Of a stretch of DNA of 64,000 bases, positions 1 through 64,000 are shown one piece after another. Origin of the DNA: Alistipes sp. (lineage in GTDB: Bacteria > Bacteroidota > Bacteroidia > Bacteroidales > Rikenellaceae); contig JAFZFX010000011.1 of NCBI GenBank assembly GCA_017555695.1, positions 89,603 to 153,602 on the forward strand, written 5' to 3'. The translations under genes were made by a program, and so were the position numbers. Each line of letters starts with the position of its first letter. The first letter of the stretch is position 1. The notes under the pieces were generated by a model. The model had not been told where the DNA came from, ran no database searches, and worked only from the letters and a program-made list of their open reading frames with translations.

Positions 1-54
1 CGCCATCAGCAAACACGCGGCCGCCACAATGCCACCAAGAAAAACTCTACGCAT
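1..54 (-). CDS. N-terminus of an exported protein (partial, runs off the window)
   Basis: An ATG on the minus strand at 54 opens a frame that stays open to the window edge. The 18 visible residues begin Met-Arg-Arg and continue as a hydrophobic run (VFLGGIVAAACLLMA), as in a signal peptide; the Cys after three Ala could be a lipobox, but this cannot be decided here. It starts 24 nt downstream of the DUF1015 stop and in the same direction, so it is probably co-transcribed with the serine genes. The function is unknown because the mature part lies outside the window. Confidence 0.55.
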   Translation of the reverse strand, partial: MRRVFLGGIVAAACLLMA

Positions 55-78
55 CTATCTCTGTGTCAGTTGTTATAA

Positions 79-1323
79 TTACTCCTCAAATGTGTGAATC
101 ACCACGCCCGAACGCAACTTAGGCTCAAACCAAGTGGTCTTGGGAGGCATAATGTTACCCGTGTCGGCGATGTCGATAAGCTGCTGCATAGATACGGGAT
201 AGAGGGCAAATGCCGCCTTCATCTCGCCGCTGTCCACTCTGCGCTTCAGCTCGCCCAAACCACGAATACCACCTACGAAGTCTACCCTCTTTGATGTTCT
301 AAGGTCGCTGATGCCCAAAATCTTATCCAATACGAGGCTCGACAATACGGTAACATCCAACACTCCAATCGGGTCGCTGTCGTCGTATGTGCCCTCCTTG
401 GCTGTAAGGCTGTACCATTCGCCGTCGATGTACATTGCAAAGTTGTGCAACGCTGCGGGTGTATATGTCTCTGCGCCCTTGTTCTCCACCTCGAATGACT
501 CGCCGAGTGCTGCAAGCAACTCCTCCTTGGTCAGTCCGTTCAAGTCGCGAACTACGCGGTTGTAGTCAATGATTTTTAGCTGCGATGCGGGGAATGTAAC
601 AGCCAGGAAGTAGCAATACTCCTCCGAGCCGGTGTGTGCAGGATTCTTCTGCATACACTCCTGTCCCACTCTTGCTGCAGCTGCAGTGCGGTGGTGACCA
701 TCAGCAACATACAACGCAGGAATGGTCGCAAACAGCTCCGTAATGCGACGATTCTGCTCCTCGCTGCGTACCACCCAGAAGTGGTGTCCGAAGCCGTCAG
801 CCGCCGTAAAATCGTAGTCGGGCTCATTTTCTGCCACAACGCTCTCCACAATCTGGTTAATCTCCTCGTTGTCGGGGTATGTGAAGAATACGGGCTCGAT
901 ATTGGCCTTCTGGTTGCGGATATGAATCATTCTATCCTCCTCTTTGTCGGGGCGTGTCAACTCGTGCTTCTTGATAGCTCCCGAGAGATAATCCTCGAAG
1001 TGGCAGCACATAGCAATACCATACTGTGTGCGTCCCTGCATTGTCTGGGCATAGATGTAGTAATGCTCCTCATTATCCTGCTGCAACCAACCCTTCTCGC
1101 GCCAAAGCTTGAAGTTGTCGATAGCCTTCTGATACACCTCCTCTGAATGTTCATCAGCAATCGGGTCGAAATCAATCTCGGGCTTGATGATGTGCAACAG
1201 CGAGCGCTCTGTAGCTTCGGCCTTTGCCTCGACAGAATTCAATACATCGTAAGGGCGTGATGCCACCTCTGCGGCATACTCTTTGGGCGGACGGATTCCG
1301 CAAAAGGGTTTTATCTTAACCAT
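79..1323 (-). CDS. DUF1015 family protein
   Basis: A 414-residue full-length member of the DUF1015 family, third gene of the serC-serA-DUF1015 group. There is no signal peptide or membrane segment, so it should be cytoplasmic. A DGHHR motif at residues 208-212, followed by TAAA, resembles the DGHHR-type box of ParB/SerK-like proteins, a fold that includes free-serine kinases. Together with the serine-pathway neighbours and the absence of a phosphoserine phosphatase gene here, this suggests a role in serine or phosphoserine metabolism; that is inference and the family has no function I can name with certainty. It starts 20 nt downstream of serA. Confidence 0.85.
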   Translation of the reverse strand: MVKIKPFCGIRPPKEYAAEVASRPYDVLNSVEAKAEATERSLLHIIKPEIDFDPIADEHSEEVYQKAIDNFKLWREKGWLQQDNEEHYYIYAQTMQGRTQYGIAMCCHFEDYLSGAIKKHELTRPDKEEDRMIHIRNQKANIEPVFFTYPDNEEINQIVESVVAENEPDYDFTAADGFGHHFWVVRSEEQNRRITELFATIPALYVADGHHRTAAAARVGQECMQKNPAHTGSEEYCYFLAVTFPASQLKIIDYNRVVRDLNGLTKEELLAALGESFEVENKGAETYTPAALHNFAMYIDGEWYSLTAKEGTYDDSDPIGVLDVTVLSSLVLDKILGISDLRTSKRVDFVGGIRGLGELKRRVDSGEMKAAFALYPVSMQQLIDIADTGNIMPPKTTWFEPKLRSGVVIHTFEE

Positions 1324-1343
1324 TTGGGTATAAGTCTTAAAAA

Positions 1344-2285
1344 TTATTTACAATCACAAGGTTTTTTGTTGAGTTGGAAGCGATTTTCACCTCTCTCCAG
1401 ATAGCCGACAATCTGTCGTGCTGCAGCCAGACCTGCATTGATGTTTGCCTCGGCGGTCTCTGCGCCCATTTTCTTGGGTGTTGCGAAGAAACGCTTGCCA
1501 GCCACTGCGGCCAACTCCTCGGCTGACGAAGGAGCAATGTCGGTTACATATTTTAGGTCAGTACGCTCCGTGAGAGCCGCTTTCAGGCCATCCTCATCGA
1601 TTACCTCCTTACGGGCAGTGTTTACCAGCGTTGCACCCTGAGGCATAGACATCAGCAACTGATAGTTGATTGAGCCCTTTGTCTGTTCTGTTGCGGGGAT
1701 ATGCAATGAGAGGAAGTCCGATGCGGCATACAACTCCTCGACGCTACCTACAGGCTCTACGCCGTCGTTGTCGAACACCACGCGGTCAGTGATGAACGGG
1801 TCGTAAGCGATAACATTCATACCCAGCGCCTTCGCCTTGCGGCCAACCAATCGGCCCACATTGCCATAGGCGTGAATACCTACGGTCTTGCCCTGCAACT
1901 CCACTCCCGTGCCAGGTGTGAATTGGTTGCGCGACATATAGACCATCATCGCCAGCGCCAACTCCGCTACGGCGTTAGAGTTCTGACCAGGTGTGTTCAT
2001 CACCGCCACATCCTTTGCCGATGCAGCCGCCAAGTCCACATTGTCGTAACCTGCGCCAGCGCGAACTACAATCTTCAACTGTTTTGCAGCCTCAATCACC
2101 TCGGCCGTAACCTTGTCGCTACGCACGATAAGGCCATCTACATCGGCCACTGCGGCCAATAACTCAGCTTTGTCGCTATATTTCTCCAGCATCACTACTT
2201 CGTAGCCTGCCTCGCTAAAAATCTCCTTAATTCCGTCCACTGCCTTTTTTGCAAATGGCTTCTCGGTTGCTATAAGAATCTTCAT
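1344..2285 (-). CDS. serA: D-3-phosphoglycerate dehydrogenase
   Basis: Oxidises 3-phosphoglycerate to 3-phosphohydroxypyruvate with NAD, the first step of serine synthesis. The frame is open further upstream, but the ATG at 2285 (MKILIATEKPF) gives 313 residues, the usual size of the short SerA form without a C-terminal ACT domain. The nucleotide-binding loop reads AYGNVG and the substrate-binding Arg is in NTARKEVID. Where most 2-hydroxyacid dehydrogenases have the catalytic His (PHIG), this protein reads PKKMG (codons 1470-1475); a Lys at this site is known from the Entamoeba/Bacteroides-type enzymes. Its substrate partner gene serC lies 113 nt upstream. Confidence 0.93.
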   Translation of the reverse strand: MKILIATEKPFAKKAVDGIKEIFSEAGYEVVMLEKYSDKAELLAAVADVDGLIVRSDKVTAEVIEAAKQLKIVVRAGAGYDNVDLAAASAKDVAVMNTPGQNSNAVAELALAMMVYMSRNQFTPGTGVELQGKTVGIHAYGNVGRLVGRKAKALGMNVIAYDPFITDRVVFDNDGVEPVGSVEELYAASDFLSLHIPATEQTKGSINYQLLMSMPQGATLVNTARKEVIDEDGLKAALTERTDLKYVTDIAPSSAEELAAVAGKRFFATPKKMGAETAEANINAGLAAARQIVGYLERGENRFQLNKKPCDCK

Positions 2286-2398
2286 ATTTTTTCGTCTCTC
2301 GTTATAGTCGATTACCTCTCCTCTCTCCCACTCCAAAACATCATCTCCAAAAGGATTTCTCTTGGTGGGTATATGATATGAATACCCCATTGTCTTTT

Positions 2399-3469
2399 CT
2401 ATTTGTGCAACTTCTCAAACTCCTGCATACACTCTACCAGAGCCTCTACAGCCTCTACGGGACAGGCGTTGTAGCACGAAGCGCGGAAACCACCTACCAA
2501 TCGGTGACCCTTGATGCCAACCATGCCGCGATCCTTCGCAAATGCCATAAACTCGTCGGCCAAAGACTCGTTACCCTCGCTCATTACGAAGCAGATGTTC
2601 ATCGCCGAGCGGTCCTCCTTCTCGGCTGTGCCTTTGAACAGAGAGTTGCGGTCAATCTCGTCGTAGAGCATTGCGGCCTTCTTCTGGTTGCGCTCGTAGA
2701 TAACCTGCAAGCCACCCTCGGCCTTCATCCACTTCAGCGTCTCGCGCAATACATAGATGGGGAATACGGGCGGTGTGTTGCACATTGAGTTGTTTTCGAT
2801 GTGAGTGTTCACATTCATCATTATGGGCAACTCGCGCACCACCTTTTCGCGCATATCGTCGCGTACGATTACGAATGTCACACCCGCGGGCGCCAGATTC
2901 TTCTGCGCACCACCGTAAATCACTGCATATTTTGTGACATCGATCGGACGACTCAGGATGTTAGAGCTCATATCTGCAATTACAGGCACGGGCGAATTGA
3001 TGTCGGCCTTGTACTCGGTACCGTAGATTGTGTTGTTGGCGCAGATGTAGAGGTAATCCAAATCTGCGGGAATATCGAAACCTTTGGGAATGTAAGTGAA
3101 GTTCTTGTCCTCAGACGAAGCCAACACCTTCACCTCTCCATAACGCTTTGCCTCCTTGATGGCCTTCTTGGTCCATACGCCGGTGTTTACATAGCCAGCC
3201 TTTGTGCCGAGGAAGTTAGCGGGCATATGGAAGAACTGTGTGCTCGCACCACCACCTACGAAGTATACGCTATAGTTGTCGGGAATATTAAGCAACTCCT
3301 TGAACAGACTCTGCGCCTCGTTCAATACCGCCTCGAACTCGGGTGTGCGGTGCGAAATCGAGAGCAGAGAGAGGCCTGTTCCGTCAAAATCAATTATCGC
3401 TTTAGCGGCCGCCTCCAATACTACATCGGGCAGCACCGAAGGTCCAGCATTGAAATTATACTTTTTCAT
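2399..3469 (-). CDS. serC: Phosphoserine aminotransferase
   Basis: Class V PLP aminotransferase that converts 3-phosphohydroxypyruvate and glutamate to phosphoserine; it also acts in pyridoxine synthesis in some bacteria. The start at 3469 ([14 protein letters not shown]) is chosen because family members begin with this motif; the 32 extra upstream codons look untranslated. This gives 356 residues, normal for SerC. The PLP lysine is in [11 protein letters not shown], and the C-terminus has the expected [15 protein letters not shown]. First gene of the serine operon, behind an inverted-repeat leader at 3488-3539. Confidence 0.96.
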
Positions 3470-3487
3470 ATCTGTTGGTGTTATATT

Positions 3488-3539
3488 GTTTACTTTGGTT
3501 GCCGAGTTACAAAAACTCGATTGGTTATACAAAGTAAAC
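3488..3539 (-). promoter_or_regulatory. Inverted-repeat leader or operator of serC
   Basis: A perfect 10-bp inverted repeat (GTTTACTTTG at 3488-3497 and its complement at 3530-3539) encloses a second 6-bp hairpin (CGAGTT 3503-3508 / AACTCG 3514-3519). On the minus strand 3530-3537 reads TTACTTTG, one base from the TAnnTTTG promoter box, with TTTG (3557-3560 on the complement) 19 bp upstream, so the outer arm may overlap the promoter and act as an operator. If instead the perfect box TATTTTTG at 3541-3548 is used, the structure lies in the mRNA leader. The two readings cannot be separated from sequence alone. Confidence 0.45.
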
Positions 3540-3540
3540 T

Positions 3541-3548
3541 CAAAAATA
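3541..3548 (-). promoter_or_regulatory. Candidate -7 promoter box for serC operon
   Basis: The minus strand reads TATTTTTG, a perfect match to the Bacteroidota TAnnTTTG element, 72 nt upstream of the serC start. No TTTG is found at the right distance for this box, whereas the weaker box TTACTTTG at 3530-3537 has one, so the true start site is open. The rest of the 3470-3875 gap is AT-rich and holds no gene I can support. Confidence 0.4.
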
Positions 3549-3780
3549 TGATTATTCAAAATCATTAACGGCTGTTTTTTCGTCTGTCCGTTGTTCGTAA
3601 GGTGGTAAAAAGATAAAAATATTAAATTATTTAGATTTTTTAATAATGATATGATACCTTATTGGCGCCTAATCTACAAAAGATAAATTTTTTCGCAGAT
3701 GTAATTTTTTTTCTAAAATGGTTACAAAATATAAGCACTCCTCGAAAAAATCACCTTAACCTGCATTTTTTTTCGTTTTT

Positions 3781-3814
3781 TTTGCCCCCGCCCCCTATTT
3801 TTTTATTATCTTTG
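3781..3814 (+). promoter_or_regulatory. Promoter of the three-gene DUF3857 operon
   Basis: TTTG at 3781-3784 and TATCTTTG at 3807-3814 match the Bacteroidota -33 and -7 boxes with a 22-bp spacer that is C-rich (two runs of five C split by one G). Transcription should start near 3820. The box, the spacer and most of the following leader (GCAACAACC, then AACTATAACTATT just before the ATG) closely match the region upstream of the distant paralogue at 19315, so the promoter was duplicated with the gene. Confidence 0.75.
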
Positions 3815-3875
3815 CTATATAGGGGATTGTTTCCTTCGCAACAACCAATTTTTCAACTCAAAACCTATAACTATT

Positions 3876-4766
3876 ATGAAACGCATTTTATTACTCCTCG
3901 CCCTCACAGTGACAACCTTCACCGTTCAGGCTCAAGAGAGTTTCTCGTTTTCAAAAGCGGACGAATATACTTTCGGCAAAGTATTAAAAGAGGATTTATT
4001 ACAATCTGATTATGCACTACCCGCAACATCAGACGCTGTCGTTTTGGATGAATATGTGAGAATAATGCCTTCGATGCTCGACATCGAAGCTTATATCAAC
4101 AGAGGTAGGCTAAGCCCTATGATTATACGCGAAGTAATTGCCCGCAAAATCAAAGTTCTAACCGATAAAGGTGTTGAAAATAGAAAAATCACCATCCCCT
4201 TGAAGTATAAATCTTCAACCGATTGTGAAAATAGCGAAACATATTCTGTTCGCGCATATTCCTATACGCTTAAAAATAATAAAGTAGTTAGAAAGGTTTT
4301 GAAACCCAGCAGTATTACTCGCCGCGAGTTTGCTGATGGCTCGGCTTGTCTGGAGCTTGATATTCCCAATGTCAAAAAGGGAAGTATCATCGAATATGGC
4401 TATACAAAAGCCATAATAACCTCCAGTTTGAGTTATGAACGCACGATGAAGGAGAGTCTGCCAAAACTGAATAGTCGATATATGATTGTCCTGAATGAGC
4501 AACACTCTGATTGGTTTGAGATTGAAGCACTTAACGCAACCAATGTCGCTAACAATAAGATGAATTTTGATTATCAGCACTCTTATGGTGCGGACACCGA
4601 GCGAGCAACCAATCACCAACGCGCAGCTTCGGGTTGGAGTGGGCCGAATGGTGGCATAAGAAATACGCATAATGATAAATTTGTCACAAAGATGTACGAG
4701 TGCCCCAATCCTGCGGCAATAGACGCAGGTGCGGGAGTAAAAGTCGTCATCAAGTCAGATTTGTAA
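3876..4766 (+). CDS. Secreted DUF3857-type protein, paralogue 1
   Basis: A 296-residue exported protein: a signal peptide of about 19 residues ending in VQAQ is followed by a region like the DUF3857 domain (FGKVLKEDL, DAVVLDE, IARKIKVLTDKGV, AYSYTLKNNKVVRK, PNVKKGSIIEYGYT). In larger family members this domain precedes a transglutaminase-like domain; here the chain ends soon after it and no Cys-His-Asp core is visible. It has an extra short insert before FGKV compared with its neighbours. First of three tandem paralogues. The biochemical role is unknown; a periplasmic or surface location is inferred from the signal peptide. Confidence 0.8.
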   Translation: MKRILLLLALTVTTFTVQAQESFSFSKADEYTFGKVLKEDLLQSDYALPATSDAVVLDEYVRIMPSMLDIEAYINRGRLSPMIIREVIARKIKVLTDKGVENRKITIPLKYKSSTDCENSETYSVRAYSYTLKNNKVVRKVLKPSSITRREFADGSACLELDIPNVKKGSIIEYGYTKAIITSSLSYERTMKESLPKLNSRYMIVLNEQHSDWFEIEALNATNVANNKMNFDYQHSYGADTERATNHQRAASGWSGPNGGIRNTHNDKFVTKMYECPNPAAIDAGAGVKVVIKSDL

Positions 4767-4790
4767 TACTTAACTTAGACCAATACAATT

Positions 4791-5696
4791 ATGAAACGCA
4801 TTTTATTACTTCTCGCCCTTGTAGCGGTGGTGCTTTCTGCTGAGGCGCAAGAGAATTTCAAGTTTGGCAAAGTCTCTAAAGCCGACCTGCAAAAGACCGA
4901 CTACCTCATAGCGGCAGGGGCTGATGCTGTGGTTTTGAATGAGTTACAACAAACATATTTATGGAGAACGAGTCAAGATAGAAATTGGTTATTCAAAGAG
5001 AATGGCCATATATCGTATTCATACACCACAATTAGTCGTAAAATCAAAATTCTCCGCCCCGAGGGTAGTCGTTGCGCTAAAGTGGCTATTGAATGTTTTT
5101 ACGCAGACAAAGAAAAATATCCAGCGCATACGGTTGAGTATATAAGTGCTATTGAAGCATATTCGTACACTTTAGTTGACGGCAATGTAGTGAAAAAGAG
5201 ATTGCAAGACCAAGATGTGAAGGCTAAAATTTTGAACGACACAACCGCGTTGGTTGAATTTACGATTCCAAATGTGCAAAGTGGAAGCATTATAGAGTAC
5301 GAGTATTCGCTCCTAAAATCGTCGGTGCGTAACTATAGTATTGATTTCGACTTGCAACGCGATATACCCGTATTAAGCACTAAATGTTTAGTAGCGACAG
5401 ATAAATCTATCCCAACGGCCACAATGCGCGAGGATAATTGGTATGCGATAACCAAATCGGGACACAACCATATCAGCAGCCAACAAACAGATGGTGTGTA
5501 TATGCTTAATCCACGCCCCGCATCCACTCATATTTATCAAAAATATCATATGCAGATTGGAATGGGTAGCATAGATAGGATAAAGAGTAATTGCAAAATG
5601 TATTACTTTAGCACAGAGAATCTTCCTGCAATTCCCGCTAATGCTAACAAAGAAAATATCGCTGCTATAAAAGTAGTATTATTGGAGGATAAATAA
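4791..5696 (+). CDS. Secreted DUF3857-type protein, paralogue 2
   Basis: 301 residues with a signal peptide (MKRILLLLALVAVVLSAEAQ) and the same domain plan as its neighbours: NFKFGKVSKADLQKTDY, DAVVLNE, TISRKIKILRPEG, AYSYTLVDGNVVKK, PNVQSGSIIEYEYS, then a divergent C-terminal third ending in an IKVVLLEDK-type strand. The first bases after the ATG are almost identical to those of paralogues 1 and 4. The gap to the previous gene is 24 nt with no promoter box, so it is co-transcribed. No transglutaminase core follows the domain. Confidence 0.8.
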   Translation: MKRILLLLALVAVVLSAEAQENFKFGKVSKADLQKTDYLIAAGADAVVLNELQQTYLWRTSQDRNWLFKENGHISYSYTTISRKIKILRPEGSRCAKVAIECFYADKEKYPAHTVEYISAIEAYSYTLVDGNVVKKRLQDQDVKAKILNDTTALVEFTIPNVQSGSIIEYEYSLLKSSVRNYSIDFDLQRDIPVLSTKCLVATDKSIPTATMREDNWYAITKSGHNHISSQQTDGVYMLNPRPASTHIYQKYHMQIGMGSIDRIKSNCKMYYFSTENLPAIPANANKENIAAIKVVLLEDK

Positions 5697-5709
5697 AAAT
5701 ACACACCCT

Positions 5710-6609
5710 ATGAAACGATTAATCGCATTATTTGCACTTGTGGCAGTGGCACTTTCTGCCGAGGCACAAGAGAATTTCAAGTTTGGCAAGGTGAAAGCAG
5801 CCGATTTGGAGAAAAAATCATACTCGGTTGATATTGCTAACGCTGATGCTGTTATTTTAGATGAGTTGCAACAAACCTACATCTATCTGTTTGATTCTCG
5901 TATTGACCTGCAAAAGCAAGGTGTCTTGCTCTCGTCGCAAACAACAATTAGTCGCAAGGTTAAAATCTTGCGAGATGAGGGTGTGCGGCACGCTACTATT
6001 TCGTTTGACTATTATTGCGAAAAAGCATCTACACCAACACATACAATCGCCTATGTGGGTGATATTGAAGCATCATCATATTCTCTCGTCGATGGAAAAG
6101 TCGAGAAATACACCATCAAGGAGGAGGAAATCAATGTGCGTTGGGTTGATGACACAACTGTTAGAGTCGAATTTACCATCCCCAATGTGGCTGCAGGTAG
6201 CATAATAGAGTATTCCTACAAAATGGCCAAGCGTTCTATCCAGCCGTATAGCCTTGGTTTTGTTATGCAGCACGACATTCCCGTCGTGAGCAGCCGTTGC
6301 GAAGTGATTGCTCGAACTCAACTGCCTCCGCAGATGCAATGCCGAGATAATTGGTTTGCTGTAATGGCGTCTGCAAATACCAATATCAAAAGTTCAAAGA
6401 TGGAGAGCAAGGCACGAGTTTATTTTATCACAAATGTCCCAGTTTCTTTGCGCAAGGTTATCAAGGGTGGCTACGATAAAATAAACAATGTTTACGATAT
6501 GTGTACGCTCTACACCTATAGCGCCAATAATCTGCCTGCCGTAACTGCGGCAACACCTGCCAGCGATGTGGCTACAATCAATGTGATATTACAAGATAAC
6601 AAGTTATAA
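5710..6609 (+). CDS. Secreted DUF3857-type protein, paralogue 3
   Basis: 299 residues; signal peptide MKRLIALFALVAVALSAEAQ, then NFKFGKVKAADLEKKSY, DAVILDELQQTYIY, TISRKVKILRDEGVRH, ASSYSLVDGKVEKY, PNVAAGSIIEYSYK and a QHDIPVVSSRCEV segment typical of DUF3857 proteins. It is closest in layout to paralogue 2. It starts 13 nt after paralogue 2 and is the last gene before a strong terminator at 6618-6646. As with the other copies, the function is unknown and no catalytic domain is attached. Confidence 0.8.
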   Translation: MKRLIALFALVAVALSAEAQENFKFGKVKAADLEKKSYSVDIANADAVILDELQQTYIYLFDSRIDLQKQGVLLSSQTTISRKVKILRDEGVRHATISFDYYCEKASTPTHTIAYVGDIEASSYSLVDGKVEKYTIKEEEINVRWVDDTTVRVEFTIPNVAAGSIIEYSYKMAKRSIQPYSLGFVMQHDIPVVSSRCEVIARTQLPPQMQCRDNWFAVMASANTNIKSSKMESKARVYFITNVPVSLRKVIKGGYDKINNVYDMCTLYTYSANNLPAVTAATPASDVATINVILQDNKL

Positions 6610-6617
6610 CAACGATA

Positions 6618-6650
6618 AAAGGCGTTTGGTTTTGCCAAACGCCTTTGTTT
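6618..6650. terminator. Bidirectional terminator between DUF3857 operon and floA
   Basis: A 12-bp perfect stem (AAAGGCGTTTGG at 6618-6629 with its complement at 6635-6646) and a 5-nt loop lie between two converging units. The stem ends in A/T runs on both sides, so it can serve the plus-strand DUF3857 genes and the minus-strand floA operon. Confidence 0.85.
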
Positions 6651-6670
6651 ATACCCTTTCGGTGAGCAAA

Positions 6671-7645
6671 CTACTTCTTGCTACCCTTCGATATGGTGTC
6701 ACGCATCTGCGTGTCGGCCATAATGTTCTTCATCTTATAGTAGTCCATAATGCCCAAGTTGCCGTTGCGGAAAGCCTCGGCCATTGCCAGCGGTACCTCC
6801 GCCTCGGCCAAGATAACCTTTGCGCGAGCCTCCTGCGCCTTTGCCAGATTCTCCTGCTCCAGAGCCACCGCCATAGCACGACGCTCCTCGGCCTTGGCCT
6901 GTGCGATGTTCTTGTCGGCATCGGCCTGGTCCATCTGCAACTGTGCGCCGATGTTCTTACCTACATCAATATCGGCGATATCGATAGAGAGAATCTCAAA
7001 CGCAGTACCTGCATCCAAACCCTTCTCCAACACTACGCGAGAGATTGAGTCGGGGTTCTCCAATACAACCTTGTGCGACAAAGCCGAACCGATTGACGAT
7101 ACGATACCCTCGCCCACTCGAGCCAGCACGGTTTCCTCGCCCGCACCACCTACCAACTGCTTGATGTTAGCGCGTACGGTTACGCGAGCCTTGGCGATGA
7201 GCTGGATACCATCCTTTGCTACAGCCGCCACGGGAGGAGTGTTGATAACCTTCGGATTTACAGACATCTGCACCGCCTCGAATACATCACGACCCGCCAG
7301 GTCGATAGCTGTCGCCATCTTGAAGTCGAGGTTGATATTGGCCTTCTGTGCCGATACCAGGGCGTGTACGACATTTGTCACATTACCACCCGCCAGATAG
7401 TGTGCCTCCAACTCGTTAGCATCGAGGCTCAATCCCGCCTTTGTACCCTCAATCATCGACGATACGATTACTGAAGGCGGCACTCTGCGCCAACGCATCA
7501 AGAAGAGCTGCAGCAGGTTGATCTTTACTCCCGACACCAAAGCCGAGAACCACAAACCCACGGGGATGAAATAGAATACGAGCCAAATAGCCACGAAGCA
7601 TAAGACGCCCACGATGGCAAATAATCCAAGTTCTAACTCTGCCAT
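6671..7645 (-). CDS. floA: Flotillin-like protein FloA
   Basis: A 324-residue member of the FloA (UPF0365) family, which scaffolds ordered membrane microdomains. One N-terminal hydrophobic hairpin (about residues 6-40) anchors it, followed by an SPFH-like region and an Ala/Glu-rich coiled coil (about 230-300). Motifs typical of the family include [26 protein letters not shown] and the C-terminal [14 protein letters not shown]. It follows nfeD (71-nt gap), the usual partner, and is the last gene of the unit that begins with the HAMP-type protein near 12078. Confidence 0.95.
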
Positions 7646-7716
7646 AATTATATAGTTTTTAAGTTTTTTATAGGTCTTGCTTTAAGCGATGGTTAAAGTC
7701 GTAGATGGCTTTTGGT

Positions 7717-8178
7717 TTACTCCGCGCGCTTTACTATCACATTGAAGTTCTCGAAGCCAACAACCTCCACTTCGCAACGCTGGTCGATGTAAGCATCAAC
7801 CGATTTAGCCTCGTAAACCTTACCATTTATATTCACTTTGCCCATAGGCGAGAGGCGCGATATGGCTGTTCCCTTATCGCCCACTTTCAATTCGTTAGCG
7901 GGGGTATCCATACTCACGCTGTCAATCTTATCCTTCAGTGTCATTCGACGCCAGGTCTTTGCTCTGAGCGAGAGCACAACCGCTGCCAGCGATACCGCCA
8001 AGATAATTATAATGGTAATCACTCCGCCCACAAAGCCCAGACGCGTGAATCCAAAGTATGCAGCTGCGCCATAACTTGCAAGTGCAAGAATTGCACCCAA
8101 AGTCACACCCGGCAGGAATATCAACTCTGCAACAAGAAAGAATACTCCCAGTAAAATCAATAACGCGATTAAAAACAT
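7717..8178 (-). CDS. NfeD family membrane protein
   Basis: 153 residues: hydrophobic segments at about 1-20, 25-45 and 48-70, then a soluble OB-fold-like domain (KVGDKGTAISRLSPMGKVNINGKVYEAKS). This is the short NfeD form without the N-terminal ClpP-like protease domain. NfeD proteins occur next to flotillins and are thought to act with them in the membrane; the next gene downstream is floA, which agrees. Confidence 0.92.
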   Translation of the reverse strand: MFLIALLILLGVFFLVAELIFLPGVTLGAILALASYGAAAYFGFTRLGFVGGVITIIIILAVSLAAVVLSLRAKTWRRMTLKDKIDSVSMDTPANELKVGDKGTAISRLSPMGKVNINGKVYEAKSVDAYIDQRCEVEVVGFENFNVIVKRAE

Positions 8179-8209
8179 GGTAATCAGTGATTTGTTAATT
8201 AATACTCAA

Positions 8210-9814
8210 TTACTCCTCCTCTTCGTCTTCTTCGTCTTCTTCCTCGTCCTCTTCTTCGTCTTTCTCCTCTTCGTCAGCCTCGCTCTCCTCTGTCTTGGGG
8301 CGATCCATAACCTCTACGGTAAGGTTGTCGTCGCACTTTCTCAATGCCATAACTACGCGATCTGCCATAGCCAAGCTCGGGAACATGCCCAAGAGGAACT
8401 CGCCGTCTGCTACCTTCGAGAGCTGTGCATCGGCTGCCATTGTAGAGATAACCTCCAATACGGTCTCATTCAATGCACCGCCAGAGATCTTCACTCTGAA
8501 CGATACGGGCTCACCATCACCCTGCTCCGAGAGGTTTGTCTTGCGGCCGTCGCACCACTCCACAATCTGCGGATTTCTGAAGCCCTTTTTCTTCATCACT
8601 TCAACTGCAGCCTCGGCCTCGGCACGGGTGTGCAGACCGCCAGCATAGTAGCTGAAGCGACCATCTTCCAAAGACTCTACAAACAGAGGCGCTGCACCAC
8701 GGAATACCGATGCCGCCTGCTTATATTTATATGTACCCAACAGGATGCGGTATATTGTTCCGTACTCATAAACTACGCATTGCGGAATTGGGTTTGCCGA
8801 AGTGTAAGGGCTACGCGGGAGGAACTCTATGGCCTCGTAGTTCACGAACGAACGACGCTCGATGTCGATGATGGGCAAGCGGTAGTCAATCTGGCGTGCG
8901 GCACGCGATGCCAACGACAGAGAGTCTATTGAAGAGGTCTGGTTGAGTAACTTTGCTACATACATCTCGTAGTTCAGCGCTACGGGCTTCTGCAAGCAGT
9001 AATCAACCAACGCCTCTGATATGCAGTTATCAACCGACAGCAACTTCTGCTGGCGTGCCTCCATCATCATATTCTCGGTAAGTTCCAGGATATCCTCACG
9101 GTTCTCCTTCTCCAGGAAATATGAGTACACATATATCTTATGGTCGTAAATCTCGCCCCACAGCTTCGCTAAGCGGCGCTCCAGAATGAAGTTTTCGTCC
9201 ATAGATGATGCCATCTCTCCATATAAAGCCTCTGCGTCGGCCTCGGTTGTGGCTTGCAGGTACTTGTCGTAGAGGGTCTTTATGTTGGTGTAGTTCTTTA
9301 CATAGGTGGTGGCGCACTCTCTTGCTGATGCCTCCTTGCCCTGCAACTCGATGAGTTGTTTCAAGTCGTCAGCGTCGATACCCTTGCAGAAGTACTCGTT
9401 GTTGAAAATTGAGCCCATAGATTGCGAACTTTGCGCACCGCCAATGTTGCCAAGACCTTCGAGAACGAACTTTTGCTCTATTGAGTTAATGTTGTCAATA
9501 AGCTTAATCTTCTGCGAGCGGAGAGCAAAAATAGCGCTCTCGGCATCTGACAGCAACAGCAACATCGAATCAGAGCGCACCTGCGTGAGAGAGTCGCGAG
9601 ACTCCACATTAGCTCGCATATTACTACGCAGATTGCGTACTACACCCATCAGTGAATCGGTCTGCTGACGCAACTTCTCGTCGCTACGCAGCAAATCCAT
9701 ATACTCCTTATTCTCTTCCAGTCCAGCAACTCGGGCTACAACCTCCTGAGCTACCGCATTACAAACGCCCATACACAGGGCTATTAAACTCGCTAAAACA
9801 AACTTTCGTTTCAT
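8210..9814 (-). CDS. Exported SPOR-like protein with an acidic tail
   Basis: 534 residues from the ATG at 9814, chosen over one 12 nt upstream because it follows a GGTGGAG ribosome site, overlaps the trkH stop as TAATG, and starts a good signal peptide (MKRKFVLASL, cleavage after NAVAQ). An alpha-helical, coiled-coil-prone region fills the middle. Near residues 360-440 a segment resembles a SPOR (peptidoglycan-binding) repeat: YRILLGTYKYKQAASVFRG, then YYAGGLHTRAEAEAAVEVMK and GFRNPQIVEW; a second SPOR-like stretch follows. The last 26 residues are almost all Glu and Asp. Role unknown; probably a periplasmic or envelope protein working with its membrane neighbours. Confidence 0.75.
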   Translation of the reverse strand: MKRKFVLASLIALCMGVCNAVAQEVVARVAGLEENKEYMDLLRSDEKLRQQTDSLMGVVRNLRSNMRANVESRDSLTQVRSDSMLLLLSDAESAIFALRSQKIKLIDNINSIEQKFVLEGLGNIGGAQSSQSMGSIFNNEYFCKGIDADDLKQLIELQGKEASARECATTYVKNYTNIKTLYDKYLQATTEADAEALYGEMASSMDENFILERRLAKLWGEIYDHKIYVYSYFLEKENREDILELTENMMMEARQQKLLSVDNCISEALVDYCLQKPVALNYEMYVAKLLNQTSSIDSLSLASRAARQIDYRLPIIDIERRSFVNYEAIEFLPRSPYTSANPIPQCVVYEYGTIYRILLGTYKYKQAASVFRGAAPLFVESLEDGRFSYYAGGLHTRAEAEAAVEVMKKKGFRNPQIVEWCDGRKTNLSEQGDGEPVSFRVKISGGALNETVLEVISTMAADAQLSKVADGEFLLGMFPSLAMADRVVMALRKCDDNLTVEVMDRPKTEESEADEEEKDEEEDEEEDEEDEEEE

Positions 9815-11259
9815 TATCTCCACCATCTTATAAAAAAGAGTTGAATCAATCCAAATATCTCAAGACGACCCAATAACATCAGAGCCGTCAAATTCATCTT
9901 TGTTACAACGGGCATTGCCGAATAGTTATTCATCGTGCCAATGTCGCCAAATCCAGGGCCTACATTACTTGTGCAAGCCAGCGCTGCCGAGAAACCTGTC
10001 ATCAGGTCGGCGCCATAGAGCGTATTGAAGAATACGCCTATCAGTATCAACAGCATATATGTAACGATATACACCATTACAGTTCCCATCATATTGTCGT
10101 CCTGCACTATGCCGTCAATCTTTGTGCGGAATATTGCATCGGGGTGTCGCTGCATCTGCAGTCGGGTGCGTATCATCTTTATAGCCACCAGGAAGCGGTC
10201 AATCTTCAGTCCGCCCGATGTAGAACCCGCACAGCCACACACGATAGCACAGAAAATCATAATCATAATGGCAAACGAGGGCCATATATTGCAGTCGGCT
10301 GTGGCAAATCCCGAGGTGGTTATAATCGACACGGTGTGGAACAGAGCCGAACGCATCGATAGCAATATGTTGGGATATATCTCCGAGAGCCACAAACTCA
10401 AACCTACGAACAGTGATGCGATGCCTATCACGGCAAAGTAAACGCGCGATACCTCCGAGCGGAAGATGTTGTTCGGCTTACCTGTGATAGTCGCATATAT
10501 CAAACCGAAGTGCAGACCCGACAGCATCATAGCGCATACCAATACAAGTTCGATGCTACCCGAGTTGAAGAATGCAATACTCGTATTCTTTGTGCCAAAA
10601 CCGCAGGTCGAGCAGGCTGACATTGCGTGGCACAAGGCGTCAAACCAGCACATGCCGCAAAGTTTCAGCAATAGCGTGGTCACGATGGTCATCAGTATGT
10701 AGGTTGTCAGAACGATACGCACGATGGTTTGTGAGCGATAGTTGAAGTTATCGCGCGCCAGCGACGAAAGTTCCACATTCGCCATCATTCGCTTGCTCTT
10801 GCCGATTGACGGCAGTATGACCAGCGCAAACATAACAACGCCCACACCGCCAATCCAACAGGTAGCCATACGCCAAAAGAGCAGGCCTCGTGGCAAGCCT
10901 TCGATGTTGTTCAGGATTGATGCGCCCGTGGTGGTAAAGCCCGAAACGCTTTCAAACCAAGCGTTTATAATCGAGAATTCGCCTCCCCACATCAGGTAAG
11001 GGAACATGCCCACGATACTTGCAACAATCCACGCACCTACGACGATGCCATATCCCTCCTTGGTGGATATGCGGTCGGTGGTCGGTACGAAAATCAGCGG
11101 GAAGCAACCCAATAGCAGTGTCAGCAGTGAAGACATCACTAATGGGTAATAAGAGCTATCGACATTGCTAAAATAAGCAATGCCGGCCGACAACAACATA
11201 AATGCCGCCAAGACCAGCAGGATGACGCCGATATATCTTATAACCACGCTAAAACGCAT
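9814..11259 (-). CDS. trkH: TrkH family potassium uptake protein
   Basis: 481-residue polytopic protein of the Trk/Ktr/HKT group, which moves K+ across the inner membrane with a regulatory TrkA/KtrA partner. Pore-loop glycine signatures are visible: SGFTTTGAS, CSTCGFGTKN, TSGFATADCN and TSNVGPGFGDIG. No trkA gene is in the window. It lies 6 nt after the HAMP-type gene and overlaps the next gene by one base, so translation is coupled. Confidence 0.93.
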   Translation of the reverse strand: MRFSVVIRYIGVILLVLAAFMLLSAGIAYFSNVDSSYYPLVMSSLLTLLLGCFPLIFVPTTDRISTKEGYGIVVGAWIVASIVGMFPYLMWGGEFSIINAWFESVSGFTTTGASILNNIEGLPRGLLFWRMATCWIGGVGVVMFALVILPSIGKSKRMMANVELSSLARDNFNYRSQTIVRIVLTTYILMTIVTTLLLKLCGMCWFDALCHAMSACSTCGFGTKNTSIAFFNSGSIELVLVCAMMLSGLHFGLIYATITGKPNNIFRSEVSRVYFAVIGIASLFVGLSLWLSEIYPNILLSMRSALFHTVSIITTSGFATADCNIWPSFAIMIMIFCAIVCGCAGSTSGGLKIDRFLVAIKMIRTRLQMQRHPDAIFRTKIDGIVQDDNMMGTVMVYIVTYMLLILIGVFFNTLYGADLMTGFSAALACTSNVGPGFGDIGTMNNYSAMPVVTKMNLTALMLLGRLEIFGLIQLFFIRWWR

Positions 11260-11265
11260 AATCTG

Positions 11266-12078
11266 CTATCTGATTGTTCGGTTGTTAATTATCGATTCTA
11301 TACGCTGCTTGAGTTCGTTTACCTCGTCAAGACATTCGCTCTTTACCTGGAATGGGATCTTGTATTTGAGCGAATCGCCAAGATTTTTGTTCATCTCCAC
11401 GATGGGTTTTGCGATGTAAATCACCACAAAGTAGTAGAACATCAGCAGGATGGCAATCATCACCACTAACGAGATAAATACAGGGGTAACGGCACGATAG
11501 GCGTTGCGGCTCAAAAGCTCGGCACGCGGTGAGAGTGAGCTCTGCGATGAGGTCATTACGCGCAAGACACCGTCGCTCATTGCGTCGTATTCGGGCAAGT
11601 AATTGTCGCTATACCATCCCCAGCCGTCGAAAGAGTCGGCTTTATTCTCCTCTGTAGCGAGAGAATCGGGCAAAACGGGCGGAGTGTACTCAATTACGCG
11701 GCTTGCCTGCAACTGCTCAACCACATTGTGCATACTGCGCGCCAACATGTCGAGTGAATCAAAGAGTGTCGTGGCAGACGAAGCTGACTCCTCGCGTACC
11801 AAACGAATCTTATCTACGAATGTGTTGTAGCAAATGTTGCACGAATCGGCGTATCTTGCATCACGCAAGACTGCGTAATGAATCACAGCTCTGTCGTGGG
11901 CGCGTACGGCGTCCAATAAACTCTCCGATGATGATATACTTCTGCGGCTGCTGCCGAGGATGGCGTCGATATCGCCACTCATATTGTTAAGTTCAAATAG
12001 TGACACCAAACCCGAGAAAAAGAGCAATACTACGATGCTCAAAAATCCGATGGTCACTCTTTTGCGAATACCCTTCAT
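11266..12078 (-). CDS. Two-TM sensor-like protein with HAMP-type region, no output domain
   Basis: 270 residues from the ATG at 12078; an ATG 12 nt upstream is in frame but would leave only a few nt after the likely transcription start. Layout: TM helix at about 8-30, a 160-residue extracytoplasmic helical domain like that of chemoreceptor/kinase sensors (with a Cys pair CNIC), a second TM at about 190-217, then a HAMP-like segment (IAKPIVEMNKNLGDSLKYKIPF) and a short coiled coil. It stops there, without kinase or methyl-accepting domain. It precedes trkH by 6 nt, which suggests a role linked to ion uptake or envelope state; this is inference. Confidence 0.7.
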   Translation of the reverse strand: MKGIRKRVTIGFLSIVVLLFFSGLVSLFELNNMSGDIDAILGSSRRSISSSESLLDAVRAHDRAVIHYAVLRDARYADSCNICYNTFVDKIRLVREESASSATTLFDSLDMLARSMHNVVEQLQASRVIEYTPPVLPDSLATEENKADSFDGWGWYSDNYLPEYDAMSDGVLRVMTSSQSSLSPRAELLSRNAYRAVTPVFISLVVMIAILLMFYYFVVIYIAKPIVEMNKNLGDSLKYKIPFQVKSECLDEVNELKQRIESIINNRTIR

Positions 12079-12104
12079 ACTTAAACACATCTTTGCTAAT
12101 TATG

Positions 12105-12112
12105 CAAAGATA
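12105..12112 (-). promoter_or_regulatory. Promoter -7 box of the HAMP-trkH-SPOR-nfeD-floA operon
   Basis: The minus strand reads TATCTTTG here, a perfect TAnnTTTG box, in the 80-nt gap behind mtaB. Transcription would start near 12098-12100, about 20 nt before the chosen start codon. No convincing -33 TTTG is seen (an ATTG lies near the expected place). Confidence 0.6.
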
Positions 12113-12158
12113 ATAAAATTATCTTGACTCTTGGCAATTTTGCGCATAGAGTTGTGTT

Positions 12159-13454
12159 TTATTCCAAAATTTCGGCCAATATGTCGTGATTTTCGTCCAT
12201 TGACAGCAATTTTACGCAGCAAATACGGTCTATCAAATCGCGTCGTAATGGGGCCTTTACTCGCACATAATTGCCTGTGTATCCCGACATCATACCACCG
12301 CGCACGGTACTCTCAAACAGCACTTCGGCCTCACCGCCTACAGCCTCACTGCAAAAATCTGCGTGCAGTTTGTTGCACAACTCATCAAGACGAGCAGCAC
12401 GCGCACTCGACACCGATGCGGGCACCTTGTCGGGCATATCGATGGCGGGCGTGTTGGGACGCTCCGAGAATGGGAATATGTGCAGGAATGAGGGCTTGAG
12501 GCGCTCCAGAAGCGAATATGTCTGCTCGAAATCCTCGTCGCTCTCACCAGGGAAACCCGTAATCACATCTACGCCGATAAATACATCGGGCATAAGTGAA
12601 CGCACCTTCTCGATGCGCTCGGCATATTTCTCGGCTGTGTAACGACGGCGCATAAGGCCTAAGATGCGGTTGCTGCCACTCTGTAGAGGTATGTGGAAGT
12701 GGTGCTGGAATTTCGGTGATGCGGCGCAGAACTCTATAATTTCGTCAGTTAGCAGGTTTGGCTCGATTGACGAGATGCGGTAGCGCTCGATGCCCTCCAC
12801 ATCGTTCAGCGCACGCAGCAGGTCGATAAATTTTTCGCCTGTGGTGCGACCAAAATCGCCAGTGTTGATGCCCGTGATTACAATCTCTTTCAGGCCTGTG
12901 GCTGCCACCTTTTCGGCTTGTGCTACAATGTCGGCAATCGGCATATTGCGGCTTGCTCCGCGAGCATAGTGAATTGTGCAGTATGCACACTTATAATCGC
13001 ATCCGTCCTGCACCTTCAAAAACGAGCGCGATCTATCGCCCGAAGAGTATGCTGCAAAGAAGCGAGAGATGTCGTCATAGGGACAACAAAGTACCTTCGC
13101 TTCGGCGGCTTTTTCTATTTCAAGTACTGCTTTAACTAAATCTCCTTTATAATTGTTACCCAATACTATATCCACTCCATCGATGGCTGCTACCTCCTGC
13201 GGTTTTAGCTGAGCGTAACATCCCGTCACGGCAATTATTGCGTTGGGATTTCGGCGGTGCAGTTTGCGTATGATATTGCGGCATTTTTTGTCGGCGTGCT
13301 CCGTTACCGAACAGCTATTTATGACACATACATCGGCCTGATCGTTTACCCCTACTCGCTCATATCCGCAAGCCTCAAACTCGCGCGCGAAAGTGGAACT
13401 CTCCGAAAAGTTGAGTTTACAACCCAATGTATGGAAACTTACTCGACGCTTCAT
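12159..13454 (-). CDS. mtaB: tRNA t6A37 methylthiotransferase MtaB
   Basis: Radical-SAM enzyme that adds a methylthio group to C2 of t6A37 in ANN-decoding tRNAs. 431 residues in the family's order: an N-terminal methylthiotransferase domain with cluster cysteines at 12, 48 and 79, a radical-SAM domain with CDYKCAYC at 152-159, and a C-terminal TRAM-like part. HTLGCKLN at the N-terminus and GCDYKCAYCTIHYARG separate it from MiaB and RimO. It stands upstream of the trkH operon on the same strand but that operon has its own promoter. Confidence 0.93.
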   Translation of the reverse strand: MKRRVSFHTLGCKLNFSESSTFAREFEACGYERVGVNDQADVCVINSCSVTEHADKKCRNIIRKLHRRNPNAIIAVTGCYAQLKPQEVAAIDGVDIVLGNNYKGDLVKAVLEIEKAAEAKVLCCPYDDISRFFAAYSSGDRSRSFLKVQDGCDYKCAYCTIHYARGASRNMPIADIVAQAEKVAATGLKEIVITGINTGDFGRTTGEKFIDLLRALNDVEGIERYRISSIEPNLLTDEIIEFCAASPKFQHHFHIPLQSGSNRILGLMRRRYTAEKYAERIEKVRSLMPDVFIGVDVITGFPGESDEDFEQTYSLLERLKPSFLHIFPFSERPNTPAIDMPDKVPASVSSARAARLDELCNKLHADFCSEAVGGEAEVLFESTVRGGMMSGYTGNYVRVKAPLRRDLIDRICCVKLLSMDENHDILAEILE

Positions 13455-13517
13455 AATCGTTTCAAATCAAATTTTCAGTGCGAAAATATAAAAACTTTAG
13501 CTTATTAGGAAAAAAGT

Positions 13518-13549
13518 TTTGATGCAATCGCGGAAATAGAGTAAATTTG
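13518..13549 (+). promoter_or_regulatory. Promoter of the permease-lptFG-fmt operon
   Basis: TTTG at 13518-13521 and TAAATTTG at 13542-13549 with a 20-bp spacer match both Bacteroidota promoter boxes. Transcription would start near 13555, about 40 nt before the first gene. Confidence 0.75.
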
Positions 13550-13594
13550 CAAAATTTTTATTACGCTCTCACTCTTGTGATGGGTATGTGAAGT

Positions 13595-14440
13595 ATGGAA
13601 TTTTTTTACGACATATTTGAATATCGTTACCTTGCCAATGCATTTCTGGCGGCTATATTTGCGGGCATAACTTGCGGTATAGTCGGCACTTACATTGTGT
13701 CGAGGCGACTGGTGTTCTTGTGTGGTGGTGTCACTCACGCATCGTTTGGTGGTTTGGGTGTGGCGCTCTATGCTGGCGTAAATCCTATTGCGGGTGCTGT
13801 GGCTTTTGCAGTGCTGTCGGCTTTCGGTATTGAGTGGGCTTCTTCTAATGGCAAAATCAGGGAAGATTCGGCTATCGGCATCGTCTGGTCAATCGGAATG
13901 GCTATCGGCGCGCTGTTTATGAGTCTTACGCCTGGCTATACCTCGGGAGATTTGTCGAGTTATATGTTTGGCAGTATAATCACAGTCTCGTCGTCGGATA
14001 TTGTGGCGATGGGAGTTCTTGCGGCTATATGTCTGATTGGTATAGTGTTGTGGTGGCGTAGCATAATGTATGTGGCTTTCGATAGAGGCTTCTCTTCGAG
14101 TCAGGGCATCGCTACCCGCATTGTCTCGTATCTGCTGATGGCGGTGGTCGCTGTGGCGATAGTTATGGCTATCAGAATAATGGGAATCGTGCTGTTGCTC
14201 TCGCTCTTTACTATTCCTGCCGTGACGGCTAATGCAATCACAAAATCATACCCCAAGATGACCATTTGGGCATCTGTTATTGCCACTTTGGGGGCTGTCG
14301 TGGGACTTGTGGCGAGTTATAATTGGGAGATTCCGCCAGGAACGAGCATAATATTTACGCTCACTATGGTGCTTATTGCGGTAAAACTTTGTATCTTTGC
14401 AAAGCAAAAATTGACAACTGATGCTAAAGACAATACATAG
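13595..14440 (+). CDS. Metal ABC transporter permease (ZnuB/TroC family)
   Basis: 281-residue ABC-3 family permease with about eight membrane helices and the family motifs RRLVFLCGGVTHASFGGLG and MGIVLLLSLFTIPAVTA. Members import Zn2+, Mn2+ or Fe2+ with an ATPase and a binding protein, neither of which is nearby, so the metal cannot be told. It overlaps the next gene by 20 nt, an arrangement that couples their translation. Confidence 0.9.
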   Translation: MEFFYDIFEYRYLANAFLAAIFAGITCGIVGTYIVSRRLVFLCGGVTHASFGGLGVALYAGVNPIAGAVAFAVLSAFGIEWASSNGKIREDSAIGIVWSIGMAIGALFMSLTPGYTSGDLSSYMFGSIITVSSSDIVAMGVLAAICLIGIVLWWRSIMYVAFDRGFSSSQGIATRIVSYLLMAVVAVAIVMAIRIMGIVLLLSLFTIPAVTANAITKSYPKMTIWASVIATLGAVVGLVASYNWEIPPGTSIIFTLTMVLIAVKLCIFAKQKLTTDAKDNT

Positions 14441-15968
14441 ATTAGTACTTAAATCATTTTTAGGCCCGCTCGTAATGACCTTCTTTATCGTCTTTTTCGT
14501 ATTGATGATGAACTTCATTTGGCGTTATATCGACGAGCTTACAGGTAAGGGTTTGGATGCCTCGGTGATCATAGAACTTTTGTTCTATGCTACCATCAAT
14601 ATGATTCCGTTGGGTCTGCCGTTGGCAATGTTGCTTGCGGCGATTATGACTATGGGTAACCTCGGTGAAAACTTTGAGTTGCAGGCTATGAAGTCGGCCG
14701 GTATGTCGCTGATGCGAATTATGAAGCCGCTGATTGGCGTTGCCGTGTTGATGTCTATCGCCAGCTTCTTCGTTATCAATAATCTCGTCCCCTACGCCTA
14801 TAAGAAGTCGCAGAGTATCTTGTATGATATCCGCCGTCAGAAGCAGGTGCTGGAGTTTCAGGATGGTCTTTTCTTCAATGGCATCGACGAGAATTTGAGT
14901 ATTCGTGTCGAGCATCAGGACCCTGAAACGGGCCTCTTGAACAATGTACTTATCTACGATAATCGTCACGCCAACGGTAATATGCGTACAACGGTTGCCG
15001 AGTCGGGTTATATCCGTCTGTCGGATGATAAGAAATTCTTGCTTATAACGCTCTATAACGGCGAGAATTACGAACAGACCCGTAATGGCGAGTGGTATAA
15101 TAAAAATACCTTGCGACACGATAAGTTTGAGGTGCAGGATATGAAGGTCGTGATGTCTGGTTTTGACTTCGAGCGCACCGACGAGAATAGCCTTATTAGC
15201 GGCTCGCAGGCGAAAAATATTGTTGAGTTGCAGCACCATATCGACTCGCTCGATAGAAGTGTAGCGGAATATACTACAAGTTCATACGGCCCGCTCCTTC
15301 AGGAGAATATCTTTGTTGAGGATATACAGGTGTTGAGTCTGCCCGACTCTCTGCGCAAAGATAAGACTGGTTTCCGCAATGCAAACCTGCTCGACTCGCT
15401 GGCAAAACTCGATGTGCGTAAGCGTAGCGAGGTGTGGCAGTCGGCCCGCAGTGTGGCGCTCAATTCGCGTAACGCATTCTCGTTTGATGAGACTTCGGCC
15501 AAGGAGGCCCTCACGCAGTTATACCGCAGTAAAAACGACTGGCACAAGAAACTCTCTCTGCCCGTGTCGGTGCTTATCTTCTTCCTAATTGGTGCGCCGT
15601 TGGGAGCAATCATTCGTAAGGGAGGTTTAGGTACGCCTATTGTTATCTCGGTGGCCTTCTTTGTCTTCTACTATATTGTCAGCCTTAATGGCGAGAAAGC
15701 GGCCAAAGAGGGTGTCTGGAGTTCCTTCTCGGGAATGTGGTTATCCTCCTTTATTTTGGCACCTATTGCTGTGTATCTTATCATAAAGGCAACGAACGAC
15801 TCGTCGTTGCTCGATACCGAGTGGTATTATGCAAAGATGAAGCAGATAGAGGAGAAGGTTGCCCCCTATTGGAATAAGGTGCAGCAGCGCCTCTCAAGGA
15901 CAAAAGCGTGGCAAATAGTTCAGCAACGCTTGGCTAATCGCAAGAATAAGAAAAATAAGTTAGCATAA
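14421..15968 (+). CDS. LptF/LptG family permease
   Basis: 515 residues of the YjgP/YjgQ family. These proteins are the membrane part of the ABC exporter that lifts lipopolysaccharide from the inner membrane towards the outer membrane. Three N-terminal TM helices (about 15-35, 55-80, 100-120), a large periplasmic domain (about 125-370) and three C-terminal TM helices (about 375-455) are visible. The chain is longer than the roughly 360-residue proteobacterial proteins because the periplasmic part is extended, which is common in Bacteroidota. LptF and LptG cannot be told apart from one copy. Confidence 0.9.
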   Translation: MLKTIHRLVLKSFLGPLVMTFFIVFFVLMMNFIWRYIDELTGKGLDASVIIELLFYATINMIPLGLPLAMLLAAIMTMGNLGENFELQAMKSAGMSLMRIMKPLIGVAVLMSIASFFVINNLVPYAYKKSQSILYDIRRQKQVLEFQDGLFFNGIDENLSIRVEHQDPETGLLNNVLIYDNRHANGNMRTTVAESGYIRLSDDKKFLLITLYNGENYEQTRNGEWYNKNTLRHDKFEVQDMKVVMSGFDFERTDENSLISGSQAKNIVELQHHIDSLDRSVAEYTTSSYGPLLQENIFVEDIQVLSLPDSLRKDKTGFRNANLLDSLAKLDVRKRSEVWQSARSVALNSRNAFSFDETSAKEALTQLYRSKNDWHKKLSLPVSVLIFFLIGAPLGAIIRKGGLGTPIVISVAFFVFYYIVSLNGEKAAKEGVWSSFSGMWLSSFILAPIAVYLIIKATNDSSLLDTEWYYAKMKQIEEKVAPYWNKVQQRLSRTKAWQIVQQRLANRKNKKNKLA

Positions 15969-16933
15969 TGAGCGGAAAAGATTTAAGAATAGTATTTATG
16001 GGTACGCCCGAGTTCGCCGTAGCGTCGCTTAAGCGCTTGGTTGAGGAGGGTTATAATATTGTGGCTGTTGTTACTACGCCCGACAAACCTGCTGGTCGTG
16101 GACAGAAAATTCACGAGAGCGATGTCAAGGTCGCGGCTCGTGAGTTGGGTTTGCCCATCCTGCAGCCCGAGAAGTTGAAGTCGGAGGAGTTTGTTGAGGC
16201 TATGCGTGCCTTGCAGCCCGACCTCGGAATAGTTATTGCATTCCGTATGTTGCCCGAGGTTATTTGGGCTATGCCTAAGTATGGTACATTTAATCTTCAT
16301 GCCTCATTGTTGCCGCAGTATCGCGGTGCAGCGCCCATTAACTGGGCCATCATCAACGGTGAGACCGAGACAGGTATCACCACCTTCCTGCTTAATCACG
16401 AGATTGACAAGGGTGCTATCGTGGGTCAGCGCAAGATGCCCATCCTTGAGGAGGATAACATCGGCACGATGTATGATAAACTGATGGTGGAGGGTTGTGA
16501 TTTGGTGGTTGAGACCGTCGAGAAGATTGCGGCGCAGGACTTCACTCCGATTGAGCAGATGCATATTGATGAATCTACTCTTAATCCCGCCCCGAAAATC
16601 TTTAAGGAGGATTGCAAGATTGACTGGAATTGGGATGGCAAACGCATTGTGAACTTCGTGCGAGGCCTCTCTCCCTACCCTGCTGCTTGGACTCCGCTCT
16701 ACCTTAATGGCGAGGAGAAGGGTTCTGCAAAAATCTTTGAGGTTAAGTTCGTAAGTAAGTCGGTTGATGGCCGTGCTGGTAAGATTATCTCTGACGGCAA
16801 AGAGTATATCGCAGTCTGCTGTGCTGATGGCATGATTGAGATTAACTCGATGCAGATGGCTGGCAAGAAACGAATGAGCAACCGCGATTTGTTGCTCGGA
16901 TTCCGTTCTATTGAGGATTATACTTGTATGTAA
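15968..16933 (+). CDS. fmt: Methionyl-tRNA formyltransferase
   Basis: Transfers a formyl group from 10-formyl-THF to the initiator Met-tRNA. 321 residues with the N-terminal formyltransferase fold (MGTPEFAVASL; catalytic region FNLHASLLPQYRGAAPINW with the Asn and His; DKGAIVGQ) and the C-terminal OB-like domain. The start overlaps the preceding stop as TAATG. It ends a short unit closed by a terminator at 16953-16992. Confidence 0.96.
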   Translation: MSGKDLRIVFMGTPEFAVASLKRLVEEGYNIVAVVTTPDKPAGRGQKIHESDVKVAARELGLPILQPEKLKSEEFVEAMRALQPDLGIVIAFRMLPEVIWAMPKYGTFNLHASLLPQYRGAAPINWAIINGETETGITTFLLNHEIDKGAIVGQRKMPILEEDNIGTMYDKLMVEGCDLVVETVEKIAAQDFTPIEQMHIDESTLNPAPKIFKEDCKIDWNWDGKRIVNFVRGLSPYPAAWTPLYLNGEEKGSAKIFEVKFVSKSVDGRAGKIISDGKEYIAVCCADGMIEINSMQMAGKKRMSNRDLLLGFRSIEDYTCM

Positions 16934-16952
16934 TTACGGATTATATTGATAG

Positions 16953-16996
16953 AAAACGCCCTCGACTCAATCTTTGAAATCGAGGGCGTTTTGTTT
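16953..16996. terminator. Terminator between fmt and the G1P dehydrogenase gene
   Basis: A 13-bp perfect stem, AAAACGCCCTCGA (16953-16965) with its complement (16980-16992), joined by a 14-nt loop and flanked by T-rich and A-rich sequence, lies between converging genes and can serve both strands. Confidence 0.85.
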
Positions 16997-17019
16997 TGGT
17001 GTCTAAAGCGGTGCTTTAA

Positions 17020-18366
17020 CTACTCTACGGCCCATATTCCACCTTTGCCGAAGATGCCGTTTACCCACTTGTCCATCTCGCCAGCGCGGAGTCCTAAGTC
17101 AAGAAGGTTGTAGCGACGACGAATGTGACGCACAAAGGGAACATCGGCGAGCATCTGCGCTCGTGTGATGCCCACATCCTCGGGTTTGGTGGGCGCCCCC
17201 ACAATCGATAGACAGCGGTACATCTCGTCGTATGTGTAGCACTGCTCCTGCAGGCGTGCGCGCAGGTCGTACCAATTATCTTTCAAGAGCTGCATCTGGC
17301 GGCGCACCTCGTCGTGGTTGTCATATTTTGCGGTAATCTCGGTTATGCCCAATTCGGCAAAGGGCTCACCTGCAAAGATTCTCTCGGCCTCGGCACGCAC
17401 CTGATCGAGAGTTTTCCACTCTGCAACGCATCGGTCTACATCGAGCTTCGTGAAGTCGCTCTTGTAGGCCTCGTCAAACATCGCGCACATACACAATGTG
17501 CCGACGCTTACTTGGAAGCCGTGCGAGGGCGTTACGCCATTATGCGTGTGGTTACGCATATTCCATAAGTGGCTGAAAAGATGGTCGGTACAAGATGCGG
17601 GGCGTGATGAACGGGCAGCCTGCATTGCAAATCCGCTGAGCATCAAACCCTCTACCAATGGCGCTATGGCATCTGGTCGCAAGGCGGCAACACCCTCGGG
17701 GTCGGCAAGTGCCTCTTTCAGACCATCCTGCACTATATGCCAAGCCTCATCGTGAATGGGCTCCGAGCCTACGAAGTCGGCGATAATCCACTCTGCTCCT
17801 GCAGGAATCTTCGCTGCGAGGTCGGCGTAGCCCGCTGCGGTCATCTCCTTTGGTGCGCGAGCCATAATGCCTACATCGGCCAGGATAGCCTTGGGCGCGG
17901 GACAAGTGAATGTCTGCTTCATATTCTTATAGGTAATGGATGCTCCGAATGATGAGTATCCATCGACCGATGCGGCTGTCGCTACACACATGTAGGGGCG
18001 CGACTGGTGGTAAGAGCAGAGTTTGCAGAGATCGTTGATTGTACCTGAGCCTACGGCCACAGCAATGGCGTCGGTAGCGGCCAGGCGCTCGTCTAACATC
18101 TCGATGAATCTCCACTCGGCGTGTAGGTGTGGGTCGCTGAAGATAAACGGCTCGTCGCACGCAATGTCTGCTGCCTGCAGGTGTGCATAGACGGCCTCAC
18201 CGGCCACTCGCCAGGTGTTGTCGTCGGCCACAATCAAAGCGCGCTTCTCGGGGAACTGCTCGCTGAACATTGCGGGGACTCTATCGAGAATATCGACACC
18301 AATCTCCATTGCACAGGTGTCAGTAGCCGCTGCCAAAGCTTTGGCTACGAGTTGGTTGTTGCTCAT
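17020..18366 (-). CDS. sn-glycerol-1-phosphate dehydrogenase (EgsA/AraM family)
   Basis: 448 residues of the iron-alcohol-dehydrogenase-like superfamily, closest to EgsA/AraM proteins, which reduce dihydroxyacetone phosphate to sn-glycerol-1-phosphate with NAD(P)H. Visible motifs: the nucleotide loop AVGSGTINDLCK, VATAASVDGYSS, the metal site region SCTDHLFSHLWN with the two His, and HTHNGVTPSHGFQVSVG. The protein is longer at its C-terminus than the B. subtilis enzyme. G1P is the archaeal lipid backbone; the product's fate in Bacteroidota is unclear. It has its own promoter at 18405-18434. Confidence 0.85.
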   Translation of the reverse strand: MSNNQLVAKALAAATDTCAMEIGVDILDRVPAMFSEQFPEKRALIVADDNTWRVAGEAVYAHLQAADIACDEPFIFSDPHLHAEWRFIEMLDERLAATDAIAVAVGSGTINDLCKLCSYHQSRPYMCVATAASVDGYSSFGASITYKNMKQTFTCPAPKAILADVGIMARAPKEMTAAGYADLAAKIPAGAEWIIADFVGSEPIHDEAWHIVQDGLKEALADPEGVAALRPDAIAPLVEGLMLSGFAMQAARSSRPASCTDHLFSHLWNMRNHTHNGVTPSHGFQVSVGTLCMCAMFDEAYKSDFTKLDVDRCVAEWKTLDQVRAEAERIFAGEPFAELGITEITAKYDNHDEVRRQMQLLKDNWYDLRARLQEQCYTYDEMYRCLSIVGAPTKPEDVGITRAQMLADVPFVRHIRRRYNLLDLGLRAGEMDKWVNGIFGKGGIWAVE

Positions 18367-18404
18367 AGAATGAATGTTGTTTGATTTTTCGTTTTTTTCT
18401 TTGA

Positions 18405-18434
18405 CAAAGTTAATGAATAATTCAAAAAATCAAA
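18405..18434 (-). promoter_or_regulatory. Promoter of the G1P dehydrogenase gene
   Basis: On the minus strand a TTTG (18431-18434) and TAACTTTG (18405-18412) form the Bacteroidota promoter pair with an 18-bp spacer, about 39 nt upstream of the start codon. Confidence 0.65.
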
Positions 18435-18448
18435 ACCCTAAAATCGCT

Positions 18449-19315
18449 CTATTGCTTTGCTCGTAAACCCAAGATGCCGCCCTCGGGGATAATTACCCTC
18501 ACGCCAGAAGGCTCGGCATTGGCAGGGATGTTTGTTGTACAGAAAGAGTATATGATGCTTGTAAATTTCCTACGATTTCCTACTTCTAATGTGCGAGGCA
18601 AACTGTGGCTTGGAGTAGCATAGTTAAAATACATACCTCTTGAGTCACCAAAATTATCAACATACTTAACACGCATATCCTTTATCCTTGATTGCTTAAA
18701 TGATATATCGCCATACGCTATTGTATTAAGAGCAATATCGTTGCCCGAATAAACTATAGCCTCATATGTTGAGTTGATAATAGGATTTGAGCCATTGATT
18801 CTATAATTGGTTGTTTCACCTAATTCGTGGTAAAATACAACATATCGATACTCTATTATATCTCCCACCTTTGCTTCGGGCCATTCAACCTTTGCGACGC
18901 CCTGGCGTTTGTCAATGTCATCTATGACCGCCTTGCTATTATTAAACTTCTTTTTAGATATTTTGCCATTCTGCAAAGAGTAGTGACATGCATAAAAATC
19001 ATATATACTAATCTCCCCAAGATTATTCCTTTCAAATGGTATCTCTAAAGCAAGGTTCGCATCTGTACTTAAAATCTTCACCTTGCGAGATACAATTCTT
19101 TGCATACGAGTTCGAGTCACAGGCTCTAATGGCTCGGTATAGTAAAATCCATCTTGTATACACTCATCCAACACAACCACATCTGCTCCTACCGCGATAG
19201 GATAATCAGTCTTTAGCAAGTCAGCCTTTGTTACTTTACCAAACTTGAAACTCTCTTGCGCCTCGGCGGTGAAGGTTGTCACTGTGAGGGCGAGAAGTAA
19301 TAAAATGCGTTTCAT
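18449..19315 (-). CDS. Secreted DUF3857-type protein, paralogue 4
   Basis: 288 residues; signal peptide MKRILLLLALTVTTFTAEAQ is nearly the same as that of paralogue 1, 13 kb away on the other strand. The mature part keeps FKFGKVTKADLLKTDY, DVVVLDE, IVSRKVKILS, CHYSLQNGKISKK and EAKVGDIIEYRYV, but the rest is strongly diverged. No transglutaminase domain follows. It is a single gene with its own promoter (19366-19398) that has a run of eight G between the two boxes. Function unknown. Confidence 0.78.
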   Translation of the reverse strand: MKRILLLLALTVTTFTAEAQESFKFGKVTKADLLKTDYPIAVGADVVVLDECIQDGFYYTEPLEPVTRTRMQRIVSRKVKILSTDANLALEIPFERNNLGEISIYDFYACHYSLQNGKISKKKFNNSKAVIDDIDKRQGVAKVEWPEAKVGDIIEYRYVVFYHELGETTNYRINGSNPIINSTYEAIVYSGNDIALNTIAYGDISFKQSRIKDMRVKYVDNFGDSRGMYFNYATPSHSLPRTLEVGNRRKFTSIIYSFCTTNIPANAEPSGVRVIIPEGGILGLRAKQ

Positions 19316-19365
19316 AATAGTTATAGTTTAATAGGTTGTTGCGAGGAAAATACTCCCCTGCATAG

Positions 19366-19398
19366 CAAAGTTATGAAAAATTTTTCGGGGGGGGCAAA
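19366..19398 (-). promoter_or_regulatory. Promoter of DUF3857 paralogue 4, with a G8/C8 spacer tract
   Basis: On the minus strand TTTG (19395-19398) and TAACTTTG (19366-19373) are separated by 21 bp that begin with eight C. The box order, the C-rich spacer, TTTGCTAT with AGGGGA after it, CGCAACAACC and ACTATAACTATT before the ATG all match the promoter at 3781-3814. Confidence 0.75.
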
Positions 19399-19442
19399 TC
19401 TTTTGGCGGATATTTTTCTGAAAATCACATTTATAAATAAAA

Positions 19443-19476
19443 AAAGTTGCCCGTGTAATTCGGACAACTTTTTTTT
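19443..19476 (-). terminator. Terminator after the GH20-like gene pair
   Basis: AAAGTTGCCCG (19443-19453) pairs with CGGACAACTTT (19461-19471) with one mismatch. On the minus strand the stem is followed by a run of T, as expected for the gene ending at 19478. Confidence 0.7.
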
Positions 19477-19477
19477 A

Positions 19478-20602
19478 TTATTTCATCGCTTCGGCAAGGA
19501 GGTCGATGCCTTTTAGTATCTTATTGTAGCGCTCGTCGTCATCGACTCCCGTCTCCCAAGTGGCCATCATAAAGCCCATGAGATGCTCCTTCGAGATGTT
19601 CTCGCGGCTAAAGTCCACGAGTTTGCCGATGACATCGTCAGCGCCGATGCCGAGCTGTCGGCGTTTCCATCCCACCCAGTTTGAGCCGCAAGGCACCTGG
19701 TCGAAGCCTGCCGCCTCGAGTTTCAGGTAGGCCTTCACGATTCTGCCGTCAGATGTGGTGTTTGTTTCGGGGTCGAAACCGCCATAAGACTCGTCGTAAA
19801 ACCAATTCTGCTGGATTACGCTTTTGGGGCAACGCTCATAAAACTCTTCAGAGTTCCAGCCGAAGTCGCTCCACATCCACGCGCGTGCGCCATGCTTCTC
19901 GACCTCTCTTACGATGTGAAGGAAATCCTGCCACCAATACTCGCCCTTGCGAGCGCATATATATTGTGAAGATTGCTCCTCCTGAAAGGCTGCACGCTCT
20001 TCGTCGAGGCCGATATGGAAGAATCGCGGGTGTCCGAAAATCTCTACTACATCGCTGATGACATCCTCGCACATACGGTAGTATGGCTTTGATGATACCA
20101 TATGAGAGTAATCTCCCATCCAACCGTTGTGGGTGGTTGAGAAGTTGAGTTTGGGCACAACCTCGATACCCATACTGTTGAGGCGTTTAATCTCCTCCTG
20201 CATCTTCTCTACGCTCCATGTGCCCTCGATGGCCAGTTCGGGATGGCTGGGATAGAACAATCCTTCGCCCAGGTCCACTACAATCATATTTATGCCAGCT
20301 TTGGCTGCGTAGTCGGTCACATGATGCCATCTCTCGTCGGTCCAGACGACTTTGTAGTGGGGCTTTTTGTTTATTGTCTCGGCGCTCTCAGGCGCGGGCG
20401 CACCCATCAACTCGGTGGGATAATCGCACCACATATTGCGGCCCAAGTGGAGTAATATCGAGCGTATGTCACCTATCTTTGCCTCGGCGCTCTGTGGGCC
20501 AAATTTGGGAATGTTGTTACCCTTTTGCTTGGTGCAGCTGACGCCTACGCTGAGGGCTGCCAATCCTACGGCTGTTTGGTATATGAAATCTTTTCTGTTC
20601 AT
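19478..20602 (-). CDS. GH20-like family lipoprotein, copy 1
   Basis: 374 residues with an N-terminal hydrophobic export signal ending in VGVSC, probably a lipoprotein. The body looks like the TIM-barrel part of glycoside hydrolase family 20: GINMIVVDLGEGLFYPSHPEL, KRLNSMGIEVVPKLNFSTTH and the acidic pair in FFHIGLDEE, the place of the catalytic Asp-Glu of beta-hexosaminidases. It lacks the usual N-terminal GH20b domain and is shorter than typical members. Substrate unknown. It is a tandem duplicate of the gene just upstream (25-nt gap). Confidence 0.75.
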   Translation of the reverse strand: MNRKDFIYQTAVGLAALSVGVSCTKQKGNNIPKFGPQSAEAKIGDIRSILLHLGRNMWCDYPTELMGAPAPESAETINKKPHYKVVWTDERWHHVTDYAAKAGINMIVVDLGEGLFYPSHPELAIEGTWSVEKMQEEIKRLNSMGIEVVPKLNFSTTHNGWMGDYSHMVSSKPYYRMCEDVISDVVEIFGHPRFFHIGLDEERAAFQEEQSSQYICARKGEYWWQDFLHIVREVEKHGARAWMWSDFGWNSEEFYERCPKSVIQQNWFYDESYGGFDPETNTTSDGRIVKAYLKLEAAGFDQVPCGSNWVGWKRRQLGIGADDVIGKLVDFSRENISKEHLMGFMMATWETGVDDDERYNKILKGIDLLAEAMK

Positions 20603-20627
20603 AGTTTGTGAGGCTTTGTGGTGGTGT

Positions 20628-21764
20628 CTATTTCATTGCTTCTTCAAAGAGATCGATGCCCTCAAATATCTTCTGGAAATGCTCCTCGCGAGTCATGTTG
20701 GGCCAAGCGTAAATCTCCCAAGTGCCCATCATAAAGCCCAAAAGATGCTCCTTCGAGATGTTTTCGCGGCCGAACTTCACGAGTTTGCCGATAACATCGT
20801 CGGCATCGAGACCCAGTTCGCGGCGTCCCCAGCCTATCCAGTTGGTTCCGCAGGGCACCTGGTCGAAGCCTGCATCGTCTAACTTCTTAAACGCCTTCAA
20901 AATCTTGGCGTCGGATGTGGTGTTTGTTTCGGGGTCGAAACCGCCGTGGCACTCATCGTAGAACCAGTTTTGTTGGATTACGCTCTTAGGGCAACGCTCG
21001 TAGAATTCGTCGGAATTCCAACCGAAGTCGCACCACATCCAGGGGCGTGAGCCGTGCTTCTCGACCTCTCTTACGATGTGGAGGAAATCCTGCCACCAGT
21101 ACTCGCCCTTGCGTGTGCAGATGTATTGGAAGTCTTGACCCTCCTGGAAAGATGATCTCTCCTCGTCGAAACCGATATGGAAGAATCGTGGGTGCCCGAA
21201 AATCTCTACTACATCGCTGATAACCTCTTCGCACATACGATAATATGGTTTTGATGACACCATATGCGAATAGTCGCCCATCCAGCCGTTGTGTGTGGTT
21301 GAGAAGTTGAGTTTGGGTACAACCTCGATACCTAAGCTGTTTAAGCGCTTAATCTCTGTCTGCATCTTCTCGACACTCCAAGTGCCTTCGACGGCTAGCT
21401 CGGGATGGCTCGGGTAGAATACGCCCTCGCCCAAGTCGATAACAATCATATTCACACCAGCGGCAGCGGCGCGGTCGGTTACCTTGCGCCACATCTCGTC
21501 GGGCCAGACAAGGCTGAATTCGGGTTTTACATCCAATGTTTTTGCACTCTCGGGTGCGGGTGCGCCCATCATCTCGGTGGGATAGTCGCACCACATATTG
21601 CTACCCAAGTGGAGCAATAAGGCGCGTATGTCGCCCATCTTGGCTTCGGCGCTCTGTGGGCCAAATTGTGGTATGCTCTTTCCTTTTTGCTTGGTACAGC
21701 TGACGCCTACGCTGAGGGCTGCCAAACCTACGGCTGTCTGATAGATGAAGTCTTTTCTGTTCAT
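20628..21764 (-). CDS. GH20-like family lipoprotein, copy 2
   Basis: 378 residues, clearly a tandem paralogue of the downstream gene over its whole length and with an almost identical signal region (MNRKDFIYQTAVGLAALSVG, then VSC). The acidic pair appears in FFHIGFDEE. Small differences cluster near the C-terminus, where this copy has EIYAWPNMTREEHFQKI. It is the first gene of the pair; the minus strand has TATATTTG at 21805-21812 as a promoter box. Confidence 0.75.
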   Translation of the reverse strand: MNRKDFIYQTAVGLAALSVGVSCTKQKGKSIPQFGPQSAEAKMGDIRALLLHLGSNMWCDYPTEMMGAPAPESAKTLDVKPEFSLVWPDEMWRKVTDRAAAAGVNMIVIDLGEGVFYPSHPELAVEGTWSVEKMQTEIKRLNSLGIEVVPKLNFSTTHNGWMGDYSHMVSSKPYYRMCEEVISDVVEIFGHPRFFHIGFDEERSSFQEGQDFQYICTRKGEYWWQDFLHIVREVEKHGSRPWMWCDFGWNSDEFYERCPKSVIQQNWFYDECHGGFDPETNTTSDAKILKAFKKLDDAGFDQVPCGTNWIGWGRRELGLDADDVIGKLVKFGRENISKEHLLGFMMGTWEIYAWPNMTREEHFQKIFEGIDLFEEAMK

Positions 21765-21804
21765 GTAGTTCAGTTTTTAGTTTCGTTCTAAGTTGGGGTT
21801 AGTG

Positions 21805-21812
21805 CAAATATA
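21805..21812 (-). promoter_or_regulatory. Promoter -7 box of the GH20-like pair
   Basis: The minus strand reads TATATTTG, a perfect TAnnTTTG box, 40 nt upstream of the start codon. No TTTG stands at the expected distance, so it is a moderate call. Confidence 0.5.
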
Positions 21813-21867
21813 ATATTTTATCGAGAAAATTTCTTTTCAGGAGTGAGATAATTTCTGCCTGTCGGTG

Positions 21868-22269
21868 CTATTTTGTTGTTTTGCCGCCGGATTCTACCCA
21901 GCTATCGTAACCATGGCTCAATTCCACGACTTTGTAGCCGTTTGCGGCGAGTTGCGATGCGGCGGTTTTGCTGCGGATGCCACCCTTGCAATAAACGGCT
22001 ATGATGCCTCGTTTGGGGAGTGCGGCTTTAACTTCGTCGATAAATGTCGATTTGCGGACATCTATGTTGTGGTCGGCACCCTCGATATGACCTGCTGCAA
22101 ACTCGTCGGCAGTGCGAACATCTATGAGTGTAACATCTTTGCGCTCAATGATTTTTGTAAATTTGTCGACATCGGCCGAGCCGAAGCTAATGCGGTTGGT
22201 GTGTATTGGTGAGCAGGCTGTTGCCGAGGCGAGGCAGCAGAGTGCTGCGAAGGCGGTTTTGTAGTTCAT
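21868..22269 (-). CDS. Rhodanese-domain lipoprotein
   Basis: 133 residues: a signal peptide with lipobox ATAC (Cys19) and a single rhodanese domain (TLIDVRTADEFAAGHIEGA; active-site loop CKGGIRS with Cys94; LSHGYDSW). Such proteins move sulfane sulfur or act in envelope redox chemistry. It stands alone between the GH20-like pair and the divergent dapB operon. Confidence 0.88.
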   Translation of the reverse strand: MNYKTAFAALCCLASATACSPIHTNRISFGSADVDKFTKIIERKDVTLIDVRTADEFAAGHIEGADHNIDVRKSTFIDEVKAALPKRGIIAVYCKGGIRSKTAASQLAANGYKVVELSHGYDSWVESGGKTTK

Positions 22270-22338
22270 TGTTAAATGGAATTAGTTTTGTGTAAAAGTA
22301 GTACTTTTTTGGGAGAAAAACAATCCGAGGTGTGTGAA

Positions 22339-22370
22339 TTTGCTAAATAGTGAATAAATGATTATCTTTG
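22339..22370 (+). promoter_or_regulatory. Promoter of the dapB-lepB-uvrA operon
   Basis: TTTG at 22339-22342 and TATCTTTG at 22363-22370 with a 20-bp spacer match both Bacteroidota boxes exactly. The transcript would carry a leader of about 70 nt before dapB. Confidence 0.8.
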
Positions 22371-22448
22371 TGGGTTAGTGCGCGCGCATATACGCAAACG
22401 AAGCGTGTGCGGGTGTGTAAAGTTGTGTAACATAAAAAAATACGATAT

Positions 22449-23159
22449 ATGAGAGCCGCGATTATTGGATATGGCAAGATGGGTCGTGAGATAGAGAAGA
22501 TTCTCCGACAGAGAGGTCACGAAGTGAGCCTGATAATTGATGTTGATAATGCAGCCGACTTAACGGCAGAGAATTTGTCGAAGGTGGATGTGGCCATCGA
22601 GTTTACTACCCCATCGACTGCATACGATAATATCCGCAAGTGCCTGGAGTGTGGTGCTGCTGTGGTTAGTGGTACTACAGGTTGGGTGGACCGACTGGGA
22701 GAGTTGCAGGAGTTGTGTAAGGAGCGTGGTGGCGCAATGTTCTACGCATCTAACTACTCATTGGGTGTGAATCTGATGTTCCGCCTGAACCGTGAATTGG
22801 CCAGAATGATGAGCCACTTCTCGGGCTACAAGGTGTCGCTCTCGGAGACTCACCACACCGAGAAGAAAGATTCACCGAGCGGTACGGCTGTGACTTTGGC
22901 TGAGGATATAATCGCTCGTCTGGATGGTAAGTCTGGTTGGGTGAATGAGCCTACCGATGATGAGAGCAAGGTGGGTATCGAGTCGTTCCGTGTGGGTATG
23001 ACACCTGGTGACCACTCGGTAGTATATGCTTCGGAGGATGATGTGCTGGAGATTCGCCACTCGATAAAGAATCGCCGTACATTGGCGCAGGGTGCTGTTG
23101 TGGCAGCAGAGTTCTTGTGTGGTAAGCAGGGTGTTTATACGATGGAGGATCTCTTTTAA
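22449..23159 (+). CDS. dapB: 4-hydroxy-tetrahydrodipicolinate reductase
   Basis: Reduces the DapA product to tetrahydrodipicolinate with NAD(P)H, in the lysine and diaminopimelate pathway. 236 residues, short as in other Bacteroidota. Rossmann loop at the N-terminus (GYGKMGREIE), EFTTPSTA, SGTTGW, SNYSLGVNLMF and the catalytic HHTEKKDSPSGTA are all present. First gene of a six-gene unit. Confidence 0.95.
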   Translation: MRAAIIGYGKMGREIEKILRQRGHEVSLIIDVDNAADLTAENLSKVDVAIEFTTPSTAYDNIRKCLECGAAVVSGTTGWVDRLGELQELCKERGGAMFYASNYSLGVNLMFRLNRELARMMSHFSGYKVSLSETHHTEKKDSPSGTAVTLAEDIIARLDGKSGWVNEPTDDESKVGIESFRVGMTPGDHSVVYASEDDVLEIRHSIKNRRTLAQGAVVAAEFLCGKQGVYTMEDLF

Positions 23160-23199
23160 GGCGTGATTTTCGGAACGAAAAAAAAGAAAGACTGATAGA

Positions 23200-24546
23200 A
23201 TGGATAAGATAAAGAGTTTTTTTGCAAATAAGTGGGTGGGTTTTGCTTTGGCTACGCTGCTCTATGTGTTGTGGTTTGTGGTATGGACAGGTAACTTGTG
23301 GATGCTGTTGGGTATAGCGGTTATCTACGACATCTATATCTCGAAATATATGTACCGCTATGTGTGGAGCAAGAACGAGGCTATGTGCGAGAAGAGTTCT
23401 ACCTATAAGAGCATTTACGAGTGGGTGAACTCAATCATCTTTGCAACCGTTGTGGCAACGCTGATTCACATCTTCTTCTTCCAGATGTATGTGATTCCAT
23501 CGTCGTCGATGGAGAAGACACTGCTCGTGGGTGACTACCTCTATGTAAGTAAGGTTACCTATGGCCCGCAGATGCCCAATACCCCGCTCTCATTTCCGTT
23601 TGTTCACCATACAATGCCCTTCTCGACAACTAAAAAGTCGTTCTCGGAGGCTGTAAAGTGGCCCTATAAGCGACTGAAGGGTCTGCGCAATATTGAGCGT
23701 GATGATGTTGTGGTGTTCAACTTCCCCGCAGGAGATACGGTGTTGCTGGAGAATCAGGCAATCACATACTACGATGTGTTGCGTGAGTATCAGCAGGAGT
23801 TTGGTGCGGTTGAGGGTCGTCGTGCATTGGAGCGCGATTACACCATCATTGCACGCCCCGTAGATAAGCGCGAGAACTATATCAAGCGTTGCGTGGCTAT
23901 TGCGGGTGATGAGGTGAAGATTATCGATGGCGAGTTGTTCGTGAATGGTCAGCCTCAGGGTAAAGTGCCCGAGAAGCAGTATTGCTACACTATTCGTACA
24001 TCATCGCCGCTGAGCGCATACGCCGTGTTGCAGATGGGTATTACCGAGATTTCGGGCAATGGCTCGAGCTACTTCACGCCGCTTACCGACGAGATGGTGG
24101 AGCGTCTGCTCAAGATGGATAATGTGATAAGCGTAACACGCTTTACGGCCGAGGACGAAGCGTTCCCCTATAGCGGAGGCTATCAGTGGACAGCCGATAA
24201 TATGGGTCCGCTGTGGATTCCCAAGAAGGGAGAGAGCATCGAACTTAACGAGCAGACTTGGCCTCTGTATGAGCGAGCAATTGATGTGTATGAGGATAAC
24301 GATGTTGAAGTGCGCGATGGCGAGTACTACATTAACGGCCAGAAGTGCCAGTCATACACATTCAAGATGGATTACTATTGGATGATGGGCGATAATCGCC
24401 ATAACTCGGCTGACTCTCGTTATTGGGGTTTTGTGCCCGAGGATCATATTGTGGGTAAGGCTTCGTTCATCTGGTTGTCGCTCGATGCCGACAAGAGCTT
24501 CCCTGCAAATATCCGTTGGGAGAGATTGTTTAACAAGGTTAAGTAA
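23200..24546 (+). CDS. lepB: Signal peptidase I, long Bacteroidota form
   Basis: 448-residue inner-membrane protease that removes signal peptides. Two to three N-terminal TM helices (about 12-50 and 78-96) precede the S26 catalytic part: nucleophile Ser103 in IPSSSMEKT, the general-base Lys in NYIKRCVAIAGDEV, and the late box MGDNRHNSADSRYWGFVP. The protein is much longer than the E. coli enzyme because of an insert of about 130 residues between the Lys region and the GDNR box, a pattern usual for this phylum. Confidence 0.94.
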   Translation: MDKIKSFFANKWVGFALATLLYVLWFVVWTGNLWMLLGIAVIYDIYISKYMYRYVWSKNEAMCEKSSTYKSIYEWVNSIIFATVVATLIHIFFFQMYVIPSSSMEKTLLVGDYLYVSKVTYGPQMPNTPLSFPFVHHTMPFSTTKKSFSEAVKWPYKRLKGLRNIERDDVVVFNFPAGDTVLLENQAITYYDVLREYQQEFGAVEGRRALERDYTIIARPVDKRENYIKRCVAIAGDEVKIIDGELFVNGQPQGKVPEKQYCYTIRTSSPLSAYAVLQMGITEISGNGSSYFTPLTDEMVERLLKMDNVISVTRFTAEDEAFPYSGGYQWTADNMGPLWIPKKGESIELNEQTWPLYERAIDVYEDNDVEVRDGEYYINGQKCQSYTFKMDYYWMMGDNRHNSADSRYWGFVPEDHIVGKASFIWLSLDADKSFPANIRWERLFNKVK

Positions 24547-24557
24547 AAGCCGATAAA

Positions 24558-25172
24558 GTGGAGCAGACCAAAGATAGTTATTTGACGGTTGAGGGTAATG
24601 CCGAGGCACTGTTCAAGGAGAAGAGTAGTAAATTCCTCTGCTATGCCTTTCACATCGAGACAGAGGAGGAGGTTGCTTCTCATCTGGAGCGTCTGCGTAA
24701 ACAATACTATGACGCCACCCATCACTGCTACGCTTGGCGTTTGGGCTCATTTGGCGAGCGTTTCAGAGCAAATGACGATGGCGAGCCTTCAAGTACGGCA
24801 GGAAAACCTATTCTGGGGCAGATGCTATCGCGAGAGATTACAAACTGCCTGATTGTTGTGGTGCGCTACTTTGGTGGTACGAAGTTGGGTGTGCCAGGAT
24901 TAATTGCTGCATATAAGGAGTCGGCGGCTGCAGCGTTGGATGCATCTGTGATTGTGGAGCGTACGGTGGATACGCGTATAAACATCGAATTCTCGTATAT
25001 CGTGATGAACGATGTGATGCGAATCGTCAAGGAGGAGCAACCCGTGGTTGAGTCGCAGACATTCGACAATCTGTGCTCTATGGTGCTGTCGGTGCGTAAC
25101 AGCAAGGCCGATAAGGTGTTGGGTAGGTTGCGTAAAGTAGATGGTGCAATTGTTGATATTCTTGAGCAGTAA
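24558..25172 (+). CDS. YigZ/IMPACT family protein
   Basis: 204 residues that begin with a GTG start 11 nt after lepB. The N-terminal UPF0029 domain is clear: SKFLCYAFHIE, THHCYAWRLG, NDDGEPSSTAGKPIL, VVVRYFGGTKLGVPGL. A C-terminal ferredoxin-like domain (DUF1949 type) follows. Family members bind nucleic acid or ribosomes; the exact role is not settled. Confidence 0.9.
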   Translation: MEQTKDSYLTVEGNAEALFKEKSSKFLCYAFHIETEEEVASHLERLRKQYYDATHHCYAWRLGSFGERFRANDDGEPSSTAGKPILGQMLSREITNCLIVVVRYFGGTKLGVPGLIAAYKESAAAALDASVIVERTVDTRINIEFSYIVMNDVMRIVKEEQPVVESQTFDNLCSMVLSVRNSKADKVLGRLRKVDGAIVDILEQ

Positions 25173-25207
25173 TATATTATGTCGTTCGACTTGAAGTAAA
25201 GGTTTAG

Positions 25208-28012
25208 ATGTTAAGAAAAATGTCACAAGATAAGGTAATACATATCAAGGGGGCGCGAGTCCACAACCTGAAGAGCGTAAATCTGGAGATTCCACATAAT
25301 ACGCTCACCGTCATTACAGGTTTGTCGGGCTCGGGAAAATCTACGCTTGCCTTTGATACCATCTATGCCGAGGGCCAGCGTCGTTATGTGGAGAGTCTGT
25401 CGGCCTATGCTCGTCAGTTCTTGGGTCGAATCAATAAACCCGATGTGGACTTGATTTCGGGTATTGCGCCCGCCATTGCCATCGAGCAGAAGGTCAATAC
25501 TCGTAACCCTCGCTCGACGGTGGGTACGACAACCGAAATATACGACTACCTGAAGCTGTTGTTTGCCCGTGTGGGTCACACCTTCTCGCCCGTGTCGGGT
25601 CGTGAGGTGAGGTGCTATGGTGTGGATGATGTTGTGGCATATATTCTGAATTGCGGAATAGGCGAAAAGGTTGTGATAACTGCCCCATTGCGTCTGCGCA
25701 ATGGCGAGAGTCTTATCGAGCGACTGCTGCAACTGCTCTCGGATGGATTTATGCGTCTGTGGATTGATGGTAAGGCTATTACTATTGAGGAGTTTATGCC
25801 TACTATTTCGTTGGAGACGGAGGCTGATGGTATCGCTATTGTGATTGATAGATTGCGCATAGCCGATGATGATGACACGATGTTGCGTCTGCGCGACTCT
25901 GTGGCTCGAGCATATAGCTATGGCGAGGACGATTGCACGGTCATAACAGATAAGGAGGCGCGTGACTTCTCGGCTCGTTTCGAGGCCGATGGAATGGAGT
26001 TTGAGCAGCCTACCGAGCATCTGTTCAGTTTCAATAACCCGATAGGCGCTTGTCCTGTGTGTGAGGGTTATGGCAAGATAGTCGGCATAGATGAAGATTT
26101 GGTTGTTCCCGATAAGAGCAAGACCATCTATGACGATGCTATAGCCTGCTGGCGAGGTGCTACGATGAAGAAGTGGAAGGATGAGCTGGTAAACAACGCC
26201 TATCTGTTCGACTTCCCGATACATGAGCCCTACTATAAACTCACTGACGAGCAGAAGCGTCTATTGTGGAGCGGAAACGAGTATTTCTACGGACTTGATA
26301 CTTTCTTCCAATATATCGAGAGCGAGCGTCGCAAGATTCAATTCCGCGTGATGAAGGCTCGTTACACGGGAAAAACCATCTGCCACGCTTGTGGTGGTAG
26401 TCGTCTGCGTCGTGAGGCTCTGTATGTGAAGGTCGGAGGTGCGAGCATTGCCGACTTGGTGAAGATGACGGTCGATGACCTGATATCGTTCTTCGATTCA
26501 CTGCAGTTGGATGAGTTCGATGCAAAGACTGCACATAGAATTCTGCTTGAGATAAAGAATCGACTCGGCTACCTGGCCGATGTGGGATTGGGTTATCTGA
26601 CACTCGACAGATTGTCATCTACCCTTTCGGGTGGCGAGAGTCAGCGTATAAACCTCTCTACATCGTTGGGTAGTAGTCTGGTTGGTTCGCTCTATATCTT
26701 GGATGAACCGAGCATTGGTCTGCATCCGCGCGATACGCACCGCCTTATCAAGGTGTTGAAGCAGTTACGCGATTTGGGCAATACGGTTATCGTTGTTGAG
26801 CACGAAGAGGAGATTATCCGTGCTGCTGATTATGTGGTGGATGTAGGTCCTCGTGCAGGTGAAAAGGGTGGCGAGATAGTCTTCAGTGGCGAGTTCAAGA
26901 AGTTGCTTAAATGCAAGGATAGCTTGACGGCTGACTACTTGATGGGCCGCCGCAGTATCGAGCGTTCGGGTACGGTGAGAGGATGGAGTAATTCGTTGAC
27001 TATAAGGGGCGCGCGCGAAAATAATCTAAAGAATATAGATGTGAAGATTCCGCTTGGAGTTATGACCTGCATTACGGGTGTAAGTGGTAGCGGTAAGTCA
27101 TCGCTTGCAAAGGGTATTCTCTACCCTGCTCTGCGCCGTCAGCTGCTCGATACGGGATTGAAGCCTGGTGACTTCGATGCGCTGGAGGGCGATGTGTCAA
27201 TGCTTGGCGCTGTGGAGGTTGTGGACCAGAATCCGATTGGTAAATCTTCGCGTTCTAACCCCGTAACCTACCTCAAGGCCTACGATGAGATAAGAAAACT
27301 CTTTGCCGACCAGCCGCAGGCTGTGCATACGGGATTGACGGCGGCTTCGTTCTCGTTCAATGTGGCGGGTGGCCGCTGCGAGGAGTGTCAGGGCGAAGGT
27401 GTCATCAAAGTGAGTATGCAGTTTATGGCCGATGTCGAGCTTATCTGCGATGCTTGCCACGGCAAACGATTCAAGGATGAGGTACTGGAGATAAAGTATC
27501 GAGGTCGTACAATCAGCGATGTGCTGGAGATGACGGTGGACGATGCTATAGAGTTCTTTGCTGAGGATAAGGAGGAGGCAACTTGTCGCCGTATCGTGGA
27601 GCGTCTGCAGCCGCTGCAGGATGTTGGTTTGGGTTATGTGCGTTTGGGGCAGTCGTCATCTACCCTTTCGGGCGGTGAGAGTCAGCGTGTGAAGTTGGCT
27701 TCGTTCCTCGCAAAGGATAGCGACCGCAAGAGAATATTGTTTATATTCGACGAGCCCACTACGGGTCTGCATTTTCACGATATAAATAGATTGTTGAAAG
27801 CGTTTGATGCTCTGATTGCCAACGGCCATACGATTGTCGTTGTGGAGCATAATATGGAGGTGATAAAGTGTGCCGACTGGGTTGTGGACCTTGGTCCCGA
27901 AGCGGGCACAGATGGCGGAGAGGTGGTCTTTGAGGGTACACCCGAGGAGTTGGAGCAGTGTAGCAGCCATACCGGACAATTCCTCAGAGAGCATAATAGA
28001 GTGACCAAATAG
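25208..28012 (+). CDS. uvrA: Excinuclease ABC subunit A
   Basis: 934-residue ATPase that finds bulky DNA lesions with UvrB in nucleotide excision repair. Two ABC modules are visible, each with Walker A (GLSGSGKST near residue 40; GVSGSGKSS near 640) and signature LSGGESQR, plus the zinc-binding CPVC...CHAC and CEEC...CDAC pairs. The start at 25208 follows AAAGG; an in-frame ATG at 25220 (MSQDKVIHIKGAR) is equally close to the family N-terminus. The M16 gene follows after one base. Confidence 0.97.
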   Translation: MLRKMSQDKVIHIKGARVHNLKSVNLEIPHNTLTVITGLSGSGKSTLAFDTIYAEGQRRYVESLSAYARQFLGRINKPDVDLISGIAPAIAIEQKVNTRNPRSTVGTTTEIYDYLKLLFARVGHTFSPVSGREVRCYGVDDVVAYILNCGIGEKVVITAPLRLRNGESLIERLLQLLSDGFMRLWIDGKAITIEEFMPTISLETEADGIAIVIDRLRIADDDDTMLRLRDSVARAYSYGEDDCTVITDKEARDFSARFEADGMEFEQPTEHLFSFNNPIGACPVCEGYGKIVGIDEDLVVPDKSKTIYDDAIACWRGATMKKWKDELVNNAYLFDFPIHEPYYKLTDEQKRLLWSGNEYFYGLDTFFQYIESERRKIQFRVMKARYTGKTICHACGGSRLRREALYVKVGGASIADLVKMTVDDLISFFDSLQLDEFDAKTAHRILLEIKNRLGYLADVGLGYLTLDRLSSTLSGGESQRINLSTSLGSSLVGSLYILDEPSIGLHPRDTHRLIKVLKQLRDLGNTVIVVEHEEEIIRAADYVVDVGPRAGEKGGEIVFSGEFKKLLKCKDSLTADYLMGRRSIERSGTVRGWSNSLTIRGARENNLKNIDVKIPLGVMTCITGVSGSGKSSLAKGILYPALRRQLLDTGLKPGDFDALEGDVSMLGAVEVVDQNPIGKSSRSNPVTYLKAYDEIRKLFADQPQAVHTGLTAASFSFNVAGGRCEECQGEGVIKVSMQFMADVELICDACHGKRFKDEVLEIKYRGRTISDVLEMTVDDAIEFFAEDKEEATCRRIVERLQPLQDVGLGYVRLGQSSSTLSGGESQRVKLASFLAKDSDRKRILFIFDEPTTGLHFHDINRLLKAFDALIANGHTIVVVEHNMEVIKCADWVVDLGPEAGTDGGEVVFEGTPEELEQCSSHTGQFLREHNRVTK

Positions 28013-28013
28013 A

Positions 28014-29231
28014 ATGAAGGAGTTTGAAATATATACTTTACCCAACGGAATAAGGGGAATCCATCGTCGTGTACGCAGTAATGTGTCGCATTGTGCGCTG
28101 GTGGTAAACGCAGGAACACGCGACGAACATAGCGACGAGTATGGCTTGGCTCACTTCGCCGAACACGCCATATTCAAGGGTACGGAACATCGTAAGGCCT
28201 ATCAGGTGAATTGCCGACTGGAGAATTTAGGTGGAGAGCTTAATGCCTACACTACAAAGGAGGATACGACGATTCACGCTACTACCTTGCGTGCCGATTT
28301 TACAAAGGCCGTAGAGTTGATTGCCGATGTGGCGTTTCATTCGACTTTCCCCGAGAAGGAGCTGGCAAAGGAGCGCGAGGTGATTATCGATGAGATTAAT
28401 ACCTACAAGGATTCGCCCGTCGATATGATTTTCGATACTTTTGAGGATATGCTCTTCGCTGATTCTGAGTTGGGGCATAATATCCTCGGCACAAAGGCGT
28501 CGTTGGCTCGCCATAATGGTGATTCTATACGCCGCTTTATTGCCCGTACGCACACTACCGACCAGATGGTCTTCTCGTCGATAGGCCCGATGTCGGTAAA
28601 GAGTGTTCAGAGTGTGGTGTCAAAGTATCTCGGGCAGAAGGAGTCGTCGGCGAGAGATTTTTCGCGCTCGGTGCCCAAGTCGGTGGGGGTCTTCGAGAAG
28701 GTGGTTAATAAGCATACGCACCAGACGCACTGTATAGTCGGTGCGAGGGCGTACGATATCAATTCCGAGAAGCGTCTGCCGTTGTCGTTACTGATAAATA
28801 TCTTGGGTGGTCCGTCGGCCAATTCGCGTCTGAATGTGTTGTTGCGCGAAAAGAATGGCCTCTCGTATAATACCGAGGCGGCATATACGACCTATAACGA
28901 TTGCGGTGCGGTGGCTATGTACTTCAGTTGCGACAGTCATAATGTGGACCACTGTCGTGAGTTGATTGATGTCGAGTTGCGCCGATTGCGTAGTGAGCCT
29001 CTCTCGTCGCGCAGAATATCGATGACAAAAAGGCAATTCTTGGCGCAGATGGCCATCTCGATGGAGAATAACGAGGGCTATATGCTTGGCGCAGGAAAGA
29101 GTCTGTTGGTGCATAACGAAATAGATACGATGGAGGAGGTATATAAGAAGGTGTCGGCCGTAACAGCTCAGCAGATTATGGAGGTGGCCGAGGAGATATT
29201 GTCAAATACCTCTACTTTGATTTATAGATAG
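28014..29231 (+). CDS. M16 family zinc metallopeptidase
   Basis: 405 residues with the inverted zinc motif HFAEH at 47-51 and the downstream glutamate in EREVIIDEI, so the catalytic half is intact. No signal peptide is seen, so it may be a cytoplasmic processing peptidase of the PqqL/YmxG type. Substrate unknown. It is translationally close to uvrA (1-nt gap) and to the methyltransferase (3-nt gap). Confidence 0.92.
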   Translation: MKEFEIYTLPNGIRGIHRRVRSNVSHCALVVNAGTRDEHSDEYGLAHFAEHAIFKGTEHRKAYQVNCRLENLGGELNAYTTKEDTTIHATTLRADFTKAVELIADVAFHSTFPEKELAKEREVIIDEINTYKDSPVDMIFDTFEDMLFADSELGHNILGTKASLARHNGDSIRRFIARTHTTDQMVFSSIGPMSVKSVQSVVSKYLGQKESSARDFSRSVPKSVGVFEKVVNKHTHQTHCIVGARAYDINSEKRLPLSLLINILGGPSANSRLNVLLREKNGLSYNTEAAYTTYNDCGAVAMYFSCDSHNVDHCRELIDVELRRLRSEPLSSRRISMTKRQFLAQMAISMENNEGYMLGAGKSLLVHNEIDTMEEVYKKVSAVTAQQIMEVAEEILSNTSTLIYR

Positions 29232-29234
29232 ATT

Positions 29235-29870
29235 ATGGATTTGTTAGAAAAATATATTCACGATAACTCGTCTGCCGAAGATGCTCTGCTGCACGAGTTG
29301 GATAGAGAAACGCACCTTCGTGTGCTTAACCCGAGAATGATATCTGGTCATATTCAGGGTAAGTTCTTGGAATTGATTGTCAAAATGTTCAGACCGAAGA
29401 GTGTGCTGGAGATTGGTACTTTTACGGGTTATTCGGCTCTCTGTATGGCGGCTGGCCTGGAGGATGGTGCCGTGATTGATACCTGCGAGGTGGATGATGA
29501 GTTGGAGTCGTTGTCGCAGTCGTTTTTTGATCGCTCACCCTATGGTGATAAAATCAAGTTGCACATTGGCTCGGCTCTGGAGATTGCGCCGTCGTTGGGT
29601 AAGGTGTTCGATTTGGTTTTTATCGATGGTGACAAGCGCGAATACCCAGCCTACTACGATATGTTGATGGATGGCGGTCTGGTGCATAGTGGCTCGGTGT
29701 TGCTGGCTGATAATATCTTGTGGTATGGCAAGGTTGTACAGCCTGTGGCGCACAACGACCTGCATACGCAGGCGCTCATAGAGTTCAATCGCAAGGTGCG
29801 AGAGGATGAGCGTGTGGAGAGTGTGATACTGCCTCTGCGTGATGGTATAAATATCATTCGAGTGAAGTAG
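29235..29870 (+). CDS. O-methyltransferase (class I, SAM-dependent)
   Basis: 211 residues of the small COMT-like family: SAM loop LEIGTFTGYSAL, metal-site region VFIDGDKREYPAYY and LADNILWYGKV. Members methylate catechols or tRNA (TrmR-type); the target cannot be chosen from sequence. Last gene of the dapB operon. The 190-nt gap that follows has no gene and leads into the promoter of the next gene. Confidence 0.9.
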   Translation: MDLLEKYIHDNSSAEDALLHELDRETHLRVLNPRMISGHIQGKFLELIVKMFRPKSVLEIGTFTGYSALCMAAGLEDGAVIDTCEVDDELESLSQSFFDRSPYGDKIKLHIGSALEIAPSLGKVFDLVFIDGDKREYPAYYDMLMDGGLVHSGSVLLADNILWYGKVVQPVAHNDLHTQALIEFNRKVREDERVESVILPLRDGINIIRVK

Positions 29871-30017
29871 ATTGTGCTTTCTTCGATGAGAATTTAGGCA
29901 AATAAAAAGCAGCGGATGTATAATAATATTGCACAGAAAAGCGTTTGCAAAGCGAGTGAATTTGTCGCAGAGATGAAATAATTGACTGATTTGTTGTGCG
30001 AAATCGTTGCTTTTTGG

Positions 30018-30025
30018 TATATTTG
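30018..30025 (+). promoter_or_regulatory. Promoter -7 box of the FISUMP lipoprotein gene
   Basis: TATATTTG is a perfect TAnnTTTG box, 37 nt before the start codon. The nearest TTTG (29990-29993) is 24 bp away, a little too far, so the -33 element is weak. Confidence 0.6.
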
Positions 30026-30062
30026 CGGATATTTTGAATGTGATTAAAGGAGAGAATAAGAT

Positions 30063-31547
30063 ATGAAGACTCTTTTTAGTGGTGTTTTTGCGGTGTTTGC
30101 AGCCGCTATGTTGTTGGTGTCGTGCGATACCAAGGAGAAGTATGACTTCGAATTCGATATGCCCGGTAGCATTGTAACAGAGTTCGATAAGACTCTGGTT
30201 ATTCCCTTTACGGCGCGTAATATTGTGAGTATCTCGGTGTCGGCTCGTCCTAAGGGATGGACTATTGAGAATGTTGATATTGTAAATAGCACGATAACCA
30301 TCAAGTCGCCCGCCTCTTATACGGCTGACGATAGCTCGGTGGAGGAGAATGGTACACTGCGTCTGACCGGTTATACCGCAGCTGGCACATCTGTGCAGAC
30401 TTCGTCTTACTTGTCATTGCTGAATCAGGATATTGATCTCTCGGACAAGTATGCAAACAGCTATGTCCTCACACAGAAGGATACACGCTACTATATCGAT
30501 GTTACACACAAGGGCGAGAGCAACGAGCGTATCACTCCCGATAATGTGGTGATTTTGTGGCAGAATAAGCGCAATATGATTGCTTTCGACAGCTACGATG
30601 CTACGACTGGTCAGTATACATTCTTCCTTGGTCATGAGGATATCACTGACGATAAGGGTAATGTGACTGATACTCGCGTTCCCGACTGCAACGCTGTAGT
30701 GGCTGCGTTGGATGCTGACGGCGTTGTGATTTGGAGCTGGCATCTGTGGTCTACAGGTTCGGATGTGGAGTCTACTGCTATCGCTACTTCAGTGGGCGAG
30801 TTTATGGATAGAAACCTGGGCGCTTACCACAATAGCAATGGTTCAATGTTGCAGGATGATGTATATCGTTCATACGGTTTGTACTACCAGTGGGGTCGTA
30901 AGGATCCGTTCTGCCGCCCCGTAGATTATAAGTTTTCGGCAAATCAGGACGAGGTTATTTATGGCACAAATACACTCACTGCAAAACTTAAGTATGCAGG
31001 TGCTGAGGATGGTGACGATGTGGGTACATTGGAGTATGCGGTGCAGAATCCTATGACTATCGTTTTAGGTTCGGCCGATGATAGCTACGATTGGTTGTAT
31101 GGTGCGCATAACACCACTCTGTGGAGTGCTGACAAGAAGAGCGTCTATGACCCATGTCCTCGCGGTTGGCGAGTGCCTGATAGTCAGGTATGGGAGGCGT
31201 TCGATATCGACGAGAGCGAGGATGCTGCAGCTTGGGGTGATGTATGCAATATGTATGGCTGGCACTTGGTTGATAAGGCTACGGGCGTGAAGATGTTTAT
31301 GCCGGCAGCAGGTCGTCGTAGCTTTGAGACTGGCGTATTGAGCAATGTAAATAACTACGGCTACGAGAATAGACCTATGCCTTGGGTCGGCTATTATTGG
31401 ACTGCATTGGCAGGTAATGGCAATCAGTCGCAGTCGTTGTTCTTCGACTTGAACACCACTCGTGCTGTGAACAATCGCTACGAGGCTGTTAAGCCTATGT
31501 ATCGCGCAAATGGTATGCAGGTGCGTTGCGTAAGAGATAATAAATAA
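30063..31547 (+). CDS. FISUMP-domain lipoprotein
   Basis: 494 residues. A lipoprotein signal ends at Cys21 (LLVSC), after which an N-terminal beta-rich region of about 100 residues resembles an immunoglobulin-like or BACON-type fold. The C-terminal half has the marks of the Fibrobacter succinogenes major domain: FMDRNLGAYHN, YYQWGRKDPFC, DPCPRGWRVPDSQVWEAF, GYYWTA and NGMQVRCVRD at the end. Such proteins are surface exposed; their ligands are mostly unknown. A terminator follows at 31567. Confidence 0.85.
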   Translation: MKTLFSGVFAVFAAAMLLVSCDTKEKYDFEFDMPGSIVTEFDKTLVIPFTARNIVSISVSARPKGWTIENVDIVNSTITIKSPASYTADDSSVEENGTLRLTGYTAAGTSVQTSSYLSLLNQDIDLSDKYANSYVLTQKDTRYYIDVTHKGESNERITPDNVVILWQNKRNMIAFDSYDATTGQYTFFLGHEDITDDKGNVTDTRVPDCNAVVAALDADGVVIWSWHLWSTGSDVESTAIATSVGEFMDRNLGAYHNSNGSMLQDDVYRSYGLYYQWGRKDPFCRPVDYKFSANQDEVIYGTNTLTAKLKYAGAEDGDDVGTLEYAVQNPMTIVLGSADDSYDWLYGAHNTTLWSADKKSVYDPCPRGWRVPDSQVWEAFDIDESEDAAAWGDVCNMYGWHLVDKATGVKMFMPAAGRRSFETGVLSNVNNYGYENRPMPWVGYYWTALAGNGNQSQSLFFDLNTTRAVNNRYEAVKPMYRANGMQVRCVRDNK

Positions 31548-31566
31548 GTACGCTACATATAAATAT

Positions 31567-31606
31567 AAGGGGTTGTCCGACGAGTGTGGACAACCCCTTT
31601 TGTTTT
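31567..31606. terminator. Bidirectional terminator
   Basis: A 12-bp perfect stem, AAGGGGTTGTCC (31567-31578) with its complement (31588-31599), followed by TTTGTTTT, lies between the converging FISUMP and DUF3868 genes. Confidence 0.85.
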
Positions 31607-31631
31607 GTGGTGTAACAAAAATGTGTGGGCG

Positions 31632-33092
31632 TTATGGCTTGGCGGCCATCAACTCCTTGAGTAGGCTGATATTGTATGTGGCTTCGCTGACACCAGCCTT
31701 TTGTGCCTGCTCGAAGAGCGACATAGCCTGCTGATAGTTGCCCTGCGACATAGCTAATATGCCTCGTGAGTTCATAGCCTCGGGCATGTCGCTTGGTAAT
31801 CCCTGCAGATAGGTTGCGGCCTGTGCGTAGTCGCCGTTTGCCATCGCAACATTTGCGGCATTCACGCGCGCAATGGGTGACTGCGGATAGGTTTTCACGG
31901 CGATGAGGAGTATGTCGTTCCACTCCTTGCTACCCTTCTCGTATGTGAGAGCCACCAGGTAGATGTCTTCCAAAGAGAGCTGTGCGGGGTTCTCTTTGAT
32001 GAGTTGTTTTGCCTTGGCGATATCCATCTTTTCGTTATGCTCGATGCTTATGTCTGTGGTGCGCAACTTGGGATACCACTGCTTGAACATAAATTTGTAC
32101 GAGATGGGGAACTGCTTGCGGATTGTGGCGTTTTTGCTGGCTTCGGGAATCGTGTTGTCATCGATGATGGCTATAATCTTCGTGTAGTTCTCGATGCGTG
32201 ATGCTGTGAGCCACTCCTTTATAGCCTCCCAATCGGTTGTAGCAGAGTCTACGCTGACGGGGATAGATGACGCGATGTTGTTCTTAGTCATATAATCCTT
32301 GACGGCGGCAGCTCGCTTGGCAGCCAATGACTTGTTGAACTCCAGCGGACCCTCGGGTGAGGCGTAGCCCATCAACTTTATGGCCTTGATGTTGTTGGTC
32401 GAGAGCTTGCTTAAAGAGTCCAAAGCGCTTTTGTTACCCATAAATGCAGGGTCGATGTTGCTCTTGTTGATGGGGAAATAGATTCCCATATCGTAGTGCG
32501 TTGGAGAGGGAGCCTCGCTCTGCGGAATGGCGTAGGCCATACGGGGCTTTGCATCGGTGGCTATTGCCTGATGCGTAGCGTCGTTATGCGGCGAGTTTTG
32601 CATTACGGTATTTACATCGGCGATTGCGAGCAACTCTTCGGCGTATGGTATATCGTGGCAACTGCACCACTCTTCGCGCAGAATGAGTTTTGAGCCCTTC
32701 ATCCATGGCTGCATAGTCACATTGGCATCGTAGTCCACGCTCTGTTCCGTGCTTCTCTGGCGGCGAACATAGGTGTTGGCCGAGGGGAACATATCGTCTG
32801 ATTGGCGGTCGTGAACAATGCTACGACGGCGGCCATCGACGACGACGGCTGGCAACTGCAACATCTCGCGGCCGTCACTCAAAAGCGGAGTGATGCGCAG
32901 TGAGTGGTTGGAGCGTATCTCAAGGTTGCTTAAATCGAAAACCATACTGATGTCGAGCCGTGAGCCCGATGGCGTGAGGGTGATATCCTCGATGGCGACG
33001 CCGTTGACGGTTACGCTGTTTTGAGCCTGTGTGCTATGTAGAGAGATTAGCATCAGGCAGACAATAAATAAAAATTTGGAAAGGTGTTTCAT
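31632..33092 (-). CDS. DUF3868/OmpA-like/TPR protein
   Basis: 486 residues with a signal peptide ending in TQAQ. The N-terminal 120 residues match the DUF3868 type (VNGVAIEDITLTPSGSRLDISMVFDL and DGRRRS), the middle has an OmpA-like peptidoglycan-binding segment (INKSNIDPAFMGNKSALDSLSKLS, LMGYASPEGPLEFNKSLAAKRA), and the end has TPR-like helical repeats. In Bacteroidales this family is usually found with DUF3575 proteins at fimbria (Mfa-type) loci; the DUF3575 partner lies 15 nt upstream, but no fimbrillin gene is here. Confidence 0.85.
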   Translation of the reverse strand: MKHLSKFLFIVCLMLISLHSTQAQNSVTVNGVAIEDITLTPSGSRLDISMVFDLSNLEIRSNHSLRITPLLSDGREMLQLPAVVVDGRRRSIVHDRQSDDMFPSANTYVRRQRSTEQSVDYDANVTMQPWMKGSKLILREEWCSCHDIPYAEELLAIADVNTVMQNSPHNDATHQAIATDAKPRMAYAIPQSEAPSPTHYDMGIYFPINKSNIDPAFMGNKSALDSLSKLSTNNIKAIKLMGYASPEGPLEFNKSLAAKRAAAVKDYMTKNNIASSIPVSVDSATTDWEAIKEWLTASRIENYTKIIAIIDDNTIPEASKNATIRKQFPISYKFMFKQWYPKLRTTDISIEHNEKMDIAKAKQLIKENPAQLSLEDIYLVALTYEKGSKEWNDILLIAVKTYPQSPIARVNAANVAMANGDYAQAATYLQGLPSDMPEAMNSRGILAMSQGNYQQAMSLFEQAQKAGVSEATYNISLLKELMAAKP

Positions 33093-33107
33093 AATTCGTC
33101 GCTGTGT

Positions 33108-33680
33108 TTAGAATAGATAAACGAATGAGATGGATAGTTTGGTGATGCCCCAATAGTTCTTGTTAAGGTCGGAGGCCAACTTCGCACCGCCCTCTTGTGG
33201 CTCGTATTTGTCGTACCACGCGTGTGCGTAGCCTACGCCCACTTCGGCTTCGAGATTCCAATGTTTGCCGAGCATCCACGCGTAGCCGTAGCCAATACCA
33301 CCACCAAAGGCGTGACCCTTCAGACGATAGTCCTTGAGGGAGTCCCACATACTAAAGGGGAAGAACGATACATTGCCGATGTTGAAACCTCCACCCAGTA
33401 GGTGTCCTGCCAAGAAGTGACCATTAAAGCGCTCGCAGGTCCACCAGCGGAATTCGGGCTGGACGAGCCAGTGGCGCCACTGACGATTGTGAGAGAATTT
33501 GAAGGGGTTGAATCCTGCCGAGATGTCAAGGGTCGTCTGTGGGCCCATACCAATCTCAACACCCAAGTTTGGTGATGATGTTGCCGAGTAGAGTAAATTG
33601 CTCTTTAGTCCGACAACCTGTGCATCACTCTGTCCGATAAATGCCGTGAGTAACAGCAATGAAAGTAGAATTTTTTTCAT
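33108..33680 (-). CDS. DUF3575 outer-membrane beta-barrel-like protein
   Basis: 190 residues with a signal peptide (cleavage after SDAQ) and alternating beta strands ending in an aromatic residue (VYLF), as in outer-membrane barrels. Family marks are VVGLKSNLLYSATSSPNLGVEIG, WLVQPEFRWWTCERFNGHFLAGH and GYGYAWMLGKHWNLEAEVGVGYAH. It pairs with the DUF3868 gene that follows at a 15-nt gap, and is the first gene of that two-gene unit. Its role in fimbria anchoring or assembly is only known by association. Confidence 0.88.
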   Translation of the reverse strand: MKKILLSLLLLTAFIGQSDAQVVGLKSNLLYSATSSPNLGVEIGMGPQTTLDISAGFNPFKFSHNRQWRHWLVQPEFRWWTCERFNGHFLAGHLLGGGFNIGNVSFFPFSMWDSLKDYRLKGHAFGGGIGYGYAWMLGKHWNLEAEVGVGYAHAWYDKYEPQEGGAKLASDLNKNYWGITKLSISFVYLF

Positions 33681-33802
33681 AGTTTGAAATGCCTATTAAT
33701 TTCAGAGGCCTTACATTCAAACTTTGCACCAAACCAGATTTTGGGCTGCTGAAAATGAGTTGTGAGGGTTTTTAGGCGTGTGCCGTAGATTGTGAAGCAC
33801 TG

Positions 33803-34264
33803 CTAAAATAGCGAATTGATGCCCTGAAGTGCGTACAGCAGCACAAGGTAGCGGGCGAACTTGCCCAAGAACATCATAAATGTGGTGATGTAGATATTGG
33901 CGCGCATAAGGCCGAGTAGTACGATTATAACCTCGCCTACCCACGGCAAAACTCCGAAGACGCCCATCCATGCGCCTCGTCGTTGAACGAATCCCGAAAC
34001 TTTGTCGAGTTTCTGTTTGTCGATTTTTAGCCAGCGCTCTATCCACTCCATATTACCCAGATAGCCAAGCCAATAGCAGATTAGACCGCCGAGCGTGTTG
34101 CCGATGGATGCCGACAGCAGGCAGACTATCGGGTCGGCCCCCATTTGCACCAGAATGGTCAGTACAACCTCTGACGAAAACGGGAGTATGCTGCCAGCGA
34201 TGAGTGCCGACAGAAACAGGCCAATGTAGCCCCACTCGATGAAAAACTGAATCAGTGCATCCAT
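33803..34264 (-). CDS. YqaA/DedA-type membrane protein
   Basis: 153 residues with about four hydrophobic segments and the SNARE-associated (DedA/VTT) motif: LSALIAGSILPFSSEVVLTILV, GNTLGGLICYWLGYLG, GAWMGVFGVLPWVGEVIIVLLGLMR. The short form is of the YqaA type. DedA-superfamily proteins move lipids across the inner membrane or support proton-driven processes. It has its own promoter. Confidence 0.9.
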   Translation of the reverse strand: MDALIQFFIEWGYIGLFLSALIAGSILPFSSEVVLTILVQMGADPIVCLLSASIGNTLGGLICYWLGYLGNMEWIERWLKIDKQKLDKVSGFVQRRGAWMGVFGVLPWVGEVIIVLLGLMRANIYITTFMMFLGKFARYLVLLYALQGINSLF

Positions 34265-34283
34265 TCTACTTAGATAAGTCGTG

Positions 34284-34317
34284 CAAAAATAAGAAATTTA
34301 TTCTTATTGCGGCCAAA
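34284..34317 (-). promoter_or_regulatory. Promoter of the YqaA-type gene
   Basis: On the minus strand TTTG (34314-34317) and TATTTTTG (34284-34291) are 22 bp apart, 20 nt upstream of the start codon. Confidence 0.6.
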
Positions 34318-34373
34318 TAATTCCAAATAGCGCTCAAAAGTGGCGGATAGTGCGGAAAAAAGGGATTGAAGAG

Positions 34374-34403
34374 TTTGATAATTGGCTTTTTTTAGTATAT
34401 TTG
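34374..34403 (+). promoter_or_regulatory. Promoter of the TonB-dependent receptor gene
   Basis: TTTG at 34374-34377 and TATATTTG at 34396-34403 with an 18-bp spacer match the Bacteroidota boxes. Transcription from near 34408 gives a leader of about 100 nt that is rich in hairpins. Confidence 0.7.
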
Positions 34404-34413
34404 CATCGATACT

Positions 34414-34493
34414 CCCGATGGGAAATGTAGTTTCGGTGGCCTATGGCCGAAATCGGGTCGGGAAAATGTTGAACTTGCACCGTAAATAGGTGC
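34414..34493 (+). promoter_or_regulatory. Structured 5' leader of the TonB-dependent receptor mRNA
   Basis: Two nested stems share one side: CCCGA (34414-34418) pairs with TCGGG (34453-34457), and TTTCGG (34431-34436) pairs with CCGAAA (34447-34452), so the two 3' arms are contiguous. A third hairpin, GCACC (34477-34481) with GGTGC (34489-34493), lies just upstream of the start codon. I do not recognise it as a known riboswitch. Confidence 0.45.
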
Positions 34494-34507
34494 CCAAACA
34501 GAACGAA

Positions 34508-37500
34508 ATGAAGAATTTTCTTTGTCTTTTAATGGCAATATTGTGCCTTGATGTATCGGCACAGATGACCACATCCTCACTGAGAGGAACGGTTACAGAC
34601 TCAAATAAAAAGCCTTTGGCGGGAGCAGCCGTCTTGCTCCGACAATCTAAAACAGGTGTTGAATACTACTCTATAGTCAATAACGATGGTCGATTCTCTA
34701 TTCACGGTATCAAGCCCGATGATGGCTATGTGCTGGATGTGGAGTTTATCGGCTATGAGCCATTCAAGTTGGTGGATATGGTGCTGCGACTTGGCGAGAG
34801 CCATCGCGAAGATATCGTGCTTAAGGAGTCGGCCGTAGCGTTGGGTGATGTGGTTGTGACGGCCAGTCAGGTGCAGTCGGTTGGTGTGACGGAGAATTTC
34901 GATAAGCGCCAGATTCAACAACTGCCTACGGTGTCGCGCTCGCTCTATGATGTGGTGCGCTTGATGCCCCAAGCCTCGTCAGTGAGAGGTGGCGGTATGT
35001 CGTTTGGCGGAGTGTCGAACAGATACAACTCGTTTATGGTAAATGGCGTTGCCAACAACGATATGTATGGCCTTTCATCGTCGGGAACCCACGGTGGATT
35101 GTCTAACGCTAATCCCGTGTCGTTAGATGCAATCGAGCAGATTGAGGTGTCGGTGGCGTCGTACGATGTGCGCAGAAGTGGTTTCGGAGGCGGCGTAATC
35201 AATGCCATTACCAAGTCGGGTACAAATAAATTTGAGGGTAGCGCATACACATACTACAACAATCAGAATCTCTATGGCTCAACACCTGGTAAGGATGTAG
35301 AAAATCGTGAGAAGTTGGAGAATTACAATGCTCGCATATATGGTGCTACATTTGGTGGCCCGATTGTAAAGGATAAACTCTTCTTCTTTGTGAGTGGCGA
35401 GTATAATCTGCACACCTCGCCTTCGTCTTACTATCTCGATGCTGATGGCGCAATGCTCATTAAAGAGGAGTTGGATAGAGTTGCTGCGAGATATAAGGCG
35501 CTGACGGGATATGATGGTGGCGGGTATTATCGCCGTGATGTGGAGCGCCGTTCAATGTCGCTATTGGCCAATGTCGATTGGCATATCAACAAGCAAAATC
35601 GTCTGTCGGCAAGCTATAGCTACCTGGATGCCGAGGCTGAGGAGTATGCCAATTCTTACTCGTCGTTCACATTTGTAGGCTCTGGATATGCGAATTATAG
35701 CTCTGCACACCACCTGTCGCTCTCGCTGGAGTCACGACTGTCGGATTATCTGCATAATACTCTCAAAGTGGGTTTGTCGCGCGTTGGGGATGGTCGTGAG
35801 GCAGATATTGAGGGTGCGATGCCGAGTGTGATAATTAAAAATGCAGGTTCGACGAAGGGTGTGACGCTGAATATCGGTAACAACCGTTATGCCGGCGTAA
35901 ACTCTTTGACGCAGAATGTGGTGACGCTGACCGATAACCTTATTTGGGATGGTGGCGCACACTCTATTGTGGTGGGTATGCATCACGAATTGTATAATAT
36001 TCACAATCGCTACCTCGCAAATTCGTTGGGAACATATACCTATAACTCTATCGAAGATTTCGAACGAGATATGGCGGCGCAGTATGAGTATAACTACACA
36101 GATCCTGCGGTGACGGGTACAACCACTTGGGGCCCGCGATTCCGTGCTGCGGAGTTCAGTCTCTATGCGCAGGATAATTGGGATATGGGCGCAGGATTTA
36201 ACCTCACCTATGGCTTGCGTGCTACCCTACCCGCTATCTTCAATACGCCGACAAGCAACGAAGAGTTTAATCGTGGAGATATTGCTATGCGATATGGCGT
36301 AAGAATCGGCGATGTGCCGCAAACGCAGTTGTTGCTCTCGCCTCGCGTAGGCCTTACTTGGAGAAGAAACTACGAAGCTGGCGTGTTGTCGCTGGAGGGT
36401 GGCGTAGGTATCTTTACGGGCCAGGTGCCGTTTGTGTGGGTGGTTAATAACTACTCGAATACGGGTGTCGAACAGAAGGGTCTAAAACTGACAGCAAAGA
36501 TGGATGGCGGAGAGGTTGTTAAGACTGCTGCTCCGTTTACGGCCGAGCCCTCGCCTACAACAATGTCTAATACGAGCTTTATGCTCAACGCAATGGATAA
36601 GGGCTTTAAGTATCCGCAGAACTTCAAGGCTAACCTCGTTGCAGAGTTTAGAGAGCGTAATGGTTGGGTGATGCGTGCCGAGGCGTTGTACACTAAAGTG
36701 ATAAATGGTGCAGTTTTTCGTAATCTGGCTGTTGAGCCTACGGCGAAAGGCGTATATGCTGTGGCGGCTGGAGATGGCACACAAACGTCGGGGCTGATGC
36801 CGCAGATGCAGCGCATAACATTGGACTATTCGGCGGTATATTATATGGAGAATACTTCGAGGGGTTACTCCTATTCGTTGTCGGGTAGCATTGCCAAGGA
36901 GTTTGATATGGGTCTGAGTGTGATGGCTTCGTATATCTTTGGCCACTCATATTCGGTGTGTGATGTGCCTTCGACATCCTCTTCTTCGAATTGGAGCCGC
37001 ACCTATGCGCTCGATTTGAACGACCCTGAGTTGTCTTATTCGTCGTATGATGTGCCTCACAAGTTGTCGTTCTCGGCGACTTACCATAAGCGATATGCTC
37101 CGCTGTTTGATGTGACTGCTGGTGTGGTTTATCAGCTCACTTCGGGTCAGCGCTATTCGCTTACATTTGGTGAGTCGGTGGACTTCAATGGCGATGGTGT
37201 TTATGGCTCTACGCTGATGTATATCCCTACAGAGGACGAGCTCTCGCGTATGCGTTTTGCGGATGGTGATTCGCGGCGTAAGTGGAACGACTATATCAAG
37301 GCTAATGATTATCTGAGTGAGCATCGTGGTGAGTTCGCTGCGCGCAATGCTATGCAGGCACCCGTTGAGAGTCGGATAGATTTGCATCTGGCTCACGGTT
37401 TCTACTTTAGTCGAGAGAGTAGCAGACGATTGGAACTGACTCTAGATGTGATGAACTTTGGCAATCTTTTGTGTCGTCATTGGGGCAGTTATTACAATGT

Positions 37501-37642
37501 GGGAAATGTGCGTCTGCAGCCCGTTACAGTTGTGTCACAACAGGATGGAGAATTGGTTTATAGATTCACGAATGGCGATTTGACGCCTAACGATTTGATG
37601 TCGCGCTGGAGTATGCAGTTGGGTGTAAGGGTGCGCTTCTAA
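34508..37642 (+). CDS. Oar-like TonB-dependent outer-membrane receptor
   Basis: 1044 residues from the ATG at 34508, preferred to an upstream GTG because it begins a signal peptide (MKNFLCLLMAILCLDVSAQ). Order: carboxypeptidase-regulatory-like domain (about 25-105; LRGTVTDSNKKPLAGAAVLL), plug (about 115-230; YDVVRLMPQASSVRGGGMSFGG, DAIEQIEVSVASYDVRRSGFGGGVINAITKSGTN), then the 22-strand barrel ending in VRVRF. This is the Oar-type group rather than SusC, and no SusD partner follows. The substrate is unknown. It is transcribed alone. Confidence 0.92.
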   Translation: MKNFLCLLMAILCLDVSAQMTTSSLRGTVTDSNKKPLAGAAVLLRQSKTGVEYYSIVNNDGRFSIHGIKPDDGYVLDVEFIGYEPFKLVDMVLRLGESHREDIVLKESAVALGDVVVTASQVQSVGVTENFDKRQIQQLPTVSRSLYDVVRLMPQASSVRGGGMSFGGVSNRYNSFMVNGVANNDMYGLSSSGTHGGLSNANPVSLDAIEQIEVSVASYDVRRSGFGGGVINAITKSGTNKFEGSAYTYYNNQNLYGSTPGKDVENREKLENYNARIYGATFGGPIVKDKLFFFVSGEYNLHTSPSSYYLDADGAMLIKEELDRVAARYKALTGYDGGGYYRRDVERRSMSLLANVDWHINKQNRLSASYSYLDAEAEEYANSYSSFTFVGSGYANYSSAHHLSLSLESRLSDYLHNTLKVGLSRVGDGREADIEGAMPSVIIKNAGSTKGVTLNIGNNRYAGVNSLTQNVVTLTDNLIWDGGAHSIVVGMHHELYNIHNRYLANSLGTYTYNSIEDFERDMAAQYEYNYTDPAVTGTTTWGPRFRAAEFSLYAQDNWDMGAGFNLTYGLRATLPAIFNTPTSNEEFNRGDIAMRYGVRIGDVPQTQLLLSPRVGLTWRRNYEAGVLSLEGGVGIFTGQVPFVWVVNNYSNTGVEQKGLKLTAKMDGGEVVKTAAPFTAEPSPTTMSNTSFMLNAMDKGFKYPQNFKANLVAEFRERNGWVMRAEALYTKVINGAVFRNLAVEPTAKGVYAVAAGDGTQTSGLMPQMQRITLDYSAVYYMENTSRGYSYSLSGSIAKEFDMGLSVMASYIFGHSYSVCDVPSTSSSSNWSRTYALDLNDPELSYSSYDVPHKLSFSATYHKRYAPLFDVTAGVVYQLTSGQRYSLTFGESVDFNGDGVYGSTLMYIPTEDELSRMRFADGDSRRKWNDYIKANDYLSEHRGEFAARNAMQAPVESRIDLHLAHGFYFSRESSRRLELTLDVMNFGNLLCRHWGSYYNVGNVRLQPVTVVSQQDGELVYRFTNGDLTPNDLMSRWSMQLGVRVRF

Positions 37643-37726
37643 TTGGGTTAATATATAAAAGTATAGTGAGAAGAAAAATATTGCATAATTTTGCTTGCGG
37701 ATGCGTGTAGATTGAAATATTTTTCT

Positions 37727-37734
37727 TACCTTTG
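37727..37734 (+). promoter_or_regulatory. Promoter -7 box of the pyr operon
   Basis: TACCTTTG matches TAnnTTTG, 28 nt upstream of the leader ORF start and 190 nt upstream of pyrC. No TTTG stands at the expected distance upstream. Transcription would start near 37740. Confidence 0.6.
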
Positions 37735-37754
37735 CACAAAATACGAAGTTAGGT

Positions 37755-37880
37755 ATGTATAAGCAAATGGAGATAGCGATTGGTGCTGCAAATCAATGTG
37801 CGATTTGTAAGTCTGATGGTTTTTCTTTATTTTGCGAATCGAATATTTATCAGGTAGTTACAACTATTTGTTATTGTTAA
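37755..37880 (+). CDS. Candidate pyr operon leader peptide
   Basis: A 41-codon ORF starts 15-20 nt after the predicted transcription start (ATG at 37755 after a weak GTTAGG) and ends with TAA at 37878-37880. The stop lies 5 nt before the terminator stem. Its second half is rich in U: codons for Phe, Ser, Leu, Ile, Tyr and Cys, with stretches such as GGTTTTTCTTTATTTTG (37818-37834) and CTATTTGTTATTGTTAATAT (37864-37883). The peptide contains five Cys and has no recognisable domain. Size and position recall the 44-codon pyrL leader of E. coli pyrBI. Translation is not proven. Confidence 0.5.
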   Translation: MYKQMEIAIGAANQCAICKSDGFSLFCESNIYQVVTTICYC

Positions 37881-37885
37881 TATGG

Positions 37886-37909
37886 GGCGACTGTTTAGTC
37901 GCCTTTTTT
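37886..37909 (+). terminator. Intrinsic terminator (attenuator) before pyrC
   Basis: A 7-bp GC-rich stem, GGCGACT (37886-37892) with AGTCGCC (37897-37903), a GTTT loop, and six T (37904-37909) form a canonical terminator. It is placed between promoter and first structural gene, only 7 nt before the pyrC ATG, so it must be bypassed for the operon to be expressed. A ribosome stopped at the leader ORF end would cover the 5' arm. Confidence 0.8.
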
Positions 37910-37916
37910 ATGGTCT

Positions 37917-39188
37917 ATGGATAACGGAAGAGTAATATTGAAATCGGGCCTCGTTGTTAGAGGTGGCGTATCGGCTGTGGCAGATGTAGTTGTGCGTGGC
38001 TCAAAGATTGAGTGCGTGGCTGAAAATGTCGAGGTTGGAGCCGATGATATGGTGATTGATTGCTCGGGTAAAGTGGTGATGAGCGGTCTTGTAGATCTGC
38101 ATGTTCACCTGCGTGAACCAGGCTTCTCGGCCAAGGAGACTGTCGCTTCTGGAACAGCCGCTGCGGCGCACGGAGGATTCTCCACAGTATGCTCGATGCC
38201 TAATCTCAATCCCGCTCCCGATACGGTAGAGCACCTGCAGCAGCAGTTGGATATCATAGAGCGTGATGCAGTGGTTAAGGTACTACCCTACGCCACAATC
38301 ACACGCGAGCGATATGGTCGCGAATTGGTCGATTTCGCTGCGCTGAAACATATGGTGGCTGGCTTTTCGGATGATGGTAGTGGCGTGCAGAGCGATGATG
38401 TTATGCGCGAGGCTATGCGTGAGGCCGTAAAGAACGATGCAATCATTGCAGCTCACTGTGAGGTGAACGACCTGCTTAAGGGTGGATACATCCACGATGG
38501 TGAGTATGCTGCACAGCACGGCCACAAGGGAATCTGCTCGGAGAGTGAGTGGGGTCAGATTAAGCGTGATATAGAGTTGGCTGCGGAGATTGGTTGCCGT
38601 TATCATGTGTGTCATATATCGACTAAGGAGAGTGTGGCGCTTATCAGAGAGGCCAAGAAGCAGGGCGTGAAGATTACCTGCGAGACAGGTCCCCACTACC
38701 TTACAATGTGCGATATGGATTTGCAGGAGGAGGGTCGTTTCAAGATGAATCCCCCTATTCGTTCAGCCGAGGATAGAGATGCTCTTATTGAGGGTTTGAA
38801 GGATGGTACTATTGATGTTGTGGCTACAGACCACGCACCTCATACCGCCGAAGAGAAATCTCGAGGATTGGCTGGTAGCGCAATGGGCGTAGTTGGTTTG
38901 GAGACTTCGTTTGCTGTAATATATACAAAGTTGGTGCGCGAGGGTGTTATCTCACTTGAGCAGGCCGTGGAGGTAATGAGCGAAGCACCTCGCAAAATAT
39001 TCAACCTCGGTGGAGGCTTGAGCGAGGGTGAGGCGGCTGACATCGCAGTGTTCGATTTGAATGTCGAGTACGATGTCAATCCCGACGAGTTTTTGTCGAA
39101 GGGTCGTAGTACTCCTTTTGAGGGGTGGCATCTGTGGGGTGAGTGTAGCCTGACGATGGTGGACGGCCAGATAGTATGGAAAAAATAA
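37917..39188 (+). CDS. pyrC: Dihydroorotase
   Basis: Cyclises carbamoyl-aspartate to dihydroorotate. 423 residues of the class I (type II, PyrC/AllB-like) amidohydrolases: metal ligands in DLHVHLREPGF, the AHCE site (HCEVNDL), CHIST, and DHAPHT with the catalytic Asp. Length and motifs indicate an active enzyme. No ribosome site is visible in the U-tract just before the ATG. First structural gene of pyrC-carA-carB-pyrK-pyrD. Confidence 0.96.
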   Translation: MDNGRVILKSGLVVRGGVSAVADVVVRGSKIECVAENVEVGADDMVIDCSGKVVMSGLVDLHVHLREPGFSAKETVASGTAAAAHGGFSTVCSMPNLNPAPDTVEHLQQQLDIIERDAVVKVLPYATITRERYGRELVDFAALKHMVAGFSDDGSGVQSDDVMREAMREAVKNDAIIAAHCEVNDLLKGGYIHDGEYAAQHGHKGICSESEWGQIKRDIELAAEIGCRYHVCHISTKESVALIREAKKQGVKITCETGPHYLTMCDMDLQEEGRFKMNPPIRSAEDRDALIEGLKDGTIDVVATDHAPHTAEEKSRGLAGSAMGVVGLETSFAVIYTKLVREGVISLEQAVEVMSEAPRKIFNLGGGLSEGEAADIAVFDLNVEYDVNPDEFLSKGRSTPFEGWHLWGECSLTMVDGQIVWKK

Positions 39189-39228
39189 CAATAGATAATT
39201 AATAATAAAAAGTCTAAATCGAAAGACA

Positions 39229-40317
39229 ATGAAACCATTTACAAAGAAATTAGTTCTTGAGAACGGTCGTGAGTTCCCTGGATATGGCTACGGTGCCAAT
39301 GTGGAGCGAGTATGCGACATCGTTTTCAACACTTCTGTGGTGGGTTATCAGGAGATTATCTCTGACCCGTCGTACCTTGGCCAGATGGTGGTGATGGCCT
39401 ACCCTCTGATTGGTAACTATGGTATTACCGAAGAGGATTTTGAGTCAAAGCAGCCTGTCGTTGGCGGTATGGTTGTGCGTGAGTGCAACGAGAACCCAAG
39501 CAACTTCCGTTACACCAAGACTTTCTCGGAGACTCTTGAGGAGCAGGGCATCCCTTGCATCGCAGGTGTAGATACTCGTATGATCGTACGCATCATTCGC
39601 GACGAGGGTAACCAGCGTGCTGCGATTGTGAATATTGACACTCCTACAGAGGTGGCTTTGGAGATGATTAAGAACGCTCCCGCCCCCGCTAATCAGGTGG
39701 CACAGGTTAGTTGCCGCAAGCGTTGGTTCTCGCGTACACCTAACCACAAGTACGATATCGTTGCCGTAGACTGCGGTATTAAGTATAACATCATCCGTGA
39801 GTTTACAAGCCGCGAGTGCAATGTTACAGTTGTACCCTACAACACTACATTGGAGGAGATTTTGGCTTTCAACCCCGACGGTATCTACATCTCGAATGGC
39901 CCTGGTAATCCCGAGGCTCTGCCCGAGGTTGTGGAGTTGATTAAGGCGGTTTGCGGTCGCATCCCTGTATTTGGTACTTCACTCGGTATGCAGCTCATCT
40001 CGTTGGCATACGGCGCAAAGGTATATAAGATGAAGTGTGGTCACCACGGCAGCCCTGCAGTGCGTACGCTCGCAACTGGCCGTGTGGATATGACTTCGCA
40101 GAATCATACTTATGCTGTTGATGCCGAGTCATTGAAGGGTACTCGTCTTGAGGCTACCCACCTTAATGTGGTGGACAACACCATTGAGGGTGTGGAGTGT
40201 GCGGCTGACAAGGTTTACGCCGTTCAGTTCTACCCTGAGAGCGCTCCCGGTCCGCAGGATTGCTCATACCTTATTGATAAATTCATTAAATTGATGGAGG
40301 AGAAACAAAATGCCTAA
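39229..40317 (+). CDS. carA: Carbamoyl-phosphate synthase small subunit with a degenerate glutaminase site
   Basis: 362 residues in the normal CarA order: N-terminal small-subunit domain (1-150; GYQEIISDPSYLGQMV, GNYGI), then a class I glutamine amidotransferase domain (about 173-358; SNGPGNPEAL). The usual nucleophile motif GICLGHQ reads GTSLGMQ: Ser251 (codon 39979-39981) replaces Cys. The usual QFHPE reads QFYPE: Tyr335 (codon 40231-40233) replaces the catalytic His; Glu337 is kept. In E. coli numbering these are Cys269 and His353. The frame is intact and fully conserved elsewhere, so this looks like a structural subunit without glutamine hydrolysis. It overlaps carB by 8 nt. Confidence 0.93.
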   Translation: MKPFTKKLVLENGREFPGYGYGANVERVCDIVFNTSVVGYQEIISDPSYLGQMVVMAYPLIGNYGITEEDFESKQPVVGGMVVRECNENPSNFRYTKTFSETLEEQGIPCIAGVDTRMIVRIIRDEGNQRAAIVNIDTPTEVALEMIKNAPAPANQVAQVSCRKRWFSRTPNHKYDIVAVDCGIKYNIIREFTSRECNVTVVPYNTTLEEILAFNPDGIYISNGPGNPEALPEVVELIKAVCGRIPVFGTSLGMQLISLAYGAKVYKMKCGHHGSPAVRTLATGRVDMTSQNHTYAVDAESLKGTRLEATHLNVVDNTIEGVECAADKVYAVQFYPESAPGPQDCSYLIDKFIKLMEEKQNA

Positions 40318-43300
40318 GAGAACAGATATAAAGAAAGTAATGGTGATCGGTTCGGGTCCGATTGTCATTGGTCAGGCCGCAGAGTTCGACTATGCAGGTA
40401 CACAGGCGTGCTTGGCACTTAAGGAGGAGGGTTACGAGGTTATCCTTGTGAACTCTAATCCTGCAACTATTATGACCGATACAAACATCGCCGACAAGGT
40501 TTATATGGAGCCTTTGACGCTGGAGTATGTTGCTAAGATTGTACGGTATGAGCGTCCCGATGCCATCGTTCCTGGCTTGGGTGGTCAGACTGGTCTTAAC
40601 TTGGCAGTTCAGTTGGCCAAGAAGGGCGTTTTGGACGAGTGCCATGTAGAGATTCTCGGTACATCATTCGAGAGTATCGAGGAGGCCGAGGATAGAGAGT
40701 TGTTCAAGGACTTGTGCGTAAGAATCGGTGAGCCCGTATTGCCTTCAGTTGTTGTGAACACAATGGAGGATGGTATTAAGGCTGCCAAGGAGATTGGCTA
40801 CCCCGTAGTATTGCGTCCCGCGTTTACATTGGGCGGTACAGGTGGCGGTTTTGCTGACAACGAGGAGGAGTTGCGTGAGATTATGCGTAACGCGCTCGTT
40901 CTCTCACCCGTACACCAGGTATTGGTTGAGAAGAGTATCAAGGGTTACAAGGAGATTGAGTTCGAGGTAATGCGCGATAAGAACGATACTGCAATTGCAA
41001 TTTGTAGTATGGAGAATATCGACCCCGTGGGTATTCACACTGGTGACTCAATGGTAATTGCTCCCGCACAGACTCTTACAGATAAGGAGTATCAGCTCTT
41101 GCGTGGTAGCGCGTTGAAGATTATCCGTGCGTTGAAGATTGAGGGTGGTTGTAATGTGCAGTTCGCGCTCGACCCGCTCTCGTTCAACTACTATATCATT
41201 GAGGTTAACCCCCGTGTTTCTCGTTCATCAGCTTTGGCTTCAAAGGCGAGTGGTTTCCCCATTGCTCGTGTAACTGCTAAGATTGCCGTAGGTCTTACTC
41301 TCGACGAGATTATGCTCTCTGGCCGTCCCGCTTGCTTTGAGCCCGCATTGGACTATGTGGTATTGAAGGTTGCCCGCTTCCCGTTTGATAAGTTCAGCGA
41401 CGCATCGAACGAGTTGGGTACACAGATGAAGGCTACGGGTGAGGTTATGAGTATCGGCCGCACTATCGAGGAGGGTATCCTCAAGGCTGTTCGCTCATTG
41501 GAGACTGGCGTTTGCCACATCCACAGCAAGAAGTTCGACGATTGGAAGAACGACGCTCTGTTGGATTACATCCGCAAGGGTACCGACGACCGCTTCTATG
41601 CTATCGCACAGCTTATACGTAACGGCGTAGATTTGCTCATTATTTACAACTACACCAAGATTGATATGTTGTTCTTGGAGAAGTTCAAGAACATCGTAGA
41701 GATGGAGAAGGTCGTAGCTGCATCGGTTGGTGATATTGAGGTATTGCGTGAGGCTAAGCGTATGGGCTTCAGCGATAAGTTCATCGGCCAGTTGTGGGGC
41801 AAGAACGAGGCTGAGATGTTCAAGTTGCGTCAGGCAGAAAATGTATTCCCCGTATATAAGATTATCGACTCTTGCGCGGGTGAGATTGATACATATGTAC
41901 CCTACTTCTACTCTACTTACGAGCAGGAGAACGAGTCAGCACGCAGCGACAGAAAGAAGATTTTGGTATTGGGTTCAGGTCCTATCCGTATCGGTCAGGG
42001 TGTGGAGTTCGACTACTCGACTGTTCACGCAATCTGGACTATCAAGGAGGCTGGCTATGAGGCTATTATCATCAATAACAACCCCGAGACTGTATCTACA
42101 GACTATACAATCAGTGACAAGCTCTACTTCGAGCCGCTGACCGTAGAGGATGTGATGAATGTTGTAGAGTTGGAGAAGCCCGATGGTATCGTTGTATCGT
42201 TGGGTGGTCAGACCGCTATCAACTTGGCAGAGCCTTTGGCTGACCTGGGTGTGAAGATTATCGGTACTGGCATCGAGGCTATCAACAACGCAGAGGACCG
42301 CAAGTGCTTCGAGCGTATTATGAACGAGGTTGGTATTCCTCAGCCTGAGGCAAAGGCCGTGACTGACATCGAGGCAGGTGTAGAGGCTGCTAATCGCATC
42401 GGCTACCCCGTATTGGTTCGTCCGAGCTTCGTATTGGGTGGTCGCGCTATGCAGATTGTTGGTAACGAGGAGACTTTGCGTCACTACCTGCGTTCGGCAG
42501 TAGAGATTAACGAGAAGTCGCCCGTATTGGTTGATAAGTATATCCAGGGTAAGGAGTTGGAGGTTGATGCAATCTGCGACGGTAAGGATGTATTTATCCC
42601 CGGTATTATGGAGCATGTAGAGCATACTGGTATCCACTCTGGTGATAGTATCAGCGTATACCCCACTTTCAGTGTGAGCCAGCAGGTTAAGGATACAATC
42701 ATCGAGTACACACAGCGTTTGGGTCTTGCTATCGGTATCGTTGGTCTGTTCAATATCCAGTTCATCGTGGACGACGAGGATAAGGTATATGTAATCGAGG
42801 TTAATCCCCGTTCATCTCGTACCGTTCCCTTCCTGTCTAAGTCTACTGGCGTGCCCATGGCGAAGATTGCCACAATGGTTATCCTCGGCCACTCACTCAA
42901 GGAGCAGGGCATTACAGAGGTTTACGGTAAGGAGAAGAGCCGCTGGTTCGTTAAGTCGCCTGCCTTCTCATTCGCTAAGATCCGCGGTGTAGACTCTTAC
43001 CTCTCTCCCGAGATGAAGTCTACAGGTGAGGCTATCGGTTACGACAAGAGCCTCAATCGGGCTCTCTACAAGTCACTCCGTTCATCGGGTGTGGCTGTGG
43101 CTAACTATGGTACGATTTTCGTTACTATAGCTGATGCCGACAAGGAGCGCGCATTGCCGTTGATTCGCCGTTTCTACGACTTGGGCTTCAATATCGAGGC
43201 TACAAAGGGTACTTGCGAGTTCTTGCGTAGCAATGGTGTTCGTACTCGTCTGTTGCGTAAGTTGAGCGAGGGCAGCACCGAGATTTACGATGAGTTGCGT

Positions 43301-43492
43301 AAGGGTCATGTGACCTATGTAATCAATACTATCGATGTAAATCAGCACAGCACTCGCCGCGATGGTTACGATATTCGTCGTGCCGCAGCCGAGAACAATG
43401 TGACTCTGTTTACAGCTCTTGAGACAGTGAGCGTATTGCTCGATGTTCTGGAGGAGATTACATTGGGAGTATCAACTATTGATGCAGAGTAA
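40310..43492 (+). CDS. carB: Carbamoyl-phosphate synthase large subunit
   Basis: Makes carbamoyl phosphate from bicarbonate, ammonia and two ATP. 1060 residues with two homologous ATP-grasp halves: SGPIVIGQAAEFDYAGTQ and SGPIRIGQGVEFDYSTVH open each half, VLRPAFTLGGTGGG and VLVRPSFVLGGRAMQIV are the ATP-binding loops, and EVNPRVSRSSALASKA and EVNPRSSRTVPFLSKST hold the metal sites. The C-terminal MGS-like domain (from about 930) is present, so allosteric control is possible. A strong GGAGG site lies in carA upstream of the start. Both synthetase halves look active. Confidence 0.97.
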   Translation: MPKRTDIKKVMVIGSGPIVIGQAAEFDYAGTQACLALKEEGYEVILVNSNPATIMTDTNIADKVYMEPLTLEYVAKIVRYERPDAIVPGLGGQTGLNLAVQLAKKGVLDECHVEILGTSFESIEEAEDRELFKDLCVRIGEPVLPSVVVNTMEDGIKAAKEIGYPVVLRPAFTLGGTGGGFADNEEELREIMRNALVLSPVHQVLVEKSIKGYKEIEFEVMRDKNDTAIAICSMENIDPVGIHTGDSMVIAPAQTLTDKEYQLLRGSALKIIRALKIEGGCNVQFALDPLSFNYYIIEVNPRVSRSSALASKASGFPIARVTAKIAVGLTLDEIMLSGRPACFEPALDYVVLKVARFPFDKFSDASNELGTQMKATGEVMSIGRTIEEGILKAVRSLETGVCHIHSKKFDDWKNDALLDYIRKGTDDRFYAIAQLIRNGVDLLIIYNYTKIDMLFLEKFKNIVEMEKVVAASVGDIEVLREAKRMGFSDKFIGQLWGKNEAEMFKLRQAENVFPVYKIIDSCAGEIDTYVPYFYSTYEQENESARSDRKKILVLGSGPIRIGQGVEFDYSTVHAIWTIKEAGYEAIIINNNPETVSTDYTISDKLYFEPLTVEDVMNVVELEKPDGIVVSLGGQTAINLAEPLADLGVKIIGTGIEAINNAEDRKCFERIMNEVGIPQPEAKAVTDIEAGVEAANRIGYPVLVRPSFVLGGRAMQIVGNEETLRHYLRSAVEINEKSPVLVDKYIQGKELEVDAICDGKDVFIPGIMEHVEHTGIHSGDSISVYPTFSVSQQVKDTIIEYTQRLGLAIGIVGLFNIQFIVDDEDKVYVIEVNPRSSRTVPFLSKSTGVPMAKIATMVILGHSLKEQGITEVYGKEKSRWFVKSPAFSFAKIRGVDSYLSPEMKSTGEAIGYDKSLNRALYKSLRSSGVAVANYGTIFVTIADADKERALPLIRRFYDLGFNIEATKGTCEFLRSNGVRTRLLRKLSEGSTEIYDELRKGHVTYVINTIDVNQHSTRRDGYDIRRAAAENNVTLFTALETVSVLLDVLEEITLGVSTIDAE

Positions 43493-43494
43493 TT

Positions 43495-44235
43495 ATGTAT
43501 AAAAAAGGGATATATAAAATCGTTGAGAACAATCCCCTGACATCAGATGTTTGGCGTATGGTGTTGGAGGGTGAGACACGATGGATTGTACGCCCGGGAC
43601 AATTTGTAAATATTGAGTTGGACGGCCTTTACTTGCGCCGTCCAATCTCTATTTGCGATTGGAGCGATAACACGATAACAATAATCTATAAGGTTGTGGG
43701 TCGTGGTACCGAGCAGATGAGCCGAATGACCGATGGTCAGACGCTCGATGTGTTGACGGGTCTTGGTAATGGTTTCAATGTGGACGCAAGTGGCAACCAT
43801 TCGCTGTTGGTGGGTGGTGGCGTAGGCGTACCGCCATTGTATCGCCTGGCCAAGGAGTTGCTGCAGAAGGGTGGCAAGGTTAGCGTAGTGCTGGGCTTCA
43901 ATACTGCAAAGGAGTTGTTCTATGTCGATGAATTCAAAGCGTTGGGTGCAGATGTATATGTCTCAACTGCTGACGGTTCGGTTGGCGTTAAGGGCTTCGT
44001 AACAGATGCGATTCGTGAGGCTAACCTCGACTTCGACTACTTCTATTCGTGTGGTCCGTTGCCTATGTTGAAGGCTCTGTGTGACTGCACCGATGTGAAG
44101 GGTGAGTTGTCGTTTGAGGAGCGTATGGGTTGTGGCTTTGGTGCTTGTATGGGCTGTAGCTGTAAGACCTTGACGGGTAATAAGCGCATTTGCAAAGAGG
44201 GTCCCGTAATGCGTCGCGAGGAGATAATTTGGTAA
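43495..44235 (+). CDS. pyrK: Dihydroorotate dehydrogenase electron-transfer subunit
   Basis: 246 residues that pass electrons from PyrD to NAD+ through FAD and a [2Fe-2S] cluster. FAD-binding LRRPISICDW, the nucleotide loop GGGVGVPPLYRLAKEL, and the C-terminal cluster CGFGACMGCSCK with a later Cys (KRIC) are present. It starts 2 nt after carB and precedes pyrD, its partner. Confidence 0.95.
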   Translation: MYKKGIYKIVENNPLTSDVWRMVLEGETRWIVRPGQFVNIELDGLYLRRPISICDWSDNTITIIYKVVGRGTEQMSRMTDGQTLDVLTGLGNGFNVDASGNHSLLVGGGVGVPPLYRLAKELLQKGGKVSVVLGFNTAKELFYVDEFKALGADVYVSTADGSVGVKGFVTDAIREANLDFDYFYSCGPLPMLKALCDCTDVKGELSFEERMGCGFGACMGCSCKTLTGNKRICKEGPVMRREEIIW

Positions 44236-44247
44236 AGGAGAGAGTTT

Positions 44248-45168
44248 ATGGCAAATAATTTAGATATGTCGGTGGAGTTGTGCGGCGTAAAGCTGGACAA
44301 CCCTGTAATCCCTGCGAGCGGAACTTTCGGCTTTGGCAAGGAGCATAACGAATTTTACGATATCAATATCCTCGGCTCAATCTCGGTTAAGGGTACAACG
44401 CGTGAGGCGCGTTTTGGTAACCCCACGCCTCGTATTGCAGAGTGCCGTGCCGGTTTGATTAACTCGGTTGGTCTGCAGAATCCTGGTGTTGACGCAGTCA
44501 TCGCCAAGGAGTTGCCTCAGTTGCGTAAGGTTTTTCGTAAGCCTATCATTGCCAATATCAGCGGTTTCTCGATTGATGAGTATGTAGAGTGCTGCGAGAA
44601 GATTGACAAGGAGGAGCAGGTGGCAATTATCGAGGTGAATGTATCGTGCCCCAATGTGCATAACGGTGGAATGAGTTTCGGTACGCAGCCCGAGATGGCG
44701 GCGGAGGTGACTCGTGCCGTGAAGGCCGTAACTACTAAGCCCGTATTTGTTAAGCTTAGCCCCAATGTTACTGATATCGTAGCTATTGCAAAGGCTTGTG
44801 AGGAGGCTGGTGCTGATGGTATCTGCTTGATTAATACGCTGCTCGGCATGCGTATTGATGTGAAGCGCCGTCGTCCCGTTATCGCCAACAAGATGGGTGG
44901 TTTCTCTGGTCCTGCTGTATTCCCCGTAGCTGTGCGTATGGTATATCAGGTGGCTAACGCTTGCAATGTGCCCGTTATGGGTTGCGGTGGTGTAGAGAGC
45001 GCTACGGATGTTATCGAGATGATGATGGCTGGTGCTACTGCCGTGCAGGTGGGTGCTGCAAATCTCAAGGATCCCTATGCTTGTAAGCGAATTATCGAGG
45101 ATTTGCCCGTTGAGATGGAGCGCCTCGGTATTGAGCGTTTGAGCGATATTATCGGCGTTGTAAAGTAG
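44248..45168 (+). CDS. pyrD: Dihydroorotate dehydrogenase, class 1B catalytic subunit
   Basis: Oxidises dihydroorotate to orotate. 306 residues, FMN-binding TIM barrel: NPVIPASGTFGFG, NSVGLQNPG, the loop VSCPNVHNGGMSFG whose Cys is the class 1 catalytic base, KLSPNVTDI and GCGGVESATD. The neighbouring pyrK marks it as the NAD-linked 1B type rather than the quinone-linked class 2 enzyme. It follows pyrK by 12 nt and ends the first pyr unit. Confidence 0.96.
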   Translation: MANNLDMSVELCGVKLDNPVIPASGTFGFGKEHNEFYDINILGSISVKGTTREARFGNPTPRIAECRAGLINSVGLQNPGVDAVIAKELPQLRKVFRKPIIANISGFSIDEYVECCEKIDKEEQVAIIEVNVSCPNVHNGGMSFGTQPEMAAEVTRAVKAVTTKPVFVKLSPNVTDIVAIAKACEEAGADGICLINTLLGMRIDVKRRRPVIANKMGGFSGPAVFPVAVRMVYQVANACNVPVMGCGGVESATDVIEMMMAGATAVQVGAANLKDPYACKRIIEDLPVEMERLGIERLSDIIGVVK

Positions 45169-45190
45169 ATAATACAACCATAATACGAAT

Positions 45191-45232
45191 GAAGGCTGTT
45201 TAACCACTCGGTTAGACAGCCTTCGTTGTTAT
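45191..45232. terminator. Terminator between pyrD and the LytTR gene
   Basis: A 15-bp stem with one G-T pair (GAAGGCTGTTTAACC 45191-45205 with 45210-45224) and a 4-nt loop is followed by GTTGTTATTG. It separates the converging pyrD and LytTR genes. Confidence 0.75.
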
Positions 45233-45261
45233 TGTAGCAGCGCTACCCTATTCTCTATGAG

Positions 45262-46215
45262 CTATTCTGCTTGTGAGGTAGCTGTTGTTTCAGTACCCTC
45301 CATTGCTAAATCGGCCATCTGACCGCTGTTTGAAAGTACTGTGGCGTTGTACTTGTCAATCTTCTCAACGAGGTTTTTGAAGTAGCTCTTCGATACAGGA
45401 ATGGGCTTGATGTCGTTGTTCGTAAGGACAATGTAGCGAGCCTTACCACCCTTGCGGATGTGGTTTACATTTACAACATTCACCATATACGAGCGGTGAC
45501 AACGCACCATACTTGTGTTGGCGAGATTCTCCTCGATTGTCTTTGTACGGCAACGCAACATATACGACTGCAGGCGACCTTGATTCTCGTAGTAAATCTT
45601 TACATAGTTATCCTGCGACTCCATATAGTAGAGTGAGTCGGAGTTGATTGTCAGCTTCAGCGTGCCGTTGTAGTCATATAGATTGATGAGCGACGGATAT
45701 GTTACTGTCGATGGCTGATTTGTCAGCGACATCTCGTACTGCAACATCTGCAACTCCTCGTTCTTTGACTGGTAGGCAGCATAGAGTATAATCATAGTGT
45801 AAGGTATGACCATAATCAGCAGAATACAGCCAAATGCCTTAAATAATATATTCCAGAAATTAGTCTCAAAAGGTGTGATGAATACGCAGGTGAAATAGGT
45901 GTAGAAGAGCGAAATAATAATAATCTCGGCCACCACCCATAGTAAGTATTGTACGATGTTTATGTTTGTGCGATTCTGCACAGCATACATCGCTAGTTTG
46001 CTGATAAGTATGAATGAGACTGCCACCAGGAAGAATGCAACAGTCATACCCGAATGTTCTGCATCGTTAAAACTAAACCACGCCGTAGAAGAGAACGGGG
46101 TGTAGATTAGCATAAATAATATCGAAAAGGTCAATATAAACAAAACTGAACCTAAAAGATATCGTATATCGAGTATAAACTTGGGAATTTCGTAGTTTTT
46201 GTGTAATTTCGCCAT
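45262..46215 (-). CDS. Membrane-anchored LytTR transcription regulator
   Basis: 317 residues: four TM helices in the first 150 residues (about 15-38, 48-70, 80-105, 118-145), then a LytTR DNA-binding domain at about 190-290 (YYMESQDNYVKIYY, MVRCHRSYMVNV, KARYIVLTNNDIKPIPVSKSYF). There is no receiver domain, so it is not a standard response regulator; the membrane part may sense a signal directly. It separates the pyrC-pyrD unit from the fab genes and faces away from fabH. Target genes unknown. Confidence 0.9.
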   Translation of the reverse strand: MAKLHKNYEIPKFILDIRYLLGSVLFILTFSILFMLIYTPFSSTAWFSFNDAEHSGMTVAFFLVAVSFILISKLAMYAVQNRTNINIVQYLLWVVAEIIIISLFYTYFTCVFITPFETNFWNILFKAFGCILLIMVIPYTMIILYAAYQSKNEELQMLQYEMSLTNQPSTVTYPSLINLYDYNGTLKLTINSDSLYYMESQDNYVKIYYENQGRLQSYMLRCRTKTIEENLANTSMVRCHRSYMVNVVNVNHIRKGGKARYIVLTNNDIKPIPVSKSYFKNLVEKIDKYNATVLSNSGQMADLAMEGTETTATSQAE

Positions 46216-46351
46216 ACAAGTTTGTGGTTAAATTATGTCGCAAAGATGGCAAAATAACTTCAGAATACATAATTTTCGCCACAAATATTGAAAGTTCATC
46301 ACAAAAATAGCTCATCTACCGCAGGTATGCGGTGTTTGAGTACCTTTTGAA

Positions 46352-46359
46352 TATTTTTG
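46352..46359 (+). promoter_or_regulatory. Promoter -7 box of the fabH-fabF-fabG unit
   Basis: TATTTTTG is a perfect TAnnTTTG box, about 100 nt upstream of fabH. The leader that follows contains short complementary arms (TGCCT 46377-46381 with AGGCA 46421-46425, and TGCGG 46402-46406 with CCGCA 46413-46417). The nearest TTTG is only 13 bp upstream, so the -33 box is uncertain. Confidence 0.5.
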
Positions 46360-46457
46360 CTGCCGATTTTCTGCAATGCCTATTTGTTTTAGGAAAATGG
46401 GTGCGGTCAAAGCCGCAAAGAGGCAGAGATAATATTTACAGTAAAACTATTTTTTTG

Positions 46458-47411
46458 ATGAAGATTATTGGAACGGGCAGGGCTTATCCCGCCAAGGTTG
46501 TAACCAATGCAATGCTCGAGGAGTTCCTCGCAACGAGTGATGAGTGGATTCGTGAGCGTACGGGTATTTCGGAGCGAAGAGTTATTTCGTCCGAGAAACT
46601 TGAGGATATGGCCGCCGAGGCTTCGCGCCTGGCGATAGAAGATGCAGGGTTGCAGCCGACGGATATAGATTACATTATCTGCTCGAATGTGGTGAATGAG
46701 TATGTCACACCTGGTCTGGGCTGTATGGTGCAGGGAGCTATTGGTGCCAAGTGTGCTTGTGTGGACATAAATGTAGCCTGCTCGGGTTTTGTGTATGCCC
46801 TCGATATGGCAGACGACCGTATAAAGAGCGGTAAGGCTAAGAATATACTTGTGTTGGCGGCTGAGGAGCCTACGCGTATGGTTGATTGGAGTGACCGCTC
46901 GACCTGCGTATTGTTTGGTGATGGCGCGGGTGCCGTAGTAGTGAGCGAGGGTGACGGATATCTTTCGTCTTTGCTGACTACAGTGAGCAAGCGCGACTGC
47001 TTGTACTATGAGCGAAGTTTGGAACCAACGCCATACATTACCAAGGAGGAATATTCGGCCCCTATGTATATGAATGGTCGAGAGGTGTTCAAGATGGCGG
47101 TGTTGTCGTCGTCACGCAGCATCAAGAAGTTGCTGAAGGGTGCATCACTTGAGCCTACTGATATAAAATATTATGTATTGCATCAGGCCAATATGCGAAT
47201 TATAGAGGCCGTAGCCAATCAGATGGGCTTGGGTATGGAGTACTTCCCCCACAATGTGGACTATTGTGGTAATACATCGTCGGCGAGTGTGGCTCTATTG
47301 TTGGATGAGTTAAATCGCGCAGGTAAACTGCAGAAGGGCGATAAGTTGATGATAAGCGCATTTGGCGCAGGATTCACAACAGGAACTTGCCTTTTGGAGT
47401 GGACAAAGTAA
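46458..47411 (+). CDS. fabH: 3-oxoacyl-ACP synthase III
   Basis: Starts fatty-acid synthesis by condensing acetyl-CoA with malonyl-ACP. The ATG at 46458 (MKIIGTGRAYP) gives 317 residues, the normal FabH length; the open frame extends 42 codons further upstream without family similarity. Catalytic triad: Cys108 in VACSGF, His in LHQAN and Asn in NTSSAS. First gene of a three-gene fatty-acid unit. Confidence 0.95.
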   Translation: MKIIGTGRAYPAKVVTNAMLEEFLATSDEWIRERTGISERRVISSEKLEDMAAEASRLAIEDAGLQPTDIDYIICSNVVNEYVTPGLGCMVQGAIGAKCACVDINVACSGFVYALDMADDRIKSGKAKNILVLAAEEPTRMVDWSDRSTCVLFGDGAGAVVVSEGDGYLSSLLTTVSKRDCLYYERSLEPTPYITKEEYSAPMYMNGREVFKMAVLSSSRSIKKLLKGASLEPTDIKYYVLHQANMRIIEAVANQMGLGMEYFPHNVDYCGNTSSASVALLLDELNRAGKLQKGDKLMISAFGAGFTTGTCLLEWTK

Positions 47412-47441
47412 TAATTTGAAAATAAAGAATACAAAACATAT

Positions 47442-48692
47442 ATGGAGCAAAGAGTTGTAATAACTGGATTGGGTGTTATCTCACCCGTCGGAAATACGGT
47501 TGCTGATTTTTGGAGCAATCTTGTGTCGGGGCATTGCGGCATCGACAAGATTAAAGGTTTCGAGAATTACGAATTGCCTATCCATGTGGCTGGTCAGATT
47601 AAGGATTTCGACCCTGCGGCCAATGGCCTGGATTCGGCTAATGTTCGCCGAAGCGATTTGTATTGCCAGTACGCAATGGCTGCAGCCTATCAGGCGATGA
47701 TGGATAGCGGTCTGGTGAGCGGCGAAAATATCGCTCCCGAGCGTTTGGGTACATACATCGGTTCTGGTATCGGAGGTATGAATACATTTGTGAACGAGAC
47801 CGAGAAGTTGCTCAATGAGGGTGTACACCGCATCTCTCCCCTATTCGTTCCGATGATGATTGGCAATATCGCGGCTGGTAATGTTGCTATCAAGTTTAAT
47901 GCACAGGGCGCTTGCTTGCCCGTTGTGACTGCTTGTGCTACTGGTACACACGCTGCGGGTGAGGCTTTTCGTTCTATCAAGCATGGCTATGCTGATGCTA
48001 TCATCGTAGGTGGCGCCGAGGCAACAGTTCATCCTTTGGCTATTGGAGGCTTTGCAAACAGTAAGGCGCTTTCACGCTCGGAGGATCCCAAGAACGCATC
48101 TATCCCATTCAGTAAGAATCGTAACGGTTTCGTGATTGCCGAGGGTGCGGGTATCTTGATTTTTGAGTCGCTGGAGAGCGCACAGAAGCGTGGTGCACAA
48201 ATCTACGCCGAGGTTGTAGGTTATGGTAATAGCTGCGATGCTCACCATGTGACAGCTCCAAGCCCCGATGGTATTCCTGCGGCTCGTGCTATCAAGCAGT
48301 CGCTCGATGAGGCCGGCTACGATGCCGAGAAGGATGTGCTCTATATCAATGCTCACGGAACAAGCACTCCTCTTAACGATAAGTCGGAGACTAACGCCAT
48401 CAAGTTGGCTTTGGGTGAGGAGGCTGCTCGCAAGGCGATGATTAGCTCTACAAAGTCTATGACAGGTCATATGTTGGGCGCTACGGGTGCTGTGGAGTTG
48501 ATTGCTACAGCTCTCACGCTCAAGAATGGCGTTGTGACACCTACTATCGGTCTTAATGAGCCCGATCCTGAGTGCGACCTTGATTATGTTCCCAATGTAG
48601 CGCGCAAGGCTGATGTTACTGTGGCTATCTCTAACTCTTTGGGATTTGGTGGCCACAATGGTTGTGTGGCACTGCGTAAGTGGAGCGAATAA
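47442..48692 (+). CDS. fabF: 3-oxoacyl-ACP synthase II
   Basis: 416-residue elongating ketoacyl synthase. Catalytic Cys165 in TACATGTHA, His in NAHGTSTPLND and His in MTGHMLGATGAVE, with a C-terminal NSLGFGGHNG. It follows fabH by 30 nt and precedes fabG by 33 nt. The housekeeping acpP gene, often next to fabF, is not here. Confidence 0.96.
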   Translation: MEQRVVITGLGVISPVGNTVADFWSNLVSGHCGIDKIKGFENYELPIHVAGQIKDFDPAANGLDSANVRRSDLYCQYAMAAAYQAMMDSGLVSGENIAPERLGTYIGSGIGGMNTFVNETEKLLNEGVHRISPLFVPMMIGNIAAGNVAIKFNAQGACLPVVTACATGTHAAGEAFRSIKHGYADAIIVGGAEATVHPLAIGGFANSKALSRSEDPKNASIPFSKNRNGFVIAEGAGILIFESLESAQKRGAQIYAEVVGYGNSCDAHHVTAPSPDGIPAARAIKQSLDEAGYDAEKDVLYINAHGTSTPLNDKSETNAIKLALGEEAARKAMISSTKSMTGHMLGATGAVELIATALTLKNGVVTPTIGLNEPDPECDLDYVPNVARKADVTVAISNSLGFGGHNGCVALRKWSE

Positions 48693-48725
48693 TAAGATTG
48701 TAGAAATATAAGAACCCCAAACTAT

Positions 48726-49478
48726 ATGAAACTTCTGGAAGGTAAAGTGGCGCTTGTGACGGGTGCTGGACGAGTTAACGGCATCGGCAAGGCTGTGGCA
48801 GCGCGTTTTGCAGAGCAGGGAGCCGATGTGGCAATCACAGTTCGTGCCATCAATGATACAACCGAGCAGATTGTAAGCGAGTTGGAGTCCTACGGCGTTA
48901 AGGCTAAGGCCTATATCGTCGATGCCTCCTCTTTCGAACAGTCGCACGAGATGGTAAAGCAGGTTGTCGAGGATTTCGGCCGTATCGATGTGCTGGTGAA
49001 TAATGCTGGCGTTACGAAAGATGGCCTTATGATGCGTATGTCTGAGGGACAGTGGGATGATGTGATTAACACTAACCTTAAGTCTGCATTTAACTTTGTT
49101 CATGCCGTAACTCCCGTTATGGCTAAGCAGCGCGGCGGCTCTATTATCAATATGTCGTCAGTTGTTGGCGTGTCGGGCAATGCTGGTCAGTGTAACTATT
49201 CGGCATCGAAGGCTGGTATGATTGGCCTTACGAAGTCTATCGCCAAGGAGATGGGCCCTCGCGGTATCCGTGCCAATGCTATCGCTCCTGGTTTTATAGT
49301 AACTGATATGACTAACCAACTCTCGCAGGAGGTGCGTGACCAGTGGTGTCAGCAGATTCCTCTTCGCCGAGGCGGCACACCCGAGGATGTGGCAAATGTA
49401 GCCTTGTTTTTGGCCAGCGACCTCTCGTCGTACATCAGCGGTCAGGTGATTAACTGTTGTGGCGCAATGAATTGCTAA
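48726..49478 (+). CDS. fabG: 3-oxoacyl-ACP reductase (SDR family)
   Basis: 250 residues of the classical short-chain dehydrogenase type: NADP loop TGAGRVNGIGKAVA, NNAG, catalytic Ser in NMSSVVG and YSASK, and the C-terminal ISGQVINCCGAM. The position after fabH and fabF favours the fatty-acid reductase, but SDR enzymes are diverse and the loop insert (RVNGIG) differs from the usual GASRGIG. Confidence 0.88.
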   Translation: MKLLEGKVALVTGAGRVNGIGKAVAARFAEQGADVAITVRAINDTTEQIVSELESYGVKAKAYIVDASSFEQSHEMVKQVVEDFGRIDVLVNNAGVTKDGLMMRMSEGQWDDVINTNLKSAFNFVHAVTPVMAKQRGGSIINMSSVVGVSGNAGQCNYSASKAGMIGLTKSIAKEMGPRGIRANAIAPGFIVTDMTNQLSQEVRDQWCQQIPLRRGGTPEDVANVALFLASDLSSYISGQVINCCGAMNC

Positions 49479-49501
49479 TATTTTTCGATGCAATGATAAA
49501 T

Positions 49502-49533
49502 GGGCGATATTCCTCTGGAGTATCGCTCTTTTT
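49502..49533 (+). terminator. Terminator after fabG
   Basis: GGGCGATATTCC (49502-49513) pairs with GGAGTATCGCTC (49517-49528), including G-T pairs, with a 3-nt loop and five T after it. Confidence 0.8.
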
Positions 49534-49666
49534 CTGTTTTATAACGGGATAATTGTCAGTGGGTTCTGATTTTTGAAATTTGATTTTGTTTTTCCTATTG
49601 CTATTCTGCAAAAGAATTGCTAAATTAGCACTTTGAAATATAGAGTATAATTAAAATCATACAGAT

Positions 49667-50368
49667 ATGAGCCAGAAAGATGTTATCATTGCGTGTGACT
49701 TCAGCAGTGCTGAGGCTACGCTTGCTTTCCTTGACAAGTTTACTGATTGTAAGCCTTTCGTAAAGATTGGTATGGAGCTCTACTATGCGGCAGGTCCCGC
49801 TATAGTAAAGGAGATTAAGGCGCGAGGTCACAAGATTTTCCTTGACCTCAAGTTGCACGATATTCCCAACACAGTAAAGAAGGCTATGTCGGTTTTGTCG
49901 AAAATGGATGTCGATATGTGTAACCTGCACGCTGCTGGTACAGTGGATATGATGAAGGCTGCCTTGGAGGGTCTTACTCGCGAGGATGGCACTCGTCCCT
50001 TGTTGATTGCCGTTACACAGCTTACCTCTACAAGCGAGGAGCGTATGCAGAAGGATTTGCTTATCAACGCTTCAATCAACGACACTATTGTTCACTACGC
50101 CAAGAACGCCCAGGTGGCTGGTCTCGACGGTGTGGTATGCTCTCCGCTGGAGGCAGGTATGGTTAAGGAGGCTTGCGGTCAAGGCTTCGTGACTGTAACT
50201 CCGGGTGTGCGCTTCGCTGATGGCGAGGTTGGCGACCAGGTGCGAGTTACTACCCCTGCTCGTGCAAAGGAGATTGGCACCGACTATATCGTTGTCGGCC
50301 GTCCCATCACACAGGCTGAGGATCCCGTTGCTGCTTACAAGCGTTGCGTAGCGGAGTTTGTTGGATAA
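49667..50368 (+). CDS. pyrF: Orotidine-5'-phosphate decarboxylase
   Basis: Final step of UMP synthesis. 233 residues of the short bacterial type with the active-site charged network in [13 protein letters not shown] (Asp60, Lys62, Asp65) and the C-terminal phosphate loop TPGVRF and [11 protein letters not shown]. First gene of the second pyr unit; no clear promoter box is seen in the AT-rich 130 nt before it. Confidence 0.96.
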
Positions 50369-50391
50369 TAAATAAGAAAATAATTATAACT

Positions 50392-51024
50392 ATGGAAAAG
50401 AGTATAGCTAAAGATTTGCTCTCTATCGGCGCAGTATTTTTGCGTCCCGAGCAGCCGTTCACTTGGGCAAGCGGTATCAAGAGCCCTATCTATTGTGATA
50501 ACCGTCTGACTTTGACAGCACCTCGCGTGCGCGACAATGTCGAGAAGGGTTTGGTAGAGTTGGTTAAGAAGCACTATCCCGAGTGTGAGGTACTGATGGG
50601 TACAAGCACTGCAGGTATTGCTCACGCTGCCATCGTTGCTACACTTATGGATCTTCCTATGGGTTATGTTCGTAGCGGTGCTAAGGATCACGGCCGTACA
50701 AACCAGATCGAGGGTAAGTTGGAGAAGGGCCAGAAGGTTGTCGTTGTAGAGGATTTGATCTCTACAGGCGGTAGCTGTATCGAGGTTGTGAATGTATTGC
50801 GCGAGGCTGGTGCCGATGTGTTGGGTGTTGTGAGCATCTTCACTTACGGTATGAAGAAGGGCTTGGATCGTATGGCCGAGGCAAATGTTGAGAACCACTC
50901 GCTCTCTAACCTCGACGCTTTGGTTGAAGCTGCTGCCGAGGAGGGATACATCAAGAACGAGGATTGCGCTCGCATTATCGCCTTCAGAAATAACCCATCA
51001 GACGAGAGTTGGATTAATAAATAA
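50392..51024 (+). CDS. pyrE: Orotate phosphoribosyltransferase
   Basis: Joins orotate to PRPP to give OMP. The ATG at 50392 ([17 protein letters not shown]) gives 210 residues, right for the family; the frame is open 16 codons further upstream into pyrF. Motifs: [26 protein letters not shown], and the PRPP loop [13 protein letters not shown]. It lies 23 nt after pyrF and 9 nt before pyrB. Confidence 0.96.
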
Positions 51025-51033
51025 TATTGTCCT

Positions 51034-52116
51034 ATGAGACATTTGATTGATACAACCGATATTACGGTTGAAGAGGTTGATAGAATAATCAATACCGCGC
51101 TCGATATTATCGACAACCGCGAGAAGTATAGCCAGGCTTGCAAGGGCAAGAAGCTAGCTACCCTGTTCTATGAGCCCAGCACGCGTACGCGTTTGAGCTT
51201 TACTGCGGCAATGATGGAGTTGGGTGGTAATGTGTTGGGATTCTCAGATGCAGCCTCTTCGTCGGTTAGTAAAGGTGAGACAGTGGCTGATACAGTCAGA
51301 GTATTGGGCTGTTTTGCTGATATTATTGCTATGCGCCACAGCCGCGAGGGTGCGCCTCTTGTAGCGTCTCACTACTCTGATGTGCCCATCATCAATGCTG
51401 GTGATGGTAGCCACGCCCACCCTACACAGACTCTTACCGACCTTTTGACTATTCGTCGTGAGAAGGGTCGTTTGAACAACCTTACTATCGGTTTCTGTGG
51501 TGACTTGAAGTTTGGCCGTACGGTACACTCTCTCATTAAGGCACTCTCACGCTATGAGGGTATCAATGTTGTGTTAATTGCCCCCGAGGAGTTGCGCTTG
51601 CCGTCATATATCCGTCGTGAGGTGTGCGACAAGAACAATGTTCCCACGCGTGAGGTTACAACTATGGAGGAGGTATTGCCCGAGTTGGATATCCTCTATA
51701 TGACCCGTGTGCAGAAGGAGCGTTTCTTGGATGAGGACGAGTTCGAGCGTCTGAAGGATAGCTTTATCCTTAATTCTGAGCGAATGAAGTTGGCCAAGAG
51801 CGATATGATTGTTCTTCACCCGCTGCCTCGTGTGAACGAGATTACGCGCGATGTGGATAACGACCCGCGTGCTGCTTACTTCCGCCAGGTTGAGAATGGT
51901 AAGTTCGTGCGTATGGCTTTGATTTACACTCTTCTGGAGTGGGCAAAGGAGGCTCCCGAGACATCGCAGACACCTCGTCTTGACCAGAATATGGTACATA
52001 ACGATTGGCGTTGTAGCAACCGTCAATGTATATCTAATTGGGAGGATATGGACCGCTTGTTCCACCCGACCGAGGACGGATATCGTTGTGCATACTGCGA
52101 GGCTCGCAAGAAGTAG
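51034..52116 (+). CDS. pyrB: Aspartate carbamoyltransferase fused to a PyrI-type zinc ribbon
   Basis: 360 residues. Residues 1-305 are a complete catalytic chain: carbamoyl-phosphate loop STRTR at 49-53, the loop with SVSKGET near 77-83, HPTQTLTD near 129-136 and HPLPR at 262-266. The last 50 residues are unusual: Cys327, Cys332, Cys352 and Cys355 (CSNRQC, then CAYC) with ISNWE between, like the zinc domain of the E. coli regulatory subunit PyrI (C-x4-C, C-x2-C). The nucleotide-binding half of PyrI is absent, and no pyrI gene is in the window. The fused ribbon may hold the oligomer together without allosteric control. Confidence 0.93.
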
Positions 52117-52146
52117 TTAAACGCAAATAAAGAAATAGAAAAAGAT

Positions 52147-53337
52147 ATGGTAAAGATTGGTACTCCAATGACTCCCGTTGGCAAAAAGGCTATCCTCTGT
52201 GGCTCGGGAGAGTTGGGTAAGGAGGTCGCAATAGAGTTGCAGCGCTATGGTGTAGAGGTTATTGCGTTGGATAAGTACGAAAACGCTCCCGCTATGCAGG
52301 TAGCTCACCGCTCTTATGTATTGTCTATGTTGGACGGCGAGCGTCTGCGCGAGATTATCGAGAAGGAGAAGCCCGATTATATCATCCCTGAGGTGGAGGC
52401 TATCGCTACTCCTACATTGGTTGCGCTGGAGAAGGAGGGTTATAATGTTATCCCTACGGCTAACGCTACCCTGCTCACAATGAACCGCAAGGGCATCCGT
52501 CAGCTGGCTGCCGAGGAGTTGGGTATCCCCACATCGCCCTACTGCTTTGCTGCCACTCGCGAGGAGTTTGATGCTGCTGTCGAGAAGGTTGGCACTCCTT
52601 GTGTTGTTAAGCCCATTATGTCATCTTCGGGTCACGGTCAGAGTGTGATGCGTACACCCGCCGATGCCGATAACTCTTGGAAAATTGCTCAGGAGGGTGG
52701 CCGTGCTGGTGGTGGCGAGGTTATCGTGGAGGGCTTCGTGAAGTTCGATTACGAGATTACACTCCTTACAGTTCGTCACTCTGGTGGCACATTGTTCCTG
52801 AACCCAATCGGCCACCATCAGGTTGATGGCGACTACCGTGAGTCTTGGCAGCCCCAGCCTATGAGCGAGACAGCTTTGGCGCAGGCGCAGGATATTGCGA
52901 AGAAGGTAACAGACGCTCTGGGTGGTTATGGTATCTTCGGCGTGGAGTTGTTCGTATGTGGCGATCAGGTGCTTTTCAGCGAGGTGTCGCCCCGTCCGCA
53001 CGATACAGGTATGGTGACTATGATTTCGCAGGATTTGTCGGAGTTTGCTCTGCACGCTCGTGCAGTGTTGGGTCTGCCTATTCCGTCGATTAACTTCTTT
53101 GGCCCCAGCGCATCAAAGGCTGTGGTTGTAGAGGGCGATACTGACAAGGTTGTGTTTGGCAATTTGGATAAGGTATTGGCTGAGCCCAATGTCCAGGTGC
53201 GTATCTTCGGTAAGCCAGAGGTTAAGGGTCACCGCCGTATGGGTGTTATCTTGGCTCGCGGCGAGAGCGTAGAGGATGCTTTGGCTAAGGCTGAGAAGGC
53301 GTATAATACTCTTGAAGTAGAAGCACTTCCAAGATAA
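52147..53337 (+). CDS. purT: Formate-dependent GAR transformylase
   Basis: 396-residue ATP-grasp enzyme that makes formyl-glycinamide ribonucleotide from formate and [27 protein letters not shown] at the N-terminus, [13 protein letters not shown] (ATP loop), [16 protein letters not shown] and [14 protein letters not shown] are family marks and separate it from PurK. It is the last gene of the second pyr unit although its pathway is purine synthesis. A folate-dependent PurN for the same step is encoded at 57269-57844. Confidence 0.95.
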
Positions 53338-53343
53338 ATGCGC

Positions 53344-53444
53344 CTAATAAGGGTCTTTTGTCGTTGCGCTTGCCCTCAAATCCTCATTTACGCCGAGTAA
53401 ACTGCGGTTTTCAGGCTACGCACGCCTAAAAATACCTCTTATTA
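53344..53444. repeat. Long imperfect palindrome in the purT-folD gap
   Basis: TAATAAGGGTCTTTT near 53345-53359 is roughly complementary to AAAAATACCTCTTATTA at 53428-53444; inside, CGTTGCGCTTGCCCTCAAA partly matches the complement of 53405-53422, and TTTAC/GTAAA form the tip near 53393. The whole 100-nt stretch can fold into one long interrupted hairpin. It lies before the purT terminator and does not code. It may be a dispersed intergenic element, but a single copy is seen in this window. Confidence 0.4.
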
Positions 53445-53461
53445 TACACATTTATAAGATA

Positions 53462-53498
53462 AAGGTGTTTCAAGTAATCTTGAAACACCTTCTTTTTT
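53462..53498 (+). terminator. Terminator after purT
   Basis: A 13-bp perfect stem, AAGGTGTTTCAAG (53462-53474) with its complement (53479-53491), a TAAT loop and a run of six T. Confidence 0.88.
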
Positions 53499-53547
53499 AC
53501 TCTTCAAATTGTTTGAGTATCGAGATTTTATCTCGAACATAAAACAA

Positions 53548-53575
53548 ATAGAGCCGCCATAACTGACGGCTCTAT
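53548..53575 (-). terminator. Terminator after folD (pur operon)
   Basis: ATAGAGCCG (53548-53556) and its complement (53567-53575) form a 9-bp stem; on the minus strand it is followed by TTGTTTTATG, which fits the end of the pur operon. Confidence 0.65.
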
Positions 53576-53600
53576 AGTGAGTTATGGGATAACTACCCTA

Positions 53601-54452
53601 TTATTTCTCCATCTTGCGCAGGAAGCACTCGATAGTGTTCTCCATCAAGCAGCAAATAGTCATAGGACCTACACCACCAGGAACAGGAGTGATTGCTGAA
53701 GCCTTAGGCTCGATGGCTGCAAAGTCCACATCACCACACAACTTCTTTGTCTCGGGGTCACGGTTTACACCCACATCGATAACTACAGCGCCCTCCTTAA
53801 CCATATCGGCTGTCACGAACTTGGGACGACCAATAGCTACAACCAAGATGTCGGCACGGCGTGTAACCTCTGCCAAATTCTTTGTGCGGCTGTGAGCGAT
53901 TGTTACGGTTGCGTTCTCGTTCAAGAGCAACTTCGATACGGGAAGACCCACGATGTTGCTGCGGCCGATAACGACAACCTCTTTGCCTGCGATCTCAACA
54001 TTGGCACGCTTCAAGAGCTTGATGATGCCCTTGGGTGTGCAGGGAAGTGTACAAGGCTGCTTGAGCCAGAGGTTTGCCACATTCATAGGGTGGAAACCGT
54101 CCACATCCTTCTCTGCCTTGATGGCTGCGATAACCTTGTCAGAATCGATGTGCTTGGGCAGGGGCAACTGTACGAGGATACCATCTACCGAGTCGTCAGC
54201 ATTGAGTTCGTCGATGATACCCAACAACTCCTCCTCCGAGATTGTGTCGGGCTTACGGATGGTGGTATTCTTCATACCTACCTCCTCAGAAGCCTTTGCC
54301 TTACCAGTAACATACGATACGCTACCGGGATCCTCACCAACGAGGATAACAACCAAGTGAGGTACTCGGCCATACTTCTCGGTGAAAGTGGCAACATCAG
54401 CGGCCATCTCCTGCTTGAGCGAGAGGGCTAACTCCTTACCATTTATAATCAT
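53601..54452 (-). CDS. folD: Methylenetetrahydrofolate dehydrogenase/cyclohydrolase
   Basis: 283 residues: interconverts methylene-, methenyl- and 10-formyl-THF, supplying the formyl donor used by PurN and PurH. Motifs: [14 protein letters not shown] (with the catalytic Lys), [29 protein letters not shown], the NADP loop [14 protein letters not shown] and [10 protein letters not shown]. Last gene of the pur operon, 18 nt after purD. Confidence 0.96.
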
Positions 54453-54470
54453 AATAAATCAATCTTTAAG

Positions 54471-55718
54471 TTAAAATTTGAAAGCCTTGTCACCGATGTC
54501 GGTACGGTGGAAGAGGTTGTCGCACTCGATTTTAGCCACCTCTGCGGCAGCTTTCTGCTGTGCCTCGCGCAGAGTTGGAGCCTTGCATACGACAATCATC
54601 ACACGACCGCCAGCAGTCAGATACTCGCCATCCTTCATAGCTGTGCCCATGTGGTAAACCGAGCCATCTACATTCTCGATACCCTTGATTGCATATCCCT
54701 TCTCGTATGAGCCAGGGTAACCCTTCGAAGCCAGCACGATACCGAGTGTAGCCTGCTCATCCCACTCGATTGTGGGCTGCTTGCCCTCGGCAACATCGCA
54801 GAATACCTGGCAGATGTCGCTCTTCAGACGAGGCAGGATAACCTCTGTCTCGGGGTCGCCGAAGCGAGCGTTGAACTCGATAACCTTGATGCCGTTCTGT
54901 GTCTTCATCAAACCGCCATACAATACACCGCAGAAGGGGCAACCCTCCTCTACCATAGCGCTTGCTGTGCGGCGCATAACATTCTCCATAGCGTAATCGA
55001 GGTCCTCCTTTGTGATGAAGGGTAACTCGGTGTATGCACCCATACCGCCAGTGTTGGGACCCTTGTCGCCATCGTAGGCGCGCTTGTGATCCTGTGAAAC
55101 GGGCATAGGATATACATCGTGGCCATTAACGAAGCAGAGCAGCGAAAACTCGGGGCCCTCGAGGTACTCCTCGATAACCACCTTGCCCTGACCGAACTTC
55201 GAGTCCAAGAGCATATCGCGCAGAGCCTCCTCAGCCTCAGCCAGAGTCTCGGCAATGACTACACCCTTACCAGCTGCCAAACCATCGTACTTGAGTACGG
55301 TGGGCAGCGAACCAGCCTTTACATAAGCCAGCGCGGCGTCGAAATCCTCGAATGTCTCGTAACCAGCAGTCGGTACCTCGTACTTCTTCATCAGGTCCTT
55401 TGCAAACTGCTTGCTTGTCTCAATCTGTGCAGCCGCCTTCGAAGGACCGAAGATGCGAAGACCATTCTGCTTGAATGTGTCGGTAATGCCAGCCTCCAAT
55501 GCAACCTCGGGGCCTACTACTGTAAGCTCAATGTTGTTGCTCTTGGCGAAGTCGCACAAAGCATCAACGGCTGTCTCCTTGATGGCTACGCACTCGGCCA
55601 ATGCTGCAATACCAGCATTGCCCGGAGCGCAGAAAATTTTATCTACCTGCGGCGACTTGCTCAACGCCTCTACGATAGCGTGGCAGCGACCGCCTGAACC
55701 TACAACTAAAACCTTCAT
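54471..55718 (-). CDS. purD: Phosphoribosylamine-glycine ligase
   Basis: 415-residue ATP-grasp enzyme joining glycine to phosphoribosylamine. N-terminal GSGGRCHAIVEALSKSP, ATP-grasp loop VLKYDGLAAGKGVVIA, VIEEYLEGPEFSLLCF, and DHKRAYDGDKGPNTGGMGAY are all in place. It follows purH by 12 nt. Confidence 0.97.
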   Translation of the reverse strand: MKVLVVGSGGRCHAIVEALSKSPQVDKIFCAPGNAGIAALAECVAIKETAVDALCDFAKSNNIELTVVGPEVALEAGITDTFKQNGLRIFGPSKAAAQIETSKQFAKDLMKKYEVPTAGYETFEDFDAALAYVKAGSLPTVLKYDGLAAGKGVVIAETLAEAEEALRDMLLDSKFGQGKVVIEEYLEGPEFSLLCFVNGHDVYPMPVSQDHKRAYDGDKGPNTGGMGAYTELPFITKEDLDYAMENVMRRTASAMVEEGCPFCGVLYGGLMKTQNGIKVIEFNARFGDPETEVILPRLKSDICQVFCDVAEGKQPTIEWDEQATLGIVLASKGYPGSYEKGYAIKGIENVDGSVYHMGTAMKDGEYLTAGGRVMIVVCKAPTLREAQQKAAAEVAKIECDNLFHRTDIGDKAFKF

Positions 55719-55730
55719 AGCCTCAATATA

Positions 55731-57260
55731 TTAGTGCTTGAAGTGACGCATACCTGTGCATACCATAGTGATGCCGCACTCGTTGGCCTTCTTTACAGAG
55801 TCCTCGTCGCGTACGCTACCACCAGGCTGTACGATTGCAGTAACGCCGTACTGTGCAGCCAATGTCACAGTGTCGTCGAAGGGGAAGAAACCGTCAGAAG
55901 CCAAAACCAGACCCTCTGTGAAACCAGCAGCCTGTGCCTGCTTGAGGGCAATCTCGGCAGAACCTACGCGGTTCATCTGACCTGCACCAACACCTACGGT
56001 GTGACCATCCTTAACTACTACGATAGCGTTAGATTTCACATGCTTAACAACTCTCCAGCCGAAGTTAAGGTCAGTAACCTGCTCGGCTGTGGGCTTAGCC
56101 TCTGTTACGCACATCTCGGCAGTAACCTCGGCTGTAGTCTTGTCCAGATCCTGAACGAGCAGACCTCCGTTTACACTTACATACTGGTTTACTACGCTGT
56201 CGTCCTTAGTCATATCAACCTGTAAGAGGCGCAAGTTCTTCTTTGAAGAGAGTACCTCCAAAGCCTCGTCAGAGAACGAAGGAGCCATGATAATCTCAAG
56301 GAAGATGGGCTTCATCAACTCGGCAGCCTCGCGGTTTACCTCGCGGTTTACAGCAACGATACCACCAAAGATGCTGACCTTGTCAGCCTCGTAAGCCTTT
56401 GTCCAAGCATCTACTACATCTGTACCAATAGCAGCACCGCAGGGGTTCATATGCTTAAGACCTACACAGAAGGGCTCGTCAAACTCACGAACAATGCTCA
56501 ACGCAGCATTAGCGTCCTGAATATTGTTGTAAGAGAGCTCCTTACCGTTGAGTTGCTTAGCATTGGCGAGTGAGAATGAGCCAGCCTCAGCAGAGCCGTA
56601 GAACTTAGCCTGCTGGTGGGGGTTCTCACCATAGCGCAGACCCTGTACGAGATCAAACTCCAAGAAGAGCTTTTCGTTAAGGCCAGCAGCCTTGCGCATA
56701 TATGTAGCAATCATTGAATCATACTCTGCAGTGTGAGTGTACGCCTTTGCAGAGAGCTGCAAACGAGTCTCAACTGTAGTATTGCCTGTAGCCTTAATCT
56801 CCTCTACAATCTGTGCATAATCTGCGGGGTCGCACACTACGGTTACATCCTTGTAGTTCTTTGCAGCAGAGCGCAACATTGAGGGACCGCCGATATCGAT
56901 ATTCTCGATAGCATCCTCCATCTTAACATCGGGCTTTGCGATGGTCTGACGGAAAGGATAGAGATTTACACACACCATATCGATGAACTCAATCTGGTTG
57001 TCCTTTAGGGCCTGCAAGTGGCTCTCGTCATCACGACGCGCCAGCAAACCACCGTGTACTTTTGGGTGAAGAGTCTTTACGCGACCGTCGCAGATCTCGG
57101 GGAAACCTGTAACATCGCTAATGTTGATAACCTCTACGCCGCTGTCGCTCAGGAGTTTCATTGTACCGCCAGTAGCGATAATCTCCCAGCCCAGTGAGCG
57201 CAGCTGTTGTGCAAACTCCACAACACCCGTCTTGTCGCTTACGCTGATTAATGCTCTCAT
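55731..57260 (-). CDS. purH: AICAR formyltransferase/IMP cyclohydrolase
   Basis: Bifunctional enzyme for the last two steps to IMP. 509 residues: the N-terminal MGS-like cyclohydrolase domain (ALISVSDKTGVVEFAQ, TGGTMKLLSDSGV, GRVKTLHPKVHGGLLARR) and the C-terminal formyltransferase domain with KHMNPCGAAIG (Lys-His motif) and SDGFFPFDDTV. It lies 8 nt after purN. Confidence 0.97.
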   Translation of the reverse strand: MRALISVSDKTGVVEFAQQLRSLGWEIIATGGTMKLLSDSGVEVINISDVTGFPEICDGRVKTLHPKVHGGLLARRDDESHLQALKDNQIEFIDMVCVNLYPFRQTIAKPDVKMEDAIENIDIGGPSMLRSAAKNYKDVTVVCDPADYAQIVEEIKATGNTTVETRLQLSAKAYTHTAEYDSMIATYMRKAAGLNEKLFLEFDLVQGLRYGENPHQQAKFYGSAEAGSFSLANAKQLNGKELSYNNIQDANAALSIVREFDEPFCVGLKHMNPCGAAIGTDVVDAWTKAYEADKVSIFGGIVAVNREVNREAAELMKPIFLEIIMAPSFSDEALEVLSSKKNLRLLQVDMTKDDSVVNQYVSVNGGLLVQDLDKTTAEVTAEMCVTEAKPTAEQVTDLNFGWRVVKHVKSNAIVVVKDGHTVGVGAGQMNRVGSAEIALKQAQAAGFTEGLVLASDGFFPFDDTVTLAAQYGVTAIVQPGGSVRDEDSVKKANECGITMVCTGMRHFKH

Positions 57261-57268
57261 ATCTGTTT

Positions 57269-57844
57269 TTATTTTAATAATTTTTTTATCGTGTCAATAT
57301 ATAATTTGTGTTCAACCTTGTGTATCATAGTTGTCAGCTCTTCTATGTCGCTACCCTCATAGCCAAACGCTTGTTGGGCAATAATCTCGCCTCCGTCCAG
57401 CGTCTGATTAACATAGTGTACGGTTACGCCATAGACCTTGACGCCATAATTCACTGCTTGCTCGATGGCTTTAGCTCCAGCAAAGGCGGGTAGCAACGAT
57501 GGGTGGATGTTCACGATAGCCCCACGATAGGCCTCGAGCAATACCCTACCCACAATACGCATATACCCTGCGAGGCAAATCAACTCCACCTCCCTCTGGC
57601 GGCAATGCTCCACAATTAGACGCTCATACTCCTCCTTCGATGCATAATCTTTTGCCGCGAAGACGAAAGTCTCAACTCCCATCTCTCGGGCTATCTGACA
57701 GACGCGGGCCGATGGGTTGTCACTCACCAGCAACGCCACATCGGCGTTCACCTCGCCCGCAAGCGAGGCACGCACGATAGCTTCGAAGTTGGAGCCTTGT
57801 CCGCTTGCAAAGACGGCAATCTTATGCCTCGAACACGCAGTCAT
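57269..57844 (-). CDS. purN: Folate-dependent GAR transformylase
   Basis: 191 residues; transfers formyl from 10-formyl-THF to GAR. N-terminal AVFASGQGSNFEAI, the catalytic INIHPSLLPAFAG with its Asn-His pair, and VHYVNQTLDGGEII with the Asp. Start and purM stop overlap as TAATG, so the two are coupled. PurT at 52147 does the same step with formate. Confidence 0.95.
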   Translation of the reverse strand: MTACSRHKIAVFASGQGSNFEAIVRASLAGEVNADVALLVSDNPSARVCQIAREMGVETFVFAAKDYASKEEYERLIVEHCRQREVELICLAGYMRIVGRVLLEAYRGAIVNIHPSLLPAFAGAKAIEQAVNYGVKVYGVTVHYVNQTLDGGEIIAQQAFGYEGSDIEELTTMIHKVEHKLYIDTIKKLLK

Positions 57845-58869
57845 TACTCCAAGGTTACACCCTCACCCTCTACGATGTGGCCAATGATTGACGCCTTTTC
57901 GCCTGCAGCAGTGAGCAACTCGATAGCCTTGTCAGCCTCTGATGCGTCGAGAGCGATAACCATACCGATACCCATATTGAAGATGTTGAACATCTCGCGG
58001 TGAGCAATGTTGCCGTACTTCTCCAAGAAGCGGAATACGGGAAGAATCTCCCAGCTACCCTCCTTGATGTTTACGCCCTGACCCTCGCTCAAGATACGGG
58101 GAATGTTCTCGTCGAAACCGCCGCCAGTGATGTGGCTGATGCCGTGAACATCGCAGTTCTTGATAACCTCAAGCACCTGCTTAACATAGATGCGTGTGGG
58201 TGTGAGCAATACCTCGCCCAGGGGCTTGTCGCCCAGGTCAGCGTGAGGCTGGTGCAGGTCGAAGTTGTTGTCGCTAACAACCTTGCGAACAAGGCTAAAA
58301 CCATTTGAGTGTACACCGCTTGATGCGATACCAATCAAAACATCACCTACTTTAACTTTTGTACCGTCGATTAACTTCTCGCGCTCTACAACACCGCAAG
58401 TGAAACCAGCAATGTCATACTCGCCACCGCCGTACATACCAGGCATCTCGGCAGTCTCGCCACCGATGAGTGCGCAGCCAGCCTGACGGCAACCCTCTGC
58501 AACTGATGCTACGATAGCCTCAATCTTGGCGGGCTCGTTGTGACCGACAGCCACATAGTCCAAGAAGAAGAGGGGCTCGGCACCCTGTGCCAAAACATCG
58601 TTTACACACATAGCAACAGCATCGATACCGATTGTGTCGTGCTTGTCCATCTCGAAAGCCAACTTGAGCTTAGTACCAACACCGTCAGTACCACTTACCA
58701 AGATAGGCTCTTTGAAGTTGAGCGATGCCAAGTCGAACATACCACCGAAAGCACCAATGTTACCCATAACACCGGGACGGTTGGTTGATTTTACATGCGA
58801 CTTGATTCGTCTTACCACCTCGTAACCGGCCTCGAGATTTACGCCGGCGTTTTCATAACTTTTAGCCAT
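57844..58869 (-). CDS. purM: Phosphoribosylformylglycinamidine cyclo-ligase
   Basis: Closes the imidazole ring to give AIR, using ATP. 341 residues of the PurM/PurL fold: [51 protein letters not shown] and [13 protein letters not shown]. It lies between purL (23-nt gap) and purN. Confidence 0.96.
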
Positions 58870-58892
58870 ACTATTTTATATACTTTTAATTA

Positions 58893-61800
58893 TTATTTAC
58901 GGAAGTAGTTTACGGCGTTAGCAAAGATGCTCTGCTGCTTGTTGCCGTGAATGTTCTTAAAGAGGTTCTCCTCGTAACGCTCGGTGTGACCCATCTTACC
59001 CAAAATCTGGCCGTTGGCGCTGATGATACCCTCGATACCATAGCTTGAGCCGTTGGGGTTGTGGGGTGCGCAGAGTGTAGCGTCGCCCTCGGCATCCACA
59101 TACTGGAATGCAATCTGACCGTTGGCGAATAACTCCTGTGCCATCTCCTCGCTCACTACGAACTTACCCTCGCCGTGGCTCACTGCGATTGAGTGCAACT
59201 CACCCAACTCGAATGATGACAACCAAGGAGAGTTAGTTGTCGCTACTCGTGTAGACACAATCTGCGAGATGTGACGGTTGATGTCGTTGCGGAAGAGTGT
59301 CGGTGACTCCTTCACAACCTGACCCAAGCGACCATAAGGCAACAGACCCGACTTAACCAACGCCTGGAAACCGTTACAGATACCCAAAATCAAACCGCCT
59401 CTATCCAATAGAGCGTGGATCGCATCGGTGATAACCTTGTTGTTAAGTACATTGGCGATAAACTTACCGCTACCATCGGGCTCGTCACCAGCAGAGAAAC
59501 CACCGCTGAGTACGAAGATGTGACACTCGTCAATCTTCTGCTTCATCTTCTCGATTGATGCGAAGATATCCTCGGCTGTAAGGTCACAGAATACGCTTGT
59601 TGTAACCTTTGCGCCAGCACGCTCGAAGGCCTTGCCTGTGTCGTAGTCGCAGTTTGTACCTGCAAATACGGGCAAGTATGCGATGGGCTGCTCTACGGCC
59701 TCGCCCTTATACTCGAATGTGCGCTTCTCGGGGTTGCTGTTTGTAGTCTTGCCACCCTCGATGCCGCGGTCGGGATATACCTTGCAGAACTTCTGTGAGT
59801 TTACCTTCTGCAACTCGTCGATGCAGAACGACTCGCCATTGAATACAACGGCAGCCTTGTCGATAGTCTCACCGATAAGCTCGGCAGCCTCGAAATCCAA
59901 ATCCTCTACAGCCTCGACAACGATTGAGCCGTAAGCGTAGTTGAACAGAGCCTGCTCGTCTATCTTGATATCGGCACCAACCTTGTTACCGAATGACATC
60001 TTTGCAACAGCCTCGGCAACACCACCGAAACCAACAGCGTAAGCCGAAACAATCTTACCCTGCTCGATAGCAGAACTTACGAATGAGAAGTTCACCTTCA
60101 ACTCCTCGGTGTCGGGCATATAGTTGCCAAGCGGTGAGTGGTTGATGATATAGAGCTTGTGACCGCCAGCCTTGAACTCGGGGCTGATTACGGTGCGAGC
60201 ATCAACTGTTGTGATACCAAATGCCATAAGCATAGGTGGTACATTGATGTTCTGGAATGTACCGCTCATTGAGTCCTTACCACCGATTGAGGGCAATCCC
60301 AACTCTACCTGCATCTTCAGTGCGCCAAGCAGAGCCGACAGAGGCTTACCCCACGACTTGTCATCGTGCATACGCTCGAAGTACTCCTGGTATGAGTAAC
60401 GCATCTTATCGTAGCGGGCACCTGCGGCAACAACCTTAGCTGCAGCCTCCACTACTGCATACGCAGCACCGTGGTAGGGGCTCCAAGATGAGATGAAGGG
60501 GTTGTAACCGAAGGCCATAATGCTGGCAGTATTTGTAGTAGCCTTACCTACGGGCAACTTCTGAACAGATACCTGAGTCTCGGTGTTCTGAGTCTTACCA
60601 CCGAAGGGCATCAATACTGTAGATGCACCGATAGTTGAGTCGAACATCTCGATCATGCCGCGCTGTGACACCACATTGTCATCCTCGAGGTTAGCCTTAA
60701 CCTTCTCGGCCAAAGTTGCACCCTCGATTGTGCGCTCAAACGGATTCTTATCCTCTACGGCTGCGATGCGAATCTTTGTGTAGTGCTTTGCACCAGCCGA
60801 GTCGATGAACTCACGAGAGAGGTTTACCAACATCTCGCCGTTGTAGAACATCTTAAGACGGTTTGTATCTGTAACATCGGCTACATAAGTAACCTCGATG
60901 CTCTCCGAGTGACAATACTCGATGAACTCGTCCATATCCTTGCGCTCGATAACTACGGCCATACGCTCCTGAGACTCGCTGATGGCAAGCTCGGTAGAGT
61001 TCAAACCGCTATACTTTGTAGGAACGCGGTCGAGGTAGATATCCAAACCGGGAGCCAACTCGCCGATAGCAACACTCACACCACCTGCACCGAAGTCATT
61101 AGACTTCTTGATAAGGCGTGTAACCTCTGCACGACGGAACAGACGCTCCAACTTGCGCTCCTCGGGTGCATTACCCTTCTGTACCTCTGAACTGCACTCC
61201 TCGATAGACTTAACATTGTGCTCCTTTGAAGAACCAGTAGCACCGCCGATACCGTCACGACCTGTGCGACCGCCCAACATCAAGATAACATCTCCTGCTG
61301 CGGGTGACTCACGGCGAACATCCTCGGCGCGAACAGCACCTACTACGGCGCCAACCTCAAGACGCTTGGCTACATAGTCGGGGTGGTAAATCTCACGCAC
61401 ATGAGTAGTAGCCAGACCAATCTGGTTACCATAGCTTGAGTAACCAGCGGCAGCCTTTGTCGAGATGATACGCTGGGGCAACTTACCTTCCATAGTCTCG
61501 GCTACGCTCTTGTATATATCACCAGCGCCAGTTACGCGCATAGCCTGGTATACATAGCTACGGCCTGACAATGGGTCACGGATGGCACCGCCCAAACAAG
61601 TAGATGCGCCACCGAAGGGCTCAATCTCTGTCGGGTGGTTGTGTGTCTCGTTCTTGAACTGCAGGAGCCACTTCTCCATATGGCCATCAACATCTACATT
61701 TACATAGATGCTACAAGCGTTGTTCTCCTCTGACTGCTCGAGGTTGTCCAGCACGCCAGTCTTCTTTAGGTAGCGGGCACCAACTGTAGCCAGCTCCATC

Positions 61801-62597
61801 AGGCAGAGGCTCTTCTGCTCACGGCCCAACTCCTCGCGGATACGCTTCAAAGTCTCGAGTGAAGAGTCCAACTCGGCAGAGAGGAATGACTCATCGATTG
61901 TAATCTCCTCAATCTCGGTAGTAAATGTGGTGTGACGGCAGTGGTCGCTCCAGTATGTGTCGAGGATGCGCAACTCTGTCTCTGACGGGTCGCGATTCTC
62001 GGCCTTATAGTAGTTTACAACCTCCTGCAGGTCGTCGGCGTTCATCGCCAAACCATACTGCTTGCAGAAGGGGGCTAACTCCTCGCTTTTGAGGGCTGTC
62101 AAACCGTGAAGAATAGCTACGGGCTTAACCTCGGCATCCTCCATATCGGTCAATACGCTCAAATCCTTACGGCGTGACTCAACGGCGTTGATGTAGTAAC
62201 GCTCAACACGAGCCAACTCCTCCTCGGTGATGGCATCATCGAAGATAAGCAACTTTGAACTCTTGATGCGTACATTGGCTGTAGGCTCAATCAATCTTAC
62301 ACAATCTACAGCCGAGCTTGCGCGCTGGTCGAACTGACCAGGCAGATACTCCACTGCCAAATACTTGCGGCCGGCGAGGTCACACTCGTCGCTTACGCAG
62401 TCTGTTACAATCTCACCGAATACGGCGTAACGGCTCTTCTCGAGAAGCTCCTCAGAAAATCCGAACAGGTCGTAGACATTCAGTAGTCTCATCGACTCCA
62501 GATTCAGACCAAGGTTGTTGTTCAACTCCTTGCGCAGAGTCTCGGCCTCGACCTGAAAACGCGGATATTTCTCTACAAAAATACGGTAGTTTTTCAT
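58893..62597 (-). CDS. purL: Phosphoribosylformylglycinamidine synthase, large single-chain form
   Basis: 1234 residues, the proteobacterial/eukaryotic-type PurL in which N-terminal, two PurM-like synthetase and C-terminal class I glutaminase domains are in one chain, so no purQ or purS is needed. Visible: TYWSDHCRHTTF, FKNETHNHPTEIEPFGGASTCLGG, GGKDSMSGTF, and in the glutaminase domain GICNGFQAL with an intact Cys and a late MGHTERYE. Unlike CarA in this window, its glutaminase site is preserved. Confidence 0.97.
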   Translation of the reverse strand: MKNYRIFVEKYPRFQVEAETLRKELNNNLGLNLESMRLLNVYDLFGFSEELLEKSRYAVFGEIVTDCVSDECDLAGRKYLAVEYLPGQFDQRASSAVDCVRLIEPTANVRIKSSKLLIFDDAITEEELARVERYYINAVESRRKDLSVLTDMEDAEVKPVAILHGLTALKSEELAPFCKQYGLAMNADDLQEVVNYYKAENRDPSETELRILDTYWSDHCRHTTFTTEIEEITIDESFLSAELDSSLETLKRIREELGREQKSLCLMELATVGARYLKKTGVLDNLEQSEENNACSIYVNVDVDGHMEKWLLQFKNETHNHPTEIEPFGGASTCLGGAIRDPLSGRSYVYQAMRVTGAGDIYKSVAETMEGKLPQRIISTKAAAGYSSYGNQIGLATTHVREIYHPDYVAKRLEVGAVVGAVRAEDVRRESPAAGDVILMLGGRTGRDGIGGATGSSKEHNVKSIEECSSEVQKGNAPEERKLERLFRRAEVTRLIKKSNDFGAGGVSVAIGELAPGLDIYLDRVPTKYSGLNSTELAISESQERMAVVIERKDMDEFIEYCHSESIEVTYVADVTDTNRLKMFYNGEMLVNLSREFIDSAGAKHYTKIRIAAVEDKNPFERTIEGATLAEKVKANLEDDNVVSQRGMIEMFDSTIGASTVLMPFGGKTQNTETQVSVQKLPVGKATTNTASIMAFGYNPFISSWSPYHGAAYAVVEAAAKVVAAGARYDKMRYSYQEYFERMHDDKSWGKPLSALLGALKMQVELGLPSIGGKDSMSGTFQNINVPPMLMAFGITTVDARTVISPEFKAGGHKLYIINHSPLGNYMPDTEELKVNFSFVSSAIEQGKIVSAYAVGFGGVAEAVAKMSFGNKVGADIKIDEQALFNYAYGSIVVEAVEDLDFEAAELIGETIDKAAVVFNGESFCIDELQKVNSQKFCKVYPDRGIEGGKTTNSNPEKRTFEYKGEAVEQPIAYLPVFAGTNCDYDTGKAFERAGAKVTTSVFCDLTAEDIFASIEKMKQKIDECHIFVLSGGFSAGDEPDGSGKFIANVLNNKVITDAIHALLDRGGLILGICNGFQALVKSGLLPYGRLGQVVKESPTLFRNDINRHISQIVSTRVATTNSPWLSSFELGELHSIAVSHGEGKFVVSEEMAQELFANGQIAFQYVDAEGDATLCAPHNPNGSSYGIEGIISANGQILGKMGHTERYEENLFKNIHGNKQQSIFANAVNYFRK

Positions 62598-62637
62598 ATC
62601 TAAATTTTACTTTGTTTTTGCTCTTTTGGTTTGTCTA

Positions 62638-63105
62638 TTACAACTCAGCCTCCAGTACCTTCTCGGTCTGTGCCTTGCGGAAAGCCTCCAGGCGAGCCTC
62701 AAGCTCCTTGTCTGTGAGGGCGAAGATCGAAGCTGCAATCAATGCTGCATTCTTTGCTCCGTTGATGGCTGTTGTAGATACGGGGATACCACCCGGCATC
62801 TGAACAATCGAAAGCAATGAGTCCAAGCCACCCAAAGCCGATGTCTTGATAGGTACTCCGATTACGGGTACTGTTGTCAGAGCGGCTGTTACGCCTGCTA
62901 CATGAGCGGCACCTCCTGCACCTGCGATGATGGCGCCAATACCGCGCTCTTTAGCTGTTGTGGCATACTCAACCATCAGGTGAGGTGTGCGGTGTGCGCT
63001 GATTACGCGCTTCTCGTACTCGATACCCAACTCTTCCAATGTCTCACAAGCGGCTGACATAACTCCCCAGTCACTTGTCGAACCCATAATAACTGCAACT
63101 TTCAT
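62638..63105 (-). CDS. purE: N5-carboxyaminoimidazole ribonucleotide mutase
   Basis: 155 residues of class I or II Pur[55 protein letters not shown] and [20 protein letters not shown]. No purK gene is next to it, so class I or a separate purK elsewhere cannot be told apart. First structural gene of the pur operon, 40 nt before purL. Confidence 0.96.
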
Positions 63106-63124
63106 ATTGTCAATGTGTAATGTT

Positions 63125-63159
63125 AAAAACGCAGCCGCTGTAGCAGAAGCTACAACGGC
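63125..63159 (-). terminator. Terminator-like hairpin in the pur operon leader
   Basis: On the minus strand GCCGTTGTAGC (63159-63149) pairs with GCTACAGCGGC (63144-63134) over 11 bp with one U-G pair and a TTCT loop; after TGCG comes a run of five T (63129-63125). The stem lies about 30 nt upstream of purE, between the leader ORF and the first gene. The T-run is displaced by four nt, so it is weaker than the pyr attenuator. Confidence 0.5.
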
Positions 63160-63171
63160 CTATTTATCCTG

Positions 63172-63369
63172 TTAAATTAAATTTTTATTCTTCGTGTTAC
63201 GGCATACGATGTCCATTCGGTCATCCCTATGGCAAGAATATACGCAACAAAGCAGGTGGTCGAGCATAGTTACAAGCAGACCATCTGTAGCCATTTTGTT
63301 GTTGTGTACAACGGGAAAATGGCGTAAAAAACAAGTGCTTAATGAGTTATCTTTCTTTGCGATATTCAT
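63172..63369 (-). CDS. Possible pur operon leader ORF
   Basis: A 65-codon frame begins right at the predicted transcription start (ATG at 63369; TATTTTTG box at 63375-63382), so it would be leaderless, or it may start at an inner ATG at 63294. It ends with TAA 12 nt before the hairpin at 63134-63159. The product (Cys-rich in the middle, CCVYSC, and Asn/Lys-rich at the end) has no recognisable domain. The same stretch can form an RNA hairpin (63290-63323, GCCATTTT with AAAATGGC and an inner GTTGT/ACAAC), so a structured untranslated leader is the main alternative. Confidence 0.3.
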   Translation of the reverse strand: MNIAKKDNSLSTCFLRHFPVVHNNKMATDGLLVTMLDHLLCCVYSCHRDDRMDIVCRNTKNKNLI

Positions 63370-63374
63370 AAGCG

Positions 63375-63382
63375 CAAAAATA
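63375..63382 (-). promoter_or_regulatory. Promoter -7 box of the pur operon
   Basis: The minus strand reads TATTTTTG, a perfect TAnnTTTG box, 270 nt upstream of purE. No TTTG is found at the right spacing. It implies a leader of about 265 nt. Confidence 0.55.
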
Positions 63383-63399
63383 CACTATTTTTATTAGAA

Positions 63400-63860
63400 A
63401 AAGAAATAATAATAGCACAAAAATATCAACAAATTATTCAATTCTCGGGTGGCTTTATTCGGTTTGGTCGAGAGTGTGGAAAATAGTGCGATTTTTGGCC
63501 GTGTTTATTATTTGATTTTTGTACTTGATTTTGCTTGCGCATACTGTGTGATTTTAGGCGGAAAATAAGAGTGAATTTGGTTGTGAACTGTAATCTTATT
63601 TAGTGATGGAAAATATTGAAAATTAAATATTTGTAATTTTGTGTCTTGCTTCTATTGATAGGTTGGTTTTTCTTCTAAATAGTTGTTCTTTTGGGAGGTT
63701 GAAAATATACAGAATTTATATGTGTAACCCTTCGGAAATTTAATAAATTATCCCCGCTGTCATTTGCTGTTATCTTTGGTTACGAAAGCTCGAAAATTTA
63801 TTTTGTCTGCCAAGTGTTGATGGCGGGTGGAGTTATTTGCTCAATTCGCTGAAAAAATGG
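63400..63860. other. AT-rich intergenic stretch without a supported gene
   Basis: Only short shadow frames are open here. One TATCTTTG box on the plus strand (63771-63778) could drive something to the right, but it has no matching -33 box and no gene follows before the window ends. I see no RNA gene or repeat in this part. Confidence 0.5.
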
Positions 63861-63862
63861 GC

Positions 63863-63928
63863 TTATTGGTCAAAATAGTAGATAAAATCGGGGCAATATT
63901 TGTTTATTGGTCAGAATTAGTAGATAAA
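63863..63928 (+). repeat. Two direct repeats of about 24 bp
   Basis: TTATTGGTCAAAATAGTAGATAAA (63863-63886, written here only to show the match in outline: TTATTGGTCA, then AGTAGATAAA) recurs at 63904-63928 as TTATTGGTCA, GAATT, AGTAGATAAA, with a period of 41 bp. Each copy is followed within two bases by CGGG. Spacing near four helical turns would fit paired protein-binding sites. Confidence 0.6.
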
Positions 63929-63952
63929 TGCGGGTGTTTTCCCGCATTTATC
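63923..63952. repeat. Perfect 12-bp inverted repeat
   Basis: GATAAATGCGGG (63923-63934) and its exact complement (63941-63952) flank a TGTTTT loop. The left arm is the end of the second direct repeat. No T-run follows on either strand, so it is a poor intrinsic terminator and could be an operator or an RNA stem. Confidence 0.65.
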
Positions 63953-64000
63953 ATTTCCATTTGATCCTGAAATACTCGTCTATAAATAGTTTTCGATACC

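Follow-up and report, generated by a model that had tools for sequence, protein, structure and literature searches.

A probable pyrBI-like, ribosome-coupled attenuator ahead of the pyrimidine operon of Alistipes

How is pyrimidine synthesis controlled in an Alistipes (Rikenellaceae, Bacteroidales) whose biosynthetic operon starts behind a promoter box, a small open reading frame (ORF) and a terminator? We analysed a 64,000-nt stretch of a 2.18-Mb genome of this genus (hereafter the window), in which profile searches identify the operon behind this leader as pyrC-carA-carB-pyrK-pyrD (Table 1). The first-pass annotation had read the leader as the parts of a UTP-sensing attenuator standing in the right order from promoter box to pyrC; checked against the sequence and the ORF list, their order, positions and distances are correct to the base. 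The TAA stop of the leader ORF (37878-37880) lies 5 nt ahead of the terminator stem, which pairs GGCGACT (37886-37892) with AGTCGCC (37897-37903) around a GTTT loop, runs from 37884 to 37905 if G-U ends are included, and is followed by T6 (37904-37909), with 7 nt from its end to the pyrC ATG at 37917. A passage of PMC9723704 puts the TAnnTTTG box at -12 to -5 relative to the transcription start; applied to the window box, this placing predicts a start near 37739, about 16 nt ahead of the leader ATG.

Table 1. Elements of the leader and genes of the operon in the window, with the basis of each assignment.
Feature	Position	Strand	Basis
-7 promoter box TACCTTTG (TAnnTTTG), Bacteroidota type	37727..37734	+	sequence; box and terminator in 89/90 same-genus genomes
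Leader ORF, 41 codons, MYKQMEIAIGAANQCAICKSDGFSLFCESNIYQVVTTICYC	37755..37880	+	ORF list; open-frame test; substitution pattern
U-rich stretch 1 (TTTTTCTTTATTTT)	37820..37833	+	sequence
U-rich stretch 2, reaching the stop codon	37865..37878	+	sequence; U profile over 117 leaders; T-biased synonymous sites
Intrinsic terminator, GC-rich hairpin and T6	37886..37909	+	sequence; pattern scan; comparison
pyrC, dihydroorotase, first gene of the operon	37917..39188	+	TIGR00857, 413 bits (cut-off 279)
carA, carbamoyl-phosphate synthase small subunit	39229..40317	+	TIGR01368, 420.8 bits (above cut-off)
carB, carbamoyl-phosphate synthase large subunit	40310..43492	+	TIGR01369, 1462 bits (above cut-off)
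pyrK, dihydroorotate dehydrogenase electron transfer subunit	43495..44235	+	NF000799, 2.2e-76 (under curated cut-off); Pfam DHODB_Fe-S_bind
pyrD, dihydroorotate dehydrogenase	44248..45168	+	TIGR01037, 371 bits (above cut-off)

The window terminator is one of three pattern matches in 3 kb, where 2.6 are expected by chance; the site alone therefore proves little, and the decision falls to comparison. We assembled 171 upstream regions of pyrC, namely 90 from genomes of the genus, 80 from named loci and one from a further genome of the same family. The genus sample held 101 genomes, 94 of them with this pyrC, and the upstreams came from 90 of those 94 (G008, G048, G082 and G098 were left out). Box and terminator were both present in 89 of the 90, the exception being L030. 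Over the whole set, 117 distinct upstreams had the pair, 21 were duplicates (among them L075, an Alistipes-labelled record that duplicates L218) and 33 lacked one or both elements; these 33 comprised 24 from Clostridia or other Bacillota, two without a group name and seven labelled Bacteroidota or from the same genus (L030, L047, L051, L061, L067, L074 and L104). The 117 leaders were thus selected for having box and terminator, and because they had been chosen for having a stem, covariation within the terminator stem was excluded from the evidence.

The layout between box and stem is conserved well beyond what composition would give. An ATG lies 12-61 nt past the start of the box in 112 of the 117 leaders, and every one of these contains an ORF that runs without a stop to 15 nt or less from the stem, against 44.5 +/- 5.2 in dinucleotide shuffles (maximum 57 in 200 shuffles); in the remaining five, ORFs starting with GTG extend to the stem or beyond it. 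The frame of the first ATG is open in 101 of the 112, the other two frames in 12 and 34. Stops are placed with similar regularity: in 106 of 112 leaders at least one ATG leads to a stop no more than 15 nt from the start of the stem (null 28.5), and among the 111 picked ORFs with a defined stop, 102 end within this distance and nine further into or past the terminator (the picked ORF of L091 has no stop in the stretch, and its next ATG has one). These leaders share descent and the shuffle null ignores kinship; 15 representatives less than 60% identical to one another agree, with the ORF open in 15 of 15 (null 7.7, maximum 13 in 1000) and a stop at that distance in 12 of 15 (null 3.9, maximum 8). 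The ORF varies in length and sequence, and by eye the peptides diverge widely between groups, but its stop keeps its place at the stem base. Because the comparative test beats the shuffles, we conclude that the layout is not due to chance, and that it is kept in relatives by position rather than by residues, as the first-pass annotation had anticipated.

The leader ORF is probably translated. Over 21 disjoint pairs of leaders, substitutions by codon position numbered 66/54/86 in the N-terminal part and 24/29/38 in the last 12 codons, a modest third-position excess (p 0.008), and the peptide is mildly constrained (dN/dS-like ratio 0.49). Such residue constraint would be expected of a small protein, and so would fit a reading in which the hairpin merely ends a small gene or sRNA, with pyrC served by its own promoter in the gap or by constitutive read-through; but the residues differ widely between groups while the position of the stop is nearly fixed, and the gap to pyrC is short. 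From the end of the stem to the first in-frame ATG the median is 16 nt (at most 60 nt in 112 of the 115 leaders with such an ATG), and a TAnnTTTG box occurs in this gap in only 2 of 117 leaders. We consider that reading very unlikely, and on account of the short gap and the rarity of the box within it, a transcription start downstream of the hairpin is itself unlikely.

The ORFs also share the composition of their ends. Over the 117 leaders the U fraction climbs from 0.19-0.26 at 66-100 nt ahead of the stem to 0.51-0.58 over the final 15 nt; the last 36 nt are at least a third U in 110 of them and contain YTGTTT in 79 (null 13.5), and the median distance from U-tract to stem is 6 nt. In the 95 leaders whose ORF is of suitable length and stops close to the stem, the share of NNT among NNT and NNC codons is 0.73 in the last 12 codons, 0.60 in the N-terminal part and 0.47 in pyrC, and the share of TTR among leucine codons is 0.80, 0.52 and 0.28, respectively; all three GC classes show the rise in third-position T, including that with pyrC GC3 above 0.65 (94 leaders). 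This T bias at synonymous sites argues that what is selected is the composition of the RNA rather than the residues. In an alignment inspected by eye, most of the closest clade also has a U-rich stretch at the place of stretch 1. The U-tract is not universal: in five of the 117 leaders (L232, L094, L062, L085 and L093) the U fraction ahead of the stem is clearly low, below 0.25. All five have ORFs of 20 codons or fewer, and L232 belongs to the same genus; among the four with fetched flanks, carA is present within 3 kb in L093 and missing there in L062, L085 and L094. These leaders may be a different or reduced form.

Short leaders bear on what the switch would sense. The same placing of a ribosome over the terminator could respond to translation of the leader itself, through initiation rate, ribosome supply or charged tRNA, in place of UTP, and these five short leaders of 10-20 codons, which keep the ORF at the terminator with no U-tract, would be explained in this way, as might the arginine pairs seen in 25 of the 111 leaders (15 in shuffles). 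Sensing of translation leaves the synonymous-site U bias of the long leaders unexplained, however, and no residue run is common to all, the commonest (two or more) being leucine, in 31 of 111; we judge it unlikely, though it deserves to be kept in mind. A classical amino-acid attenuator, with a leader peptide and alternative hairpins, would likewise have both a leader ORF and a terminator, and carAB feeds arginine synthesis as well (noted in a part of PMC6245113). Against it, the 111 ORFs examined share no codon run, competing antiterminator pairing is at chance level in the 117 leaders (mean z -0.09), and the stop mostly lies within 8 nt of the stem or inside it, whereas a section of PMC4824070 places the terminators of amino-acid attenuators more than 20 bp away from the ORF. 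We regard this arrangement as extremely improbable.

As a separate observation, a CGACG-type stretch in mid-leader encodes two or three arginines in leaders of the same genus such as L176, L177, L181, L187, L200 and L211 (by eye); these arginines perhaps have to do with the use of carbamoyl phosphate in its arginine branch.

Compared with shuffled sequence, the leader RNA has somewhat more structure, with z -3.0 when the terminator is included and a mean z of -1.29 without it (26 of 117 leaders below -2). This structure, together with the weak residue constraint, would suit a sensor in the form of the nascent peptide or of an RNA-binding protein on the U-rich stretch; by eye no residue motif runs across the groups, and the PyrR model has no match in 41 genomes of the genus, so that we give such a sensor very little credence. 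Neither the extra RNA structure nor the mild peptide constraint is needed by the attenuator model. A small hairpin (CAAATC 37789-37794 / GATTTG 37802-37807) had been put forward as a possible pause site for RNA polymerase, and it is present in the sequence but not conserved: by eye, of 19 aligned close leaders only that of the window and those of its two nearest relatives can form it, and RNAalifold applied to close leaders returned the terminator only, with the pause hairpin absent from the consensus.

How specific is the arrangement to pyrC? The same scan over 57 fetched loci returned 57 pyrC-leader terminators and seven others, none of the seven lying between box and gene, with an upstream U content of 0.23 against 0.46; carA lay inside the flank in 50 of the 57 leader loci (1.5-kb or 3-kb flanks). 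Nine terminators score at least 18 in the 64-kb window. Besides that of pyrC, one of them, at 63160-63133 on the minus strand, combines a box, an ORF of 65 codons that ends 11 nt ahead of the stem and a following frame of 155 codons; its T-run is interrupted and its U content is 0.25. No leader of this kind precedes pyrF-pyrE-pyrB, the second pyr cluster of the window. The gene uraA was found in 6 of 41 genomes of the genus, and by eye the layout is absent in the five with a readable upstream (L240 is cut off). The pyrB loci were examined in 30 of the 58 genomes that gave a match: seven have box and terminator and four an ORF that reaches the terminator (L119, L121, L133 and L137), and the upstreams of L120, L126 and L138 look similar by eye; U before the stem is 0.56 in L126, 0.50 in L137 and 0.22-0.28 in L119, L121 and L133. 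These pyrB leaders, from other families, are possibly pyr attenuators, related or independent. Among carA loci of 30 of 37 genomes, two have box and terminator and one an ORF (L171, stop 20 nt before the stem). The survey of pyrB, carA and uraA thus shows a layout that is neither confined to pyrC nor general.

We also considered the stem GGCGACT/AGTCGCC as a sign of kinship with the pyrB leaders of other families and rejected it, since by eye the stem there closes the upstream gene. GGCGACT-like stems stand upstream of pyrB in L117, L118, L123, L125, L132, L134, L140 and L142, all from other families; a stem of this kind is common in the order and seems to close the gene before pyrB.

The enzymes themselves invite two further observations. 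The window PyrB, the catalytic chain of aspartate transcarbamoylase (51034-52116), carries a C-terminal PyrI metal-binding domain (PF02748, residues 325-357), and the domain search returned no PyrI nucleotide-binding domain for it, so allosteric control may be missing. The dihydroorotase type of the window pyrC occurs in 3 of 158 genomes of the order, its own included (E up to 1e-60), and Clostridia-type records reach 64% identity to it. Their pyrC genes are preceded by a different terminator, which recurs and has a 5' arm resembling TCTTGCC (L065, L071, L082, L086, L092, L095, L099, L100, L102 and L108, the last without a group label), and these upstreams gave no Rfam match at the gathering threshold, PyrR included. 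It is possible, judging from sequence comparison, that the window pyrC was transferred horizontally, with a different leader on either side.

We propose that the leader is probably a ribosome-coupled attenuator, similar to that of pyrBI, acting on transcription of the pyrC-carA-carB-pyrK-pyrD operon. Transcripts would begin about 16 nt ahead of the leader ATG. With ample UTP, RNA polymerase would outrun the first ribosome, the hairpin would form and the transcript would stop at about 170 nt; when UTP is short, the polymerase would slow in the U-rich end of the leader and the ribosome would catch up, and a ribosome at the stop codon, on the base of the stem, would cover its 5' arm, block the hairpin and let transcription enter pyrC. 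We infer UTP as the signal, and likewise the start site, translation of the ORF, termination and pausing. According to the relevant portion of PMC4824070, in E. coli the ribosome that translates an ORF represses a terminator several bp past its stop codon almost completely, an effect that fades with distance, and the stop positions of our leaders fall within the repressed range; this placing, together with a U-tract just ahead of the stem, is what leads us to the pyrBI scheme. We give even odds to the reading in which the stop codon holds the ribosome in place at the foot of the stem. In that case, ribosome and polymerase would be closely coupled in Bacteroidota.

The leader is a widely conserved, testable candidate for ribosome-controlled termination in gut Bacteroidales, and could explain how pyrimidine synthesis is controlled without PyrR in these bacteria. 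It also offers a natural reporter, in which one synonymous recoding of the U-tract or one shift of the stop codon would probe the mechanism. In open PubMed Central papers, we found no pyrBI-like attenuator in Bacteroidota among the matches listed. A map of B. thetaiotaomicron transcription describes short ORFs in long 5' UTRs as reminiscent of leader peptides (PMC7366714), and the word pyrimidine is absent from its main text; the main text of an attenuator survey (PMC2965389) contains neither Bacteroid- nor UTP.

Three known systems help to place this leader. Bacillus-type PyrR attenuators also control pyr genes through a leader terminator, and need PyrR and its RNA loop. The window leader would share that principle of control and differs in having neither a PyrR match nor an Rfam match: NF003549, which we take to be the PyrR model, matched 0 of 41 genomes of the genus at E up to 1e-10 but, among 14 control genomes, 6 including B. 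subtilis, and Rfam covariance models gave no match at E up to 1 over window positions 33000-43000. Over 18 related loci Rfam returned only an unrelated sRNA, a member of the Bacteroidetes FopS family (RF04319) at positions 475-562 of L089 (Porphyromonas canoris). Within the same phylum, clues for leader-peptide attenuation ahead of amino-acid operons have been reported in Flavobacterium psychrophilum; pyrimidine operons are not named in the part of PMC9723704 concerned.

The closest likeness is to E. coli pyrBI, likewise a pyrimidine operon whose leader has a U-rich 3' part and an intrinsic terminator with a G+C stem and a T-run, and which to our knowledge has no antiterminator. We measured the E. 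coli leader ORF, pyrL, with the same code as the window leader, and compared the two by layout. The ORFs have 44 codons in pyrL and 41 in the window, and the distances from ATG to stem are 89 and 131 nt; U is densest 12-36 nt ahead of the stem in pyrL, while the window leader stays U-high up to the stem and has a second U-rich stretch further upstream. The first genes, the phylum and the promoter type differ as well. Of the same geometry claimed in the first-pass annotation, the ORF, the U-rich 3' part and the terminator hold, and the end of the ORF relative to the terminator does not: pyrL runs through the terminator to end 46 nt past the start of the stem, whereas the window ORF stops 5 nt before it, and ORFs that read into or past the terminator occur in a minority of relatives. 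Excerpts from two studies describe the pyrBI terminator as lying within its 135-bp leader ORF and not repressed at normal UTP (PMC4824070), and support a role of coupling in pyrL (PMC5021804). In our judgement, reading through the terminator is a detail of pyrL on which the mechanism does not depend. The stop before the stem, unlike that of pyrL, limits our claim to one of working like pyrBI, and from its sequence it looks as if the window leader does work like pyrBI while being laid out differently.
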